Below, in pieces: positions 1 through 64,000 of a stretch of DNA of 64,000 bases. This stretch comes from Candidatus Xiphinematobacter sp. (lineage in GTDB: Bacteria; Verrucomicrobiota; Verrucomicrobiia; Chthoniobacterales; Xiphinematobacteraceae), in NCBI GenBank assembly GCA_016766635.1, contig CP068473.1:1-64000 (forward strand). The letters run 5' to 3'. The notes beneath the pieces were generated by a model. It worked only from the letters and a program-made list of their open reading frames with translations. It had not been told where the DNA came from and did not search any database. How positions within the stretch are numbered: the first letter of the stretch is position 1; every line of letters begins with the position of its first letter. The position numbers and the translations under genes were made by a program.

Positions 1-193
1 CAGGTTAAGGGTAAGGGTAGTTTGAAGGGTTTCTACGCGGATCACTGGAACACGTCATTGAGAGAAATAAGGAAGCGTAACCCAATGGGAGTTTACACAG
101 AGGATAAGAAAATCTAGGAGATACAAGAGGGGTTTTTCTCTAGAAGAAATTCATTGCTTGTAGGGTGTATACATCTCAGAAGCTTCAAGTGCC
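1..193. other. Left edge, no gene recognised
   Basis: I see no coding frame or RNA gene in this edge stretch. It lies downstream of the minus-strand TonB/TolA-like gene and could hold that gene's terminator, but I find no clear hairpin followed by a T-run. Confidence 0.4.
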
Positions 194-826
194 TTAACTG
201 CTGCACTTAAATTCAATCCGCACAGTGTATACGCCACCTACTCTGAGGCTGGCCGGTAAGGGGGCAATTTGTTTTACACGCTTGCTTGCCTCCAAAACAG
301 AGCGATCCAGGACTGCGTTCCTGCTACCGCCTATGATTTGATAGCTAGAGATCCTCCCGTCCTGAGTAATCTGAACTTCTAGGATACAGGCAAGCTCTTG
401 CTGTGGGCTACAAAATGAGGCTGGTGGCTGATCCCATTGACTGTAAAAACAGTCATGGATGAGCTGGTTGTATCCGACATATTTGCCCTTATAGGAGATG
501 TATGAGTCACTGCTAACTGGCTCAGAGGGGGTGGGCTTGGGCTTAGGGGTGGGCTTGGGCTTAGAGGGGGTGGGCTTGGGCTTAGAGGGGGTGGGCTTGG
601 GCTTAGGGGTGGGCTTGGGCTTAGAGGGGGTGGGCTTGGGCTTAGGGGGGGGGGGCTTGGGCTTAGGGGTGGGCTCTTTCTGAAGCAGGGAGCAGCCATC
701 CAGCCATGTGACCTTTTCAATTTTTCGGGAAAAGTAAGCTTGGTTTGACAGAAAAGAGACCCCAAATAAGAGAACATGCCAGACCCCTACCCAAAAAAGT
801 ATTTTTTTAAACCTTGGATCTTCCAT
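194..826 (-). CDS. TonB/TolA-like energy-transducer protein with Lys-Pro repeat
   Basis: This probably spans the periplasm, linking an inner-membrane motor to the outer membrane. From the start used here there is a short cytoplasmic part and one hydrophobic anchor (ILFWVGVWHVLLFGVSFL). A Lys-Pro-Thr repeat built from KPKPTP and KPKPTPS units (about 529-672) follows. The C-terminal part has the TonB/TolA signature of a residue-poor strand, 'DGRISSYQIIGGS', and a hydrophobic final strand ending in Cys-Ser-Ser. I chose the internal Met at 826 over one at 880 because the anchor then sits close to the N-terminus. The repeat contains an 11-G run (645-655, plus strand). No exbB, exbD or tolQR genes lie beside it, so TonB and TolA cannot be told apart here. 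Confidence 0.7.
   Translation of the reverse strand: MEDPRFKKILFWVGVWHVLLFGVSFLSNQAYFSRKIEKVTWLDGCSLLQKEPTPKPKPPPPKPKPTPSKPKPTPKPKPTPSKPKPTPSKPKPTPKPKPTPSEPVSSDSYISYKGKYVGYNQLIHDCFYSQWDQPPASFCSPQQELACILEVQITQDGRISSYQIIGGSRNAVLDRSVLEASKRVKQIAPLPASLRVGGVYTVRIEFKCSS
529..672 (-). repeat. In-frame 18/21-bp Lys-Pro repeat with G11 tract
   Basis: Near-identical units reading GGGCTTGGGCTTAG on the plus strand recur about seven times. Their lengths are multiples of three, so the frame (KPKPTP or KPKPTPS) survives changes in copy number. One unit carries eleven consecutive G at 645-655, giving a Pro-Pro-Pro-Pro stretch. The repeat also opens long shadow frames on both strands, which I do not regard as genes. 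Confidence 0.9.
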
Positions 827-880
827 GGGGTACAGGAATAAATACAGTGTGGCTAGAGTACGTTGGAGGGGTGTTCCCAT

Positions 881-1646
881 CGTACCCTAGAAAGTTTTTT
901 TGCTTTTTTCGGGAAAAAAGCGGATTGTCAACCGGTATGGGGATAGTCTAACCCCCAAGTTTAGGGTTGCGAGAGGGATGCAAAGCAGATACAGTGCTGG
1001 GCCCGGTAGGGAGGTTGGTTTTTTTCTTCATATGTGACGAGGAGAGCGGACAATGGTTACCTGAGCTTCCTGGCTTGGGCTGATGGCTGGGGGTAGTGAG
1101 AGGGGGGACTGGTTAGGCGGCTACCTGTTCCATTCCTGGGGACTGAGATAATTAAGTTGGCCGCTACGAGTGGCATATTAACGGTGTAACGGTGGAGTTT
1201 TCCAGGATAGAAAGAGTTAGAAAAGCTAGTGCTCCTAGGGGGCCATTTGGGTTGTGTTGTAAGCCGGGAATGTGTTGGCCTGGCAGTAAGGGAGCCTGCC
1301 AGGTGTTCTTCTCCCGCGCTGGGGGCATACCCAATACTACCCAATACTCTGAGGGGGTCTTAGGCTACATATGGAGAATTGTATTGACACAGTGCCTCGT
1401 TTCTCCCTCTTGGGGGCTCTATAATAGAGGGAGAGCTAAAAGGAGGGTTTCCTCCTTGGTGGGGTTGAGGGTTGAAGGGGGCTGTGAGGCAGCTCCCTTG
1501 TTTCAAGGGAAAAAATTCACTGGATTTTTTGCCTACCTCCCACCTATCTTGTGCGGGATCCTTTGTTTTTAAAAAGATATGCAATGTTTTTCTGAGTTCT
1601 GTGTTGCGCAGAATCTGCCAAAAGGCTAGCCATTGCCTTAACGCCG
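881..1646. other. 766-bp spacer upstream of rpmI, no gene recognised
   Basis: Bacterial rpmI is usually preceded by infC, but none of the frames here resembles translation initiation factor IF-3. Visible items are an inverted repeat at 902-921, a perfect 10-bp tandem repeat (ACCCAATACT twice, 1329-1348), a TTGACA at 1384-1389 and a TATAAT at 1420-1425. The last two are 30 bp apart, too far to form one sigma-70 promoter; the TATAAT alone may be the -10 box of the rpmI operon. Confidence 0.5.
902..921. other. Perfect inverted repeat upstream of the TonB/TolA-like gene
   Basis: An 8-bp stem, GCTTTTTT and AAAAAAGC, flanks a CGGG loop about 75 bp upstream of the chosen start of the divergent minus-strand gene. 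It is not followed by a T-run on either strand, so it is not a standard intrinsic terminator. A role as operator or as a random A/T palindrome cannot be decided. Confidence 0.35.
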
Positions 1647-1850
1647 ATGTCCACTGCAAATAGTAAGACTAGGAAAGCTGTTGCCAAGAGGTTTAAGCTT
1701 ACTGCTACCGGAAAGATAATGCGTGCACATGCTCGTCGCCGTCACCTCCTTGAGTGTAAATCTGCAAAACGTAAGCGCAGGCTTGCAAAGGGGATAGTAG
1801 TCCACAATTCTGATGTTTCACGGGTTAAGCGGTCTCTCCCATTTGGTTAG
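1647..1850 (+). CDS. rpmI: 50S ribosomal protein L35
   Basis: This is a small basic protein of the large ribosomal subunit, 67 residues, the usual length for bL35. It has the family's N-terminal 'NSKTRKAVAKRFKLTATGK' pattern, a central HARRRH cluster and the basic SAKRKRRL stretch. It heads the conserved rpmI-rplT-pheS-pheT run. The gap to rplT is 134 bp, so the two are probably co-transcribed. L20-mediated autoregulation is known in other bacteria, but I cannot identify the RNA structure here. Confidence 0.95.
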   Translation: MSTANSKTRKAVAKRFKLTATGKIMRAHARRRHLLECKSAKRKRRLAKGIVVHNSDVSRVKRSLPFG

Positions 1851-1984
1851 TTTCAGTCCCAGGACTTGTGCCCCATCAGAAGGGATGCAACATCGCGTAT
1901 GGAGCCAGGTAAAGCCCAGGGTTATTTTGTTATCAGCAAAAACCAAAAGACCAGCTCCGTTAACAGTCAAAAGACGCATTTAAC

Positions 1985-2368
1985 ATGTCGAGAGCAACTA
2001 ATGCACCGGCCAGCCGGCAGCGACGTAGGAGAGTTATTAGGGCTTCCAAAGGATATCGGGGACGTAGGAGCAAGTTGTTTCGCTATGCGAAAGATGCCCA
2101 GCTAAAGGCGAGGGTGTGGTCTTACCGTGACCGAAAGACGCGTAAGCGTAATTTCCGCTGTCTATGGATCCAGCGTCTCAATGCTGCGGCGCGTGCCGAA
2201 GGAATCACTTATAGTCGATTTGTTGAGGGACTCAAAGATGCTGGTATCCTGTTGGACCGTAAGACGCTTTCGGATTTGGCTATAGCAGACCCCCCGATTT
2301 TCAAGCAAGTCTTTCAAAAGGCGATGGCTGCACTGGAGGCTAAAAGGGTTTGCGCTTGTGCTGGTTAG
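1985..2368 (+). CDS. rplT: 50S ribosomal protein L20
   Basis: This large-subunit assembly protein binds 23S rRNA directly. Its 127 residues begin with the Arg-rich extended arm (RQRRRRVIRASKGYRGRRS), followed by the family's 'RDRKTRKRNFR.LWIQRLNAAAR' core and the 'YSRFVEGLKDAGI' helix. The C-terminus is slightly longer than usual and Cys-containing (CACAG). The stop codon directly abuts the GTG start of pheS, which implies translational coupling. Confidence 0.95.
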   Translation: MSRATNAPASRQRRRRVIRASKGYRGRRSKLFRYAKDAQLKARVWSYRDRKTRKRNFRCLWIQRLNAAARAEGITYSRFVEGLKDAGILLDRKTLSDLAIADPPIFKQVFQKAMAALEAKRVCACAG

Positions 2369-3376
2369 GTGAGATCTCAAATTGAGAGAGTTCAAAAAGA
2401 GGTTCTGGAGGCAATTGCAGCAGCAGGGAGTGTTTCCACCCTGAATGGGATTCGCACTAGGGTATTTGGGGGTTCCGGGTCCTTTGCTTTGCTGAATCGA
2501 TTACTAAAAGAGATACCAAAAGAGAAAAAGCCTTATTTCGGAAGGCTCCTTGGCGATCTACGTCAGACAGTAAACACATCGCTTGAGAAACGGGAAAGTT
2601 TTCTTAGGAAGGAGTGGGATCAGGCAGTAGTTAGGGAGTTAGATCTCACATTACCTGGCACCGCCTCGGAGTATGGTGCAGTTCACCCTCTTACTTGTTT
2701 GCTAAGCCGCGCTGTTGCTGTTTGCCGCCGTATGGGGTTTTCGTATGCTACCGGACCAGATATCGAAACAGAATGGCGTTGTTTCGACGCATTGAACACC
2801 CCGAGTGATCATCCAGCCAGAAACGAGAGGAACACCTTTTATCTTCGAGACGGCCGCCTTCTAAGGACTCATACTTCCACCATCCAAATAAGGACGATGG
2901 AATGTCAACCACCTCCAATACGCGTGTTCGGTTCTGGAGCAGCCTACCGACGTGATGAGGTAGATGCCACCCATTTGATGCAATTCCATCAATTAGAAGG
3001 ACTATACATCTCAAGGAATGTCAGTCTCGCAAATCTTAAGGGAACAATTGTCTTTTTCTTCCGTGAGTTGTTTGGTCAGGAGGCAGAAGTTCGCTTCCGC
3101 CCCCATTTTTTTCCCTTCACTGTACCAAGCTACGAAATTGATGTCCGATCAGCGATGGTTGGAAATAGGTGGTTAGAACTGGCAGGCTGTGGGATGATAG
3201 ACCCGGCTATTTTTGAAGCGGTCAGTAGCAAAAGGGGAGATCGAGTCTACAGTCCAGAGGTGGTTTCTGGGTTCGCTTTTGGGATTGGGTTGGAACGTTT
3301 AACAATGGCCCTGAACGGCATCGCTGATATTCGTATGCTTATAGAGAACGACATCCGATTTCTGTCCCAATTTTAG
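2369..3376 (+). CDS. pheS: Phenylalanyl-tRNA synthetase alpha subunit
   Basis: This is the catalytic alpha chain of the alpha2-beta2 class II enzyme that charges tRNA-Phe. The GTG start is forced by the neighbouring rplT stop. The class II motifs are visible: HTST at residues 168-171, the 'QFHQLEG' motif at 205-211, and motif 3 'GIGLER' at 305-310. An N-terminal coiled-coil tRNA-binding arm covers roughly residues 1-85. One oddity is the phenylalanine-pocket signature, FPFTEPS in the E. coli protein, which reads FPFTVPS here, a Glu-to-Val change (GTA codon). Length, 335 residues, is normal. Confidence 0.95.
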   Translation: MRSQIERVQKEVLEAIAAAGSVSTLNGIRTRVFGGSGSFALLNRLLKEIPKEKKPYFGRLLGDLRQTVNTSLEKRESFLRKEWDQAVVRELDLTLPGTASEYGAVHPLTCLLSRAVAVCRRMGFSYATGPDIETEWRCFDALNTPSDHPARNERNTFYLRDGRLLRTHTSTIQIRTMECQPPPIRVFGSGAAYRRDEVDATHLMQFHQLEGLYISRNVSLANLKGTIVFFFRELFGQEAEVRFRPHFFPFTVPSYEIDVRSAMVGNRWLELAGCGMIDPAIFEAVSSKRGDRVYSPEVVSGFAFGIGLERLTMALNGIADIRMLIENDIRFLSQF

Positions 3377-3395
3377 TTAACCGTTTTTCGTACTA

Positions 3396-5813
3396 GTGAA
3401 GCTTTCTTTCAATTGGCTCTTGGAGCTTGTCCACTTTTGCGGATCGGTTGTCGATCTCGAAGACCTACTGGCTCGTGCTGGTGTCCAGGTAAAGTCGATT
3501 TCAGGATGGGGGGAATCACTCAAAGATATAGTGGCAGCTCAAATTTTAGAGAAGAGGCCACATCCACAGTTGAGCCACCTAACTGTCTACCAGGTTTTAG
3601 ACGGTCTGCAATTAAGGCAAGTTCTCTGTGACACGAAGAAATGCTATTGTGTGGGAGACAAGGTGCCACTGGCTCCTCCAGGGGTGACCTTACCGGGAAA
3701 TGTGCGAGTTTGTGAAGACAAACTGCATGGGATAACATCACAAGGCATGTTTTGCGATGCAGGAGAGCTAGCACTGGTGCCAGGGGTAACTGGCAAGCCT
3801 TTCATCCTCCCGGAGGGGACCATAATAGGTACCAAAATTTCTGAGATTTTTCCGCCAGATTCTATCCTCGATTTAGATATTACTCCTAATCGGGGGGACT
3901 GGTTAAGTCACTTAGGGATTGCTCGTGAAGTGGCAGCATTTACCGGAGCTTCTCTAAAATGGAGTGCCACACTACCTACGACTGTGACCAAAACTAGAAG
4001 TAATTCCCTAGTGGCAGCGGAAGTCAGGAACATTGTGGGGTGTGAGTTTTACTCACTCAGAAGAATTCAAGGAATACGAGTAGCGGCAAGTCCTCTTTGG
4101 TTAAGAGCCAAGCTGGAGTCTGTAGGTGTCTGTTCTGTCAACAACATAGTGGATATAACGAACTACGTGACGCTGCTAATGGGTCAGCCTTTATATGCCT
4201 TTGACGCAGCGCAAGTGTGCGGAGATATTCTTGTGCGTTTGGCACATGAAGGAGAAAGGTTCCTAGACCTAGGCGGACAAGAATATTCCCTTACATCAGG
4301 CGATATGGTGATTGCGGATGAGAAGGGTCCAATAGCCCTGGCCGGAATAGTAGGAGGAGGTGGTTTTGGGATCTCAACAAATACGACGGAGATTTTGTTG
4401 GAAAGTGCGGCATTTCATCCAGGGAAAATACGGCGCACTTCCTGTCGCACTGGACTTTCCAGCAATTACAGCTATCGCTTTGAGCGTGGGGTGGACACCA
4501 CTGCCATTGTACCTGCCTCAGAACTTGCCAAAGAGTGGATATGTAAGATTGCCGGTGGGAGAGTGAAGACTCCAATGGTAGTCGACGGGGCGCCCCTAGC
4601 AGCTACACGGGTGACAATCCATCACGGTCGAGCTGCTCGTTTGTTGGGTATGGACCTAAATCCCACCAAAATTAGCCGCTCTCTGGAAAGGGGATGGTTC
4701 ACCTTACTGGATCTTTCTCAAGAATCTTCTTCCTGGAAAGTGCCTGACTTTCGAAGGGATTTAACTCGAGAGGTGGATCTTATTGGGGAAGTGATGCGTC
4801 TGATTGGCATTGAAGCAATCAATGAGGCAAGGTTTGCTGAACCCTCTCCTTCTACTCAGGAAGATGCGGTCTTAGATTTTTACTCCACCCTACATCAGCG
4901 TCTTGTCGCTCAAGGCTTCTTTGAAGTTCGTACGCACACACTCGTGTCAGATAGCCTTTTTCATAACCTAATCTCTGAGTCGGAAGCTATTCGTTTAAGA
5001 AATCCCCATGGAGAAGATCAGGCCCTTCTCCGTCCAGGGTTGGTCCCCGCACTACTTCCTGCAGTGCAAAAAAATCTCAGCCATGGTCAACAGACAGTGC
5101 GGCTCTATGAAATAGGGAAAGTTTTTCGTCGGGGAGCTAAAGAGGGAGCTTCCAGCTTGGGGATAGCAATGGCGGGAGTTTCCACTTCTCCCTCCTGGCG
5201 AGGTAGAAAATCACGCCTGCTAGATCTTTACGACCTGAAGGGGATTGTACAATCTCTGACAAGAGAACGCCTACGTTTTGTTCTTTCTACTACTGCCATT
5301 TCCACACAGATCCCCGCTACTCCTCTTTCTCTAGAGGAGAATCTCTGCCTCTACGTTCTGGAAGAATCTGGTGAAACTATTGGAGTTGTAGGTCAGCTGT
5401 TGCCCTATTGGTCTAGGAAGTTAGGGATACCAGAAGGGATACTGGTTGCTGAGTTGTGGCTTGAACCCCTCCAAAAGGGATTTGCCACGGTCAGAAAAAT
5501 TTCTGCGATTCCACGATATCCAGCAATAGTGCGCGATCTTGCTATCCTTCTCCCGAAGAAATTTTCATACGAAAGTGTCCTGGAAACGTTGCTTTCAGCA
5601 GGAGAACCTTTCCTGTGCTCTGTCATGCCATTTGACGTTTTTGTGGATCCTACTGGGATCAAACTACCAATCCACTGGAGGTCGATTGGGGTTTCTTTAG
5701 TATTCCGCTCAGAAGAGCGTACACTTACCAAACAAGAGGCAGTGATTTCAGAAAAGCGTTTGAAGCAGAGGCTTGCAAGCCGTTTAGGTGCGAGATTTCG
5801 TTCCTCCCCTTGA
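3396..5813 (+). CDS. pheT: Phenylalanyl-tRNA synthetase beta subunit
   Basis: This is the large non-catalytic and editing chain of PheRS, 805 residues, in the expected position 19 bp after pheS. It starts with GTG and the typical 'MKLSFNWLLELV'. It contains the EMAP/tRNA-binding-like region (about 40-150), the B3/B4 editing region with 'LDLDITPNRGDWLSHLGIAREV', the B5 domain, the catalytic-like core, and a C-terminal anticodon-binding domain beginning near 'ISAIPRYPAIVRDLAI'. Its last 400 bases are overlapped antisense by the open frame of the convergent endonuclease-family gene. Confidence 0.96.
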   Translation: MKLSFNWLLELVHFCGSVVDLEDLLARAGVQVKSISGWGESLKDIVAAQILEKRPHPQLSHLTVYQVLDGLQLRQVLCDTKKCYCVGDKVPLAPPGVTLPGNVRVCEDKLHGITSQGMFCDAGELALVPGVTGKPFILPEGTIIGTKISEIFPPDSILDLDITPNRGDWLSHLGIAREVAAFTGASLKWSATLPTTVTKTRSNSLVAAEVRNIVGCEFYSLRRIQGIRVAASPLWLRAKLESVGVCSVNNIVDITNYVTLLMGQPLYAFDAAQVCGDILVRLAHEGERFLDLGGQEYSLTSGDMVIADEKGPIALAGIVGGGGFGISTNTTEILLESAAFHPGKIRRTSCRTGLSSNYSYRFERGVDTTAIVPASELAKEWICKIAGGRVKTPMVVDGAPLAATRVTIHHGRAARLLGMDLNPTKISRSLERGWFTLLDLSQESSSWKVPDFRRDLTREVDLIGEVMRLIGIEAINEARFAEPSPSTQEDAVLDFYSTLHQRLVAQGFFEVRTHTLVSDSLFHNLISESEAIRLRNPHGEDQALLRPGLVPALLPAVQKNLSHGQQTVRLYEIGKVFRRGAKEGASSLGIAMAGVSTSPSWRGRKSRLLDLYDLKGIVQSLTRERLRFVLSTTAISTQIPATPLSLEENLCLYVLEESGETIGVVGQLLPYWSRKLGIPEGILVAELWLEPLQKGFATVRKISAIPRYPAIVRDLAILLPKKFSYESVLETLLSAGEPFLCSVMPFDVFVDPTGIKLPIHWRSIGVSLVFRSEERTLTKQEAVISEKRLKQRLASRLGARFRSSP

Positions 5814-6751
5814 GGGGATGGAACAAGGGAAATGAGGATATATAAAGGACGGTGGTCACTGGCAAGATTCCAACGCGGATGGTGGCAAATCCCTACCTCG
5901 ACGATCTCTGGAACAATTCCTTGCGCAGCGAGCAGATAATCGAGCCTGGAGTAGATGTCTTCCCTTACAAAATAGTGGGTCCACCGTTCCCCGCGTTTGT
6001 CAGAGGGGGCAAGATCGAGAAGGGTAGTATGTGGTAAGTCCGGAAGCAGAACTACTTTGTTAGGAATTATTTTTTTCAGGAGGATGGTTTTTAGAGCGAG
6101 GGAAGCAGGACAGTCATTAAAATCGCCAATAACCAAAAGATTGGTCTCAGGGGAGCGCTGTAGGATGCCTGCAACGTGCGCGGCGAGCGCCTGTGCCTCT
6201 GCAAATCGCACACGATGCGATTGTCTTACTGGGGCTCTTCGGGATTTTAGATGGACCCCTACCACACGGAGGGTATAAGATCCCAACCGAAAAGTGACGT
6301 CCATAATGCCTCTTTTGATGAAATGATTAGGGAGGGGGGTCGTGACGAATCGAACGGAGTCATCTTGTGCGAGGGGGAAGCGACTAAGTAGAGCAAGGTG
6401 CCGGAGTGGATCCACAGAATTGATCCAAATAGTGTATGGTAAGGAAAGGCCTGCGTCCCTCAGCTGCCTCTGGAGGAAGAGGAGGTCTTGCTGAGTTCCC
6501 ATTTCGGTAAGGAAAAGGATGTCTGGCTGTAATTCTCTGAGAATATCTTTTATTGCAGAGAGTGAAGTTGGAGACTTGGCAGGCAAATTTCCAACTCCTT
6601 GGACGGAATAGTTATTCAGATTGTAAGCTACCAGCTTACAAGTGGCAGGTGACACCCAGTCACAATAGGACCAGGACCATCCGGGGGAAGACCGCCAGGT
6701 ATCTGCGAGTAATAGGAGCAGACAGGCTAGCGTTTTACCGGGTGCTGCAAT
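5405..6751 (-). CDS. Endonuclease/exonuclease/phosphatase-family protein, reading through into pheT antisense
   Basis: The recognisable fold lies at about 5825-6650 and shows the family's metal and catalytic signatures in order: an Asn near 'AYNLNNYS', Glu in 'FLTEMG', the 'GVHLKS' strand, 'VIGDFND' and the terminal 'SDHRPL'. The substrate cannot be named. A hydrophobic stretch (TLACLLLLLA) before the domain suggests a signal peptide, but no ATG, GTG or TTG precedes it outside tatA-overlapping sequence; the first good codon is GTG at 6655. After the domain ends, the frame stays open for about 140 codons antisense to pheT until 5405, so the native stop was probably lost or shifted. Bounds are approximate. 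It follows tatA on the same strand. Confidence 0.65.
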   Translation of the reverse strand: MAAPGKTLACLLLLLADTWRSSPGWSWSYCDWVSPATCKLVAYNLNNYSVQGVGNLPAKSPTSLSAIKDILRELQPDILFLTEMGTQQDLLFLQRQLRDAGLSLPYTIWINSVDPLRHLALLSRFPLAQDDSVRFVTTPLPNHFIKRGIMDVTFRLGSYTLRVVGVHLKSRRAPVRQSHRVRFAEAQALAAHVAGILQRSPETNLLVIGDFNDCPASLALKTILLKKIIPNKVVLLPDLPHTTLLDLAPSDKRGERWTHYFVREDIYSRLDYLLAAQGIVPEIVEVGICHHPRWNLASDHRPLYILISLVPSPQGEERNLAPKRLASLCFKRFSEITASCLVSVRSSERNTKETPIDLQWIGSLIPVGSTKTSNGMTEHRKGSPAESNVSRTLSYENFFGRRIARSRTIAGYRGIAEIFLTVANPFWRGSSHNSATSIPSGIPNFLDQ

Positions 6752-7166
6752 CCTTTGGAGGTGGCATTGAGAGCGACGAGGGCGCTGCCGAAGGGGGAGG
6801 CGGCGACACTGCTCCGGGAGGCTGTCGTTGTGGCAGTGGACCTGGAGTGCCTTGAGCTTGGTCCAGAGATGGCTGAGAATATAGCCGAGAAGAGGACTCT
6901 TCACCTGCCGATCCATCATGAAATTCTTTTTCAAGCTCATCTCTTGCTTTTCGAAACTCACCAAGGCTTCTCCCTAGTGCCCGCGCAAATTCCGGTAGTC
7001 GCTTGGCCCCAAATATGATAAGAGCGACGGCTAGGATAACCAGCAATTCCTGCAGGGAAGGAGCACTCCAGCCTAGGAGTAGGGGTTGTTTATACACGGG
7101 GAGAGAAAACCATCGGCACACGGTCGGTCTTGTGATTGTGAGAGGAGTGAAAATTGGCGTGGCCAT
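6735..7166 (-). CDS. tatA: Sec-independent translocase protein TatA/TatB
   Basis: This is the pore-forming component of twin-arginine protein export. It shows the diagnostic layout: one membrane helix (LQELLVILAVALIIFGA), the 'KRLPEFARALG' hinge and an amphipathic helix (GRSLGEFRKARDELEKEF). A Pro/Ser-rich tail follows. The most upstream Met gives an unusual 36-residue leader; a GTG at 7097 would give a more typical N-terminus. No tatC is nearby. TatA and TatB are not separable from this alone. The last bases overlap the downstream nuclease-family frame. Confidence 0.85.
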   Translation of the reverse strand: MATPIFTPLTITRPTVCRWFSLPVYKQPLLLGWSAPSLQELLVILAVALIIFGAKRLPEFARALGRSLGEFRKARDELEKEFHDGSAGEESSSRLYSQPSLDQAQGTPGPLPQRQPPGAVSPPPPSAAPSSLSMPPPKDCSTR

Positions 7167-7826
7167 TTATTTACGTGGGCTTTGTGTGGGCTAATGGTAT
7201 TTTGGTATTTATTTCCTTGGTCCTAACAAACCTTCTAAAGCCTCCCGCAGCTGCTACGTAACGCTACACTGGTAGCATGTGGCGAAGACTCTTACAAGAG
7301 AACCTTCGTCAGTCTTCCTTATTTTCTAAGGAGCGTGATGCTCCCTCTACGTATCCTCTAAACAGCTACTTCTCTATTATGCCACCCATTGCTTATTCCA
7401 ATCCCCCCCTAGAGACACCTATAGTTTCATGCGGGCGACGTTGTAAGGGGCATTTAAGCAGGTGCAATCCCCCTATAAACCTCTTACTGTCACCACTACG
7501 CAGATCCCAGGGCTTCTCTTGGCAGAATTATTTGGGTTAGTCCCAGAAGGTAGAAGGTCACACTGTGTCATCAGTCCTATAACATGCCAACCGCGTAACA
7601 CATCCAGCTAGGAAGAGTTATGAAAGGGAGAAGGCTCTTTTAAGGTAGGTAGAAAATCTCTTTCCCTTTAGAGAGGCAAGATACAAAGAGTGTATTTCCT
7701 GCTAAAAAAGTGACGCCTGACGGAAGGGGAGGATGCGCCACCTCTTTTAGGATAGGGGTGGCCTGGTTCTCTGCATCTCCGCGTGGCAGCTTGCAAAAAA
7801 GTCCCGTCCAGAAAGGTGGAAACTTA
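7167..7826. other. 660-bp spacer, no gene recognised
   Basis: Only short frames without recognisable domains occur between the divergent tatA and HNH genes. A ribosome-binding-like GAAAGGTGGA at 7811-7820 belongs to the HNH gene that follows. Confidence 0.4.
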
Positions 7827-8442
7827 ATGTTGGAATCCCCGCTTAACAGTTCTGTACTGGTGTTGAACCGCCTATGGCAGGCGGTGAACACTTGCAGTGC
7901 CCGTAGAGCCTTCTCCCTCTTATACCAAGGATACGTTCGAGCTGTCTCGTCAGATAGGCGGAAAAACTTTCTGACCCATGATTTCCAGAGTTGGAGGGAC
8001 TTCTCTAGGGAAAACCCTAAACCGAGAATGGTGCACACTGTTTCACTGAAAATTCTAATTCCGAGTATCGTGGTACTGCTCCTGTTTGATAAGTTCCCCA
8101 GGAGGGAAGTAAAACTCACACGCCGCAGTGTTTTTGAGCGGGACAAAAAACAGATGCCAGTACTGCGGAAAGATATTCCGCCATGCTAACCTTAGTCTAG
8201 ATCACGTCTTACCAAGGGACAGGGGAGGAAGAACTACCTGGGAAAATGTGGTTTGCTGCTGTATCTCCTGCAATACTAGAAAGGGAAATCGGCTACCTCA
8301 CGAGGCGAGGATGCAGCTCACACGTAAGCCAAGATGCCCCAAGTGGATTCCATCCAATAATGTGTCATCCCCAATAGAACATCCCAAAAATTGGCAGCAT
8401 TTTGTGAACCTTACCGATTGGAACGTCGAATTGAGCGGTTGA
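7827..8442 (+). pseudogene. HNH endonuclease with a +1 frameshift at an A6 tract
   Basis: Two frames join into one protein of about 205 residues. The first begins at ATG 7827 after a good ribosome-binding site, with 'VLVLNRLWQAVN' and 'RAFSLLYQGYVRAV', typical of HNH proteins in this group. It runs to 'RRSVFERDK', where the frame breaks. The second continues with the zinc/HNH part: CQYCGK, 'LSLDHVLPRDRGG', 'WENVV' and a CISCN Cys pair. The junction is a run of six A at 8145-8150; five A would restore the frame. It is either a recent pseudogene or a gene rescued by slippage on the A tract. The catalytic motifs are otherwise intact. Isolated HNH genes like this are often of unknown role. Confidence 0.8.
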
Positions 8443-8560
8443 CGGCCTTGGATATACGGAAAGCGAAAACCTTTTTTTCTCGTGCGCTCCATATTTACCT
8501 ATTTACCTATCACCGTCCAGTAAACGCCCTATAGGCCAGGAGGGTTGGAGGCACGCATTC

Positions 8561-9733
8561 TCACGTAGATTTGGCTTGTGCAACCAGGTTAAAAAATTGT
8601 TGAAACAAGTTGCAACTTTCGTGGGGACCTGGCGATGCCTCCGGATGATACTGTACACTGAAAATTGGGTATTCCTTATGACGCAACCCAGCAACAGAAT
8701 CGTCATTTAAATTAATATGCGTGATCTCCACACAGTCAGGAAGAGAGTCAGGCGCAATGGTGAAACCATGGTTTTGCGAGGTAATAAAAACTCGTCCGGT
8801 CCGAAGATCTTTCACAGGTTGATTGGATCCCCTGTGACCGAATCTCAACTTAAGTGTGTTACCACCAAAGGCGAGTCCCAAAATTTGGTGGCCGAGACAA
8901 ATACCGAAAATAGGCACGTGGTGAATAAGTCTACGGACGTTTTCTCTAATATGGTCAAGTGTGGCAGGATCCCCTGGCCCGTTGGAAAGTAGAACTCCCT
9001 CCGGCTGAAGGGCAAGGGCTTCTTCAGCTGGCATTTTAGCAGGCACTACATGCACTAAGAACCCCACCTGGCGTAGAGAGCGTAGGATGTTACGCTTCAT
9101 TCCAAAGTCATAGGCAACGATGTGGTGCCGCGCTTTCGGGAGGAGGGAAATGCCATCTCCCCGGGAGATAGTTCTTGTTCCTCCAGTTGAGTGGATTTGT
9201 CCCCACTGACAACTCAAAGTTCCGTCTACATCCCAGTCATAAGGCTGGGATGTAGTGACTTCCTTCACAAGATCCTCCCTCTCTTCACAATTCCTTGCGC
9301 AGAGCACGGCTTCAACCCCGTCGCCAATTTCACTGGTCAGGCAGGCTTTCATGGTACCATGAGTACGTAGATGGCGTGTCAAAGCACGTGTATCAATCCC
9401 AGCTATGCCAGGAATATGGCATTGAGTAAGATAGGTCTGCAGACTGGCTTCAGACCGCCAGTTGCTAGCAATTGGACTTAACTCCTCGATGACAAACCCG
9501 CGTATACGTGGAGTGTCGCTTTCTAAATCCAAGGCATTAACGCCGCAGTTGCCAATTTCTGGATACGTCATTGCTACAATCTGACCGCAGTAAGAGGGAT
9601 CGCTTAAAATCTCTTGGTAGCCTGTCATAGATGTGTTGAAGCAGATCTCACCTATCACGGTTCTGTGGGCTCCGAACGCCTCGCCACGGAATACACGGCC
9701 ATCTTCTAGTGCTAAGAGCGCCTTCTTCTGCAT
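8561..9733 (-). CDS. carA: Carbamoyl-phosphate synthase small subunit
   Basis: This glutaminase subunit supplies ammonia to the large subunit for carbamoyl phosphate, the first step of pyrimidine and arginine synthesis. Its 390 residues are the normal length. The N-terminal CPSase domain includes 'FNTSMTGYQEILSDPSY'. The class I glutamine amidotransferase domain carries the nucleophile Cys279 in 'FGICLGHQ' and the His363/Glu365 pair in 'QYHPEAS'. The start overlaps the end of the upstream deacetylase gene by 22 bases, so purB, the deacetylase and carA look like one transcript. carB is not in this window, while pyrB, pyrC, pyrE and pyrH are. Confidence 0.96.
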   Translation of the reverse strand: MQKKALLALEDGRVFRGEAFGAHRTVIGEICFNTSMTGYQEILSDPSYCGQIVAMTYPEIGNCGVNALDLESDTPRIRGFVIEELSPIASNWRSEASLQTYLTQCHIPGIAGIDTRALTRHLRTHGTMKACLTSEIGDGVEAVLCARNCEEREDLVKEVTTSQPYDWDVDGTLSCQWGQIHSTGGTRTISRGDGISLLPKARHHIVAYDFGMKRNILRSLRQVGFLVHVVPAKMPAEEALALQPEGVLLSNGPGDPATLDHIRENVRRLIHHVPIFGICLGHQILGLAFGGNTLKLRFGHRGSNQPVKDLRTGRVFITSQNHGFTIAPDSLPDCVEITHINLNDDSVAGLRHKEYPIFSVQYHPEASPGPHESCNLFQQFFNLVAQAKST

Positions 9734-10734
9734 GGTAGGGTCGGCGGTTGTAGTGGAAGAACGAGGGGAGTGGGTTTCATGGCTCTTGCTACTAGTGGCT
9801 CTCCTCCTAAACTGCTTTCCCGTTTACGGGTCCAGTAACAAGAACCGCTTGGAGGAACTATCTCTGTTCCCTGCTTATCTCTAAAAATGCGAATGGCGTT
9901 CCTAAAAGTGCCAGGCTGGGAAGAGTAAATAATAAATCTTCCTAGAGAACCTGGTGGGGAACTTAAATGGACTGAAATCGGGTTGACAGTGAACATGGCC
10001 TCATAACCCTTTCTGAGTCCGGCTTGCACAATGTTTATATCATGGCTTCCATAGGGATACGCGAAGGTAGTAACTGGAACACCAAGATGGTACTCTAAGA
10101 CCTTTTTGGATTCTTCCAACTCATTGGAAAGCCACGATTGATAATCACACCCACCCAATGTACGCGGGCGCGACATGTTGTCGTGGGAAACACTATGGCT
10201 TCCAAATTCCATCCCAGCATCCCGCATTTCCTGTAACTGTTTCCAGCTAAGCGATTTGCCTCCTACATTTACATATTTGGTGTAGAGGTAAAGAGTAACA
10301 GGATAGCCAAACTCCCTTAAAATAGGCCAGGCTACATTATAGCTAGACATGTAACCATCATCGATAGTAATTAACGCGCTTTTTGGGGGAATCTCCCTTT
10401 CCCCTCGTCTCCAGGCAAGAAAATCCCGCATAGAAATGACGGTAATTCCCTCGTCCTTGAGGAACTGCATTTGCTCTCTAAAAACTTTGGGCTGAATGGC
10501 AAGGGTATCTTTAGGGCAAGACCCGAATCGGTGATAGCCCAGGACGATTACCTCTACGTTCTGCTTGGTAGATCCAGCTTCTGGAGAGGCTTGCAATCGT
10601 TGCGGCAAATCAAGTCTAACCTGCACAGGTAGGTGCTGCGCCAGAATGGATCCCACCTGAATAAAGGAGAGCGGCAAAACCAAAAACTTCTTGGTGCCAT
10701 CAAGTATGCCACATGAGATCTGTGGGGCATTCAT
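9712..10734 (-). CDS. NodB-type polysaccharide deacetylase family protein
   Basis: This is a predicted metal-dependent deacetylase acting on an N- or O-acetylated glycan in the envelope. The NodB homology domain carries motif 1 as 'ALITIDDGY', motif 2 (H-x3-H) as 'GSHSVSH', and motif 3 near 'FAYPYGSHD'. The N-terminus is weakly hydrophobic and could be a signal or anchor. The C-terminal 50 residues are basic and Pro-rich with no domain I recognise. It lies 13 bp after purB and overlaps carA, so its place between two nucleotide genes probably reflects operon packing rather than function. Substrate is unknown. Confidence 0.85.
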   Translation of the reverse strand: MNAPQISCGILDGTKKFLVLPLSFIQVGSILAQHLPVQVRLDLPQRLQASPEAGSTKQNVEVIVLGYHRFGSCPKDTLAIQPKVFREQMQFLKDEGITVISMRDFLAWRRGEREIPPKSALITIDDGYMSSYNVAWPILREFGYPVTLYLYTKYVNVGGKSLSWKQLQEMRDAGMEFGSHSVSHDNMSRPRTLGGCDYQSWLSNELEESKKVLEYHLGVPVTTFAYPYGSHDINIVQAGLRKGYEAMFTVNPISVHLSSPPGSLGRFIIYSSQPGTFRNAIRIFRDKQGTEIVPPSGSCYWTRKRESSLGGEPLVARAMKPTPLVLPLQPPTLPCRRRRS

Positions 10735-10747
10735 TCTTTTTGTTTAG

Positions 10748-12091
10748 TCAGGTTGCAGTATGGCAGGAACGTTTGTGATTCAGCAAGAGCTGGTCGATTC
10801 CGAGGGCCCTTATCCTACCTTCGATCTTCTTAGTATGATGTTCAAGGGAGCAGGCAGCAGTAATTGCTTCCTCGGTCAGCAGACTGCAAATAACGGGCTC
10901 TTCCAGAAGACTTTTCTGGAAAGAGATGGTCTCTTCTCTCCAAGTCCGTGTGGCCGCGCGTTGTACTATTTCGTAGGCAGCTTTCCTCTCTAATCCCTTG
11001 TCTATTAACAAGAGAAGTATAGACTGGCTTGCATAGAGTCCGCGAGTTAGCAACAAATTACGTTGCATTTTCTCTGGATGTACCTGGAGAGTGGAAACGA
11101 GCCTACAGAGGGTGACGAGCATATAGTCTAGGAGCATACAGGAGTCCGGGAGGATAATGCGCTCAACGCTACTGTGGCTAATGTCCCTCTCATGCCAGAG
11201 AGCTACGTTTTCTAGTGCTGCAACCGCGTATCCACGGATAATTCTAGCAAGGCCACTTAGCCGCTCGCTAGTAATGGGATTTCGTTTGTGAGGCATGGCA
11301 GAACTGCCTTTCTGCCCATCACAAAAGAGTTCCTCTACTTCTGAAACTTCAGTGCGTTGAAGATGGCGGAACTCCGTAGCCCAACGATCAATGCTAGAGG
11401 CAATGACAGCCAACACACACAAAAATTCTGCATGGCGGTCCCGCTGTACGATTTGGGTAGAAAGCAAAGCAGGCTTTAAACCCAGCTGCCTGCAGACAAA
11501 TTTTTCTACAGCAGGATCTAGATGCACATAAGTACCAACGGCCCCGCTAATTTTTCCTATACGAATTCTCTCCTTGGCCTGTCTTAGACGTTCTTCTGCA
11601 CGGACAAACTCATCGAACAAAAGCGCCATTTTCAGGCCAAGAGTAATAGGTTCTGCATGTATTCCATGACTCCTACCAATCATTGGAGTCAGACAGTATT
11701 TTTTGGCCATTCTTGCAGCAGCAACCTGGAGAGCGCGGAGATCTTTCAGGAGAATGTCTGCAGACTTTGTCATTTGAAAGGCCAAGCTAGTATCCAGAAT
11801 ATCCGAAGAGGTTAAGCCATAGTGTATCCATCGAGCAGCAGGACCTACATACGCAGACACGTTTTCCAGGAAAGAGATGATCTCATGATGAGTACGTGCC
11901 TCAATTTCGCGAACTGTTTTGACGTCGAATGTTGCCAGTTCCCTGATAGTTATCGCATCTTCTGCCGGAATATGCCCCAGCTGTGCCATAGCTTCACACA
12001 CAAGAACTTCGACCTCTAGCCAGATTTCCAACTTACGTTGTTCTGTCCAAAGAGCGCGCATCTCCGGCAGAGAATACCGTGACGAAGTCAT
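10748..12091 (-). CDS. purB: Adenylosuccinate lyase
   Basis: This enzyme cleaves SAICAR and adenylosuccinate in purine synthesis. The fumarase/aspartase-superfamily signature 'GSSAMPHKRNP' is intact, as are 'GRSHGIHAEPITLG' and 'YGLTSSDILDT' with the catalytic His and Ser-loop regions. The open frame extends to 12166, but I chose the Met at 12091 because the protein then begins MTSSRYSLPEM, matching the family's usual 'RYS.PEM' start. It probably heads the purB-deacetylase-carA unit. The C-terminal region (about 370-445) is the usual helical cap. Confidence 0.95.
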   Translation of the reverse strand: MTSSRYSLPEMRALWTEQRKLEIWLEVEVLVCEAMAQLGHIPAEDAITIRELATFDVKTVREIEARTHHEIISFLENVSAYVGPAARWIHYGLTSSDILDTSLAFQMTKSADILLKDLRALQVAAARMAKKYCLTPMIGRSHGIHAEPITLGLKMALLFDEFVRAEERLRQAKERIRIGKISGAVGTYVHLDPAVEKFVCRQLGLKPALLSTQIVQRDRHAEFLCVLAVIASSIDRWATEFRHLQRTEVSEVEELFCDGQKGSSAMPHKRNPITSERLSGLARIIRGYAVAALENVALWHERDISHSSVERIILPDSCMLLDYMLVTLCRLVSTLQVHPEKMQRNLLLTRGLYASQSILLLLIDKGLERKAAYEIVQRAATRTWREETISFQKSLLEEPVICSLLTEEAITAACSLEHHTKKIEGRIRALGIDQLLLNHKRSCHTAT

Positions 12092-12258
12092 TCTTTGGTA
12101 ATCTGCGGGTGCCATCGGCGGTCTATCGCAAAGATCAACCCCCCGTTCCAGCCTTTGTGTAGACACCGCACCCCCCCTCTATCTTGGCAGTGAGAGAACC
12201 AGCCCGTAATGCCATTGTAACTTATGGCGATCCGTATGTGCACTTGTTTAGGTAGAGT

Positions 12259-12987
12259 TCAAGTAGATGAGATAGATGGGACGCTTGGCCCCTTCTTTCC
12301 ATAGACTTCCCCGTTGGGACTATGATGAACTCCCAATGAGGCAGGAAAGGGCTTTGCGGGGGACACAAGCCCTGCGGAAACTACGGCCTTGGTAGCCTGT
12401 TCCAGGGTGAGACTGCTCTCAATAACGCGCGAGCTTTCAATAAAAACCATATATCCAGTAAATGGATTTGGAGTGGTAGGTAGGAAGACAGCGGTCATCT
12501 CGTAACCCAATGTTTCGTCGTAGAGAGTGCCTGTCACAAATCCGATCAGATAGCAACCGGAACTAGGGTATGGTACATAGGCAACGCGCTTAAAATTGGA
12601 ACTCATCTTGATATTGCGTACCGATTCAATGGCCTGCTTGACTCCTCCGTAGAGATGAGCTACCACGGGGATCTTTAGGATAATAGCCTCAAATTTTTCT
12701 ATAATGTTTCTCCCAATAACATTCGTTGCCATAAAACCCAACCCAAGGATGAGCAGTAGCGTGGTGACGACTCCAACACCAGGAAAATGGACGCCAAGGG
12801 AGTGGAATATCGGGGAAGAAAAGTTGTTGATTGTACTGTAGGCAATCTTTAGGACTGTTAGAGTAACAACCAACGGGACGGAAATGAGGATTCCCGCGAT
12901 CAGCTTGTTGCGGAAATGCTTAATCCGGTGAGGGGCGGAATTAGTGATGGAACTAAGATTTTGCACGGATCCCCTCCCATACTGCAC
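12259..12987 (-). CDS. DUF502-family membrane protein
   Basis: This is a conserved bacterial membrane protein without established function. Two hydrophobic segments stand out at about residues 28-52 (LIAGILISVPLVVTLTVL) and 70-92 (GVGVVTTLLLILGLGFMATN), followed by the family's 'IPVVAHLYGGVKQAIESV' helix and the 'LPTTPNPFTGYMVFI' motif. The C-terminal tail of about 40 residues is not part of the domain. The 12.1-12.26 kb gap to purB carries nothing clear. Start at 12987 is the only upstream Met before the first membrane segment. Confidence 0.85.
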   Translation of the reverse strand: MQYGRGSVQNLSSITNSAPHRIKHFRNKLIAGILISVPLVVTLTVLKIAYSTINNFSSPIFHSLGVHFPGVGVVTTLLLILGLGFMATNVIGRNIIEKFEAIILKIPVVAHLYGGVKQAIESVRNIKMSSNFKRVAYVPYPSSGCYLIGFVTGTLYDETLGYEMTAVFLPTTPNPFTGYMVFIESSRVIESSLTLEQATKAVVSAGLVSPAKPFPASLGVHHSPNGEVYGKKGPSVPSISST

Positions 12988-13476
12988 AATTGGGTGGAGT
13001 TTTGCAAATGGGTAGTAGAGGACCGGCCCTATCCCTTCATCCTTTCCTCTCCTTCAGACTCTTGCTTCCCAGGTGCACACCCCCGCCTACTAATACAATA
13101 GGGTGGGGGCACGAATTGCACATTGCTCCTTCCTGAAAAGTCCTGACAGGAGCCCGCACTCTAACATAAAGGGCAAGGCAGGACTGGGCACAAGCACGGA
13201 GCAACACTGATACTTATTGCATAATGTTCTATAAATGAGCAATCGTCCGGGTCCGTGTTGATTTTTTAGGGGCATGGTGTAGTTTTTGTGTGCAATCTTA
13301 CCGCTCCCTCAGCATGTTGCTTTCCCCGTATATCGGTTTGGCTTGGAAGCCCGAAGTTGCCCTTCGCCCTTATCTTTACGGGGTTCCCGCGGTGGTTGGG
13401 TCGATCCGGGGAAGCGACTTAAGTAGCTGGTTTTTCAACAACTGCTAGGTATCCTCTACGAACTTGTTGTCTCACC
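12988..13476. other. 489-bp divergent spacer, no gene recognised
   Basis: This lies between the divergent DUF502 and hemL genes and should hold both promoters. I could not identify a convincing -35/-10 pair or an operator. Confidence 0.35.
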
Positions 13477-14769
13477 TTGTCTTACCCCATGTTGCGATCT
13501 GTACGGCTATTCTCAAAATCTAAAGCTTTGATACCAGGTGGAGTCAACTCGCCAGTTAGAGCTTTTAGGGCAGTCGGAGGACAGCCGTTCTTTGTAAAGC
13601 ACGCACAAGGGTCGCGTCTTACTGATGTAGACGGAACAGAATATATTGATTACGTTTGCACCTGGGGTCCGGCCATCTTGGGGCATAGCCATATGGCCAT
13701 TGTTGACGCCATTTATGCGGCTGCGCAAAATGGCATCAGCTTCGGTGTACCTACTGCTCTAGAGGTAGAGATGGCCCAAACCATACGAAGCATGGTCCCA
13801 TCTATCGGAAAAGTGCGCATGGTTAGTAGCGGAACTGAGGCAACCATGAGTTGTATTCGACTCGCTAGAGGTTTTACCAAAAGGGACATAGTAGTTAAAT
13901 TTGCGGGCTGCTACCATGGACATGTGGATTCCCTCCTTGTCAAGGCGGGAAGTGGAGCACTGACCCACGGGCAGCCTGACAGCGCGGGAATACCCCAGGC
14001 CCTCGCTGAATTGACGAGAGTGCTACCCTTTAACAACCCTGACGCCGTCAGGGAAACTTTCCGAAGGGAGGGACTTGCCATTGCAGCAGTAATCCTAGAG
14101 CCTGTTCCAGCCAATGCCGGCCTTTACTTACCACTTCCAGGCTTCCTAGAAGAGCTAAGACATCTCTGTGACCACTATGGGGCGTTGCTTATCTTCGATG
14201 AAGTCATGACTGGATTTCGCCTTGCTCCAGGGGGAGCACAGGAGATTTTTGGTGTTCGTCCAGATCTTACGGCCCTAGGGAAAGTTATCGGCGGCGGCCT
14301 CCCAGTAGGTGCATTTGGGGGGCGCGCCGACATTATGGATCACCTTTCTCCAGATGGCCCGGTCTATCAGGCTGGCACGCTTTCGGGAAACCCAATTTCC
14401 TTGACAGCTGGCCTTACGCAACTTCGAGAACTCCAGAGAATCGATGGCTGGAAACAATTGGAAGAAACAGGATACAATCTTGAAGGGGCGGTCCTGGAGT
14501 GTATCCGAGGAAAGCCTCTTTCCTTCCGCCGTATCGGATCGATGTTTTGTCTTTATTTTACTCCTCATTCCGTTTGCAATCTTTCCGATGCACAGAGGAG
14601 CGATCTCACCTCTTTTGGAAAGTTTTTTCAGGCATGCCTACGTTGCGGGGTCTACCTTCCTCCTTCCCAATTTGAGGCTAGTTTTCTCTCTACGGAACAT
14701 TCTTCAGAAGATATCCAGTATACTGTCAAGGTTATGACAAACGCCCTTCAAGCGGTTGGCATACGTTAG
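13477..14769 (+). CDS. hemL: Glutamate-1-semialdehyde 2,1-aminomutase
   Basis: This PLP enzyme converts glutamate-1-semialdehyde to 5-aminolevulinate, step two of the C5 tetrapyrrole route after HemA. Visible are the 'PGGVNSPVRAF' N-terminus, the cofactor region 'SSGTEATMSCIRLAR', 'LIFDEVMTGFR', and the PLP lysine in 'LGKVIGGGLPVGAFGG' (Lys269 counted from the TTG at 13477). An ATG at 13489 would remove four residues and is equally likely as the start. Length, 430 residues, is normal. hemA, hemC, cobA-hemD and hemB are elsewhere in the window. The gene converges on thiS. Confidence 0.95.
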   Translation: MSYPMLRSVRLFSKSKALIPGGVNSPVRAFRAVGGQPFFVKHAQGSRLTDVDGTEYIDYVCTWGPAILGHSHMAIVDAIYAAAQNGISFGVPTALEVEMAQTIRSMVPSIGKVRMVSSGTEATMSCIRLARGFTKRDIVVKFAGCYHGHVDSLLVKAGSGALTHGQPDSAGIPQALAELTRVLPFNNPDAVRETFRREGLAIAAVILEPVPANAGLYLPLPGFLEELRHLCDHYGALLIFDEVMTGFRLAPGGAQEIFGVRPDLTALGKVIGGGLPVGAFGGRADIMDHLSPDGPVYQAGTLSGNPISLTAGLTQLRELQRIDGWKQLEETGYNLEGAVLECIRGKPLSFRRIGSMFCLYFTPHSVCNLSDAQRSDLTSFGKFFQACLRCGVYLPPSQFEASFLSTEHSSEDIQYTVKVMTNALQAVGIR

Positions 14770-14814
14770 CTCTCAGTTTTCGGAAGTCTTCTTCTTTTTT
14801 CTCCACAGTCACTC

Positions 14815-15015
14815 TTATCTGCCTGCAGTGAGATAGAGCAATTCAAGATGATCTCCCGGCCGTATCGGCATGGTAGACCATTCCGCGCGGTGCAATGCCT
14901 TCCCATTGTGCTCTACTAATGTGATAGGAGAGACTTCCAATTCCTTCATCAGTTCTTCTACCGTAGAAGCATTGACATTTTTTAGCTCTTCGCCGTTTAT
15001 CCAGATAGTACTCAT
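14815..15015 (-). CDS. thiS: ThiS sulfur-carrier protein lacking the C-terminal Gly-Gly
   Basis: This is a ubiquitin-like sulfur carrier for thiazole synthesis, 66 residues, with the family start 'STIWINGEELKN' and the 'RPGDHLELLYLTAG' ending. ThiS normally ends in Gly-Gly, which ThiF adenylates and which then carries the thiocarboxylate. Here the final residues are Ala-Gly-Arg before the stop (codon AGA, plus strand 14818-14820). A single G-to-A change from GGA would explain it. The ATG overlaps the original stop of the broken upstream thiH, so both were one operon. As it stands the protein should not be able to carry sulfur. Confidence 0.8.
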   Translation of the reverse strand: MSTIWINGEELKNVNASTVEELMKELEVSPITLVEHNGKALHRAEWSTMPIRPGDHLELLYLTAGR

Positions 15016-16016
15016 ATCTCGGAAGAAATCACAGCTTCCCAGTCTTTCCAGACGGGATCCAGGCCGAGCTCGATAAGGCGTTTGGAAACCTCGTCAGGGG
15101 AACGGCTGTCGGCAATGGAAAATTATTCCGTTGCGGAGTGTCCTCCGGTAGAATATCCAGCGATAATACCACGTGAGACGCTTCGATGTAAGCGAGCAGC
15201 ACCCTGGCCAGTGTAACCCCAGGTTCTGTGTGACTGCCGGCACTCATGTGAGTAACACCTAGTAAGGCGAGAACATCACGGAGCCGAGGGCATTCCCTGG
15301 TATTTAGAACAATGCCAATACATGGGAAGGTAATCCGGAACGCACAAAGGAGTTGAATGAGTTCTTGATTGGAAATCGGATATGGCGGGGAAAAATCCCC
15401 CTGTTGCCGGGCGTAATCTAGGAAAGCTCAGTGTCAGTTGAGCCTTCCAACAAAAACGAAGCAGATATTCAATGTGTAATGCTAGGGCAATAGCCTCCTC
15501 CCGCCATTTCCACAGCCCATAAAGGGCTCCCAACCCAAGCTGATGGGGAACCCCCCAGCGTAGGCACGTTCCAGACCATCTAGCCGCCACTCAAAGTTCT
15601 TTTTGGGCCAAAGCCGATGCACCTGTGCGTAACTGGGTTGGTGATACATTTCTTGGTAAAGGACAAGACCCTCTGCTCCTGCACGAGTCATTTTCTGGTA
15701 TTCAGAAATTTCCATGGGTGCTACCTCCAAAGAAATGGAGGGAATTTCAGTAGCAAGGAGACGTATACAACGTTCCAAGTATTTATGAGAGACGAATTTA
15801 GGATGTTCGCCAGCAACTAGAAGGAGGTTACGAAATCCTTGCGCAGCAAGGTGACGGGCCTCCCTAGCTACCTCGTCAATTTCCAAGGTGGTGCGTAGGA
15901 TGGCATTCTCCCGGGCAAAACCAACAGTATGCGCAGGAATTGATACACTCACTGGAGAGATAGATTGGAGCAAACATGCGCATAGTCTTGCCAAAGTGGT
16001 GGCGAGTTAGAATGGC
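15012..16016 (-). pseudogene. thiH: ThiH (2-iminoacetate synthase) pseudogene
   Basis: This is a radical-SAM enzyme that makes dehydroglycine from tyrosine for thiazole synthesis; the gene is clearly broken. In one frame the N-terminal part reads 'HFGKTMRMFAPIYLS' and the cluster motif C-INS-C-AY-C (15924-15947). Directly after it an extra base (15923-15924) shifts the frame. The next frame carries 'FARENAILRTTLEIDEVA' and runs to the G6 run (15551-15556 on the plus strand), where one base seems missing. The third, with 'LSFPRLRPATGG', ends at an extra A in the A5 run 15391-15395. A fourth segment holds 'MSAGSHTEPG', and the last, 'FSIADSRSPDEV' to 'DPVWKDWEAV', follows a stop codon at 15123-15125 where Gln is expected. 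Confidence 0.9.
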
Positions 16017-16157
16017 GGAACGTTTTTAAGCAACTGCATCCTATGATGGTCTATCGGGGCAAGTAGACCTATAAACCGCCTGAGCAGTGGGGAGGGGTGA
16101 GATAAAACGTAACTGTAGAGGTTGGAAAATCCCATGGAATCAAAAACGCATAAACCC

Positions 16158-17171
16158 CTACGGACGCTCTAGTCTCTTTTTAAGCCACGAGGCAACATAA
16201 TCCATATCGGATTTTCCCAATTGCTTTTGGGGAAGGATCCTTGCATGAGGAGAGAGATTCTGTCTCCGAATCTCCCCTCCCTGCCAAATCCACGCACGTG
16301 GAGAGTAGGGTCCTACCATTCGCGGATCACTCCTGATGTGTAAAGAGAGCAGCCGATCTCCCCTAGCTGCCGCTACCACATGAGCAGGCCCACTGTCTAC
16401 TGACACCACAAACTCGGCGTGTGAGCATAGCCAAATCATTTCTAAAAGGGAAGTCTTATTAAGAAGTGAGATACAGTGTGATGGCAAGCGGGGAGAGAGT
16501 TCTCCAATACCAGCAATAAGAACAGGAAGAGAATCAAAGTGTTCACAGAATTGGAGAATAGCTGATTCGCTAAGGGACTTTCCCTCTCCACGAGCAAAGG
16601 GATGGAGAAGGATCCAATTGGAAGCAGTAGGTAAGCCTGTCGGAGGATAACCAGAGGGGAGTGGAAATTCCGGGCAGATTGGATTAGGTAAGCCAAGAGC
16701 GGAGAGGACACTCAAATAGCGGTCTACAGCATGGAGGGTCTTTGCATCGGAAAACTTGGTATGATGATAAAAAAGGCGTGCTGCCTCGCGAGAACCTGGC
16801 AGTCCAAAAATATGCTTGGCTCGACTACACCTTGCAATGATGGCACTACGCAACAAGCCTTGGAGGTCCAAACAAATCTCCGGAGGCTTACGCCGTAGAA
16901 GACCAGCCGCCCATTCCATAGCATGCAGCGCACTCCTCCAGCCTCGCAAGCGTGTCCTAGGGAATAGAATTTGATGGCTTACGGAAGTATTGCCATCCAA
17001 AAGGGTTGCCCAACGGGGATCGATCACCCAGGAGATCTGTGCGTGCGGCCATTGTGCACGAATAGCGGATGCACAAGGCAAAGCATGGACAATATCTCCC
17101 AGGGATCCCGGCTTGACAATCCAAATGGAGATGGGAGGAAGTGCCCGAATCTGGCCTTTCTTTAGAAGCAA
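16158..17171 (-). CDS. Glycosyltransferase family 9, heptosyltransferase-like
   Basis: This resembles the ADP-heptose:LPS heptosyltransferases that build the inner core of lipopolysaccharide. The N-terminal Rossmann-like start 'IWIVKPGSLGDIVHALPCASAIRAQWP' has the family's S/G-x-G-D signature, and 'LDLQGLLRSA' and 'VDSGPAHVVAAARG' mark the acceptor and sugar-nucleotide regions. Its 337 residues fit the family. It lies 225 bp downstream of cobA-hemD on the same strand, but I see nothing linking the two. Specificity (WaaC or WaaF type) cannot be decided. Together with lptD and ugd it argues that an LPS-type outer membrane is kept. Confidence 0.85.
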   Translation of the reverse strand: MLLKKGQIRALPPISIWIVKPGSLGDIVHALPCASAIRAQWPHAQISWVIDPRWATLLDGNTSVSHQILFPRTRLRGWRSALHAMEWAAGLLRRKPPEICLDLQGLLRSAIIARCSRAKHIFGLPGSREAARLFYHHTKFSDAKTLHAVDRYLSVLSALGLPNPICPEFPLPSGYPPTGLPTASNWILLHPFARGEGKSLSESAILQFCEHFDSLPVLIAGIGELSPRLPSHCISLLNKTSLLEMIWLCSHAEFVVSVDSGPAHVVAAARGDRLLSLHIRSDPRMVGPYSPRAWIWQGGEIRRQNLSPHARILPQKQLGKSDMDYVASWLKKRLERP

Positions 17172-17396
17172 GAGAAAAAAATTAAAGCAAGCGGCAGAGC
17201 AGAAAAGGCCGGGACAGGAAAGAACACTGCCTCTTATCGGTCCCTTTTAATCGGCGAAGTAGCCGAGAAGAGTTTTCGCTTCCTTTTGCCTGCGCTTTTT
17301 TATAGGGAGCAGAGCAAGCCGTCCCCCTCCTAGGGCAATAAGACAGACACATGAATAACGAAACCGCCAGTTTGTGGCACGTGATATGGCGATACC

Positions 17397-18914
17397 TCAC
17401 GGATCGGTAGCGTAGTGCCTACAAATGGCCTTCACCAAGCCTGGAATGGTATGCTGGGCCGCTTCAATATCAACTGAAAACCCAAGTCGAGTCAAAGTAT
17501 GTGAGGTAATGGGACCGATGCTAGCCGTCTGGAAATTTTCAGGTGGTGAAAGTCGAAGTGTGAAGAAGTTTTCCACGGTGGAAGAACTAGTGAATGTAAC
17601 AATATCTGCTCCTTCCTCTAGAAAGCGTCGTATACCAACATATTCATTATTTTCCGGCACTGTACGGTAGGCAATTGCTTCATCTACAATAGCACCCAAT
17701 CGAGAGAGCTCCCTTCTTAAAAAGGGACGAGCGTTTCCCGATCGGGCCAGGAGAATGCGTAAATTCTCCATGCTTGTCTTTTCCAGGAAGGCCCTTACAA
17801 CAGCTTCTGCTATATACTGGGTAGGCATGAGATCTATCTGCAAATGGTAAGAGCGGATTCGATCCGCGGTTGCTGGGCCGATAGCTGCAATGCGTGTCCC
17901 ACCAATTTCTCGAACATCTTCGTAAATTCCGAAAAACGCTTGGAAAAAGGCGTCCACCCCGTTCGGACTTGTGAACACTAACCAATCATATTTATGAGCA
18001 TCTGTGACGAGTTGAAAAAACGCTCCTTCGTCCTGCGGAGGCTCGATACGAATGGTGGGCAATTCAAAAGCATCCGCTCCTAAATCGCGGAGAGCTCTCA
18101 GAAGAGTACCAGCTTGCAAAGTACTACGAGTGACGGCCACGCGTTTACCAAAGAGTGGACGAGATTCAAACCAGTTCAATTTCTTCCGCAACCGTACTAC
18201 GTCACCAAAGACAGCAACGGCAGGTGCAGTAAATCCGGATTCTCGGGCCTTCTGTGAAATCTCCTCTAGTGACCCGCACAGAGTTTTCTGGTAGCCCGTA
18301 GTTGCCCAACGGATCAATGCTACAGGTGTACTTCTATGCATGCCGTGGATAAGGAGCTCCTCAATAATTGTCTCTAGGCGCGCCATTCCCATAAGCATAA
18401 CCTTAGTACCACCTACATGGGTAAGCGCCGCATAATCCAGTTTGGATGAAAGCTTATTGCGGTCTTCATATCCAGTGAAGATCGTTAGACAGGCGCTGTA
18501 ACTGCGGTGAGTAACTGGTATACCAGCGTAGGCTGGCCCAGCAATGGCAGAGGAGACGCCCGGAACAATACCGAAGGCAATACCAGCCTCAGCGAGAGCC
18601 TCCGCTTCCTCACCGCCGCGTCCAAAAAGAAAAGGATCTCCTCCTTTTAATCGAACCACGCACAATCCACTTTTAGCTTTTTCTACAAGTAACCGGTTAA
18701 TCGCTTTCTGAGAAAAGGCCCTCCGCCCTACCTCCTTACCGGCATAGATACGTTCTGCTGACTTGGGCACAAAATGAAGCAATTCTGCTGAACACAAGTG
18801 ATCATAGACCACAACCTGTGCTTTAGAGAGGCATTCTTTTCCAAGCAGAGTAAGAAGGCCAGGATTTCCTGGACCGGCTCCAACGAGGTAACAAAATCCT
18901 CTTTCGTTTTCCAT
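17397..18914 (-). CDS. cobA-hemD: Fused uroporphyrinogen-III C-methyltransferase / uroporphyrinogen-III synthase
   Basis: This is a bifunctional protein of 505 residues. Residues about 5-245 form the SUMT (CobA) domain, which methylates uroporphyrinogen III to precorrin-2 for siroheme or corrinoids; its motifs 'VGAGPGNPGLLT', 'VRLKGGDPFLFGRGGEE' and 'GVSSAIAGPAYAGIP' are intact. Residues about 250-500 form HemD, which closes hydroxymethylbilane to uroporphyrinogen III, with 'VAVTRS', 'FTSPNGVDAFF' and 'AAIGPATA'. The gene follows hemC by 28 bp, completing the hemA-hemC-cobA/hemD operon. Such fusions are known in several bacterial groups. The SUMT domain shows that uroporphyrinogen is sent to siroheme or corrin. 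Confidence 0.95.
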   Translation of the reverse strand: MENERGFCYLVGAGPGNPGLLTLLGKECLSKAQVVVYDHLCSAELLHFVPKSAERIYAGKEVGRRAFSQKAINRLLVEKAKSGLCVVRLKGGDPFLFGRGGEEAEALAEAGIAFGIVPGVSSAIAGPAYAGIPVTHRSYSACLTIFTGYEDRNKLSSKLDYAALTHVGGTKVMLMGMARLETIIEELLIHGMHRSTPVALIRWATTGYQKTLCGSLEEISQKARESGFTAPAVAVFGDVVRLRKKLNWFESRPLFGKRVAVTRSTLQAGTLLRALRDLGADAFELPTIRIEPPQDEGAFFQLVTDAHKYDWLVFTSPNGVDAFFQAFFGIYEDVREIGGTRIAAIGPATADRIRSYHLQIDLMPTQYIAEAVVRAFLEKTSMENLRILLARSGNARPFLRRELSRLGAIVDEAIAYRTVPENNEYVGIRRFLEEGADIVTFTSSSTVENFFTLRLSPPENFQTASIGPITSHTLTRLGFSVDIEAAQHTIPGLVKAICRHYATDP

Positions 18915-18941
18915 ACCAGTTCCTCAATCAGAATATCCCAT

Positions 18942-19850
18942 CTATCTCGATGAAAAAGTGGAAAAAACTTGCGTTGCTACTTCTTCAGCATTGGAGGCTG
19001 TTGCCTGAGCAAAACGGAAGAGAGTGCCTTGGAACCAAGCAGCCTGGAGGTAAATAGCCCCTGGGAGCGGTTGAGCCAGCGCACCTAGAGCCGAATGGCA
19101 CCCCCCACCCAACTTCTTTAAGAGAAGGCGCTCCGCATATACACATTCTCCGGTGATAGGGTCATGGAGTGGCATGAGTAGTTGGCGGGTTTTCGTATCC
19201 TTTTCTAGCGCTTGAATGGCGATTGCTCCCTGACCAGGGGCAGGCAAAAAATCTTTCAGAGCCTGTGCATACAGGCCAAATCTTTCACAGAGACCCCCAG
19301 GCGTTAGGGCATATAACCTTTCTAGTGCAGCCCTAGCAACTATAATAGCGTGAAGTCTGCTGGTCCCCGCTAGCTTAGCAAGGCGCGTCTCCACGTTGCC
19401 ACGTATGCCCTCGACGACAAGATCTGGGCGTTGTCTGAGAATCTGAGATTGCCTCCGTTGACTGCCTGTGGCTACATGGGCTCCCCTAGGTAGTGCCTCA
19501 AGTCCACCCTCCCGTTTAGAAACGAGAGAATCCTCACACGAAGCTCTTGGAAGGACAGCGCCAACAACTAGCCCGGAAGCGTCCTCCTCCACAGGCAAAT
19601 CCTTGAGGCTGTGTACCGCTACATGGATTGTCCTTTGTAAGAGGGCAATCTCCAGCTCCTTGGTAAAGGCTCCCTTGTCAAGTGGAGAAGCCACTCCCAG
19701 TGGAGCATCCACTCTCATGTCAGCCTGTGTGCGAATAATGACCGTATCCATAGAAAGCTCAGGATACGCTCGAGAAAGCGCAGTCTGGAGGAGGAAACTT
19801 TGTGCAAGCGCAAGGTTGCTCCCTCGCGTGCCAATCTTAAGAGTCTTCAT
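18942..19850 (-). CDS. hemC: Hydroxymethylbilane synthase (porphobilinogen deaminase)
   Basis: This enzyme joins four porphobilinogen units into hydroxymethylbilane. The start 'KTLKIGTRGSNLALAQS' and the active-site segments 'VHSLKDLPVEE' and 'GIRGNVETRLAKL' are present. The dipyrromethane cofactor attaches to Cys251 in 'LGGGCHSALG'. Its 302 residues are normal in length. The ATG overlaps the hemA stop by 4 bases, which implies translational coupling. Downstream is the cobA-hemD fusion. The enzyme needs PBG from HemB, encoded at 43.6 kb. Confidence 0.96.
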   Translation of the reverse strand: MKTLKIGTRGSNLALAQSFLLQTALSRAYPELSMDTVIIRTQADMRVDAPLGVASPLDKGAFTKELEIALLQRTIHVAVHSLKDLPVEEDASGLVVGAVLPRASCEDSLVSKREGGLEALPRGAHVATGSQRRQSQILRQRPDLVVEGIRGNVETRLAKLAGTSRLHAIIVARAALERLYALTPGGLCERFGLYAQALKDFLPAPGQGAIAIQALEKDTKTRQLLMPLHDPITGECVYAERLLLKKLGGGCHSALGALAQPLPGAIYLQAAWFQGTLFRFAQATASNAEEVATQVFSTFSSR

Positions 19851-20884
19851 ACGGACAACAGCTTATGGGAGTCTTTCCAAGTGGACTGATGTAGACGAGC
19901 AACAAATCCACGCACATGTTCTTCGATAAGAGCCTCACAACAATCAAGTTCGCAATGACGAATGTTGATAGACTGTTGAGCAATATCCTGCAGGGAGTCG
20001 ATATCGTAAAGGAAAACACTGTCTAGGTTGCTGGCAGAGGCTTCAATATCGCGAGGTACAGCCAAATCAATAATGAAAACTGGTCGTTGTCTCCTCTTTC
20101 TCATGAGGAGAGAAAGCCGTTCGCTTGTAAGAATTGGATAGGGTGCACTGGTAGAACTGATAAGGATGTCTACATCGGGAAAAGCATCTTGCCACTGAGC
20201 AAAGTGTAGAGCCTCCCCTCCAACCTCAGCTGCGAGGTGTGCTGCTCGCTCGTAAGTACGATTAGAAACAAAGGTACTCCGTACGCCTCTAGAAATTAGG
20301 CTGCGCGCTGTACGTTTACTTGTTTCTCCGGCACCAAGGATCATAATGCGGCACTTCTCGAGATCATCAAAAATCTTCTCAGCAAGCTCTACTACCGCCG
20401 CTCCTATAGAGGTCGGACCCCGGGTAATTCTTGTCTCTGACCTCACCGTTTTTGCTACCCGAAAGGCGTATTGGAAGAGCTTATTTAGATGCCTGGAGGT
20501 AGATCCTCCTCTCAGAGCTTTATCATAGGCACGTTTCACCTGTCCAAGTACCTCCGTCTCTCCCAAGATCATGGAGTCCAAGCCACTGGCTACTCGGAAT
20601 AAATGTCGTACGCTAAAAGGTATCGCATGGTGATAGAAGGGAGCCTCGTAACCCACTCGATCGCTCAGAATATCCTGAATCCTTTCCCCGCTGAGCCTCG
20701 GACAAATCGTGGCTACATAGAACTCTACTCGGTTACAGGTGGAAAGGATTACGGCTTCATGGAGCCCTTCAATTTGGTGGATTTGATGAAGTAATATTTC
20801 CATCTCATGTGGAGGCAGGGCAAATCGCTCTCGCATGGAGATAGGAGCGATCCTGTGGTTAATTCCTGTGCAAAGGATATTCAT
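19847..20884 (-). CDS. hemA: Glutamyl-tRNA reductase
   Basis: This enzyme reduces Glu-tRNA-Glu to glutamate-1-semialdehyde with NADPH, the committed step of the C5 pathway. Visible are 'GINHRIAPISMRERFAL', the catalytic Cys in 'ILSTCNRVEFY', 'LDSMILGETEVLGQVKRAY' and the nucleotide-binding 'RIMILGAGETSKRTARSL'. The frame opens at 20929, but the Met at 20884 gives the usual 'MNILCTGINHR' start. The frame ends overlapping hemC by 4 bases. Two tRNA-Glu genes in the window (24623 and 33591) provide candidate substrates. I see no leader or riboswitch in the spacer upstream. Confidence 0.95.
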   Translation of the reverse strand: MNILCTGINHRIAPISMRERFALPPHEMEILLHQIHQIEGLHEAVILSTCNRVEFYVATICPRLSGERIQDILSDRVGYEAPFYHHAIPFSVRHLFRVASGLDSMILGETEVLGQVKRAYDKALRGGSTSRHLNKLFQYAFRVAKTVRSETRITRGPTSIGAAVVELAEKIFDDLEKCRIMILGAGETSKRTARSLISRGVRSTFVSNRTYERAAHLAAEVGGEALHFAQWQDAFPDVDILISSTSAPYPILTSERLSLLMRKRRQRPVFIIDLAVPRDIEASASNLDSVFLYDIDSLQDIAQQSINIRHCELDCCEALIEEHVRGFVARLHQSTWKDSHKLLSV

Positions 20885-21622
20885 CAAAACAGATGTGGAG
20901 GGGTAGTAAATCTTGGGAAGGGTAGTCATGGCGACGAAAAAAGAGCACTGAGAAATAATGCCAGTGGAGCCAGTGGGAGCTGTCCTACTGGCAGGAGTCC
21001 CTTTTTACTTAAAATGTCTCGTTAGTCTATGGAAAGGGATAAGCTTCGGAAGCCAAGAGACCCCGCAGGCTATTGCAATTTGCAGTTGCCAGTTTGCAGT
21101 TGCTTAAGTGGCGGGACTGACAATGGAAGAAAAAATCTGTACACAAACCCTAATAGGCTACTAAATGTCCCCAAGGAGTAAGTGACCTTCCCGATCCTCG
21201 GGGCCTCTCTGTTCTCTCGGCCGGTACAGAGCTCCTCCGTGAGGAACTAAGAGGCTGAGGAAAGCCAAAGAAAGGGAGGCACCTAAAGGTTCGTTTTTGT
21301 GCGGAGCTATGGCCGTCCAGGCAAGCAGGCAAGTACCGGGGTGTTGCGCCCCTTGCGCCCCCCTACCGCCTTTCCCCCACCACCCTCCGCAACCTAGTTC
21401 ATTAATGACAAGAAATACAAGAAAAGGGATGTGTATCCTCCGCCCAGTTTGCCTCGTAACGAATTTCTTGAAGACTGCTACTACACATCCACACGCTCTC
21501 TCTGCAGATAAGTTAGCTAAAAATAAAGAAACAGCGAAACAGCACATGTTTCTCCTTAGTTTGCTTTTTAGCGGGAGGAGAGGCCCACAGCTCTCACACC
21601 TCAATACTTACTTTTAAGGAGA
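20885..21622. other. 738-bp divergent spacer, no gene recognised
   Basis: This lies between the divergent hemA and polyprenyl synthase genes. The only structure I see is an 11-bp direct repeat TTTGCAGTTGC at 21079-21089 and 21093-21103. Several 60-150-residue frames exist on both strands but none has recognisable domains. Confidence 0.4.
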
Positions 21623-22669
21623 ATGACCCACCTAGAAAGTTCTCAAATGAAGAGGTTGGTTACTCTTCCAAATACGGTGTCCTTTGCATGTAAACAGGTA
21701 ATAGAATTAGTTTGTGCCCACTTGCATTCTGTTGAGGAACAAATTCTCCAGCAATCCTGTCTCTTCAATCCTATGGTAAGGAGCTATATCGCCCATGTAA
21801 CGAGCAAGGGTGGGAAGCGTCTACGTCCTATTCTCACCCTGCTTGCAGGTGGGGCTACCGGTAAAATTACTTCGGAGCATATAGACCTCGCCGTTGTCCT
21901 TGAGCTCATACACACTGCCACGCTGGTGCATGACGACATCATAGATGGGACGGACTTGCGCCACTCTAAGGCCACAGCTAATGCAAAGTGGGGAAACACC
22001 CTGAGTGTCCTTCTAGGGGATTGTTTGTTTTCCCATGCTCTGAGGCTTTCTGCTAGTTTTGCTAACCGGGAAATTAGCCGCAAAGTTGCGGATGCAGCCA
22101 CTGAAGTCTGTAGTGGTGAAATCCTTCAGACTCAGCGCCGGTTTGATCTTCAGCTGAGTATAGCTGATTATCAGCGTATTATCGAGATGAAGACGGCGGC
22201 GCTTTTGGCCCTGTCTTGCGAGCTTGGCTCCTTAGTTAGTGGAGCCAGTGCAAGCACAGTCGACACCCTGCGCCGGTTCGGCCAGCAATTAGGAATTGCC
22301 TACCAGATCTATGATGATTGTCTGGATCTAGTTGGCAGCGAGACCCAGGAGGGAAAGACGCTGGGGACGGATCTTGAGAAGGGGAAGTTTACGCTGCCAA
22401 TACTTCTAATGCTTCATTCCAAAAAGCTCGACGGTAACGATGAAGCTAATGTCCGTCTATCACTTCTCTCTAGGAAAAGAGGCGTTTTGGAGACAAGCAC
22501 TCTCATCAGTATGGTGTTAAAAACAGGTGCCGTACGGGCAGCATCGCGAACAGGGATCCGTTTTCTGAAACGGGCAAAAAACAGCCTCCTAGGCATAGAA
22601 GAAAATAAGCACACCCTGGCACTGCATTCCATGGCATGCCAGCTAGAACTCATGCTCGATTTGCTATGA
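21623..22669 (+). CDS. Polyprenyl diphosphate synthase (octaprenyl/nonaprenyl type)
   Basis: This trans-prenyltransferase elongates allylic diphosphates with isopentenyl diphosphate to make a quinone or carrier side chain. Both aspartate-rich motifs are visible: the first as 'LVHDDIID' (DDIID at 104-108), the second as 'YDDCLD' (DDCLD at 231-235). The 'GGKRLRP' substrate-binding loop is at 63-69. At 348 residues the protein is long-chain type, similar to IspB, but chain length cannot be read safely. dxs, which feeds the isoprenoid route, is at 53 kb. Confidence 0.93.
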   Translation: MTHLESSQMKRLVTLPNTVSFACKQVIELVCAHLHSVEEQILQQSCLFNPMVRSYIAHVTSKGGKRLRPILTLLAGGATGKITSEHIDLAVVLELIHTATLVHDDIIDGTDLRHSKATANAKWGNTLSVLLGDCLFSHALRLSASFANREISRKVADAATEVCSGEILQTQRRFDLQLSIADYQRIIEMKTAALLALSCELGSLVSGASASTVDTLRRFGQQLGIAYQIYDDCLDLVGSETQEGKTLGTDLEKGKFTLPILLMLHSKKLDGNDEANVRLSLLSRKRGVLETSTLISMVLKTGAVRAASRTGIRFLKRAKNSLLGIEENKHTLALHSMACQLELMLDLL

Positions 22670-22723
22670 AGCATGACCCGGGATGGCTACCCCTCAGAGA
22701 GGGGGAACTCCTCTGAAGAATTA

Positions 22724-24094
22724 CTATAAGTCCACTGCTTGACCAGGTTGGGGGAGGATAATCTTTGTTTCCGGAAGCGCCTGAGTAAGAGATCCACGGA
22801 ACCATTCCAAAGCTAAAAAGTCTCCATGTGCTAGCACAATAGTCTTAGGCCGGATACGTAGTGCGTATGCCAAAAGCGCTTCGCGAGAGGAATGGGCGCT
22901 GAAATTAAACTCCTTGCACTGGCACTTCCTTTTTAGCGCTGGAAGTCCCACCTCCAGGACGACCTCTTGGTCAATCACGGTTCTTCGTATCTTTCCTGCA
23001 GGTGAGTCGGCGTCCACGTAACCGACAAAGAAAAGACCTTGTCGGGAAGATTCAAGAATACGACGTGCAAAAATATTGGAGAGCGTGTTTTCTGACATCA
23101 TGCCGCTTGAAAGCGCAAAAATGGACTGCTGCTTTGGGCAGCAGGATCCGATTTCTGCTCCACTGACTATCTGTGGAGTCATTTCTTGCAGAAGCTGCAG
23201 TGCCGGAGAATGGCGGCGAGTGTTTGAGGCGAAGGTATCGTACACCAGCGTGAGTTTAGCGCCAAGTCTACCTAGGTAGACAGGTGCTGCTGGCAGCAGT
23301 CCGCGGATGCGCATTTTCCAAAACATCGCCAGCAGCTCTTGTGTTTTTCCCAAGGAAAAGACTGGAATAGTAACTGCCCCGCCCCGCTCAAATATTTCCT
23401 TAATTGCTTGTGCCAGCCGCAATTCTTCGGCATCTCGCGTGAAGTTTTTTGCCGCGGGTGAATCTCCCCTGGTGGTCTCCATCATAAGGATGTCTATTCC
23501 TCCTTTTGGAAAGTCAGCTCCACGGAGGATGGACTGGTCACTGAAATTAACATCCCCTGTATAGAAGAAGGTACGCCCCTCACTCTCAATGAGAATACCT
23601 GCCGACCCTAAGACATGCCCAGCGTCGAAAAAGCATAAGCGCACATCCCGCATTTCCCTCCCAAAAAAACTGCAAGGATAAAAAGTATGACCTATGGAAT
23701 ACGGCTGCCATAACTCCGAACATCGGTCTACTCCTCGATGAGTGAAGAGGGGGTACTCTGGAAGATTGGCTGCCTCCTTCCGTCGCATCATAACATTGAC
23801 GGAGTCGTGCAACACAATGCCCGCTATACATGCTGTAGCAGGTGTCATGTAGATGGGTACGTCGCGAAAGCATTTGGTTAATGCGGGGAGAGCACCTATG
23901 TGGTCATGATGGGCGTGTGTGAGCACCACGGCGTCTACATTCTTACCTTCGAGAAGAGAAAAATTCGGAAGTGCTGCCAATCCCTCCATTCTAGGGTGAA
24001 AGCCGGCATCTAGCAGGATGTTGTTTTCTCCTGCTCTCAGAAGGTAAGAGTTAGCCCCAATCTCCAGGTTACGAGTTAGATTAGTCAACTGCAT
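22724..24094 (-). CDS. Beta-CASP metallo-beta-lactamase-fold RNA-processing nuclease
   Basis: This is a predicted RNase of the CPSF73-like group. The metallo-beta-lactamase motif 2 is 'LTHAHHDHIGAL' (H60 onward), motif 3 comes near 'DAGHVLGSAGI', and motif 4 is 'YTGDVNFSDQ'. The beta-CASP insertion and its closing elements follow ('VTIPVFSLGKTQELL', 'FNFSAHSS', 'LAHGD'). The 456-residue length is usual. Role is likely mRNA turnover or 3'-end processing; exact substrates are unknown. It converges on the polyprenyl synthase gene across a 55-bp gap. Confidence 0.9.
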   Translation of the reverse strand: MQLTNLTRNLEIGANSYLLRAGENNILLDAGFHPRMEGLAALPNFSLLEGKNVDAVVLTHAHHDHIGALPALTKCFRDVPIYMTPATACIAGIVLHDSVNVMMRRKEAANLPEYPLFTHRGVDRCSELWQPYSIGHTFYPCSFFGREMRDVRLCFFDAGHVLGSAGILIESEGRTFFYTGDVNFSDQSILRGADFPKGGIDILMMETTRGDSPAAKNFTRDAEELRLAQAIKEIFERGGAVTIPVFSLGKTQELLAMFWKMRIRGLLPAAPVYLGRLGAKLTLVYDTFASNTRRHSPALQLLQEMTPQIVSGAEIGSCCPKQQSIFALSSGMMSENTLSNIFARRILESSRQGLFFVGYVDADSPAGKIRRTVIDQEVVLEVGLPALKRKCQCKEFNFSAHSSREALLAYALRIRPKTIVLAHGDFLALEWFRGSLTQALPETKIILPQPGQAVDL

Positions 24095-24622
24095 CTGGTA
24101 ACTATCCCTGTATTGCTTGGAAGCGATTATGCTTTACTCCCTTTATAAGGGAAAACAGGCATGTCGTTGTGTACTATCGTTGTTACTACAGCGGGAGCCT
24201 GTTCAGTCAGTTATGGAAGGTTAACTATGTACAGCAGCAATAAAGCTCGTGAACGGTGCTGGGTTCTATAGCAAGTAGCGCGAGTTCTCGTAAGAAATAA
24301 ATAAAGCTGCAGCCTAACATGAAAACAGCCTTGCTCCAAAAGAATCTCAGTGCTGTGCTACAGTGGGGGGTCTTTTTTTCTCTGACGTGAGTATATAATC
24401 TCATACTACAACCAAGTGTACATTAGAAATGGCTTAGCCATAGGAACAAAGCCGGTTGCACTCGCCGACATCTCTCACGCAGTGTTGTGCGCTCAATTAT
24501 CTTTGCTTTCTCACATTTGCAGATAGAGTCAGCGCTTTTACCCTTGCTAGGGTGTAAGGAGCTCATGTTCCTCAATTCCAGAATAAAATAGGCCGCCGTT
24601 CGTTCCGATTTTTCGATTGCAT
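24095..24622. other. 528-bp spacer upstream of tRNA-Glu, no gene recognised
   Basis: No frame here has a recognisable domain. The stretch should contain the promoters of the minus-strand nuclease gene and of the tRNA gene, but I could not identify a clear hexamer pair. Confidence 0.4.
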
Positions 24623-24694
24623 GGCGCATTCGACTAGTGGTTAGGTCACAGCCCTCTCAAGGCTGGGGCACGGGTTCGATCCCCGTATGCGCTG
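24623..24694 (+). tRNA. tRNA-Glu (CTC anticodon)
   Basis: A cloverleaf of 72 nt reads acceptor GGCGCAT with ATGCGCT (the last pair G1-U72 is a wobble), a D-arm with TAGTGGTTAGG, and anticodon stem CAGCC/GGCTG around loop CTCTCAA. The T-arm is ACGGG/CCCGT around TTCGATC. The anticodon CTC reads GAG. The discriminator is G, as usual for tRNA-Glu; CCA is not encoded. It is a possible HemA substrate after charging. Confidence 0.93.
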
Positions 24695-24791
24695 CAACCG
24701 GGGCGAGGAATGTAGGGTGAGGCTGTGTGGGTAGCCACAACGTAGAGGGGCGTATTGCGCGCGTATTTTTTTATGCGTATTTATTTATTTG

Positions 24792-25691
24792 TTATCTGGT
24801 CCATGGCTTCCTTGTTGAAGGAAGCGCTCCTCCCTCAGCATATCCGCTGGTATAATCGGTCGGACCAACCGCCCCGATCATTTCGCGCCGGGTAGCGATT
24901 CGCCACTTTCGGCTCATGCTCCTGCCCGTGTAACAACCCCAACTTTTGATGAAGGCCCTACGGGTAAAAACTCCCCTCCGAATTTTAGCCAGCTGATCTT
25001 CGTGCAGATAAGCCTTAGACGTTCCGTCGATTTCATTGCTATAATCAAACATGAAGCAGGCACGGTTAGCATGGCCGAAATACTCAAAGCCGTTGACCTT
25101 AACAAGGTTCCTGTTTTTAGACTGGGTAGCAGACCCTGAAGTAGTAGAAACTCCATTTCCATTTAGGTAGTCGATGATCTGCTGTCCTGAGTAAAACCAA
25201 ACCAACTCGACGTTGTATTTCCTTTGAATGGACCTAATACCGCAGATTATATTCCTCTCCTGACGCCGTTGCCGGCGCTCGTATCCTCGCCGGTAGACGA
25301 CCCAAGTAATTGGAAAGTCGGGACCGTACTGATCGCGCAACTGCTGAATGCGAACACGGCTGGCGCGCACGAAGTTCCCCCAATATTTGTCGTGCGGACA
25401 AGCCCTGCATCTCTCCCACTCCAGCAAAGATGGGCCCCCAGTTACGAGAACATATTCACTGCTCTGCTCAGATGGAACAGAAAAGCAATAAGAAGAAAAG
25501 AGTAGGACCTCTATTCCCAGGATAAGCAGGAACAGCGTAAAAACACCCGGGATGGCAGCATAGCCGATGTTCTTTGTAATAGGTGTGTGAAAGGCGGTTG
25601 GCGTTCCTCTTATCTTAGATAGCCTGCTCTGCAGAAGTGCCTTCGGCCTCTGCGCTCTACCTCTTCCTATATTCGAGAAGCAAGGTGGCAC
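24792..25691 (-). CDS. Unassigned membrane-anchored protein with a caspase-like His/Cys pattern
   Basis: I recognise no named family. A basic N-terminus precedes one strong hydrophobic segment at about residues 45-68, so the protein is probably anchored with its bulk outside the cytoplasm. The rest alternates predicted strands and helices. A strand leads to His207 in 'FEYFGHAN'; 46 residues later another strand leads to Cys253 in 'FIKSWGCYTGRS'. This resembles the His-then-Cys order of clan CD peptidases (caspase, gingipain, CHAT), where the Cys motif often reads x-C-x-T/S-G. An upstream strand 'YVLVTGGPS', a helix with 'NFVRAS' and 'ITWVVY' fit that fold. Peptidase activity is inference. It lies between tRNA-Glu and lysS, opposite strand to both. 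Confidence 0.55.
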   Translation of the reverse strand: MPPCFSNIGRGRAQRPKALLQSRLSKIRGTPTAFHTPITKNIGYAAIPGVFTLFLLILGIEVLLFSSYCFSVPSEQSSEYVLVTGGPSLLEWERCRACPHDKYWGNFVRASRVRIQQLRDQYGPDFPITWVVYRRGYERRQRRQERNIICGIRSIQRKYNVELVWFYSGQQIIDYLNGNGVSTTSGSATQSKNRNLVKVNGFEYFGHANRACFMFDYSNEIDGTSKAYLHEDQLAKIRRGVFTRRAFIKSWGCYTGRSMSRKWRIATRREMIGAVGPTDYTSGYAEGGALPSTRKPWTR

Positions 25692-25879
25692 AATTCATCG
25701 TACGATTTTGCGGATTTCCGCCCCAATAGTTAAGGAAAATATGCTGACTATCACTAGCAAGTGGCAATTCCGCATCTCTAGTGAGAAGCAAATTCTCATC
25801 CTTTACCTTGTACATGTCTACCGTGTTGTTCCATAGAATTCTTGTTCTGTAAGCATTCTTCTGTTTTCATCCTTCCAGG

Positions 25880-27334
25880 ATGAAGGAAGTTCTACTTTCT
25901 GAGTTGGTTGCCGTTCGGAGACGCAAGCTGGAGAGCATGCGGGCATCTGGGATGCGTCCATACGGTATGCGCTTTACAACCAATGGATCTATTGCCTCCG
26001 TCCGAGCACAATTTGCCGAGGGTAAGCTCCTCTGTGTAGCTGGGCGAGTAACTGCCTATCGCGACATGGGCAACAGCCAGTTCCTAGACCTTGAAGATAT
26101 CACCGGACGCATGCAAATTTTTGTCTGTAACAAGGAAATTAAGCTGGAAGACCTGGAAGTATTGCTTCTGCTGGACATCGGGGATTTTCTTGGAGTAGTG
26201 GGGGAGTGCTTTACTACGAGGACCAAAGAGCCCACCCTTCGGGTAAAGACCCTGCGGGTGCTCTCCAAGGCCATTCGATCATTACCAAGCAAGTGGCATG
26301 GCGTCCGGCATACTGAGAAAAAATACCGGCAACGTTATTTAGATTTAATTTCCAATCCTGCTTCCTGTGAGATTTTCCGACAGCGAATTCGAATCATCCA
26401 TGAGATTCGCAGCTATTTGGATAGGAATGGATTTTTAGAAGTGGAGACTCCTATGATGCAGGTAATCGCTGGTGGTGCCGCAGCTGAGCCATTTAAAACC
26501 CATCACCGTACATTGGACATGGACCTGTTTTTACGCATTGCTCCAGAGCTCTACTTAAAACAGCTTCTTGTTGCTGGATTTCCCAGGGTATTCGAGCTAA
26601 ACCGCAACTTTCGAAACGAAGGTGTTTCTCGTTACCACAGCCCTGAATTCACCATGCTAGAAGCCTATATTGCCTATTCCGATTTCGAGCAAATGGCTGT
26701 ACTTGTGGAGGAAATGATCTGCCACATAGCAAAAAGAGTTTGTGGCGGGTTACTCGTCCAACATAAAAATGCGACAGGTGAGGTAATCCGCACCATTGAC
26801 TTAACTCCTCCATGGAAACGGGCACGGTATTCTGATCTCATCCGTTCCGTACAGCCCGGCTGGTACGAGTTAAGCCTTGCTCAAAAGCGCGTCTGCTGTG
26901 CTCAAATGGGGTTAGAGATTACTAATTCTCAGGAGGATTTTGAAATAACCCAGCGTGTGTTCGAAAAATTTGTTGAAGAAAAAACTGTTGATCCACTTTT
27001 TGTAACTCATTGCCCCCAGGAGCTTGTTCCCCTTGCAAAACAGAATGAAACAGATCTCTCCGTAGTAGATGCTTATGAGCTAGTAATCAACGGTCATGAA
27101 ATTTCCCCAGGCTACTCTGAATTAAACGATCCTGATATACAACGTAGGCGGTTGGAACACCAGTCCGGCGGAGAGATACAAAAGTTGGATCTGGACTTTT
27201 TGACAGCCTTGGAATACGGAATGCCTCCCGCCGGGGGACTCGGTCTTGGCGTCGATCGGCTGGTCATGTTGCTAACTGGGGCAGAGTCCATTCGGGACGT
27301 TATCCTATTCCCTCACATGAAATCGAAGAATTAG
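25880..27334 (+). CDS. lysS: Lysyl-tRNA synthetase, class II
   Basis: This charges tRNA-Lys. The N-terminal OB-fold anticodon domain (about 45-140) has 'VAGRVTAYRDMGNSQFLDL'. The class II catalytic core carries motif 2 as 'FRNEGVSRYHSPEFTMLEAY' and motif 3 as 'GLGLGVDRLVMLLTG'. Length, 484 residues, is normal. ileS follows 88 bp downstream and lspA overlaps ileS, which suggests one transcription unit. Confidence 0.96.
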   Translation: MKEVLLSELVAVRRRKLESMRASGMRPYGMRFTTNGSIASVRAQFAEGKLLCVAGRVTAYRDMGNSQFLDLEDITGRMQIFVCNKEIKLEDLEVLLLLDIGDFLGVVGECFTTRTKEPTLRVKTLRVLSKAIRSLPSKWHGVRHTEKKYRQRYLDLISNPASCEIFRQRIRIIHEIRSYLDRNGFLEVETPMMQVIAGGAAAEPFKTHHRTLDMDLFLRIAPELYLKQLLVAGFPRVFELNRNFRNEGVSRYHSPEFTMLEAYIAYSDFEQMAVLVEEMICHIAKRVCGGLLVQHKNATGEVIRTIDLTPPWKRARYSDLIRSVQPGWYELSLAQKRVCCAQMGLEITNSQEDFEITQRVFEKFVEEKTVDPLFVTHCPQELVPLAKQNETDLSVVDAYELVINGHEISPGYSELNDPDIQRRRLEHQSGGEIQKLDLDFLTALEYGMPPAGGLGLGVDRLVMLLTGAESIRDVILFPHMKSKN

Positions 27335-27422
27335 CGGGAGTGGAATTGTTGGGTAAAAAGCATTCAAGCAAAAGAGGAACCACAATCCAGCGGGCTTGTG
27401 GCAATGGTAATCTTCCTAATGG

Positions 27423-30206
27423 ATGAATACAAATACAACAAATACATATAGGCAGTCCTTAAACCTTCCAAAAACGGATTTCCCGATGCGGGGCAATCTG
27501 CCCATACAGGAACCTAAGATCCTTGCGCATTGGCAAAAACAAGATCTCTACCAGCAGCTTCAGAAAGTACATAGGAATCAGCCGCTTTTTCTCCTTCACG
27601 ATGGACCTCCTTTTGCCAACGGAGACGTTCATGTTGGGACCGCCCTTAACAAGATACTTAAGGATTTTGTTGTTCGTTCAAAATCCATGGCAGGATACCG
27701 CGCTCCGTTTCGACCGGGATGGGACTGTCATGGCCTTCCGATTGAATTTAAAGTAGCTCGCCAATTTTCACATTTGAGCCCCGTAGAAATACGAAAAAAG
27801 TCCGAAGAGCACGCTCGAAGATTTATCCGAATTCAAAGAGAACAATTCATGCGCTTAGGAGTGCTAGGAGACTGGAAAAATCCTTACTTGACGCTAGATC
27901 CATCCTATGAAGCCGATGTGGTACGCTGCTTTGCCCGCTTCGTGCAAGAAGGACTAGTTTACCGTACCCGCAAGCCAGTACTTTGGAGTACCGGTGCGCA
28001 GACAGCACTAGCAGAAGCAGAAGTCGAATATAAAGAAAAGGTCTCTCCTGCCATCTATGTAAAATTTCCTATCTCCACAGAAGAAGCTCTACGCAAAGCG
28101 CTTCCCACTAGTCAGCCTATAAGCTTAGTTGTTTGGACAACAACGCCTTGGACGCTTCCCGCTAATTTAGCAATCGCGGTGCATAACGAATTCGAATACG
28201 AGGTTGTAAGTACAGGAACTGAGCTCCTGATCATAGCCTACCAGTTAGTAGCCAACTTCCAAGAAAATATCGGAGTAGCAGTAGAAAGGGGAATTCGGAA
28301 ATACCTTGGGAACCAACTAGTCGGAACACGGGCACAGCATCCTTTCTTAGATCGCAACTCAGTGGTCTACGCGGCGGAGTTTGTTACCCTGAAGGCAGGT
28401 GTAGGGTGTGTTCACGTTGCACCTGGTCATGGTGAGGATGACTACAGTCTCGGGCTACAGCATGGTCTTGGACTACTGTCTCCAGTGGATGATTATGGAA
28501 GATATACCTCCGACTGCGGTCTTCCATCACTGGTTGGGGAATATGTACTGGATGCTGATGAAAAAATCATTTCCATACTGAAAAGAAAAGGAGCCTTAGT
28601 AGGACGCTCAGATTATGTTCATAGCTATCCGCATTGCTGGCGTTCAAAAACTCCGCTGATTTTTAGAGCTGTTGAGCAGTTCTTCATTCGTATTGAGGAC
28701 TTACGCCGCAGGGCATTAGAGGAGGTCGAGCGGGTCAACTGGCTTCCGCATTGGGGTAAGAACCGTCTTCGTGGTACCATGGAATCTCGGCAGGATTGGT
28801 GTATCTCACGCCAGCGCGTGTGGGGTATCCCCCTACCTGTATTCTACACTACTACTGGTGACCCAATTTTGGATCCAGACTTAATTAATCGGGTTGCCGA
28901 GATTTTTTCCAGAGAGGGAAGCGATTCTTGGTTTAGAAAAAGTGATGCTGAATGGGCTGATCTCCTCGGTCTCTGCCAAATCACACGTCGAAATGATACG
29001 CTGGATGTCTGGATAGAATCCGGTGTGAGCCACGAGGCCGTGTTACGCCACACCAGCGGTCTTACTTTTCCTGCAGACCTCTACCTTGAAGCCACAGACC
29101 AACACCGCGGATGGTTTCAGTCTTCGCTCATGACTTCAATTGCCCTTAACCGCATTGCCCCATATAATGCCGTGCTCACGCATGGATTTGTGGTAAGCAG
29201 AGATGGTTTGGAGAAGATTTCTAAGTCAGGGCAAGAAAGTTACAAAATGCCCACTAAGGTTCAGCATTTTGTAGAAAAATTTGGGGCAGATGTCGTTCGA
29301 CTTTGGATTAGCAGTGTCCGCTTCACCGATGACATTCCATTTTCAGGGGAGGTTTTTGCACGCTTGACTGACTCCTATCGTCGCATCCGAAATACACTGC
29401 GCATTCTCCTGGGAAATCTCGACGGGTTTAGCAGTGTAACGCATCAGCCAGTTCTCTCGACATTAATAGACAAATGGCTGCTTGCACGACTGCGGCAGGT
29501 GTCAGATTTTTGCCTAGAGGCGTACTCTAGGCTAGAATTCTACCGAGTCTATAGTGCTATCAACCGCTTTTGTACAATCGATTTGAGCAGCCTCTATATA
29601 GATATTACTAAGGATCGGCTGTACTGCGATGCGCTCTGCTCCGAGCGTAGGCGCACCGCGCAGTGGGTCATGTATAATGTTTTCGACGCCCTGTGTCGTC
29701 TTATGGCACCTATCCTGGTTTTCACTACTGAAGAGGCCTGGGGACATTTGCACCCTGGTGAGTCGGTTCATCTCCAACACTTTCCACGGGGGACACATAA
29801 TGTAGGAGAGAGGGAGATTATGCACAAGTTTTCACAACTTCTAGAGGTGCGTTCTAAAGTTGGTATTGCCATTGAAACTGCTCGAAAATCGAACGTAATT
29901 GGCACTCCGCTTCAGGCACGTGTATTGATACGAACTACTAACCAACAAACCATCGCTTGTTTTCAGGAGAGACCTGAAGAGATAGAGGAAGTATTAATTC
30001 TTAGCGATCTAGCAATCCTTCAGGATTCCGTTGATTCCATTTCTATTGTCCCGACTTCCTACCGAAAGTGCGCACGCTGCTGGCGGCATCGTAGGGAGGT
30101 TGGAGAAATGCCAACCCACGACTTATGCGGACGTTGCTATGATGTGCTCCAGCGGATGGAAAAGAGTCATGATAATTCTCCTTGCTGTGACTTCTTATCT
30201 ACTTGA
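27423..30206 (+). CDS. ileS: Isoleucyl-tRNA synthetase
   Basis: This class I synthetase charges tRNA-Ile and edits valine. It starts 'SLNLPKTDFPMRGNL', and the HIGH-type signature is at residue 70 as 'GDVHVGTALNKILKDF' (HVGT in place of HIGH, a variant I believe occurs in other IleRS but could not check). The large CP1 editing domain spans about 190-400, KMSKS appears as 'LEKISKSGQ', and a C-terminal zinc ribbon reads C-ARCW then CGRC. Its 927 residues are normal. The stop lies inside the start of lspA. Confidence 0.96.
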   Translation: MNTNTTNTYRQSLNLPKTDFPMRGNLPIQEPKILAHWQKQDLYQQLQKVHRNQPLFLLHDGPPFANGDVHVGTALNKILKDFVVRSKSMAGYRAPFRPGWDCHGLPIEFKVARQFSHLSPVEIRKKSEEHARRFIRIQREQFMRLGVLGDWKNPYLTLDPSYEADVVRCFARFVQEGLVYRTRKPVLWSTGAQTALAEAEVEYKEKVSPAIYVKFPISTEEALRKALPTSQPISLVVWTTTPWTLPANLAIAVHNEFEYEVVSTGTELLIIAYQLVANFQENIGVAVERGIRKYLGNQLVGTRAQHPFLDRNSVVYAAEFVTLKAGVGCVHVAPGHGEDDYSLGLQHGLGLLSPVDDYGRYTSDCGLPSLVGEYVLDADEKIISILKRKGALVGRSDYVHSYPHCWRSKTPLIFRAVEQFFIRIEDLRRRALEEVERVNWLPHWGKNRLRGTMESRQDWCISRQRVWGIPLPVFYTTTGDPILDPDLINRVAEIFSREGSDSWFRKSDAEWADLLGLCQITRRNDTLDVWIESGVSHEAVLRHTSGLTFPADLYLEATDQHRGWFQSSLMTSIALNRIAPYNAVLTHGFVVSRDGLEKISKSGQESYKMPTKVQHFVEKFGADVVRLWISSVRFTDDIPFSGEVFARLTDSYRRIRNTLRILLGNLDGFSSVTHQPVLSTLIDKWLLARLRQVSDFCLEAYSRLEFYRVYSAINRFCTIDLSSLYIDITKDRLYCDALCSERRRTAQWVMYNVFDALCRLMAPILVFTTEEAWGHLHPGESVHLQHFPRGTHNVGEREIMHKFSQLLEVRSKVGIAIETARKSNVIGTPLQARVLIRTTNQQTIACFQERPEEIEEVLILSDLAILQDSVDSISIVPTSYRKCARCWRHRREVGEMPTHDLCGRCYDVLQRMEKSHDNSPCCDFLST

Positions 30207-30648
30207 CCGAGCAACAAAATTCTTGGTTTTTCAGCACCTTCCTCTCTTTTCTTCGGTTCCTATTGTTTACAATGTCTTCTACCTAGTCCATATTCAGAAC
30301 ACTGGGGCTGCTTTCGGGATATTCCAGGACCGCAACTGTCTCCTCGCCGTGCTGGCGTTGGTTGCGCTTGCAGCGATGGGAATCCTACTCGCGCTAGGGG
30401 CATTCCGCACCCCTTTCGGGAGATGGAGCGTGGGCCTGTATCTAGCTGGGATTTCTGGAAATCTAACCGACCGTCTCTTGTATGGAAGTGTGATGGATAT
30501 CTTTGATCTTGTGGTCCCATTTTTTGGGCACTGGCCAGCGTTTAATATGGCGGATTCTTACATCTGCATTGCAACTGGCTTATTTCTTTATGATTCCCTT
30601 CATGAAGGGGATGTGCGGCCTCCAACTGATAACCCATCCAAGCTTTAA
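30139..30648 (+). CDS. lspA: Lipoprotein signal peptidase (signal peptidase II)
   Basis: This cuts the signal peptide from diacylglyceryl-lipoproteins in the inner membrane. Four hydrophobic segments are visible, with the aspartic-protease pair in 'GNLTDRLLYG' and 'FNMADSYI', and the 'NTGAAFGIF' motif between the first two membrane segments. The gene overlaps the end of ileS. Several starts are possible: ATG 30139 and 30142, or ATG 30169, which has the better purine-rich upstream stretch GGAAAAGAG. The frame also extends upstream to 30031, but that part matches ileS sequence and lacks domain character. Confidence 0.9.
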   Translation: MMCSSGWKRVMIILLAVTSYLLDRATKFLVFQHLPLFSSVPIVYNVFYLVHIQNTGAAFGIFQDRNCLLAVLALVALAAMGILLALGAFRTPFGRWSVGLYLAGISGNLTDRLLYGSVMDIFDLVVPFFGHWPAFNMADSYICIATGLFLYDSLHEGDVRPPTDNPSKL

Positions 30649-30813
30649 GTTAATTGTAGACTGCCCTTCTTCTAGTAGAAGACTTCCTGGGTCTGGGGGG
30701 TCTGGAGATGTTTTCCCCCCTGAGATAGTTGGAGCCAAATCCCCTATCTAGGATCTCTCCCCCTTGAATAAATCCCTGCAAGATGTTTTCCCGACAGGTT
30801 TCAAGGGGTGTTC

Positions 30814-31383
30814 TCACCAGGTCCCCCCTGGGTAGATAGCTGGTAAGGCTTGCAGATCTAGAGGAAGGTTATGGGCCTCAAAAGTCTCTATCTCTAGCCG
30901 AACTAGATGAATAAATGGGCATCCAAAGTCTGGAGTGGTACTTCCACTTCGGTCTACAATGGTAGCTATGGCCACAACGACCCCCCCCAAGGATTGAATA
31001 ATATCACTAGTCTGCCGCACTCTTCCACCTCGGGTAACGACATCTTCTGCAATAGCGATCTTTTCTCCAGGAGAAATGGTAAATCCCCGTCGCAAGGCCA
31101 GCTCCCCATCCGGGCCTTTCTCGGCGAACATATGGCGCCCGTTGAGATGGCGCGCAATTTCTTGTCCCACTAGAATTCCTCCTAAAGCTGGAGAGACAAT
31201 GGTCTTGCAGCCAAAAGGAAGTAACTTTTCTGCTAGCAAACCGCAGATATATTCGGCGGTCTTTGCATACTGTAGGAGGAGGGAACATTGGAAAAATTCT
31301 CTGCTGTGGAGCCCAGACCGCAAAACAAAGTGTCCTCGTAGCAAGGCACCAGCCCGGTGGAACAGATCGAGAAGCTCATTCAT
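30814..31383 (-). CDS. pyrE: Orotate phosphoribosyltransferase
   Basis: This joins orotate to PRPP to make OMP in pyrimidine synthesis. The PRPP-binding signature is 'KIAIAEDVVTRGGRV', and the loop 'EKGPDGELALRRGF' precedes it. The 189-residue length fits. It converges on lspA with a 165-bp gap that includes G- and C-rich runs but no clear terminator. The pathway partners carA, pyrB, pyrC and pyrH are in this window; pyrD and pyrF are not seen. Confidence 0.94.
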   Translation of the reverse strand: MNELLDLFHRAGALLRGHFVLRSGLHSREFFQCSLLLQYAKTAEYICGLLAEKLLPFGCKTIVSPALGGILVGQEIARHLNGRHMFAEKGPDGELALRRGFTISPGEKIAIAEDVVTRGGRVRQTSDIIQSLGGVVVAIATIVDRSGSTTPDFGCPFIHLVRLEIETFEAHNLPLDLQALPAIYPGGTW

Positions 31384-32684
31384 ACGCCGCTAAATTTAAA
31401 GAGACCTTCTGGCGCTAACTCCAGCGGCCAGCATACTTACAAGTAGAAAGTAGAACCAGCTGGGAAATTAAAGAGGTTACAAAGCACGTGCTAAATAACA
31501 AGGGCGATATCACTCTTCTAATCTTGTTTAGAATCCACCACGAAGTACAGCCAACGGCTAAGTTATATGTCTTGTGCAGAAATTAAGTTGAACTAGAGTG
31601 AGTAGTATTGAACGAGGTCACTTGTAATTTCCTCGGCGCACTTATGATAAATACTTAACCTCTTGGATACGCTGTGCAGACATTGGACGCCTGGGCGGCT
31701 GGCCAGCCTGCGCGCGCGATTAGAGATTAATTACTTTCGGATTGTTCATTACATAGCTTCAAAGACTACCGGGCAACTGAAGAGACGGGTTTGCGAGCAG
31801 GTTACACACCTAACGTGAGGGTTTTATTCGCTTAGCTACTCTCTAAACGTGTAGGAGGGAAGTTCTGTCATTTTCTCTAGGGGGCTCCGCCATAGTTTTT
31901 GGCTAGAATCTCCTGGAGATACTACTAAAAGCCCTGCAGGGGCATATCAAACCGCTGTTCCTCCTTTGCGAGCTCTATCCTATAAAGGGCTCTATTGACC
32001 AAAAGTGCAGATTGTTTTTGGAAGTCAGCTGCAGTCTCTTCTTACCCTTCAAACTTTCATATCTCCCTCTTTGAGAAGAATTTTCCTTTTGACCGACGAG
32101 TAACGCTCTTCCACCTTGGTTTAATCACTTCCTAAGTGACCTGGATTCAGAGGGATATGAAGTCCGGCTAGTGGTTTGGAAAGTAGTACGCCAGAAAAAT
32201 TGAGAACGAATCTTCCAAGTGTTTGGAACACTGCTGACGCTCTTCTGGTCCAATGCGAAATAGAGAATAAAAGGACGGCAACCGTTCGGATAACGGCTTT
32301 TTGCACGATGAGGCGTGCGACCGGTGGATCTACTCTACCTATCCCGGTGACCGCAGGAGTGCAGATACCGTTTGGCTGCTGAATCGTTGTAGGTTATAGT
32401 GCACTGGGATTTGTTCGACCGTGACCAATCAGGGGACGCAGCAAGTACACTAAGGTTCATGTAGCACCAGGGCCATCGATCTTTAAAGAAAAAAAGAAAA
32501 GAGACACGATGCCCTTAGGATACGAGGTCATAAAGCCATGAAAGTGCGAACAACTTGGCTACAACACTCTTGCCCAAAACTGGGCAAAGCAAACTGCCAG
32601 AGTGCTCACTCGGTAGCGGCGCTAAGGAAATAAAAGCACCCAATAGACTACCTCCATATAAGTATATGTGTACAATTTCAGGCT
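31384..32684. other. 1.3-kb stretch without a recognisable gene
   Basis: No frame above about 68 residues and no RNA gene was found. The sequence is not simple repeat. In a genome with visible pseudogenes nearby, an eroded gene is the likeliest content, but I could not identify which. Confidence 0.45.
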
Positions 32685-33488
32685 ATGATCAGAATCCTTT
32701 TTCTAGGAGATATTGTCGGAGAGCCTGGTAGAAATGCGGTGGCACAGTTTCTTCCCGGATTTAAAGAGCGTGAGAGAGTAGATTTCACCATCGTCAACGG
32801 GGAAAATTCTGCAGGAGGGCGCGGGATTACACCCAAGATTGCCGTTGCTTTGCTACGACTTGGAGTGGCCGTCATTACAACCGGAGACCATGTGTGGGAT
32901 CAAAGAGAGCTTTCCTCGTATCTCCCTACGGAACCGAGAGTGCTTCGCCCTCTTAATTACCCCCAGGGTACTCCTGGCCAAGGGAGCATCGTATTAGATA
33001 CTACCAAGGGGAAAGTAGCTGTCATTAACATACAGTGCCGTACTTTCATGCAACCGATTTTGGAAAATCCCTTTCGCATAGCCCTAAGGGAAGCCAAATG
33101 GCTACGCAGTGAAACTCCTGTTATTTTCGTAGATGCCCATGGAGAAACTACTAGTGAAAAAACAGCCCTGGCACATTACCTAGACGGGATTGTATCCGCT
33201 GTAGCAGGCACCCATACGCATGTTCAGACAGCCGATGAACAGATACTTCCCCAGGGTACTGCATTTCTCTGCGACGCTGGAATGTGCGGAGCGGAACACT
33301 CCATCTTAGGTCGGGAAATAGCGCCGATTGTAAGGCGTTTTGTGAACAACTTACCGGTAGTATTTCCTGTAGCACAAGGCATAGTGAAGATTTGCGGCGC
33401 TCTGGTGGACGTGGACGAATCTACAGGGCATGCTACTGCTATTCGTCGTATCCAGGAACGCATGCAGCCCACTATGGCAAACGTTTAA
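32685..33488 (+). CDS. ymdB: YmdB-family metallophosphoesterase
   Basis: This is a predicted calcineurin-like phosphodiesterase; the B. subtilis homologue hydrolyses 2',3'-cAMP and affects regulation of motility and biofilms. The dimetal ligands are visible: 'FLGDIVGEPGR', 'VNGENSAGG', 'TTGDHVWD', 'VDAHGETTSEK' and 'GTHTHVQTAD'. The 267-residue length is usual. The gene starts at ATG 32685 after a long non-coding stretch and stands alone. Its role in this organism cannot be inferred from the neighbours. Confidence 0.9.
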   Translation: MIRILFLGDIVGEPGRNAVAQFLPGFKERERVDFTIVNGENSAGGRGITPKIAVALLRLGVAVITTGDHVWDQRELSSYLPTEPRVLRPLNYPQGTPGQGSIVLDTTKGKVAVINIQCRTFMQPILENPFRIALREAKWLRSETPVIFVDAHGETTSEKTALAHYLDGIVSAVAGTHTHVQTADEQILPQGTAFLCDAGMCGAEHSILGREIAPIVRRFVNNLPVVFPVAQGIVKICGALVDVDESTGHATAIRRIQERMQPTMANV

Positions 33489-33590
33489 AGTCTAAAAGGT
33501 CCTTGCAAAACCTAGGAGAGGAGTTCCCTGGATTCTACTTGCCACCATTATCGAATTAATACACTGTGTGCTTCCTTTATGTTGTTGGTG

Positions 33591-33663
33591 GACCCTATCG
33601 TCTAGTGGCCTAGGACATCGCCCTTTCACGGCGGTAACACGGGTTCGAATCCCGTTAGGGTCG
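33591..33663 (+). tRNA. tRNA-Glu (TTC anticodon)
   Basis: This is a full cloverleaf: acceptor GACCCTA with TAGGGTC, D-arm GTCTAGTGGCCTAGGAC, anticodon stem TCGCC/GGCGG around loop CTTTCAC, and T-arm ACGGG/CCCGT around TTCGAAT. The discriminator is G; CCA is not encoded. The anticodon TTC reads GAA and, by wobble, GAG. It is close to the standard bacterial tRNA-Glu sequence. Confidence 0.97.
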
Positions 33664-33811
33664 CTGGCAGCCTTGCCGTGTAGTCTTGGATGAAAACACG
33701 TCTCGTAGCCTGCCAGGAGTGCTTCGAGCTAAGAAGGCAGCTAAAAGTACTGGCAATACAAAAACTTAAGTTAATCTGCTCGTTGACTTGCGTGAAAAAA
33801 TCAATCCAAAG

Positions 33812-35521
33812 CTACCACTTTTCCTTTCCAGGAAAGCAGTCTGTGACCGCACCACAGGAAGCAGAGCTTACCAGGGCAGCGTATTTTGCTAAGACACCAC
33901 AACGGTAGTGCGGGTTGGGCCTTTTCCACTGTAGGAGTCGATCCTCCAGTCCCTTCTCAGGAATATCCACAGAAATAACCCGAAGGACGGCATCGATAAC
34001 AATCTGATCACCGTCCTCAACCACGGCTAGTGGACCACCCTCAAATGCTTCCGGTGTGATATGACCTACCACAAATCCATGCGTCCCACCAGAGAAGCGT
34101 CCATCGGTAATCAACGCAACTCCCTTACCTAAACCGCGCCCCATCACGGCACTGGTTGGGGCAAGCATTTCTCGCATCCCAGGTCCCCCCTTGGGGCCCT
34201 CGTAGCGAATGACGACTACATGCCCTTTACGGATCCTACCATCTAGGATAGCTTGCAGTGCTTCTTCCTCCGAATTAAAAACTCGCGCTGTCCCAGAAAA
34301 ATACTCGCCCTCCTTCCCAGTAATCTTAGCTACGGCTCCAGCTGGCGCCAGGTTGCCCTTTAATATTACCAAATGGCTGTTCTTTTTGATCGGATCCTCA
34401 AGTGAGCGGATGATTCTCTGACCCTTAGGGTAGTCCTTAGATGAGACAAGATTTTGTTTGAGGGTTCTCCCGGTAACCGTTAGGCAGCCACCATGCAACA
34501 GTCCTGCATGCAAAAGCTTCCGCATCAGAGGAGTAATACCACCAATTTCTACAAGCTCGGACATGAAATGATGCCCGCTGGGCTTGAGGTCAGCTACCAC
34601 TGGTACTCGCTCACCAATCCTATTGAAATCGCCTATAGTCATCTGAATGCCCGCTGCATGTGCAATAGCGAGCAGATGGAGGACGGCATTGGTGGAGCCA
34701 CCTAGCGCAATAACGACAGTAATTGCATTCTCCATGGCTTCGCGGCAAAGGATATCGTGAGGACGAATGCCGCGCTTCAGCATCTCCACAACTGCTTCTC
34801 CGGCTTGTCGGCAGTCAAGCTTCTTCTGTTCAGACACAGCCACCTGTGCCGAACTATTTGGTAAACTGAGCCCAAGGGCCTCTACTGCCGCCGCCATGGT
34901 GTTAGCAGTATACATCCCACCACAAGAACCTGGGCCAGGGATAGCGCAGGATTCCATGGTGTGCAATTCAGCATCGCTTATCTTACCCTCTGCATGCTTG
35001 CCGACTGCCTCAAAGACCGAAACAATATCTACCTTCTCCCCATTCACACAGCCTGGAAGGATAGTCCCACCGTATACGAAGACAGCAGACCGATCCATCC
35101 TGGCAATTGCCATTGCACATGCTGGAATATTTTTGTCGCACCCGCCTATGGCAACAAAGCCGTCAAGATTTTCCCCACCTACTACCGTTTCGATAGAATC
35201 CGCAATGACCTCCCTGGAAACCAGGGAGTACTTCATACCTTTGGTCCCCATTGCAATGCCATCTGAGATAGTGATGGTATTGAAGATAAGGGCTTTTCCA
35301 CCCACAGCTTCAACACCTCTAACTGCTTCTTGTGCCAGATGGTCAATATGCCTATTGCAAGGAGCTACCGTACTCCATGTAGAAGCAATTCCTACCTGGG
35401 GTTTTGTAAAATCCCCTTCTGTGAAACCTACCGCGTATAGCATTGATCGGTTGGGAGCCCGATGGGCCCCATCCATGGCAACGGAAGAAAAGGGGCGGAG
35501 ATTACGATCTGTTTTGCTCAT
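33812..35521 (-). CDS. ilvD: Dihydroxy-acid dehydratase
   Basis: This is the iron-sulfur enzyme of the last shared step in isoleucine, valine and pantothenate precursor synthesis. Cluster ligands appear as Cys-rich segments '[11 protein letters not shown]' and '[15 protein letters not shown]'; the N-terminal '[16 protein letters not shown]' and the C-terminal '[21 protein letters not shown]' are also present. At 569 residues the length is normal. No other ilv or leu gene is beside it. Confidence 0.96.
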
Positions 35522-36234
35522 TTAATTGGCGCGGTATGGGTTTTTGAAGGGTCTGAGTCTGATTTGGGCGGGCTGGCAGGTACGTATGCAGCGGCTGGCT
35601 ACACTGTTTTGTTTCGTAAGAAGGAACCCTGGTCACCCTACTCCGGTGGAGGGGGTCATAAAAGGCAAAAATCAGAGCCCCAGAAAAAAGATGAAATGGT
35701 AGTGGCTGACCTTCGTATACCATAGCAAACGTAGACGCTTGCCTGGGTAGGCTAAGGGATGATTGCGTTTCTTGCAATGTCTCTTAATTTGCTTGGCTCA
35801 ATAGCTTTGTTGTTATTGAGGCCTTAAGGAACCGTAAGAACTCCTAGACTCATACTGTTTTGGTTCTTACAATCCAAATCCAGCAAGAAAGAAGTAAGAA
35901 TCAATTGGGCAACTAGACTTCCTATGATAGGTTAGGTGGGAAGTTGTCCGATGGCCGAGTGGCACTATAGCAAAGTGTCGGGTGGATGAGACCTAGCCGG
36001 CGATGGGTAGATAGCGAGCGTAGCGGGCAGCTCCACCAGTGCGGGGGAAGAGGAAGATTCAGATTGCTTTCTCTTCTTTTTGCCTGATCTTGAGTGGTCA
36101 GATATCAGTTATGGTACCGCCCCATATACGTATACGAGGGGCTTACCATTCAGGGGCTTACCATTTCAGGCCTTAGTGTGGATAGAGAATTCCGGCTGTG
36201 GATGTGGTATTTTAGTGAAAAAGGATGACATTGT
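35522..36234. other. 713-bp divergent spacer, no gene recognised
   Basis: The stretch at 35945-35965 resembles the start of a tRNA-Ser/Leu D-arm (GATGGCCGAGTGGC), but no matching anticodon and T-arms follow. A 15-bp unit, AGGGGCTTACCATTC, is tandemly repeated at 36137-36151 and 36152-36166 with one mismatch, about 70 bp before mrp. Confidence 0.45.
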
Positions 36235-37302
36235 ATGCTAAGCGAGGGTGATGTACGCAAAGCCTTACAGAATGTAAAATACCCTGGTTTCAACCGGGAT
36301 ATTGTCTCCTTTGGTCTGCTTAAGACGGTGGAAATCTCTGATGACAACGTTCACGTCGAGCTAGACGTCACCGCGGAGGATGCCCGCATCCCAGCAAAGA
36401 TACAGGCAGAATCCGAGCGCGCAATTGCGGCGCTCCCAGGGATTAGTCGTGTGCGAGTGAATGTCAAGCACCAAAGTCGTACATGCTTAACAAGCGGCCC
36501 TACTGCTATTGAGGGTGTCCGGTACGTGGTTGCTATTGCTAGCGGAAAAGGTGGGGTTGGGAAGAGTACAGTTGCTGCAAATACAGCGGTTGCCTTGCAA
36601 CATATCGGTGCTAGAGTGGGGCTCTGCGATTGTGATGTTTACGGGCCGAGCATTCCCCTCATGTTTGGGAGTAAGGAGCGCCCCTGCATGGACGATAAAG
36701 ATCGTCTCCTTCCCATCGAACGCCATGGGGTCAAATTAATGTCCATGGGTTTTCTCCTGGAGGATGAACGCACTCCCGTTATTCTGCGCGGTCCAATTGT
36801 GACCCGTTATGTGCAACAGCTCCTCCGCCAAGCACACTGGGGTAGTCTGGATTACCTCATCCTAGATCTCCCACCAGGTACGGGCGATATTCAGCTGACA
36901 GTGGTACAAACTGTTTCCCTTTCCGGTGCCATCGTCGTAACTACGCCGCAGGAGGTTGCGCTACTAGATGCGCGTAAAGCGGCTGCCATGTTTGTAAAAA
37001 CTCAGGTATCCATTCTAGGAATAGTCGAAAATATGAGTTACTTTCTGTGTCCTGGAGATGGGAAGCAGTATGAAATTTTTGGTAAGGGAGGAGGTGCCAG
37101 AGAGGCTCGCCGGCTAGGGCTTCCGCTCCTGGCAGAGATACCGGTTCTTTCAGACGTATGCGCCACGGGAGACAGTGGCCGACCTATTGTAAAGGAGATG
37201 CCTCACTCTATTGTAGCTCAGTCTTTTCTGTCGCTTGCCTCTCACATAAGAGAGCATTTGGAAAGAAAGCATTTGGAAAAATGCGACCAGCCAAGAGAGT
37301 AG
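36235..37302 (+). CDS. mrp: Mrp/ApbC/NBP35-type iron-sulfur cluster carrier ATPase
   Basis: This is a P-loop scaffold or carrier delivering iron-sulfur clusters. The N-terminal MIP18/DUF59 domain (1-85) has 'VRKALQNVKYPGF'; the deviant Walker A is 'ASGKGGVGKST', followed by 'CDCDVYGPSIP' and 'DLPPGTGD'. The C-terminal family motif 'MSYFLCPGDGKQYEIFG' has one Cys, a variant known in this family. The C-terminus contains an in-frame 15-bp tandem duplication (37254-37268 and 37269-37283) giving HLERK then HLEK. ilvD and other iron-sulfur proteins in the window are plausible clients. Confidence 0.92.
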   Translation: MLSEGDVRKALQNVKYPGFNRDIVSFGLLKTVEISDDNVHVELDVTAEDARIPAKIQAESERAIAALPGISRVRVNVKHQSRTCLTSGPTAIEGVRYVVAIASGKGGVGKSTVAANTAVALQHIGARVGLCDCDVYGPSIPLMFGSKERPCMDDKDRLLPIERHGVKLMSMGFLLEDERTPVILRGPIVTRYVQQLLRQAHWGSLDYLILDLPPGTGDIQLTVVQTVSLSGAIVVTTPQEVALLDARKAAAMFVKTQVSILGIVENMSYFLCPGDGKQYEIFGKGGGAREARRLGLPLLAEIPVLSDVCATGDSGRPIVKEMPHSIVAQSFLSLASHIREHLERKHLEKCDQPRE

Positions 37303-37992
37303 GTAGGAGCAAATGGCGGAAACCCCCCATTGAGGTGTGAAGTAGCTCCCTATCCAGAGGCTCTGTTGTGGATGAAGTCGCACGAGAATGTCTCTTGAAG
37401 GGTGGAAGAAAGGGTGTGTTGCCGCAACCCTGTTCCAGTGGGACGTGTGCCCCCCGAGGGGGGGGATCTTTCACAATAGTATGGGGAGAGAAGCTCAGGA
37501 GTTCCATGGGATGGCCAGCATGCATACTGGATTTCGGCAGCAAACACTGTCAAGCCAGGCGACGATGGTCTGTGTGGCACAAGGCAGCCTTTCCGGAATG
37601 GGAGGTAGCCCGTTTTTGAAATTTTTACTTTAATTGTTCCAGCGGCTCCCCTGCTCTGGAGAATGGCACTACATGTTACAGGGGCCTCCATGTTTTTTGC
37701 ACTTTCCTCGTAAGGACCAGGGCCCGGCGAAGACGTACGCACGGTCCCTGCAGCTCACCTCGCTGACCCCTGTACAGCAGTCTCGACGTGCGTGCCCTTC
37801 TTGTGGCACAGTAGGCGCCTTTTACCTTCTGCCTATAGGCTTACCCCCCTGTAAGCACATCCAGTAGAAGGTACTTAGGGCACACGCCTAAGACTAATTG
37901 ATACGGGAAAACCACGCTTTAACCACTGCAAGTTTGTTTGGGAAAGTCCATTTGTGCCAAAAAAATTAAGTTGAACCAAGAGTCAAGCTTCT
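37303..37992. other. 690-bp spacer, no gene recognised
   Basis: Several frames of 65-130 residues on both strands overlap each other and none shows a domain. GC- and Pro-codon-rich sequence keeps frames open by chance here. Confidence 0.4.
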
Positions 37993-38979
37993 ATGTGCGC
38001 AGAGCAAAACCATAAACGGCCTATGAACGTCTGGAAACACAAGGACCTAATTTCTCTCAGTGGACTCTCCGCTGAGGAACTCTGGTTTCTCTTGGAAGCG
38101 GCTAAAGCATTTAAGGGATTGAGAGGAGATAGAGTAAACAGTGTCCCTACATTACAAGGAAAAGCCTTAGTCAATTTTTTTGTAGAACCGAGTACGCGCA
38201 CGCGCATATCATTCGAGCTTGCAGCGCTCCGTCTTGGGGCAAACGTAATCAACGTCTCAGCTACGATGTCTAGCTTGCAAAAAGGCGAGACCCTCAAGGA
38301 CACTGCTCTTAGCTTGGAGGCACTCCATGCCGACATTATTGTCCTGCGCCACGGCTCTGCAGGAGCTGCGCAGCTTCTTGCTAAATACTTACGTTCTAGC
38401 GTTATTAATGCCGGAGATGGAGCACACGAACACCCAACTCAGGGGCTTCTCGATGGATTTACCATTTGGGAAAAACATGGAAGATTAGAAGATCTAAGGG
38501 TTGCTATCGTAGGCGATATTCTTTTTAGCCGTGTGGCACGCTCTAACATCCACCTCCTAGTAAAACTAGGAGCGAAAGTTACCCTGGTGGGGCCCAGCAC
38601 GTTGGTTCCCCGAGAGTTTGAAGCCATGGGCGTCCGGATTACCCACCGTATGGAAGACATCTTAGAGACCACTGATGTTCTCAACCTACTCCGCATTCAA
38701 TACGAGCGCCAGTGTAGGGAATATTTTCCATCCGTAAAAGAATATATTTCTCTTTTTGGATTGACAAAACAGCGGGCAGCTCGCCTGAAATCCAGTTGTT
38801 TAGTTATGCATCCCGGGCCGGTCAAGCGTGGGATAGAGGTTGACAGTGAGGTGGCAGATGGTGCCAAAAGTGTTATCCTTGAGCAGGTCGCTAATGGCCT
38901 GGCTGTCCGAACGGCTGTTCTCTACGCCTGCGGTGGGGGATCGGCAGAGTATCGTGGAAAAAAGTCTGAAGATCCTTAA
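37993..38979 (+). CDS. pyrB: Aspartate carbamoyltransferase catalytic subunit
   Basis: This makes N-carbamoyl-aspartate from carbamoyl phosphate and aspartate. The carbamoyl-phosphate motif 'FFVEPSTRTRISFELAA' is intact, with 'GAHEHPTQGLLD' and 'VMHPGPVKRGIEV' further on. The 328-residue chain has a 10-residue leader before an alternative Met at 38023. Its stop lies inside the start of pyrC. No regulatory pyrI gene is beside it. Confidence 0.95.
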   Translation: MCAEQNHKRPMNVWKHKDLISLSGLSAEELWFLLEAAKAFKGLRGDRVNSVPTLQGKALVNFFVEPSTRTRISFELAALRLGANVINVSATMSSLQKGETLKDTALSLEALHADIIVLRHGSAGAAQLLAKYLRSSVINAGDGAHEHPTQGLLDGFTIWEKHGRLEDLRVAIVGDILFSRVARSNIHLLVKLGAKVTLVGPSTLVPREFEAMGVRITHRMEDILETTDVLNLLRIQYERQCREYFPSVKEYISLFGLTKQRAARLKSSCLVMHPGPVKRGIEVDSEVADGAKSVILEQVANGLAVRTAVLYACGGGSAEYRGKKSEDP

Positions 38980-40243
38980 TGGTCATGTCATCGACCCTGC
39001 CAATGGCGTGGATAGGGTCTGTCCTGTTTATGTGAAGGACGGACGTATCGTTTCTCACGAGCCTAATGAAGCAGAGCGGATTGATGCTAACGGGCTTGTA
39101 GTTGCCCCTGGACTTATTGATATCCATGTTCACCTACGGGAACCTGGTCAATCTCATAAGGAGACTATTGCTTCCGGGACGCGCGCTGCAGCCGCAGGAG
39201 GTTTCACCAGCGTGGTTTGCATGCCGAATACTTTTCCATCGGTGGATAATCCAAGTATAGTCAGCTGGATTCAAGAAAGGGCCAGGCGAACAGCTTCAGT
39301 AAATGTTTTCTGTGCCGGGGCAATCACTAAAGGCTTAATGGGCCAAGAATTGGCTCCAATTGGCTCCATGGCTGAAACCGGTATTGTTGCAATTACGGAT
39401 GACGGCTTTTGTGTGCAGAATCACGGTCTTATGCGGAGGGCGATCGAATACGCCAGAATGTTTGGGCTGCCGATACTTGATCACTGTCAAGATAACAGTC
39501 TAGTTTTAGGGGGGGTAATAAACGAGGGAGAATGGAGTGTACGACTTGGCATGCAAGGGTGGCCATCCGTCGGCGAGGAGCTTGTCGTAGAGCGTGATAT
39601 TCTTCTCTCTGAACTTTGCCGACACCCCATACACTGCCAACACATCAGCAGTGCTGGCAGTGTGAGGCGCATCAGGGAGGCCCAGAAGCGGAAGATCCCC
39701 ATCTCTGGTGAGGTTTGTCCACACCATATTTTCTTCACTGATGAACGGGTTGCTGGATTTGATACATGCTTTAAAACGAATCCCCCGATTCGTTCTGAAA
39801 AAGACATCGCAGCTATCCTAGAAGGTATTTCCGATGGCACACTGAATATTCTCTGTAGCGACCACGCACCCCATGCTTCCTTTGAAAAGGAAGTAGAGTT
39901 CGACCAAGCGCCATTTGGTATCACCGGCTTAGAAACAGAATTCTCCGCATTCTGCGACCTCCTTGTTCATAGGAAAAGAATCATCTCCCTTAAACGCCTA
40001 ATTGCACTCTATACTCTTTACCCTGCACGGCTGCTCCATTTGGATCGTGGCACACTTTCTCCCGGAGCCTTCGCCGACATTACCTTGATTGATCCCAATT
40101 TGGAATGGACATTCCACAAGCAAGAGTCGCTTTCCATGTCTCATAATACACCATTTGATAACATGACCTTTTGTGGTAGGGTCGTCCGGACTCTCGTAGG
40201 AGGACATACAGTTTGGATGCTGGAGGATAACGAAACGAGCTAG
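38954..40243 (+). CDS. pyrC: Dihydroorotase
   Basis: This zinc amidohydrolase closes carbamoyl-aspartate to dihydroorotate. Metal ligands are seen as 'DIHVHLREPG', 'DHCQD', 'HCQHIS' and 'CSDHAPH'. The frame extends upstream to 38840, but that portion duplicates pyrB coding sequence in another frame; I chose the GTG at 38954, giving the typical 'SLKILNGHVIDPANG' start and a 26-base overlap with pyrB. It is the class I, long (about 430-residue) type found beside pyrB in many bacteria. Confidence 0.93.
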   Translation: MEKSLKILNGHVIDPANGVDRVCPVYVKDGRIVSHEPNEAERIDANGLVVAPGLIDIHVHLREPGQSHKETIASGTRAAAAGGFTSVVCMPNTFPSVDNPSIVSWIQERARRTASVNVFCAGAITKGLMGQELAPIGSMAETGIVAITDDGFCVQNHGLMRRAIEYARMFGLPILDHCQDNSLVLGGVINEGEWSVRLGMQGWPSVGEELVVERDILLSELCRHPIHCQHISSAGSVRRIREAQKRKIPISGEVCPHHIFFTDERVAGFDTCFKTNPPIRSEKDIAAILEGISDGTLNILCSDHAPHASFEKEVEFDQAPFGITGLETEFSAFCDLLVHRKRIISLKRLIALYTLYPARLLHLDRGTLSPGAFADITLIDPNLEWTFHKQESLSMSHNTPFDNMTFCGRVVRTLVGGHTVWMLEDNETS

Positions 40244-40563
40244 CCACTTTCTTTTAAGGTAGAGCAGGACAAGTATAGCCTGGGGGTTTGGGATGCCACA
40301 CTGCTTGTCACAAGCAGTGTCACGCGCGCCAAAATTTGTGTCTGAGGCAAATGCTGTACCAACGTACCCATGGGCCGGTAAGCTTGATGGAGAGCAATAA
40401 CGTACTCATTACTCTCACCCAAACGTAGATATCTCTCCTCAGGTACTGCCCACCGTGTCGGTCGGGGCCTCTCGCACGTAGCCTTTAAGGGGGACGCATA
40501 TAATGCTTGCAAAATCGCTTGGATGACGGAAATCCATTTGTATTCCGTCGACTCTTCTATCAA
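40240..40563 (-). CDS. Hypothetical 107-residue frame
   Basis: I do not recognise this. Composition is protein-like ('RLGESNEYVIALHQAYRP', 'ILARVTLLVTSS'), without low-complexity bias, and it ends 4 bases inside pyrC on the opposite strand. It could be a small gene, a gene remnant or a chance frame. Confidence 0.25.
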   Translation of the reverse strand: MIEESTEYKWISVIQAILQALYASPLKATCERPRPTRWAVPEERYLRLGESNEYVIALHQAYRPMGTLVQHLPQTQILARVTLLVTSSVASQTPRLYLSCSTLKESG

Positions 40564-42748
40564 CTGTCCTTAAAATTCGGCGAGGGTGTGTCCCTGAACT
40601 ATGTTGCTTATTATTTCTAAAACTGTGTGGAGTTTAGTTCTGTTTCCGCCGCCTACAACAATTGCCAGCTAGCTCTGGCAAGACAGGTGCTGGCACGCCG
40701 TTTCTACAAGAACGGAAAGAAAGGAAGCACACTCAACGGTCCCATTCTTTGGCTACTCACTCGGGAGTAATACCATCCTGATCAAAAATGGATGAGTGCT
40801 ATCGCAGCTTTTTCATGGAGGTTTCTCCTCGATGGGACTTTCCCACGTACAAGAGCAACGCAGTACAAACGCTGTCTTTTCCCCTTAGAGGAAGGTGCGC
40901 GCAACTGCAGTCGTCGTTCAGAATGGATAGGGGAAGGACATTGGGATTAATGGGATAGTTCGGGACACAGTAGTCTTAGCTGCTGGCGGAACATTATGCT
41001 TTCTGATGTACAAATTCTCACAGCCAGGGATTTCTTTGTTAGTCAATCGGCACTCATAGGAAAGTCCCTACCGCAAATCTGCTGAATCGGGATCCCTAAA
41101 CATTCAGACACGCCCAGAACCACCCGATACTTGTTTTATGGTCGGCAACTAGTTATCGGATCGGAAAACGGCTATCGTGTATGCAATTGGAAGAAATACT
41201 CTCTCTGGAAACATTCCCGGAATGCGCAGCGCAGCGCAAAGAGGTTGCTTTTTCGAAAAGGGTCTTTCCACAACTTTTCCATGTTGATGGCGCGTGTGTC
41301 ATGGGGTCATCTGATGGTGCGTGTTATGGTGGGTCATGGTAGCAGCTATTTTTCTGATTGGGGTTAAGGCAGCACAATTAGGATGAGGCTCTGCTTTTTG
41401 GAGGGGCTTTCCGTTGCTGTTTGCCTAACTCCAAAGATGCCTTCCAGTAATCCTCACCGTTTTGCCTCTCCGGGGGCTTTGTCAATTTCCAGGAGAAGAT
41501 TATCGTGTGTCATTTGGGTGCTATCCGGAACCTTCGAGCTATGGCAGTCTCGTGCATAAACAAGATGGGTACTTTCACTCAGGAACATGCGAGTGTTAGA
41601 GGAATACGTTGATCTAACAGGAAGAAAGAGTGAGGATGTTCTGCGGAATGCTTGGATGAAGAAGCTACTGCTAGACAGAATGAGCGACCTTATTGGACAG
41701 GGCCATGCTTGCTTACACTAACACTAAGCTAGACTCAGATCACAGTTACTCTAAGGTAGACGAAGTTCCCCTTCGGCTCTCATCGCAGGCTAACGTCAGT
41801 CATCACCAGCTGCGGTGAGGAGAGCACGTTCTTATCTGTAAGGGGGGGCCGTGAAGGAAGTGCCTGCTTTATGCTTGCCAATCAAGTGGAAAGTGGACGG
41901 GGATGTCTCCTCTCATTCTGATTCCTCCGGTACAGGAGGATTTATGGGGAGTGTCGCCGTGGATACGGGGGTTACCGTGTAACAACTGTAGCGTATCGCG
42001 AGTTTAGTAAGTCCAAAACCGCCTTTTCAAAAGGGGATGGAAGAAAGTTGATCTTTCTTGGTTACATCGCGTTCTTTGATCCCCTATGGAAACCAGTAGC
42101 TCAGCTATTCGGGCTCTGCTAGAGCGAGGAATTGCTTATAAAAGTTCTCACTGTGGAGAATAAGCCAGCAAGTCGTAGGGGTCTGGATGTAGGGCTTCAA
42201 AAAATTGGGCAGATGACAACAGGGCCTGAACTGGCTAGTCTCTCCGACAGCGATTTTCTGAAAAAACGAGGCGCGCTAGGATCCTAGCACAATTTCCCCC
42301 TCATTCGGAGGGGTAATCATACAGGACCCCTGAAAATCCTGTTAGGGTACCTGTAGATTCTTAGCGCCGATGTATCTTGGCCGCCCCTTTCACTCGGCAT
42401 GGTTTGTAGAATCGCTCTTCACACAGACGCTCGTTACACATGTGACTCGGACTACTTAACCAGATTCCATTTTTTACAGAGCCAAGCCAAGCATTTTTCT
42501 TGCGTTAACAACGTTCATGGTAATGGTGATCGGTATATGGCTTCCTTATTCCACCGGCAGGTTTTTTTGGCCCTGTTTCCCCTTTTACCAGCATTCTGGC
42601 TCTAGATTATTGGCCTCATAGCTGTATATGTTGTGCTCGCACGTTAGCCAAAACTTGGTTTTGCAGACACTCTGGCCAATCTTTAGAGCGATGTTTTTTG
42701 CGCTCTTATATGGAGGATAGTCGACCGTCCACTCTACTTTTTGTATCT
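40564..42748. other. 2.2-kb stretch without a recognisable gene
   Basis: This is the longest empty stretch in the window. The longest frames are 60-80 residues and show no domain. A 44-codon frame at 41587-41721 has ordinary protein-like composition ('LEEYVDLTGRKSEDVLRN') and may be a gene remnant. There is no tRNA, no obvious repeat array and no insertion sequence end. Confidence 0.5.
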
Positions 42749-43141
42749 ATGAAGAGTTTGCTAATTATTCCGAGGGAGAGTCGTCTGGTCGAACTGGCTT
42801 CAGATAAAGTTGCCTCCCTAGCATTCCTTTCTAAGCTGATAGAAGCAGCTCCAAATATCCTTCCCGAAGACGTCTTTCGAATGGTAGGGGAGCGAGAGGT
42901 ACAGGCTAATACAGCCCTAGGACACACGGTTGTACGCCCTTATGCAAGAGTGAAACAAGGGAACGGTGTTCTCCTTTACACTGCCAGATGGTTTCCTACC
43001 GGCGTTAATTGTAGGGCAGTGGACTCCATACCCATGCATTTAGTGTGCATGTACTATGCACCCTCCAGTGAACGCGGGACATTCCTTAGGGAGATGTCCA
43101 CTTTATCACATGCAAGGGGGTTGAGAGGGAGTCCAACATGA
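42749..43141 (+). CDS. PTS EIIA-like (PtsN-type) protein with the phospho-His replaced by Tyr
   Basis: From Met 42749 the protein matches the EIIA(Ntr)/fructose-type fold throughout: 'SKLIEAAPNILPEDVF', 'EREVQANTALGHTVV', 'CRAVDSIPMHLVCMYYAPS' and the final 'LREMSTLSHAR' helix. In this family the segment after the glycine turn reads I/A-x-P-H, and the His is the phosphorylation site. Here it reads V-R-P-Y (TAT codon at 42941-42943); a single C-to-T change from CAT would produce it. The protein should not be phosphorylated at the usual place. It overlaps the next gene by ATGA. No PTS permease or kinase genes are nearby. Confidence 0.7.
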   Translation: MKSLLIIPRESRLVELASDKVASLAFLSKLIEAAPNILPEDVFRMVGEREVQANTALGHTVVRPYARVKQGNGVLLYTARWFPTGVNCRAVDSIPMHLVCMYYAPSSERGTFLREMSTLSHARGLRGSPT

Positions 43142-43467
43142 GAGCTCTTTTAGATGCCTCTTCGCTCGAAGAAGCAGGGGGTCATTTATCAAGACGGGCT
43201 GCCTGGGCATTGTCACCCACACCCATTCCGGATACTCGCGCCGGGATGATTCGAATTGCTCGCTGGGCATCAGTAATGGTGCCACCACAGAAAAACGAAC
43301 TGGCTTTTCGATTAGTAGATACTTTGGTCATGGAAGGGGAAGAGACGACGCGTATTTCTTCCATTATTAATGACCTAGAGCTGGCTGAAGGAATTGAGAG
43401 ACCACTCTGGATCTTGCCTCTTAGCTTAAGAGAGAGGGTATGGTGCAATGGTGAGGGTAGCGGCTGA
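43138..43467 (+). CDS. Small protein of unknown function coupled to the EIIA-like gene
   Basis: I do not recognise this 109-residue protein. It begins in an ATGA overlap with the EIIA-like gene, so translation is probably coupled. The sequence has an amphipathic helix 'SSLEEAGGHLSRRAAWAL' and a C-terminal part rich in Leu and Glu ('ISSIINDLELAEGIERPLW'). There are no membrane segments or Cys pairs. A partner role for the EIIA-like protein is possible but is inference from position alone. Confidence 0.5.
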   Translation: MRALLDASSLEEAGGHLSRRAAWALSPTPIPDTRAGMIRIARWASVMVPPQKNELAFRLVDTLVMEGEETTRISSIINDLELAEGIERPLWILPLSLRERVWCNGEGSG

Positions 43468-43544
43468 TTATTGGAGAACAGAAAGTGCTGAGCACTTCGA
43501 GAACCCTTTACAAATGCGTGGTTGTTCCGATGTAGGCCACGCCT

Positions 43545-43558
43545 TTAGCTTAAGCTAA
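43545..43558. other. 14-bp perfect palindrome before hemB
   Basis: TTAGCTTAAGCTAA lies 17 bases upstream of the hemB GTG start. It is a perfect palindrome and sits where an operator or a promoter element would lie. A chance occurrence cannot be excluded. Confidence 0.3.
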
Positions 43559-43575
43559 GCTACAATTGAACTATC

Positions 43576-44550
43576 GTGCATGACCGTCCGCGCCGGAATC
43601 GAAAAAGTCCAGCGATCCGCTCGCTAGTTCGTGAGACGAGGCTGTGGAAAGCCAATCTGATTCAGCCGCTTTTTGTATGGGGGGGTGGAGAGTGCTTGGA
43701 AGTCAGCTCGATGCCGGGAATAAAAAAGCTAAGCGTGCAAGGTTTAGTGCGAGAGTGCGGGACTCTAGTACAATTAGGATGTCCTGCAGTGGCTATTTTC
43801 CCTTCCGTTGCATGGGAGTGCAAGGATGCTCGTGGCTCGCATAGCCTGGATTCCAACAACATCCTTTTTACTGCCGTGCGAGCTGTAAAGCAGTCCTATC
43901 CAGGACTAATGGTAATTGCTGACGTAGCTTTGGATCCCTATACGGACCACGGACACGATGGGATAGTAAACTTAAAGGGGCATGTAGACAATGACGCGAG
44001 CGTAGAAGCTCTTTGTAAACTTGCGGTAGCAGAGGCTGGAATTGGGGTAGATATAGTAGCGCCATCTGATATGATGGACGGGCGGGTAGGGGCAATTCGG
44101 AAGGCATTAGATAGTGCAGGGTTTGCAGAGGTCTCCATCCTCAGCTATGCTGTCAAGTACGCTAGTGCCTACTATGGTCCCTTTCGGGCTGCCGTGGGGA
44201 GTAGTGGCAACCCTTCATTGTTGGATAAGAAAAGCTACCAGATGGATCCAGCCAATGTGAGAGAAGCTGTCCGTGAGGCTCTACTGGACGTTCGAGAGGG
44301 TGCAGATATGCTTATGGTAAAGCCAGCGGGGCCCTATTTGGATGTAATCCATGTTGTGCGTGAGCAAACTCTTCTGCCTTTGGCCGCCTTTCAAACCTCT
44401 GGGGAATATGCACAGATCCATGCTGCAGCGCAACTTGGTTGGCTTGACTATGAGCAGACAAGGGATGAGGCTCTCCTTGCAATTCGTCGGGCCGGAGCAG
44501 ATCTAATTCTGACTTACTTTGCCCGAGAGATAGCAGAAACACTATCCTAG
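43576..44550 (+). CDS. hemB: Delta-aminolevulinic acid dehydratase (porphobilinogen synthase)
   Basis: This condenses two 5-aminolevulinates to porphobilinogen. Active-site lysines lie in 'LSYAVKYASAYYGPFR' and 'DMLMVKPAGPYLD'. The metal-site loop is 'DVALDPYTDHGHDG', with Asp residues rather than the Cys cluster of the zinc-dependent type, so the Mg-dependent class is likely. The GTG start at 43576 gives the usual 'RPRRNRKSPAIRSLVRET' N-terminus. Products feed HemC at 19 kb. It stands alone, apart from the hemA operon. Confidence 0.95.
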   Translation: MHDRPRRNRKSPAIRSLVRETRLWKANLIQPLFVWGGGECLEVSSMPGIKKLSVQGLVRECGTLVQLGCPAVAIFPSVAWECKDARGSHSLDSNNILFTAVRAVKQSYPGLMVIADVALDPYTDHGHDGIVNLKGHVDNDASVEALCKLAVAEAGIGVDIVAPSDMMDGRVGAIRKALDSAGFAEVSILSYAVKYASAYYGPFRAAVGSSGNPSLLDKKSYQMDPANVREAVREALLDVREGADMLMVKPAGPYLDVIHVVREQTLLPLAAFQTSGEYAQIHAAAQLGWLDYEQTRDEALLAIRRAGADLILTYFAREIAETLS

Positions 44551-44804
44551 CATGGGGGATAAGGTCGGGCTTCGCGGCGCGGGTGGGAAAAGCGTGCTCA
44601 GTTGGAATGGGGTTGACTGTTTTGGTGATTTGGTAAATGTCTCTGGCGTTCGCCCCAGGAAGTGGGGGAGCTCCACAAATTCTGTTGCAAAGGTTTCCGT
44701 TTTCCGTCTTGCTTATCCGACTAAGTGTAGAAAGCACCCCCTGCCATGCTAGTGGTAGGGTACCACTGGACCAAGAGAGATAAGACGAGAAAAAGCCTAG
44801 TGGC

Positions 44805-45419
44805 ATGTTAAGACGTTATCGTACGTTCCTCATTTTTGGAGCACCCGGAAGCGGTAAGGGGACTCAGGGAAGAATTCTTGGGAAAGTTCCTAGACTATTT
44901 TACTATTCGTGTGGTGATATCTTTCGTGCTGTTGATACGCGTACCCGATTGGGTGCGCAGTTTCTGGAATATTCCAGCAGAGGAAAGCTAGTTCCTGATG
45001 AGATAACCGTTGAACTATGGAGGGTACGCATCCGACAGAGTGTCAAGTCTCACGAGTTTAAGCCTGACATTGACTTTTTAGTGCTAGACGGTATCCCTCG
45101 CACCCCAAGGCAGGCGGAGCTGATGCGACAGGTTATCGATGTTAGACGCGTGTTTCATCTAATCTGTCCCGTGCAGGAGGAATTAGTTAAACGCCTGAAG
45201 AAACGAGCCGTCAAAGATAACCGATTGGACGATGCCAATGAAGAAATAATTCGCCGTCGCTTAGAAATCTACGAACAGCAGTCCAAGCCCCTTTTGGAAT
45301 GTTATCCTCCAGAAATCATTGTGAGTATTGATGCTACTCAATCTCCAATACGGGTGCTCCGAAGGATTGCTTCGTGTATCATTTGTGAACCAGATGCGTC
45401 GTGTTCCCCAGGAGAGTAG
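44805..45419 (+). CDS. adk: Adenylate kinase
   Basis: This interconverts ATP, ADP and AMP. The P-loop is 'FGAPGSGKGTQ' and the NMP-binding part follows with 'YYSCGDIFRA' and 'GKLVPDEIT'. The signature 'LDGIPRTPRQAELM' is near the centre. At 204 residues it is a short-lid form and lacks the four-Cys zinc lid. Its end overlaps the start of fmt by 26 bases. Confidence 0.93.
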   Translation: MLRRYRTFLIFGAPGSGKGTQGRILGKVPRLFYYSCGDIFRAVDTRTRLGAQFLEYSSRGKLVPDEITVELWRVRIRQSVKSHEFKPDIDFLVLDGIPRTPRQAELMRQVIDVRRVFHLICPVQEELVKRLKKRAVKDNRLDDANEEIIRRRLEIYEQQSKPLLECYPPEIIVSIDATQSPIRVLRRIASCIICEPDASCSPGE

Positions 45420-46389
45420 AGGGAAAAAGAAGAACAACCGCTATAAGATCATTTACGTAGGGACTGGGGAAATTGGGGTTCCTACATTGGCTACGCTTCT
45501 AAACTCTAGAAAATATCGGGTGCAAGCCGTGATCACCCAACCAGATCGTCCTGCAGATAGGTCTCTCACACTGCGCCCTCCGGCTCCAAAAATTCTTGCT
45601 TTGGAAAGGGGCATTCCAGTGCTGCAGCCAGAAAAACTGCAAGTAGATTTGCAAGCTATTTCGGCGCTTGAGCCCGACTTGATAGTTACAATGGCATATG
45701 GACAGATCCTCCCGAGAGAGATTTTACAACTGCCCAAGGTGGCTTGCTTGAACATACATCCATCCCTTTTGCCAAGGCATCGTGGCGCTACACCTATTCA
45801 TGCAACTTTGCTTTGTGGGGATACGGAAACTGGAGTCACCATAATCTACATGTCTAGCGAACTGGACAGTGGTGACATCCTCCTCAAGGAGGCCCTCACG
45901 ATTACCTACAGAGAAACAAATGGGCATCTGCAGGAACGCCTTTCCAAAATGGCTCCGCACACTTTAGTGAGGGCGCTTCATCTGCTGGAAAGCGGGGCAG
46001 CTACTCGTCTCCCCCAGGACTCTACATTAGCGACTTATTCCCACAGGCTAACCAAGCAAGACGCCCGCCTTTTTTGGACGGAAAAGGCAGATTTACTGGA
46101 CCGTCGAGTCAGAGCGATGGACCCTTGGCCAGGGGCGTTTTGCTTATGGAGGAAAAATGGGAAAGATAGCAAGCGTCTACGCATCTTAGAAGCTGAGCCG
46201 AGAGAGGAAAGAGAGGATATAGAAAGAATACCAGGAGAAGTGCTTTCCGTTAATAAGGAGGGAATCACGGTCCAATGTTTCGGAAGTAGCCTGCTGCTTC
46301 AGAGAGTTCTTCCGGAGGGAAAGTGTTCCATGCTCGCCACTGAGTTTGCTATGGGATATCGGGTCCAGGTAGGGGACATACTTGGATAA
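45394..46389 (+). CDS. fmt: Methionyl-tRNA formyltransferase
   Basis: This formylates initiator Met-tRNA. The formyl-tetrahydrofolate site is 'NIHPSLLPRHRGATPI', with the catalytic Asp in 'DSGDILL' and a C-terminal OB-like domain from about 'RLFWTEKADLL'. The frame opens at 45328 inside adk, but the Met at 45394 gives a better N-terminus, just before 'YKIIYVGTGEIGVPTL'. It overlaps adk, so the two are probably co-transcribed. Folate for the enzyme agrees with the folE2 gene at 57.5 kb. No def gene is adjacent. Confidence 0.93.
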   Translation: MRRVPQESRGKKKNNRYKIIYVGTGEIGVPTLATLLNSRKYRVQAVITQPDRPADRSLTLRPPAPKILALERGIPVLQPEKLQVDLQAISALEPDLIVTMAYGQILPREILQLPKVACLNIHPSLLPRHRGATPIHATLLCGDTETGVTIIYMSSELDSGDILLKEALTITYRETNGHLQERLSKMAPHTLVRALHLLESGAATRLPQDSTLATYSHRLTKQDARLFWTEKADLLDRRVRAMDPWPGAFCLWRKNGKDSKRLRILEAEPREEREDIERIPGEVLSVNKEGITVQCFGSSLLLQRVLPEGKCSMLATEFAMGYRVQVGDILG

Positions 46390-46433
46390 ATAACATGACA
46401 TGAGACCTGGTATGCAGGAGAGAAATAACGCCT

Positions 46434-46455
46434 TTGCAGTGGCCTTGCAGTGGCC
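46434..46455. repeat. 11-bp tandem repeat before pyrH
   Basis: TTGCAGTGGCC occurs twice head-to-tail (46434-46444 and 46445-46455) directly before the pyrH start. The first of the frame's possible starts lies in it. It is perfect and typical of slippage. Confidence 0.85.
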
Positions 46456-46469
46456 ATTGGTGCTACCTT

Positions 46470-47237
46470 ATGGGATTGGCTAATGGGCAGAGCACGACCT
46501 TACCAAGATACCGCAGGATCATTCTTAAGTTGAGTGGAGAGGCTCTCCGTATAGCTGGAAGCAATGACAGCATTTCCCCACAAATCGTGGCTGGTATTGC
46601 CAGCCAGATTAAAGAGGTCCAACGTCTGGGTGTGGAAGTAGCCGTTGTGGTGGGGGGAGGCAATATTTGGCGTGGCCTTGCCGGAAGCCATCGGGGCATG
46701 GACCGTGTGACAGCTGATTATATGGGCATGCTTGCCACTGTTATCAACGGCATGGCCTTGATGAGTACGCTAGAAGAGATTGGCTGTACCGTGCGCCTTC
46801 AAACAGCCATTGAAATACACAACATTGCTGAGCCTTTCATATTACGTCGTGCTGTGCGCCACTTAGAGCGTGGGCGCATTGTGATTTTTGCAGCAGGCAC
46901 AGGTAATCCCTATTTTTCGACAGACACTACTGCAGCACTGCGTGCCAATGAAATTGGCGCACAGGTTGTCCTGAAAGCTACGAAAGTAGATGGGATTTAC
47001 GAGGCCGATCCCTTAGTTTATCCCCACGCGGTGCGCTTTGCGCACGTCACCTATCGGGACGCACTCTCACGGAGGCTGGCTGTAATGGACTCCACTGCTT
47101 TTAGCCTTTGCATGGATAACCATATCCCTATCATCGTCTTCGACATGTTTGAAACTCAGAACATCTATAAAGCAGTCATGGGGAAGCGAATTGGCACGCT
47201 GGTTTCCGAATCTTATGATTACGAACCACCGCCATGA
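46470..47237 (+). CDS. pyrH: UMP kinase
   Basis: This phosphorylates UMP to UDP; it is a hexameric bacterial enzyme of the amino-acid-kinase fold. Motifs visible are 'RIILKLSGEAL', 'VVVGGGNIWRG', 'DYMGMLATVINGMAL' and 'FAAGTGNPYFSTDT'. The frame opens at 46434 within an 11-bp tandem repeat; I chose the Met at 46470. It overlaps frr by an ATGA, the common pyrH-frr arrangement. Confidence 0.95.
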   Translation: MGLANGQSTTLPRYRRIILKLSGEALRIAGSNDSISPQIVAGIASQIKEVQRLGVEVAVVVGGGNIWRGLAGSHRGMDRVTADYMGMLATVINGMALMSTLEEIGCTVRLQTAIEIHNIAEPFILRRAVRHLERGRIVIFAAGTGNPYFSTDTTAALRANEIGAQVVLKATKVDGIYEADPLVYPHAVRFAHVTYRDALSRRLAVMDSTAFSLCMDNHIPIIVFDMFETQNIYKAVMGKRIGTLVSESYDYEPPP

Positions 47238-47794
47238 ACTTGGAACAGATACTCTTTGAGGTCGAGGAGCACATGGAAAAAGCTGTTAGCCGTATGGTAC
47301 AGGAACTTAGGACTGTTCGTACGGGAATGGCCTCTCCTGCGTTGGTGGAAAACTTAGACGTGGAGATCTATGGTACAACGTGTAAACTTAGGCAACTCGC
47401 GCTCATCACTGTTCCAGAACCTCGCTCACTTCTCCTTCAGCCTTTTGACGTGTCTGCTATACGCAGTATAGAACGTGCTATTCACGAATCTCGCCTCGGT
47501 CTTCCACCTGTAGTGGATGGGAAGTTGATTCGCGTCTTCATCCCAGAACTCTCCGAACAGCGCCGTAGGGAACTAGTACGTATGGTCAAGCAGATTGCTG
47601 AGGAATCTCGTGTGCGTATACGGGCGTCTCGTCGGGATGCCTTGGAGGCTGCCAAAAAGTTGGAGAAAACGGGCATTCTGACAGAGGATGAGCTCCGTTC
47701 TGCCAGAGAGAACATCCAGAGGCTGACCAATTGTTTTATTGGACAGGTGGACAAGCAGGTGGAAACCAAAGATGCGGAGTTGATGAAGTTCTAG
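47234..47794 (+). CDS. frr: Ribosome recycling factor
   Basis: This dismantles the post-termination ribosome with EF-G. The two-domain pattern is present: long helices with 'LRTVRTGMASPALVENL', the beta-rich domain II with 'YGTTCKLRQLALITVPEPRSLLL', and the C-terminal helix 'DELRSARENIQRLTN'. Its 186 residues are normal. The start is in an ATGA overlap with pyrH. Confidence 0.96.
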   Translation: MNLEQILFEVEEHMEKAVSRMVQELRTVRTGMASPALVENLDVEIYGTTCKLRQLALITVPEPRSLLLQPFDVSAIRSIERAIHESRLGLPPVVDGKLIRVFIPELSEQRRRELVRMVKQIAEESRVRIRASRRDALEAAKKLEKTGILTEDELRSARENIQRLTNCFIGQVDKQVETKDAELMKF

Positions 47795-48178
47795 CGGCCT
47801 GAATTCCTAGCAATGAGTCCCTTTTTTTAGAGGAGGGGAACAAAGGAGGTCCCAGTAGGCCGTTTTTGTCCCAGCCTAGAGCTCGCTCCCTACAACACTT
47901 CTCCAAAAAGCGCGGAGGAATACAACCTGTGGCTGGCAAAAGAAACTAGGGCCCCTTTGGGGTAAGGATTCGGCCCGCCTTTGGAAGGGATAAAAAGAAG
48001 ATAAGGGGGAAAGAGGGGCCACCTCTAGTTGCTCCCGAGGAGCAAAGGCACATTGCTAATGCGGCGGCTCTCGCGGGCCTCCAAGCGGTTTATTATATCT
48101 TGGCCGGCGGAGCCCAAATGGCTCTAATTCGTCACCGTAATCGGCAAACTTAACAGCTTCTCAAGCCGTTATCTCCCT
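47795..48178. other. 384-bp spacer with a start-less open frame
   Basis: A plus-strand frame without ATG, GTG or TTG near its start runs from about 47950 to 48151. It reads protein-like near its end ('NAAALAGLQAVYYILAGG'), with an Ala-rich composition unlike the neighbours. It might be the tail of a lost gene. No terminator was identified. Confidence 0.35.
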
Positions 48179-49681
48179 CTAACGGTCCCGAGAATTAGCA
48201 AGAGTCGACCAACGCTGTAACCAGAATGTGATGGATAGAAACGCCACATAGCCAAATCCGACAAGAAATACCAACAGAAACGGTATGGAAAACCATTGTC
48301 TATTTAAAGTAGCTGTTCCTACGCAAAAGCCAAAGTAGATGGTAAAGAGAAGTTCAGCGAAAGGTAGGGATGAACACAACGGCCAATAGCGAGGGCGCAC
48401 TCTCAGACGTCTCGAATTGAACTCATTCCTGATTCCATACTTTGGGGTGCGCTTGAACTCAGACTGGTGATTGAAGATTGCCTCGACAACCCCGCGAGCA
48501 TTATTGATTGACATACCAGCTGCCAGTGCAGGCAGCATGGGAAGCAACCAAAGCTCTCGCAACCATCCATGTGGATTAACATATCGCTGAACCATGATAT
48601 AAAAAAAGGGGATGGAGATTGAAGTAGTAACGAAAATCGGTATGTCCACTAGGAGTATGTAAGGAACACTGTGTGCTGTGGCGAAGGAATTAGGAAAGAC
48701 CAGTAAACAGAGAAGGAGAAGCAAAAGATAGCTGAAGTTTGAGACCAAGTGGACAGTACCTTCCAATTTGGTAAGCAGAGGAATATTAGACTTCCAAAGT
48801 TGCGGGAGAAGTTTTTTACAAGTTTGAATGGATCCCTTGGTCCATCGATGTTGCTGGGATTTAAACCCACTCATATCAACCGGCAACTCGGCAGGGACTA
48901 CGATATCAGGAAGAAATAAGAATTTCCATCCACTCATTTGTGCACGGTAACTGAGATCCAAGTCCTCCGTGAGAGTGTCATAGTGCCATCCCCCAGAGGT
49001 TACTATACAAGATTTTCTCCAGATTCCAGCCGTACCGTTGAAGTTGAAGAACCTACCACTTTTACAGCGAGCGGTTTGCTCTAGAAGAAAATGCCCATCC
49101 AGAAGGATGGCCTGGATACGAGTCAGAAAGGAATAACATCGATTAAGATGTCCCCACCGCATCTGTACCATACCGATTTTAGGGTTTGTGAAGTGGTGAA
49201 TGGTCTTAAGAAGGACGTGAGGCGGTGGAATAAAATCTGCATCGAGAATAAGGACGAACTCCCCCTTTGCTGTTTCTAGACCAGCAGCAAGTGCACCAGC
49301 TTTGAACCCAACACGGTCCCTGCGATAAAGGTACGCTATATCAAACCCGGCTTCGCGAAGCGCGCTAGATTCGCGTTCTAGAACAACACGAGTGTCATCG
49401 CTAGAATCATCCAGTATCTGAATCTGGAGCTTTTCCCTGGGATAGTCAATTTTGCTGACGGCATCCAGGAGCCTCTCTCCTACATAATACTCATTAAAGA
49501 TGGGCAGCTGAACTGTCACTATGGGAAGGTGTTCCCACTGTCTTGACGGTTGAACCTCTTGGTTTTTGTAGCGGAGGAAAAGATAGCAAATAACGAGCCT
49601 GTGCATTCCATATACGGAAAGGCTAATAACTACTAACAGATAACAAACACTCCATATGGCACCGCTAAAAACTATGTCCAT
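48179..49681 (-). CDS. Processive family 2 glycosyltransferase (cellulose synthase-like)
   Basis: This is a membrane glycosyltransferase resembling those that make beta-linked glycans or glucomannan. The catalytic residues are in order: DDS at 91-93, DAD at 147-149, TED at 238-240 and QQHRW at 276-280. One N-terminal membrane segment (about 10-35) and about five C-terminal ones (330-490) surround the cytoplasmic domain. The product cannot be told from sequence. It lies alone between frr and algH on the minus strand. UDP-glucose or UDP-glucuronate from the Ugd pathway is a possible donor pool, but that is inference. Confidence 0.9.
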   Translation of the reverse strand: MDIVFSGAIWSVCYLLVVISLSVYGMHRLVICYLFLRYKNQEVQPSRQWEHLPIVTVQLPIFNEYYVGERLLDAVSKIDYPREKLQIQILDDSSDDTRVVLERESSALREAGFDIAYLYRRDRVGFKAGALAAGLETAKGEFVLILDADFIPPPHVLLKTIHHFTNPKIGMVQMRWGHLNRCYSFLTRIQAILLDGHFLLEQTARCKSGRFFNFNGTAGIWRKSCIVTSGGWHYDTLTEDLDLSYRAQMSGWKFLFLPDIVVPAELPVDMSGFKSQQHRWTKGSIQTCKKLLPQLWKSNIPLLTKLEGTVHLVSNFSYLLLLLLCLLVFPNSFATAHSVPYILLVDIPIFVTTSISIPFFYIMVQRYVNPHGWLRELWLLPMLPALAAGMSINNARGVVEAIFNHQSEFKRTPKYGIRNEFNSRRLRVRPRYWPLCSSLPFAELLFTIYFGFCVGTATLNRQWFSIPFLLVFLVGFGYVAFLSITFWLQRWSTLANSRDR

Positions 49682-49984
49682 AGGAATTCAGGCGAATAAA
49701 CTACTCTCACGCGCTCGCGTTCTTTTCTTTTTTCTTTCTTCCTTACGCTCTTTGTACGCACCTGGGTTAAGTTCAGAAAAAGCTAATGGTGGAAGAGCAA
49801 GCAAACACATTCCACACTAGCGCTTGCTCAGAATTAGAAAGCATCTAAGGAAACACGCATGGCAGGCACCGCTGGCCTTTTATTTTTGTACCGTTCCTAT
49901 TCAAAGTAGATCCCTTGCGGCTCTAAATCCGTCTTGCGAGAGAAACCAGCGGAACCTCCCCTCTGGGAGGGGAAGGCCGTTAAA
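49682..49984. other. 303-bp spacer, no gene recognised
   Basis: No gene or RNA was seen between the glycosyltransferase and the AlgH-family gene. Confidence 0.4.
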
Positions 49985-50611
49985 CTAATTCAGAGAAGGG
50001 TCATCTGGCACTTCGGTAAGGAGTTTGAAGATAGGATTCATCTGGCAGATGGTTTCTTTCCAGGCAGAAGTAGGGTGGGGCATATTAATTAGGTCACGAT
50101 TGGGCTGGATGAGAAACCACACATTTGCAGCAATCTCTTCTTCTAACTGGCCACGATTCCATCCAGAATAGCCAGCAAAGGCACGTAACCCACGAGTCCA
50201 TTCCGGTGCTATGTCTAAGGACTCTGAAAGGTTTGTAAAGGACTGAAACTTCACCCCCCGTGGACACTCGACCCATCGTAGACTCGCAATACTGACTTCC
50301 CCAGGGGCAACGGGACCCCCGTAGAAAAGAGGAACTGGAGCAAAAGTAGAAGGCGTAGGATACACCTCACCGATGGTTTTATGCAAGGGACGGTTCAGGA
50401 CGAAACCCAGCGCTCCCTCTTCCGGATTATAGTAGGGAAGGAAGAGAATCGTTTTGCGAAAACAAGGGTCCTTCAAAGCCGGGGCGGCTATTAGGACAGA
50501 ACCAGTCAAGCTAACTGGAGACAAGTAATTCCTCACCCCACCTCTTATAAGGTAAGAGATAGGAAGAGTCAATACAAGGGACAAACCCATCCCTTGTCCT
50601 ACTCCTTGCAA
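49985..50611 (-). CDS. YqgE/AlgH family protein (UPF0301)
   Basis: This is a conserved family of unknown biochemistry. The recognisable part begins at 'LTGSVLIAAPALKDPCFRKT', followed by 'GALGFVLNRPL' and 'FYGGPVAPG', then 'FAGYSGWNRGQLEEEI' near the C-terminus. The frame's first 25 residues are hydrophobic and may not be translated; a downstream Met at 50590 or a later codon is possible. No neighbouring gene suggests a role. Confidence 0.88.
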   Translation of the reverse strand: MQGVGQGMGLSLVLTLPISYLIRGGVRNYLSPVSLTGSVLIAAPALKDPCFRKTILFLPYYNPEEGALGFVLNRPLHKTIGEVYPTPSTFAPVPLFYGGPVAPGEVSIASLRWVECPRGVKFQSFTNLSESLDIAPEWTRGLRAFAGYSGWNRGQLEEEIAANVWFLIQPNRDLINMPHPTSAWKETICQMNPIFKLLTEVPDDPSLN

Positions 50612-50633
50612 GAGGAGCCCGACATGGCAGATC

Positions 50634-50849
50634 TTAGTCTAGGCTGCCAAAAAAACTAGATAGATCTATTGATGAGAGTCGTTCGAGATTCTTTGAAAAG
50701 AGAAGAGGATCTGTAGGGAATTGCCTCTTTCCAGGCTGCAGTGGGAACCGGTGAAATCCTAGCTCATTGAAAAGTCCATTGAATTTCTGCTGAAAACCTA
50801 GGACAAGAACCCAGTTAAGAGTAGCTTCATCTCTTTTCTCGAGAACCAT
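50634..50849 (-). CDS. Hypothetical 71-residue frame, possibly a remnant
   Basis: I do not recognise this. The frame 'LNWVLVLGFQQKFNGLF' to 'DLSSFFGSLD' is protein-like, and a second frame overlapping its start (50827-51012) reads 'YYSSEEVVREDFSLRRLQ' before it ends. Together they could be one frameshifted gene. The whole 50612-51564 stretch has no other recognisable content. Confidence 0.25.
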   Translation of the reverse strand: MVLEKRDEATLNWVLVLGFQQKFNGLFNELGFHRFPLQPGKRQFPTDPLLFSKNLERLSSIDLSSFFGSLD

Positions 50850-51012
50850 TCCTTATCTCCACAACGTATCCCCAAAAAAAGCGCGAGGCAGCCCGCATGC
50901 AGTCAATTTCCAGAGTTTTCTTTTCCAGGCTGGACAACTTTGGAGGCTTTTGGAGCCGACGGAGCGAAAAGTCCTCCCGCACTACCTCCTCAGAGGAATA
51001 GTAGGTGCCCAA

Positions 51013-51564
51013 AACCTATGCCCAGAAACATGGGAGGAATTGCACCGCAGCAATGCCAAGTGATTTGCACGGTCCCAAAGAGGTATTTGGCTGCCCCCAA
51101 AGCACGTCGCTTATGTTGCCAACTCTTACTCAAGCAATGCATGAGGCTAAGCTGGAAGGTAGGTTTTTTGGAAAAAACTTTATGCTCTCTACGCATCATG
51201 GACGTGGCTACAGAAGGACGCCGCGCTATTGTGCCCCAGGCTGTTAGCAGAAACCATCCCATCAAGTGATATGCAAGGCTCTTAGAGCCGGCCGGCTCCT
51301 ATTGTGCCCCTCATATCCTGTGAGTTGTTCTTCTCTCAGGCCTTTTTGGATTACCTGCACCTTCTAGGGTAGATGGAACGCAGATTTCCTCTTCTAGACG
51401 GTGTCTGACTTCCGTATAGACCGACGGATAGTCTTTCTTAATGCAGCTTGGAATAAAATGAAACGTGGCCAACCCAACTTATTATTCTAACTGCCCCCTT
51501 CTTAGCGGGTGAGACGATTGGCGAATTGGTACTCTATAGGCGATAGCGGAATGTCGACTTCTCC
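51013..51564. other. 552-bp stretch without a recognisable gene
   Basis: Only short overlapping frames occur between the hypothetical frames and glyS; none shows a domain and I find no RNA gene. Confidence 0.35.
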
Positions 51565-52905
51565 TTATTCCCCTATCCCTCGGAGAAGGAAAGCCTTCAG
51601 TTCGGGAATGGAAATGCGTTCCTGTTGCATGGAGTCGCGATGACGCAGGGTAACTGTGTTGCGTAGGGCAGGGTTTCTCTCGCTGACGGTATCAAAGTCA
51701 ATGGTGACACCATAGGGTGTGCCTATCTCATCCTGCCGCCTGTAGCGACGACCGATAGCACCAGCCTCATCATAGGCAATATTTAGGCGGCCGCGAAGAG
51801 AGCAAGCAATTTCTCTAGCCTTTGCTACTAATGCAGGTTGATTTCTGAGAAGGGGAAAGATCCCACACTTAACGGGGGCCATCCGTGGATGCAAATGGAG
51901 AACGGTGCGGACTTCAGGTTTTCCAAGGCTGTTAGTTGTCGTTTCTTCGTCAAATGCTTCACAAAGGAGTGCAAGAACTGTACGGTCCACACCAGCACTA
52001 GGTTCCACCACGTGAGGGATGAAGTGTTGCCTAGTTGTTTCTTCAAAACACCCCAGAGATTTACCGCTGGCGCGAGCGTGTTGAATAAGGTCATGGTTGG
52101 CACGATAAGCAATGCCCTCCAGTTCTTGGGTCCCAAAAGGGAACCTGTACTCGAGATCGTAAGTTTTTCTAGAGTAGAAAGCACGTTCTTCTTCTGGAAT
52201 TTCGCGAACATGAATCTTTGTGCTGGGGATACCGATATCAGCATAGAAGCGAAGCCTTTCCCGCAGCCACTTTTCTAGAAAAAAAAGACTGTCTTTCTCT
52301 TTGCAAAAGTACTCCAATTCCATTTGCTCGAATTCACGAGAACGAAAGATGAAGTTGCGGGGATTAATTTCATTGCGAAATGCTTTTCCAACCTGGGCAA
52401 TTCCAAAGGGAATTTTCTGGCGAGAGGCATCTAGGATATTTTTGAACTGAACGAAAATGGCCTGTGCAGTTTCTGGCCGTAGGTAGATGAGGTTCTCTTC
52501 GCTTTCTATAGGGCCTGCAAAGCTTTTGAACATGAGGTGAAAGGAACGAGGCGCAGTTAGATCGCAACTTCCACAACGTGGGCAACAAGGAACAGTACCA
52601 TTCCCTTTCGGTAGCTGCTCCACACGGTATCGGATCTTGCAAGAACGGCAGTCCACCAGGGGTTCGATGAAAGATTTTTCGTGGCCGCTAGCTTTCCAGA
52701 CAGCAGGGTTCATAATGACAGAACCATCCAATCCTACGACGTCTTCCTGCTCATGGACAACGCGCTGCCACCAGAAGTTCTTAAGATTACGTTTTAATTC
52801 GACTCCCAATGGGCCATAATCCCAGAAGCCATTGAGACCTCCATAGATTTCAGAGGATGGAAAGATAAACCCTCTGCGCCTGCAGAGGCTAACTATCTTC
52901 TCCAT
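51565..52905 (-). CDS. glyS: Glycyl-tRNA synthetase, homodimeric alpha2 type
   Basis: This charges tRNA-Gly. The start 'MEKIVSLCRRRGFIFPSSEIYGGL' belongs to the single-chain eukaryote/archaea-like class, not the alpha2-beta2 GlyQ/GlyS type. Other landmarks are 'WDYGPLGVELKRN', a Cys-rich zinc segment C-x2-C ... C-x2-C (about 85-120), 'LRPETAQAIFVQFKN' and a C-terminal anticodon domain. The frame begins at 52947, but I chose the Met at 52905, which matches the family start. It lies 66 bases after dxs on the same strand. Confidence 0.95.
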   Translation of the reverse strand: MEKIVSLCRRRGFIFPSSEIYGGLNGFWDYGPLGVELKRNLKNFWWQRVVHEQEDVVGLDGSVIMNPAVWKASGHEKSFIEPLVDCRSCKIRYRVEQLPKGNGTVPCCPRCGSCDLTAPRSFHLMFKSFAGPIESEENLIYLRPETAQAIFVQFKNILDASRQKIPFGIAQVGKAFRNEINPRNFIFRSREFEQMELEYFCKEKDSLFFLEKWLRERLRFYADIGIPSTKIHVREIPEEERAFYSRKTYDLEYRFPFGTQELEGIAYRANHDLIQHARASGKSLGCFEETTRQHFIPHVVEPSAGVDRTVLALLCEAFDEETTTNSLGKPEVRTVLHLHPRMAPVKCGIFPLLRNQPALVAKAREIACSLRGRLNIAYDEAGAIGRRYRRQDEIGTPYGVTIDFDTVSERNPALRNTVTLRHRDSMQQERISIPELKAFLLRGIGE

Positions 52906-52970
52906 ACGAGGAGCACCGGGCATAGTATGTAAAAAAACCTTCCTCAACCTTCTAAGGTAGAAGTGACAGG

Positions 52971-54872
52971 TTAATGAGAATGGGAGGAGAGAGTTGTTAA
53001 AATTCGGTTAGCTGCGACTGTAGCGGTAATTCCATACTTCTGTCGTAAAATAGAAATGGCTCCATGTTCGATGAAGTTGTCTGGCCATCCAATACGCACC
53101 ACAGAAGTTGTAATGCGAGCATCACTAAGATGCTCGAGCACAGCACTACCAAATCCGTTGTGAAGAACGTGGTCTTCCAGAGTGCAAATGACAGAGCAAC
53201 AGCGGGCAAAGAACTTGATCGCAAGATCATCCAACGGCTTAATCCAGCGCGCATTGATCACAGCTGCACTGATTCCTTCTTTGTCGAGCAGTTCGGCAGT
53301 TTCCAAGGCCAATTCACACATATTGCCGAGTCCAAACAGAGCAACTTGTGTTCCGTGACGAAGAACCTCCGCTTTACCGATTTCCAAAAGTCGGGGGATA
53401 CCTTCCAAGCGTGCCCCAGTACCGACGCCACGGGGATAACGGATGGCAATTGGGCCACTCTGATAGTGAGCCATGGTCCATAGCATATCCCGAAATTCAA
53501 CTTCATCTTTGGGCTGCATATGGACCATGCCTGGAATGTGCCGAATGTAGCCGATATCGAAAAGACCGTGGTGTGTCGGCCCATCCTCACCGGAAAGTCC
53601 AGCACGATCCATACATAAGCAAACATTAAGATTTTGCAGCGCTATATCATGGACAATCATGTCGAAAGCCCGCTGCATGAAAGTAGAATAAACAGCAAGG
53701 AACGGCTTCATGCCCTGGGTGGCAAGTCCACAAGCAAACAGTGCAGCATGCTCTTCAGCGATACCCACGTCAAAAAAGCGCGTGGGGTGCCGGCAAGCAA
53801 AGCGATTGAGCCCGCTGCCAGTAGGCATTGCAGCAGTAATAGCCACGATCTTATCGTTTTGCTCGGCAAAATTTGCCAAGATCTCTCCCAGGAGCTCTGA
53901 GTAGGTTGGGGTAGGGGAAGGGGGTGTTTCTCCTGTATCTAGATGAAAGCTTCCCAGTCCATGGAATTTATCCGGTTTTTCTAGAGCAGGCCCATAGCCC
54001 TTACCCTTCTTAGTAAGAACATGGAGGATAACAGGTTCATTTTGTGATCTGAGAAATTCAAATGTTTTGATGAGAAGAGAAATATCATGTCCATCTAGTG
54101 GCCCAAAGTAACGGATGCCCAAATCTTCGAAGAGCACGCTGGGAGATAGAAAACTCTTCAACCCAACCTCAGCCCTATGAACCAGTCTACGGGCTGGCTT
54201 CCCAGCAAGCCACTCCATGAATCGGCCAGTTTTTTCTTGAAGGTGGGTATAGGCAGAGTTGGTAACGATGCGGTTGAGATACCTAGCGACTGCACCTACA
54301 TTTCTGGCAATTGACCATTCATTATCATTGAGAATAATGATAAAGCGTGAGGTGGTCGCCCCTACGTTGTTTAGGGCTTCGAAGCTAGTACCGCAGGTGA
54401 ACGCGGCGTCTCCAGCTACAACAACAATGTGCTCTCCTCGCCCACTTACATCCCGGGCAGCAGCCATGCCTAATCCCGCAGAGAGTGCTGTGCCGGCGTG
54501 GCCGGCTCCATAGGCGTCATGTTCGCTTTCAGTACGAAGCAGGAACCCATTGAGTCCTTGAAATTGACGAAGAGTGGCGAGGCGTTCCCGCCTTCCAGTG
54601 AACATTTTATGGACATACCCCTGGTGGCTAACATCAAAAACCAACTTGTCTCTCGGTGTGTTGAAGACCCGATGTAGCGCAATAGTGAGCTCTACTATAC
54701 CGAGATTTGGGCCAAGATGTCCGCCTGTCCGAGAAAGTATCCGGATAAGCTCATGACGAATTTCTTCAGCTAAAGTCAGAAGTTGTTTTTCCGAAAGTTC
54801 TTTGACGTCTTGCGGACTGTTGATGTGGGGAAGTATCCCTTCCTTCACCCGTGTATGGTTGGGGACCGTCAT
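52971..54872 (-). CDS. dxs: 1-Deoxy-D-xylulose-5-phosphate synthase
   Basis: This is the thiamine-diphosphate enzyme that starts the MEP isoprenoid pathway. Landmarks are 'GGHLGPNLGIVELTIALH', the ThDP region 'GDAAFTCGTSFEALNN', 'YFGPLDGHD' and the C-terminal transketolase domain with 'MDRAGLSGEDGPTHHG'. The family's usual GDG motif reads GDA here, which I recall from related groups as a known variation. Length, 633 residues, is normal. Downstream glyS follows on the same strand. The enzyme needs thiamine diphosphate, although the local thiazole genes are broken. Confidence 0.95.
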   Translation of the reverse strand: MTVPNHTRVKEGILPHINSPQDVKELSEKQLLTLAEEIRHELIRILSRTGGHLGPNLGIVELTIALHRVFNTPRDKLVFDVSHQGYVHKMFTGRRERLATLRQFQGLNGFLLRTESEHDAYGAGHAGTALSAGLGMAAARDVSGRGEHIVVVAGDAAFTCGTSFEALNNVGATTSRFIIILNDNEWSIARNVGAVARYLNRIVTNSAYTHLQEKTGRFMEWLAGKPARRLVHRAEVGLKSFLSPSVLFEDLGIRYFGPLDGHDISLLIKTFEFLRSQNEPVILHVLTKKGKGYGPALEKPDKFHGLGSFHLDTGETPPSPTPTYSELLGEILANFAEQNDKIVAITAAMPTGSGLNRFACRHPTRFFDVGIAEEHAALFACGLATQGMKPFLAVYSTFMQRAFDMIVHDIALQNLNVCLCMDRAGLSGEDGPTHHGLFDIGYIRHIPGMVHMQPKDEVEFRDMLWTMAHYQSGPIAIRYPRGVGTGARLEGIPRLLEIGKAEVLRHGTQVALFGLGNMCELALETAELLDKEGISAAVINARWIKPLDDLAIKFFARCCSVICTLEDHVLHNGFGSAVLEHLSDARITTSVVRIGWPDNFIEHGAISILRQKYGITATVAANRILTTLSSHSH

Positions 54873-55125
54873 CGATTTTTCATCCTCAATTTTTCCAATA
54901 GCGTTACCTTAACGACAGCTTCAGTCGCCGAAAATTGCCCTCCGGCTACCGTATTTCCCCATAGAAAACATGGATACCCCTTCCTCAATCTGTCAGAAAA
55001 AAGCCAACCCATTGAAACCGGGCCAGTAAGTGGAGCCCGAGCATCTCCCATGCGAGGATATTGCAGAAGGTATTGCAAGAACGTAGAGGATAAGAAGGGT
55101 GAAAAATAAAAACGAGGGCGGGTTT

Positions 55126-56508
55126 CTAGTCTCTTTGCATTCCCAATTGGCGTAAACGCCGGTATAAGGTGCGGCGGCTAATGCCCAGCTTCCGGGCAGC
55201 TTCGCTACGGTTCCCCTTACATATTTCTAGAGTCCGGAGAATGAGATTATGCTGAGTTTCTCTAAGAGTGGGAGATTCCAATGGGAGTGGCAAGTGGGAA
55301 TCAGGCAAACAAGCGGACAGCGTGGAGGACAGTCTAGAGTGTACCGAAACGGGGAGATCTCTCGGGAGAATAAGTGGGCTCTTACTCATTACCACACCAT
55401 GTTCAATAACTGTACGAAGCTCTCTCACGTTACCAGGCCAATGATATTCCAATAGGCAGGCCATGGCCTCGGTACCTATTGCCTTGAGGGGTTTTCCATT
55501 TTCCCGGCAGGACTCCTCAAGAAAGGCCTGAGCCAGTGCAGGAATGTCTTCCCGACGTCTTCTCAAGGCTGGCATGGTGATTTGCACAACATTCAAACGG
55601 AAGAAGAGATCATCCCGAAATTTTCCCTCACTTACAAGTTTTTGGAGATTTTTGTTCGTGGCAGCAATAAGTCGCACGTTGGTTTTAAGAGTGTGATTGC
55701 TGCCCACGCGTTCAAAGGTGTGTTCTCCCAGGACACGCAGAATTTTTACCTGCGTGCTGAGATCGATTTCACCAATTTCATCTAGGAACAATGTCCCACC
55801 ACTTGCTTGCTCAAAACGTCCAATGCGCCTCTCCATAGCTCCAGTAAATGCTCCTTTCTCGTGACCAAAAAGCTCACTCTCTAGTAGTTGGGGAGAAAGG
55901 GCAGCGCAGTGTACAGCCACACATGATGCAGCAGAGCGAGGACTCAGGTGGTGAATAGCCCTGGCTGCTAGCTCCTTGCCAGTCCCGCTTTCCCCTAAGA
56001 TGAGAACTGTAGCCCTCGAGGAGGCAACCTGCCTAATAGTCTGCATAGTTTCAGCAATGACTGGGGAGGTTCCGATGATGCCTTCCGACCCAGATTTATA
56101 CCCCATCCGCTGCTTTAAACCTTGATCTCCTTTCTTAACTCTCTCTCGCAAGCCACGCTCGATGAGCAACTCCAGCTTTTTTAGGTTTAAAGGTTTGGTG
56201 ACAAAGTCATAAGCACCGCGCTTTATGGCCTCCACAGCCACATCCACTGTGCCATAGGCAGTTACCATGATACACAGTGGGGGGCGGCGTAGCTTTAATG
56301 CGGCATCTATAAGATGCATGCCATCTTCTACCCCCAACCTTAAATCCGTAATAAGCACATCTATTGATCCTTCGCCCAACACAGTGAGAGCCTCATCCGT
56401 ATCGCTAGCAACAAAGATTTTAAACGCATCATCTAGAGATGCCCGTAGCCCTTCCCTAGCATTCTTTTCATCGTCAACAACTAGGAGTGTCGGTTTTAAA
56501 GAGACCAC
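55126..56508 (-). CDS. Sigma-54-dependent response regulator, NtrC family
   Basis: This is a two-component transcription activator. The receiver domain (1-120) has the acidic pair DD12-13, phosphorylatable Asp55 and Lys105. The AAA+ domain carries Walker A 'GESGTGKE' (172-179), the sigma-54 contact motif GAFTGA at 219-224 and 'GGTLFLDEIGEIDL'. The Fis-type helix-turn-helix is at the C-terminus ('NRSEAARKLGISRRTLYRRL'). All key residues are present, so it looks functional. No histidine kinase gene is adjacent, and rpoN is not in the window. Targets are unknown. Confidence 0.94.
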   Translation of the reverse strand: MVSLKPTLLVVDDEKNAREGLRASLDDAFKIFVASDTDEALTVLGEGSIDVLITDLRLGVEDGMHLIDAALKLRRPPLCIMVTAYGTVDVAVEAIKRGAYDFVTKPLNLKKLELLIERGLRERVKKGDQGLKQRMGYKSGSEGIIGTSPVIAETMQTIRQVASSRATVLILGESGTGKELAARAIHHLSPRSAASCVAVHCAALSPQLLESELFGHEKGAFTGAMERRIGRFEQASGGTLFLDEIGEIDLSTQVKILRVLGEHTFERVGSNHTLKTNVRLIAATNKNLQKLVSEGKFRDDLFFRLNVVQITMPALRRRREDIPALAQAFLEESCRENGKPLKAIGTEAMACLLEYHWPGNVRELRTVIEHGVVMSKSPLILPRDLPVSVHSRLSSTLSACLPDSHLPLPLESPTLRETQHNLILRTLEICKGNRSEAARKLGISRRTLYRRLRQLGMQRD

Positions 56509-57202
56509 TTTCTTTTAAGGAATTTTGGCTGCGCGCAGGCTAGCATAGCGCGCTGTCCAGAAACTACTACAAAGGTACACGACACCTCCCCTACTTCCGC
56601 TAAAAAGAGGAATAGAAGAGTCTCAACCACTACCTCGACCACTACCATTATCAGCAGTTCTTTTTGTACAGTGACATTGTGGCGGAATTCCTTTCCGTCT
56701 GCTAGTTCTGGAAGATTAATGGATACTTCTCTCCTTGGGATGAGAGCTAATAGGAGCTCCATACCAACCTTTTGCTGCTTACCGCGGAAAGAAGATGTTC
56801 TTCTACACGGGCAACAAAATATCGAACAATCGAAATGGACTTTTAGCTCCTAGGAGGGCAGCATAGCTAATGCGCTGGGGGCCGTGGACCATTCTGGGAT
56901 GCTCTCTGTGGTCGCCCTATCAAACAAACTCCCGAAAGAATGAAGCTCTTCCAGGATACTAAGTATTGCTCCTACACTTCAATCTCGCAGGAGTCGGTAA
57001 ACAGATACCAGCCTCATGCGAGGCAACAAATTGTGCGGGACTGCCTTCTGCAAAGGGGATCCAAGATGGAGGGAGATTTGCCCCATGGCCCTGAAAAATA
57101 GTAGCTTCGCCCTCGGTAAGGCAGAATAGAGCCATTTCTGAAGAAAAATGTTAGTCAGACATCTCCGCACGTCGCTCATTTTAATCTAACTATACGCGCC
57201 CT
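56509..57202. other. 694-bp spacer upstream of the regulator, no gene recognised
   Basis: A minus-strand frame of 88 residues (56496-56762) overlaps the start of the NtrC gene, but it is unusually Val/Leu/Glu-rich ('MVVVEVVVETLLFLFL') and matches no domain. It could be the eroded end of a histidine kinase gene, but I see no HATPase motif. Confidence 0.4.
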
Positions 57203-57460
57203 ATGACCGATAGATCCATTGAAGAGAAAGTAAAAGATATTATTGTCGAACAACTTGGGGTTAACCTAGAGCAGATAACCCCATCCGCTTCCTTTATTGA
57301 GGACCTAGGAGCGGACTCCCTCGATACTGTAGAACTTGTGATGGCTTTTGAGGAGGAATTCTCCGTCGATGTCCCCGATGAAGATGCGGAGAGACTGCAA
57401 ACCGTCGGTGATGTCATCCAGTATATTAGGGAAAAAAAATCCGCAAGCAGCGGGAGCTAA
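57203..57460 (+). CDS. acpP: Acyl carrier protein
   Basis: This carries growing acyl chains on phosphopantetheine in fatty acid synthesis. The attachment Ser39 sits in the canonical '[18 protein letters not shown]' motif. Eighty-five residues is typical. It stands alone here, with no fab genes beside it. Confidence 0.97.
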
Positions 57461-57506
57461 GCATCCCTCTCCTTCTTTCCTTTTGTAAAGGCATATTTGA
57501 TCATCC

Positions 57507-58316
57507 TTATGGGTACTGCTTACCTACGCCTCCTTCTACAAGGGCGTATGCATTGTGGTTATGAATGGATTCAAAGTTCTCAGCTTCTATTCGATACCAG
57601 ATAATTTTTGAATTTCTCTCTGCCAGTGTAGCAATATTCCGGACCAGATCCTCCACAAAAACTGGATGTGTATAGGCGTATTCGGTAACAGCCTTTTCAT
57701 CTGGCCTCTTTAACAGACTATAGAGCTCACAACTGGCGCTTTTCTCCACCATCTGAATTAAGTCTTCAATCCATATTGGTGGTTCAAACCTTGCAGAGCA
57801 AGTGACCAGTCCTCTCTGACTGTGTGCCCCTTGAGCACTGATTGCCTTTGAGCAGGGGCAGAGGGTTGTGATTGGAACAATAACAGTTAGCATAAAATCA
57901 CGCTCCTCCCCAAATAAGGTAGCACTAAGCCGCACCGTATAGTCGAGCAACCCACTAGAGTGGGTAACCGGTGCCTTTTTCTCCAGAAAAAAAGGGAACT
58001 CAAGTTCCACGTGGGCACTAGAAGACTGCAGCCTGCTCTTGAGGAGGATGGGGATGTCGTAGATGTTCTCCACATGGAGGATGGGGCTATGTGAGCGTAG
58101 GGCTTCAACAAAGCGACTCATATGGGTGCCCTTCTGATGGGCAGGTAGATCAACTGCAAGAAGGACTGTAGCAATGGTACTTTGAAGAGCGTGGTGATTT
58201 TTGTCCCGGATCTGAATAGGATAACGAAGATTCTTGATGCCCACTCGCTTAATAGCAATTTTGCGGTGATCGAATGAACTTTGTGTGTCTATTAATGGTA
58301 GATCGGTGCTCTTCAT
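57507..58316 (-). CDS. folE2: GTP cyclohydrolase FolE2 (type IB)
   Basis: This makes dihydroneopterin triphosphate from GTP for folate or queuosine-type pathways. Family signatures are 'GTHMSRFVEAL', 'TTLCPCSKAISAQGAHSQRG' with the metal Cys and 'RPDEKAVTEYAYTHPVF'. The type IB enzyme is known to replace the zinc-dependent FolE in some bacteria, often with other metals. The frame extends to 58325; I start at the Met at 58316. It converges on acpP. Confidence 0.93.
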   Translation of the reverse strand: MKSTDLPLIDTQSSFDHRKIAIKRVGIKNLRYPIQIRDKNHHALQSTIATVLLAVDLPAHQKGTHMSRFVEALRSHSPILHVENIYDIPILLKSRLQSSSAHVELEFPFFLEKKAPVTHSSGLLDYTVRLSATLFGEERDFMLTVIVPITTLCPCSKAISAQGAHSQRGLVTCSARFEPPIWIEDLIQMVEKSASCELYSLLKRPDEKAVTEYAYTHPVFVEDLVRNIATLAERNSKIIWYRIEAENFESIHNHNAYALVEGGVGKQYP

Positions 58317-60027
58317 GGAGGCCAAAAGTAGTGGAGTCCGCTGTGGAAAGACAACTCTGTCAGTGATGGGGGATCTTAAAAAGCTGAGGGATCAGCCGTT
58401 CATACAGTCCTCCTACCGCAAGAGGAAATTTTCTTAGAAGAATCTAATATTCTGTACCTTGGCCACCTCTATAGTAAGTGCTATTCTTGACCATGACGCT
58501 ATTGGTACCGCTTCTAGTAAATGGCTTGAAATAGACTGGAACTCTCAAATGGAACCCGCTGCCAATGCCCTTACATAGAGTTAGAACTTAAATAAGTCGA
58601 GGAGACCTCCCAGAAGGTTGTTGCTCCGCTGAGGAGGTATTTAGGGTGCACGCGTCGGCTGCCGTTGGGCAAACAAAGAGAGGCCGCGTCCAGGGAGATT
58701 TCTGGGTACTATCACTGTTGTTTTGCGTCAGTAACATCCATAGGTGGGGAATTTCTGTTGTGTAAGGCTATTGTAGGAAGGGAATAATTCGCATACAATT
58801 CTCTGACACAGAACGAAGTTAAGTTACCTTCTGGTCAGCGGGTTATTGCTTACGAGCGCCTCCGTATCCCACGCTATTTTACAAGGATTTTCACTGAAGG
58901 ACCTTCACTACTGATTAGGAGCAGACGGGTTGTATTGAAGGACGTTTGTGTTGAGCAGACTGCCCGTAGCTACACACACTATCCGTGGTAGCTCTTGAAA
59001 AAAAGGGGGAAGATGGCCTGTGACAGGTATTTTCGCCTTTCTACCGTGCAGGGTTGGTGCAAGGTGATCTTAGAGATGCATGCAAGCCCCCCTGCCCCCT
59101 TTAGAAAATAGTATTCAACTATAAGCCGTTGTGCAATTTATACTGCCACTTCTAGTAGAGAGGTCTATATCTAGCCTGAAGAAACTTTTTAGAACAACAG
59201 TCTTGCGAGATTTGCCTACTGGATACAACGGCAGGATTGATGTGGGTGGCCGGATACGGGTGGCCGGTCTTTTTTTGCCAACCTGCTTGGCAGTCCAGAG
59301 AGGGCACTGGTCGGTAGGAGGCTTCGGCCCAAAGCTCTAGCCAATTCCCGTGGTGCATCCGAGCTCCTTTTTGCGAAAAATCCTCTCGTTAGTATAAAAA
59401 AGTTTTTGGGATTTGCTATGGTGTCACATTTCAGTGGGGGAAGTTTCTAAATTCTCAAGAAAGGCTTGTGGTGCAGGCTACTACCGATGGAAATGTACCT
59501 CCTATTCCAATGCACTTGGGACACCCTTATTAAGTAATCCAAGAGGGAGATCAGTTGAATGTTGTCAGAAGATACTTACATGGATTGTCCAACCCCGGAT
59601 AGCACTCGTATCTGGCCAATGTTCCCATTCTGGGAGAGCTTGCTCAACGTAAGGGCCTGGTACTGCTGCAACCTAAGGAGTGGAGGATAATTCTTGTGCA
59701 GAGAACCAATCGAACCTCTCGGGAAGATGACGGCAATCTAATGTCAAGCTCAGAAAAAACCTCGATGCCCCGGAGGTTCCTCCTGCACTAACTGCCGCTG
59801 CCGTAGGGAAGTCAGAAATGCATCTGGCTGGATATCTTCGGTATTAAGGTGAGCGAGATATCATCAAGAATCCGTGACCCAGGCAGTTTTATTCGTGACT
59901 CAGGCAATTGAAATGTCCATTTGGATATTAAGATTTCAGCAGCCCTTATCTCCTTGAGGAACAGCGCTTTCTATGTTCTGTGCTATGCTGTCGAGGTTCC
60001 AAGCTTCTTTAATCTAGATTAAGCTAG
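58317..60027. other. 1.7-kb stretch without a recognisable gene
   Basis: No frame over about 80 residues, no tRNA and no repeat array. A short imperfect direct repeat (CGTGACCCAGGCA and CGTGACTCAGGCA) lies at about 59873-59907. The stretch must hold the promoter of lptD. It is probably eroded gene sequence. Confidence 0.45.
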
Positions 60028-62517
60028 ATGAAGAAGCATACAGAAACCGTGACGATTGTCACCCTTGCTATCCTCCTTCTCCTCCCTACCTACTTTTTCC
60101 GACTGGATAATCTGGGAGCCTCATCATCTTCAGTAGAAATTACAGCTGAGAAGGCTGCCAGTTTTGAAGAAGGTATTTTCACAGCCGAAGGCCACGTACA
60201 GGTCCATCACAAAGGCATCTACGTCTACTGTGACCACGCCGAGTATAGGCCAAGAACTAAGGACATCCTCCTTCTGGGCAATGTTCGCATCCATTCACCG
60301 GACATCTCAGCCATTGGACAGCACGTACTCTATAATATGCAAAGCGAGCATGCGCACACCTTAGAGTGTTCCATGGTACACTATCCGATACTCTTACGTG
60401 CCCGCAGTGCCTGCATACTGCCCCGTGCGCTTCGCGCTCAGCAGGTCGTTCTTACCACGGACGACCAATCAGAGCCAGGCTATCATATTAGGGCAAAAGC
60501 CGTGTATATTTACAAAAATAAAAATGCCAGGATGGTGTGTCTTTTTCCAACTTTCTATGTGGGAAGGATGCCAATTTTCTGGATTCCTTACTTTTCCATT
60601 GGTCCAAATGACACTGGATTAAAGGTTATCCCCGGATATAATAGTGAGTGGGGGGTTTTTGTGCTAGCTACTTATTCCTTTGCCTACGAGGGGTTAGACG
60701 GTAGCCGACTTGGCAGGATACACATAGATCGTCGCGCACACCACGGCATGGCTTTTGGCTTTGACGCCGTCGTACGGGCTACCAAGAATGAGGGCAGCCA
60801 CGGGAATTGCACTGCCTACTGGACCTCCAGCAATAAACCCCTTGCTAGAAATGGAATTCCGGCTTTGGGTAATACCGACTACAGGCATCGTTATCGGCTT
60901 TCCTATAGCCAAAACATTTTTTTTTCGGGGAACACTTACGCCATCTGCGACCTGAACGCACTAAGTGATTGTAATATAATGCGAGATTTTTATCCCGCCG
61001 AATCGCAAAATCCCAAACTAGGCAACCATATCTCTCTAACCAAGCGTGGCCAAAATTACACCATAAACCTCCTTAATTGCTTCCAAATCAATGATTTTCA
61101 AAATACAGTTGAGCGTCTTCCAGAATTGGCTTTGGATGTTAAACAACATCCCATTCTTGGGGGTCCCTTGTATCTAGAGGGTACATGGACCCTGGGTCAG
61201 CTAAGACGACCCCTTGTAGGAGAGTCATGGTCTGGAGCAAGCGGTAAGCAGCTTTTGGGTTTCTGGGCTAATAAAAAGAGAAACCTGCACTTTGCTGCTA
61301 GACTAGCAAACCGTCCAGTTTGCCGCCTTGGAGGCTTTATCAAGATTTCAATGCCAAAAACCCACTTCGGATGGATCACCATTGTACCATACGCCGGGGT
61401 TCATGCCACACTGTACAAACGGCTGAGCGGCTCCTTTAAGGAGTTAACTGGCATGGCTGGCATGGGTACAGCTGATCAAGGGACATGCAAAGTCTTCACT
61501 AACAGAAGAGGAATTTTTAGGAGAGGGTCCATTGCTCCAAACGCCCAGAGGCACAATGTTGCTACTTGGTACAGTGCCCTTCACGAAAAAGAAAACAATC
61601 TCTGCAACCCGATGCGCTCAAGAAATGGGGTTGCCTTTCATCCTGGAGCCAACTGCGGCCTTGAATCGTCTTTTAAGATCTCCCGTGTGTACCGGTTACA
61701 GTCTCAACTTCTTGGCTTGGACGATTTAATGCATGTCGTGCAACCCTATGTAAGCTATTCGGTAGTCCAAAATCTCAGAAGCAAGCCCGGTTTATTCTAC
61801 CAGTTCGATACCGTTCAACAAACGACTCAGCGGATCCCCATCAGTTTCCCAGATTTTCAGGCTGTCGACGCCATCGATTCCTGGAATGTTTTCCGAACAG
61901 GAGTCCGAAACAGCCTCGTCACTCGTCGCAATAGTGGAAACTACCGATGGCTCACCATGGACACATTCTTCGATTACAACTTGCGTAACCCCTATTCTCT
62001 GGCGAGAGTAGGGAGCTTTAGCAGTCTCGTTACCTATTGTCCATCTCGTTGGTTGACTGTAAGCTGCGACATCCAGGCTCCTCTAGATCGGGAGGGATTT
62101 GCACAGTTCGACCTGAACTTTAGTTTAATGCCAGCTCGAGGCTTGCAATTCGCAATTGGCTACTACTACTTAAACGATTATCCGACACGACAGGCGTCTG
62201 GCATCCACGCGCCATCTCCCGGCAACATGAATCAGATGACCCTCGACGCCTACTTTCGTTTGAATGAGAACTGGGCAATGAGCAGTCAGGAGCAACTTGA
62301 TGCCAACCGAAGACTGCTCTCGTACCAACGCTATTTCATCCATCGGGATTTATCCTCTTGGATCGCCTCCTTTGGCATGGATATACGCAACCAGAACCAG
62401 AAGCTACGAACTGGCCTCGTATTGGTAATGACATTAAAAGCCGCACCTCAGGTGGTAATTCCTCCAGGGCTAGATCCTCTCCGTAAACCCCTCTTGCCGA
62501 CTAAGGGGGATCTTTAA
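60028..62517 (+). CDS. lptD: LPS-assembly protein LptD
   Basis: This is the outer-membrane barrel that inserts lipopolysaccharide. A signal-like hydrophobic stretch (TIVTLAILLLLPTYFF) precedes the OstA-type beta-jellyroll, seen in 'GIFTAEGHVQVHHKGIYVYCDHAEY' and 'LLGNVRIH'. The long C-terminal region has alternating aromatic/polar strands of a barrel, with 'VQPYVSYS' near residue 570 and a penultimate Tyr-rich strand. At 829 residues it is within the family's range. I see only scattered Cys, so the disulfide pattern of E. coli LptD is not evident. lptE is not in the window. Confidence 0.88.
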   Translation: MKKHTETVTIVTLAILLLLPTYFFRLDNLGASSSSVEITAEKAASFEEGIFTAEGHVQVHHKGIYVYCDHAEYRPRTKDILLLGNVRIHSPDISAIGQHVLYNMQSEHAHTLECSMVHYPILLRARSACILPRALRAQQVVLTTDDQSEPGYHIRAKAVYIYKNKNARMVCLFPTFYVGRMPIFWIPYFSIGPNDTGLKVIPGYNSEWGVFVLATYSFAYEGLDGSRLGRIHIDRRAHHGMAFGFDAVVRATKNEGSHGNCTAYWTSSNKPLARNGIPALGNTDYRHRYRLSYSQNIFFSGNTYAICDLNALSDCNIMRDFYPAESQNPKLGNHISLTKRGQNYTINLLNCFQINDFQNTVERLPELALDVKQHPILGGPLYLEGTWTLGQLRRPLVGESWSGASGKQLLGFWANKKRNLHFAARLANRPVCRLGGFIKISMPKTHFGWITIVPYAGVHATLYKRLSGSFKELTGMAGMGTADQGTCKVFTNRRGIFRRGSIAPNAQRHNVATWYSALHEKENNLCNPMRSRNGVAFHPGANCGLESSFKISRVYRLQSQLLGLDDLMHVVQPYVSYSVVQNLRSKPGLFYQFDTVQQTTQRIPISFPDFQAVDAIDSWNVFRTGVRNSLVTRRNSGNYRWLTMDTFFDYNLRNPYSLARVGSFSSLVTYCPSRWLTVSCDIQAPLDREGFAQFDLNFSLMPARGLQFAIGYYYLNDYPTRQASGIHAPSPGNMNQMTLDAYFRLNENWAMSSQEQLDANRRLLSYQRYFIHRDLSSWIASFGMDIRNQNQKLRTGLVLVMTLKAAPQVVIPPGLDPLRKPLLPTKGDL

Positions 62518-62681
62518 GAATGAACCACAAGCAGAGCGATACGGAAGTGCAAAAAGGTAACATACCTCTCCGTTTAGTGTTTCTTAAACAGACTTGACTA
62601 GTTGGTTTTTCGGGTGGTGTTGTGGTTGATTATGTTGCCATGGCGCCGCTAGATCTGACGTAGCTCCAGCTTTGGACCTTC

Positions 62682-63992
62682 ATGAAGTTATGTATCATTG
62701 GCGCCGGACATGTTGGGTTAGTTACAGGTGCTTGTTTTGCAGAAGTTGGTCACCATGTCATTTGTATAGACAACGACCAGCGCAAGATAGATATGCTTGC
62801 AGCGGGTAAGATCCCCCTTTACGAACCACAATTGGAGGAACTTTTGAGCAGAAATATAGCCGCCAAGAGGCTCTTCTTTAGCAACAGCGTGAAAGCGGGG
62901 GTTGATGCATCGGAAGTAATATTTCTTGCTGTGCCTACTCCTCTTAGAGCAGACGGAACCGTAGATCTTTCCTGTATCGAGCAGGTAGTACGCGAAATCG
63001 CCCCAGCTCTCGGAGCGTACCGGATCATCGTGGACAAGAGTACCGTTCCAGTCAAGACCGGTGAAAAAATGGCGGAAATCATCCAAATCATCCGTCGCCA
63101 CAATGCAGCTAGTACACTGTTCGACATTGTAAGCAATCCGGAATTTCTGAGAGAGGGATCCGCCGTCAGGGACACGCTGCACCCTGACCGTATTGTGATT
63201 GGTAGCTCCAGCCAGCGTGCGATCGCACTCATGAGAAAAATCTATGAACCCTTTTCCGCCCCACTTCTCATCACGGATGTAAACAGCGCAGAGCTTATCA
63301 AACATGCGGCCAACTCCTTCCTCGCTCTCAAGATATCCTACATCAACATGGTAGCACGGATTTGTGAGGCGAACAAAGCGGACGTTAAAAAGGTTGCAGA
63401 CGGAATTGGTCTAGATAAGCGTATCGGGCGGGGTTTTTTAGACGCCGGAATTGGCTACGGAGGTTCTTGCTTTCCCAAGGACGTTGCAACCTTTATTGCC
63501 ATATGCCAGCAGCAATTGGGGAGGCCTTTTGGGCTGCTTAGGGAGGTCCAGAAGATCAATGATACCCAGCTAGAGTACTTTATAAGTAAAATTCGAGGAG
63601 CACTTCAGGTACTCGAAGGAAGAAAAATCGCCGTTTGGGGGCTCACCTTTAAGCCGGACACGGATGATATCCGAAATTCGGTCGCCGTTGCCCTAGTGAA
63701 TCTTTTAATTTCGGAGGGTGTAATAGTCCAAGTGTACGATCCTAAGGGGATGGAGAAGTCCAGAAGACTTTGGGCGAAAACGGCGGCTCGCTTCGCTTCG
63801 TCACCCCTCGAGGCAGTGCAAGGGGCAGAGGCGCTAGTGATCGCAACCGAGTGGAAAGAATTCACCTCCGTCGATCTCAGGGAAGTAAAAGCTCGGATGC
63901 AAGCTTGGTTTATTTTTGACGGGAGGAATCTCCTCAATCCATCAGTGGCACGTCAGTTCGGCTTTAGCTACTACAGCATCGGTCGATTTTAA
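62682..63992 (+). CDS. ugd: UDP-glucose 6-dehydrogenase
   Basis: This oxidises UDP-glucose to UDP-glucuronate with NAD. The N-terminal Rossmann motif is 'IIGAGHVGLVTGACFAEVGH' and the nucleophile Cys263 lies in 'GYGGSCFPKD'. 'VDKSTVPVKTGE' and 'SNPEFLREGSAV' complete the family pattern, and the UDP-binding C-terminal domain begins near 'GRKIAVWGLTFKPDTDDIRNS'. Its 436 residues are normal. It follows lptD by 165 bp, an arrangement in line with a role in outer-surface sugar supply. Confidence 0.95.
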   Translation: MKLCIIGAGHVGLVTGACFAEVGHHVICIDNDQRKIDMLAAGKIPLYEPQLEELLSRNIAAKRLFFSNSVKAGVDASEVIFLAVPTPLRADGTVDLSCIEQVVREIAPALGAYRIIVDKSTVPVKTGEKMAEIIQIIRRHNAASTLFDIVSNPEFLREGSAVRDTLHPDRIVIGSSSQRAIALMRKIYEPFSAPLLITDVNSAELIKHAANSFLALKISYINMVARICEANKADVKKVADGIGLDKRIGRGFLDAGIGYGGSCFPKDVATFIAICQQQLGRPFGLLREVQKINDTQLEYFISKIRGALQVLEGRKIAVWGLTFKPDTDDIRNSVAVALVNLLISEGVIVQVYDPKGMEKSRRLWAKTAARFASSPLEAVQGAEALVIATEWKEFTSVDLREVKARMQAWFIFDGRNLLNPSVARQFGFSYYSIGRF

Positions 63993-64000
63993 TTTTCGGT

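What the first reader, a model, noticed from the sequence alone, without database searches (positions are those of the whole stretch)
24792..25691. Orphan membrane-anchored protein with a caspase-like His-Cys arrangement
The protein has one N-terminal membrane segment, then strands ending in His207 (FGHA) and Cys253 (WGCYTG), 46 residues apart. This order and the C-x-T-G context resemble clan CD peptidases such as CHAT or gingipain domains. The rest of the sequence fits no family I can name, and it is kept in a genome that is losing genes. In a symbiont, an extracytoplasmic peptidase could matter for host contact. Activity is inference.
Basis: partly seen in the sequence, partly recalled or inferred. 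Interest (0 to 1): 0.6.

Follow-up and report, generated by a model that had tools for sequence, protein, structure and literature searches.

The report
Conserved exported caspase-like peptidase family
A gene in a nematode-dwelling symbiont, thought to be an orphan, belongs to an unnamed single-copy family of exported proteins found across many Verrucomicrobiota, including gut Akkermansia-type bacteria, whose predicted fold and invariant histidine and cysteine mark it as a likely caspase-type protease.

Summary
Two corrections are needed. The gene is not an orphan: 93 aligned members from Chthoniobacterales and from Methylacidiphilaceae-, Verrucomicrobiaceae- and Akkermansia-type genomes keep His207 and Cys253 without exception, 46 (rarely 47) residues apart. 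"Membrane-anchored" is uncertain: relatives carry Sec-type signal peptides, and the window gene's start is unclear. AlphaFold2 models (pLDDT 84.6 for the window protein, 90.2 for a relative) place His just after one core strand and Cys just after the next. The relative's model finds caspases first in a viral structure library (best E 7e-4). Against the PDB nothing is significant, but the second-best hit is Tce1, a putative cysteine protease with a clan CD-like dyad. No Pfam or NCBIfam family matches, and the canonical His-Gly is His-Ser/Ala-Asn. Best reading: a new clan CD-like cysteine peptidase family, exported, single copy, under purifying selection (dN/dS about 0.13 between two Xiphinematobacter species). 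Activity and substrate are untested. Presence in free-living relatives argues for an envelope role, not a host-specific one. A distant relative ends an RHS protein in one Akkermansia-type genome.

The parts
24792..25691 (-). whole ORF, 299 aa, GTG start (start codon uncertain)
   Evidence: residues 1-49 not conserved in relatives, no in-frame ATG/GTG/TTG between residues 2 and 79
25491..25544 (-). hydrophobic segment, residues 50-67; corresponds to the signal peptide of relatives
   Evidence: helix 2-20 of model 1
24795..25472 (-). conserved exported domain, residues 74-299, predicted caspase-like alpha/beta fold
25389..25394 (-). invariant H100-D101 (HDxxWxNF) in the loop before the first long helix; possible pocket residues (inference)
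   Evidence: 93 of 93 members
25122..25157 (-). insert, residues 179-190, almost absent from the 80 genome contigs relatives; the Idaho Grape symbiont has a related insert
   Evidence: low model confidence around it
25077..25103 (-). core strand, residues 197-205, ending just before the catalytic-type His
   Evidence: model 1 strand 148-156
25071..25073 (-). H207, predicted catalytic histidine (YFGH-S/A-N motif)
   Evidence: 93 of 93 members; also His in the RHS relative
24942..24968 (-). core strand, residues 242-250, ending just before the catalytic-type Cys
   Evidence: model 1 strand 193-201
24933..24935 (-). C253, predicted nucleophile (SWGC-Y/H-TG motif)
   Evidence: 93 of 93 members; also Cys in the RHS relative

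Best explanation
The gene encodes an exported cysteine peptidase with a caspase-like (clan CD) fold. It is the symbiont's copy of an undescribed single-copy family of Verrucomicrobiae. The protein is led out of the cytoplasm by an N-terminal Sec signal (or stays anchored by it). In the folded domain H207 and C253, at the ends of neighbouring core strands, form a Cys-His dyad: Cys attacks a peptide bond and His moves the proton. It probably cleaves or processes envelope or exported proteins of the bacterium itself. Shown: conservation, family, purifying selection, predicted fold with both residues at strand ends. Inferred: dyad geometry, proteolysis, substrate, cell location.
For: H207 and C253 invariant in 93 of 93 with fixed spacing 46/47; the spacing equals H133-C179 of the clan CD peptidase PmC11 (PMC4357240). 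AF2 models pLDDT 84.6/pTM 0.82 (window) and 90.2/0.89 (relative L002) show strand-His-small strands-helix-strand-Cys, the order described for caspases (PMC4357240). Foldseek viral library: best hit a C14 caspase, E 7.4e-4, probability 1.00; 9 of the top 12 are named caspase or metacaspase. PDB: Tce1 rank 2 (probability 0.96), whose authors call it a putative cysteine protease with His/Cys aligned on the dyad of a toxin's clan CD protease domain (PMC13323088); caspase-6 ranks 18 and 23, caspase-3 rank 42. Profile comparison with gingipain family C25 aligns His with His and Cys with Cys, weakly (P 0.042; 0.016 with the RHS relative added). Signal-peptide-like N-termini in relatives. dN/dS about 0.13 against the Idaho Grape symbiont (dN 0.105, dS 0.80).
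Against: No PDB match at E <= 0.001, and the window's own model gave no caspase in the PDB top 50. TM-scores are only 0.3-0.5. No clan CD family in Pfam matches any of the 81 members. The canonical His-Gly is His-Ser/Ala-Asn. hhalign probability for the family is at most 2.8%. No activity data.
Confidence: 0.75

Rival explanations
1. A clan CD-like fold and Cys-His dyad, but the enzyme is not a peptidase in the ordinary sense: it is a transpeptidase, ligase or amidase acting on the cell envelope.
For: Export, single copy and conservation in symbiotic and other members fit an envelope enzyme; legumain of the same clan has ligase activity (PMC9604545 abstract).
Against: No substrate or partner gene points to it; neighbours differ between lineages.
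Confidence: 0.12
2. A Rossmann-like alpha/beta protein unrelated to clan CD, in which the His and Cys have another role (metal or ligand binding, or a different enzyme).
For: PDB searches list Rossmann-type dehydrogenases and UbiX-like proteins with similar weak scores.
Against: The viral library ranks caspases first with a significant E-value; element order and dyad positions match the caspase core; His and Cys are kept even in the divergent RHS relative, which has GHG and SCGC.
Confidence: 0.1
3. A host-directed secreted protease of the symbiont, selected for contact with the nematode.
For: Probably exported and retained in both sampled Xiphinematobacter genomes.
Against: All sampled members of the order, and Methylacidiphilaceae-type and Verrucomicrobiaceae-type genomes, carry it, so it predates the symbiosis; no symbiont-specific expansion.
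Confidence: 0.03

Closest known systems
Caspase/metacaspase family C14 (PF00656)
   Same: Predicted fold and order: strand-His, small strands, helix, strand-Cys; best structural matches.
   Different: No sequence match; an additional strand before the His strand; H-S/A-N instead of H-G; exported.
Tce1 / C80-type cysteine protease domains
   Same: Tce1 is the second-best PDB hit, with a putative His/Cys dyad; C80 also has three strands before the His strand (PMC4357240).
   Different: 14% identity, TM 0.32-0.38; the window family is not an injected effector or toxin domain.
Gingipain family C25 (PF01364)
   Same: Exported bacterial clan CD peptidases; weak profile alignment matches His to His and Cys to Cys.
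   Different: P 0.042 only; much smaller, no N-terminal subdomain; longer His-Cys spacing.
Clostripain family C11 (PF03415), PmC11
   Same: His-Cys spacing 46 in PmC11 (H133, C179; PMC4357240).
   Different: No profile similarity over the dyad; smaller.
Caspase-like domains of polymorphic toxins (Zhang et al. 2012, PMC3482391)
   Same: A distant relative forms the C-terminus of an RHS protein (L096), as described for Tox-Caspase.
   Different: The window family is stand-alone, single copy across lineages, with a signal peptide and no RHS or toxin context.

Membership tests
Clan CD (caspase-like fold) | His and Cys after successive parallel core strands of a caspase-like sheet | tested here: met
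   models (secondary structure only; strand order itself not visible); caspases lead
Clan CD (caspase-like fold) | invariant His then Cys in that order | tested here: met
   93 of 93
Clan CD (caspase-like fold) | His-Gly motif | tested here: not met
   H-S in 91, H-A in 2 members; the RHS relative has H-G
Clan CD (caspase-like fold) | significant match to a solved clan CD structure | tested here: inconclusive
   none at E <= 0.001; Tce1 rank 2, caspases ranks 18, 23, 42; none for the window model
Clan CD (caspase-like fold) | cysteine peptidase activity | not testable with these tools
   needs an assay
Peptidase_C14 (PF00656) | Pfam profile match | tested here: not met
   no C14 hit in 81 members at E <= 1; hhalign probability 0.1%
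Peptidase_C25 (PF01364) | Pfam profile match | tested here: not met
   no hit; hhalign P 0.042 with dyad aligned
Peptidase_C11 (PF03415) | Pfam profile match | tested here: not met
CHAT (PF12770) | Pfam profile match | tested here: not met
   the hhalign comparison set had only 3 sequences
DUF4347 (PF14252) | Pfam profile match | tested here: not met
Peptidase_C80 (PF11713) | Pfam profile match | tested here: not met
   no hit in the Pfam scan; no dedicated profile comparison made

The most novel reading that the evidence does not exclude
A new family of exported clan CD peptidases, core to most Verrucomicrobiae outside families f6 and f9 (Opitutales-like) and retained in a 0.9 Mb genome, performs an important envelope-processing step specific to this lineage, and is the source or a sister of an RHS toxin tip in Akkermansia.
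Probability: 0.25. Interest if true: 0.7.

Novelty: new variant of a known kind. Interest (0 to 1): 0.5.

Why it matters
It would add an undescribed, widely conserved peptidase family to the caspase-like clan, present as a single copy in Akkermansia-type gut bacteria and in a highly reduced symbiont. Persistence through genome reduction suggests an important envelope function that can be tested directly in a cultured relative.

Tried and rejected
Pfam, NCBIfam and PADLOC scans gave no meaningful match; weak thymidylate synthase and DUF6185 hits are at E 0.01-0.06 with nothing to support them. Sequence search of solved structures, single and profile: none. Plasmids, phages and viral contigs hold no relative, and plasmids none of the RHS relative. 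Profile comparisons with CHAT, C14, C11 and DUF4347 gave nothing. Gene neighbourhood: within one lineage it lies between a PLP-dependent decarboxylase and a biotin-synthase-like radical SAM gene with an agmatine-deiminase-type gene nearby, but in the window, Methylacidiphilaceae-like and Akkermansia-like loci the neighbours differ, so no partner is proposed. Guessed Akkermansia locus tags gave no papers. One search was an error of coordinates.

Full report
Observation. The ORF at 24792-25691 on the minus strand is open for 299 codons and reads as described: H207 in FGHA, C253 in WGCYTG, spacing 46. The window lies in a single-contig genome of 917,278 bp, the length given for 'Candidatus Xiphinematobacter luci' P23 (PMC7857533 table 1); this identification rests on length and kinship.

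Not an orphan. A single-protein scan of genome contigs found 129 relatives, 80 kept, almost all labelled Verrucomicrobia, Spartobacteria or Chthoniobacterales; two labels from other phyla (L015, L042) are probably misbinned contigs. A profile search found 62 of 388 Verrucomicrobiota genomes positive, nearly always with one copy: all ten sampled genomes of the own order including the window's, most of families f7, f8 and f10, but no listed member of f6 or f9 and almost none outside the class.

Conservation. In 93 aligned members H207, C253, H100, D101, W104, N106, F107, R114, R140, N209, D216, Y217, H230, S250, G273 and W297 never vary; His-Cys spacing is 46 in 89 and 47 in 4. C212 is lost in three. 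The Idaho Grape symbiont keeps the gene between the same neighbours (the lysS-ileS side and the beta-lactamase-fold gene), 81% identical over the domain, dN 0.105, dS 0.80.

Export. Upstream of the conserved Glu79, relatives have a hydrophobic core (92 of 93) preceded by a basic residue (91 of 93), small-residue motifs after it, and no lipobox. In the window gene the hydrophobic stretch is residues 50-67; the only common start codon in frame before residue 79 is the GTG at residue 1, and residues 1-49 are not conserved. So export is likely, anchoring undecided.

Fold. With 80 relatives, the window protein (residues 50-299) gives a model of pLDDT 84.6, pTM 0.82; the mature form of L002 (60% identical over the domain) gives 90.2 and 0.89. 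Order: strand, helices, strand, helices, strand, helix, strand-His, two short strands, helix, strand-Cys, helix, strand. [quoted passage not shown] Here one more strand precedes the His strand, as in the C80 domain described there. Foldseek against viral models ranks a C14 caspase first (E 7.4e-4) and nine named caspases or metacaspases among the first twelve. Against the PDB nothing reaches E 0.001; Tce1 is second (E 0.013), caspases 18th, 23rd and 42nd; the window's own model found none in the top 50. Tce1's description as a putative cysteine protease comes from PMC13323088.

Sequence comparison with known clan CD families. No Pfam clan CD family matches any member. Profile-profile comparison is empty for C14, CHAT, C11 and DUF4347, and weak for C25, where however His aligns with His and Cys with Cys (P 0.042; 0.016 with the RHS relative). 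Membership in a named family is therefore not claimed; clan-level kinship rests on fold and dyad, with H-S/A-N in place of H-G as a difference.

Function. No neighbouring gene is shared between lineages. Presence in lineages that are not symbionts argues for a role in the bacterium's own envelope. The substrate is unknown; a basic P1 preference is a guess from the invariant Asp101.

RHS relative. In G218 (Akkermansia-type) a second, divergent copy (L096:4839-5924, E 1e-14 with a model that excludes it) follows an RHS core domain (TIGR03696), with YYGHG and SCGC at the dyad positions. This is the pattern reported for caspase-like domains in polymorphic toxins (PMC3482391).

Noticed in passing
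L096:4839-5924 (-): C-terminal domain of an RHS core protein in an Akkermansia-type genome is a distant relative with GHG and SCGC motifs; a candidate polymorphic-toxin tip.
   Followed up: partly
G033:C1:3028934-3029101: Short fragment matching only the C-terminal part of the family (E 5.5e-10), possibly a remnant of a similar domain.
   Followed up: no
window:24623-24695: tRNA-Glu (CTC) between the beta-lactamase-fold gene and this ORF.
   Followed up: no
window:25122-25157 compared with L085: Low-complexity Ser/Thr insert before the His strand occurs in both Xiphinematobacter species but almost nowhere else in the family.
   Followed up: partly
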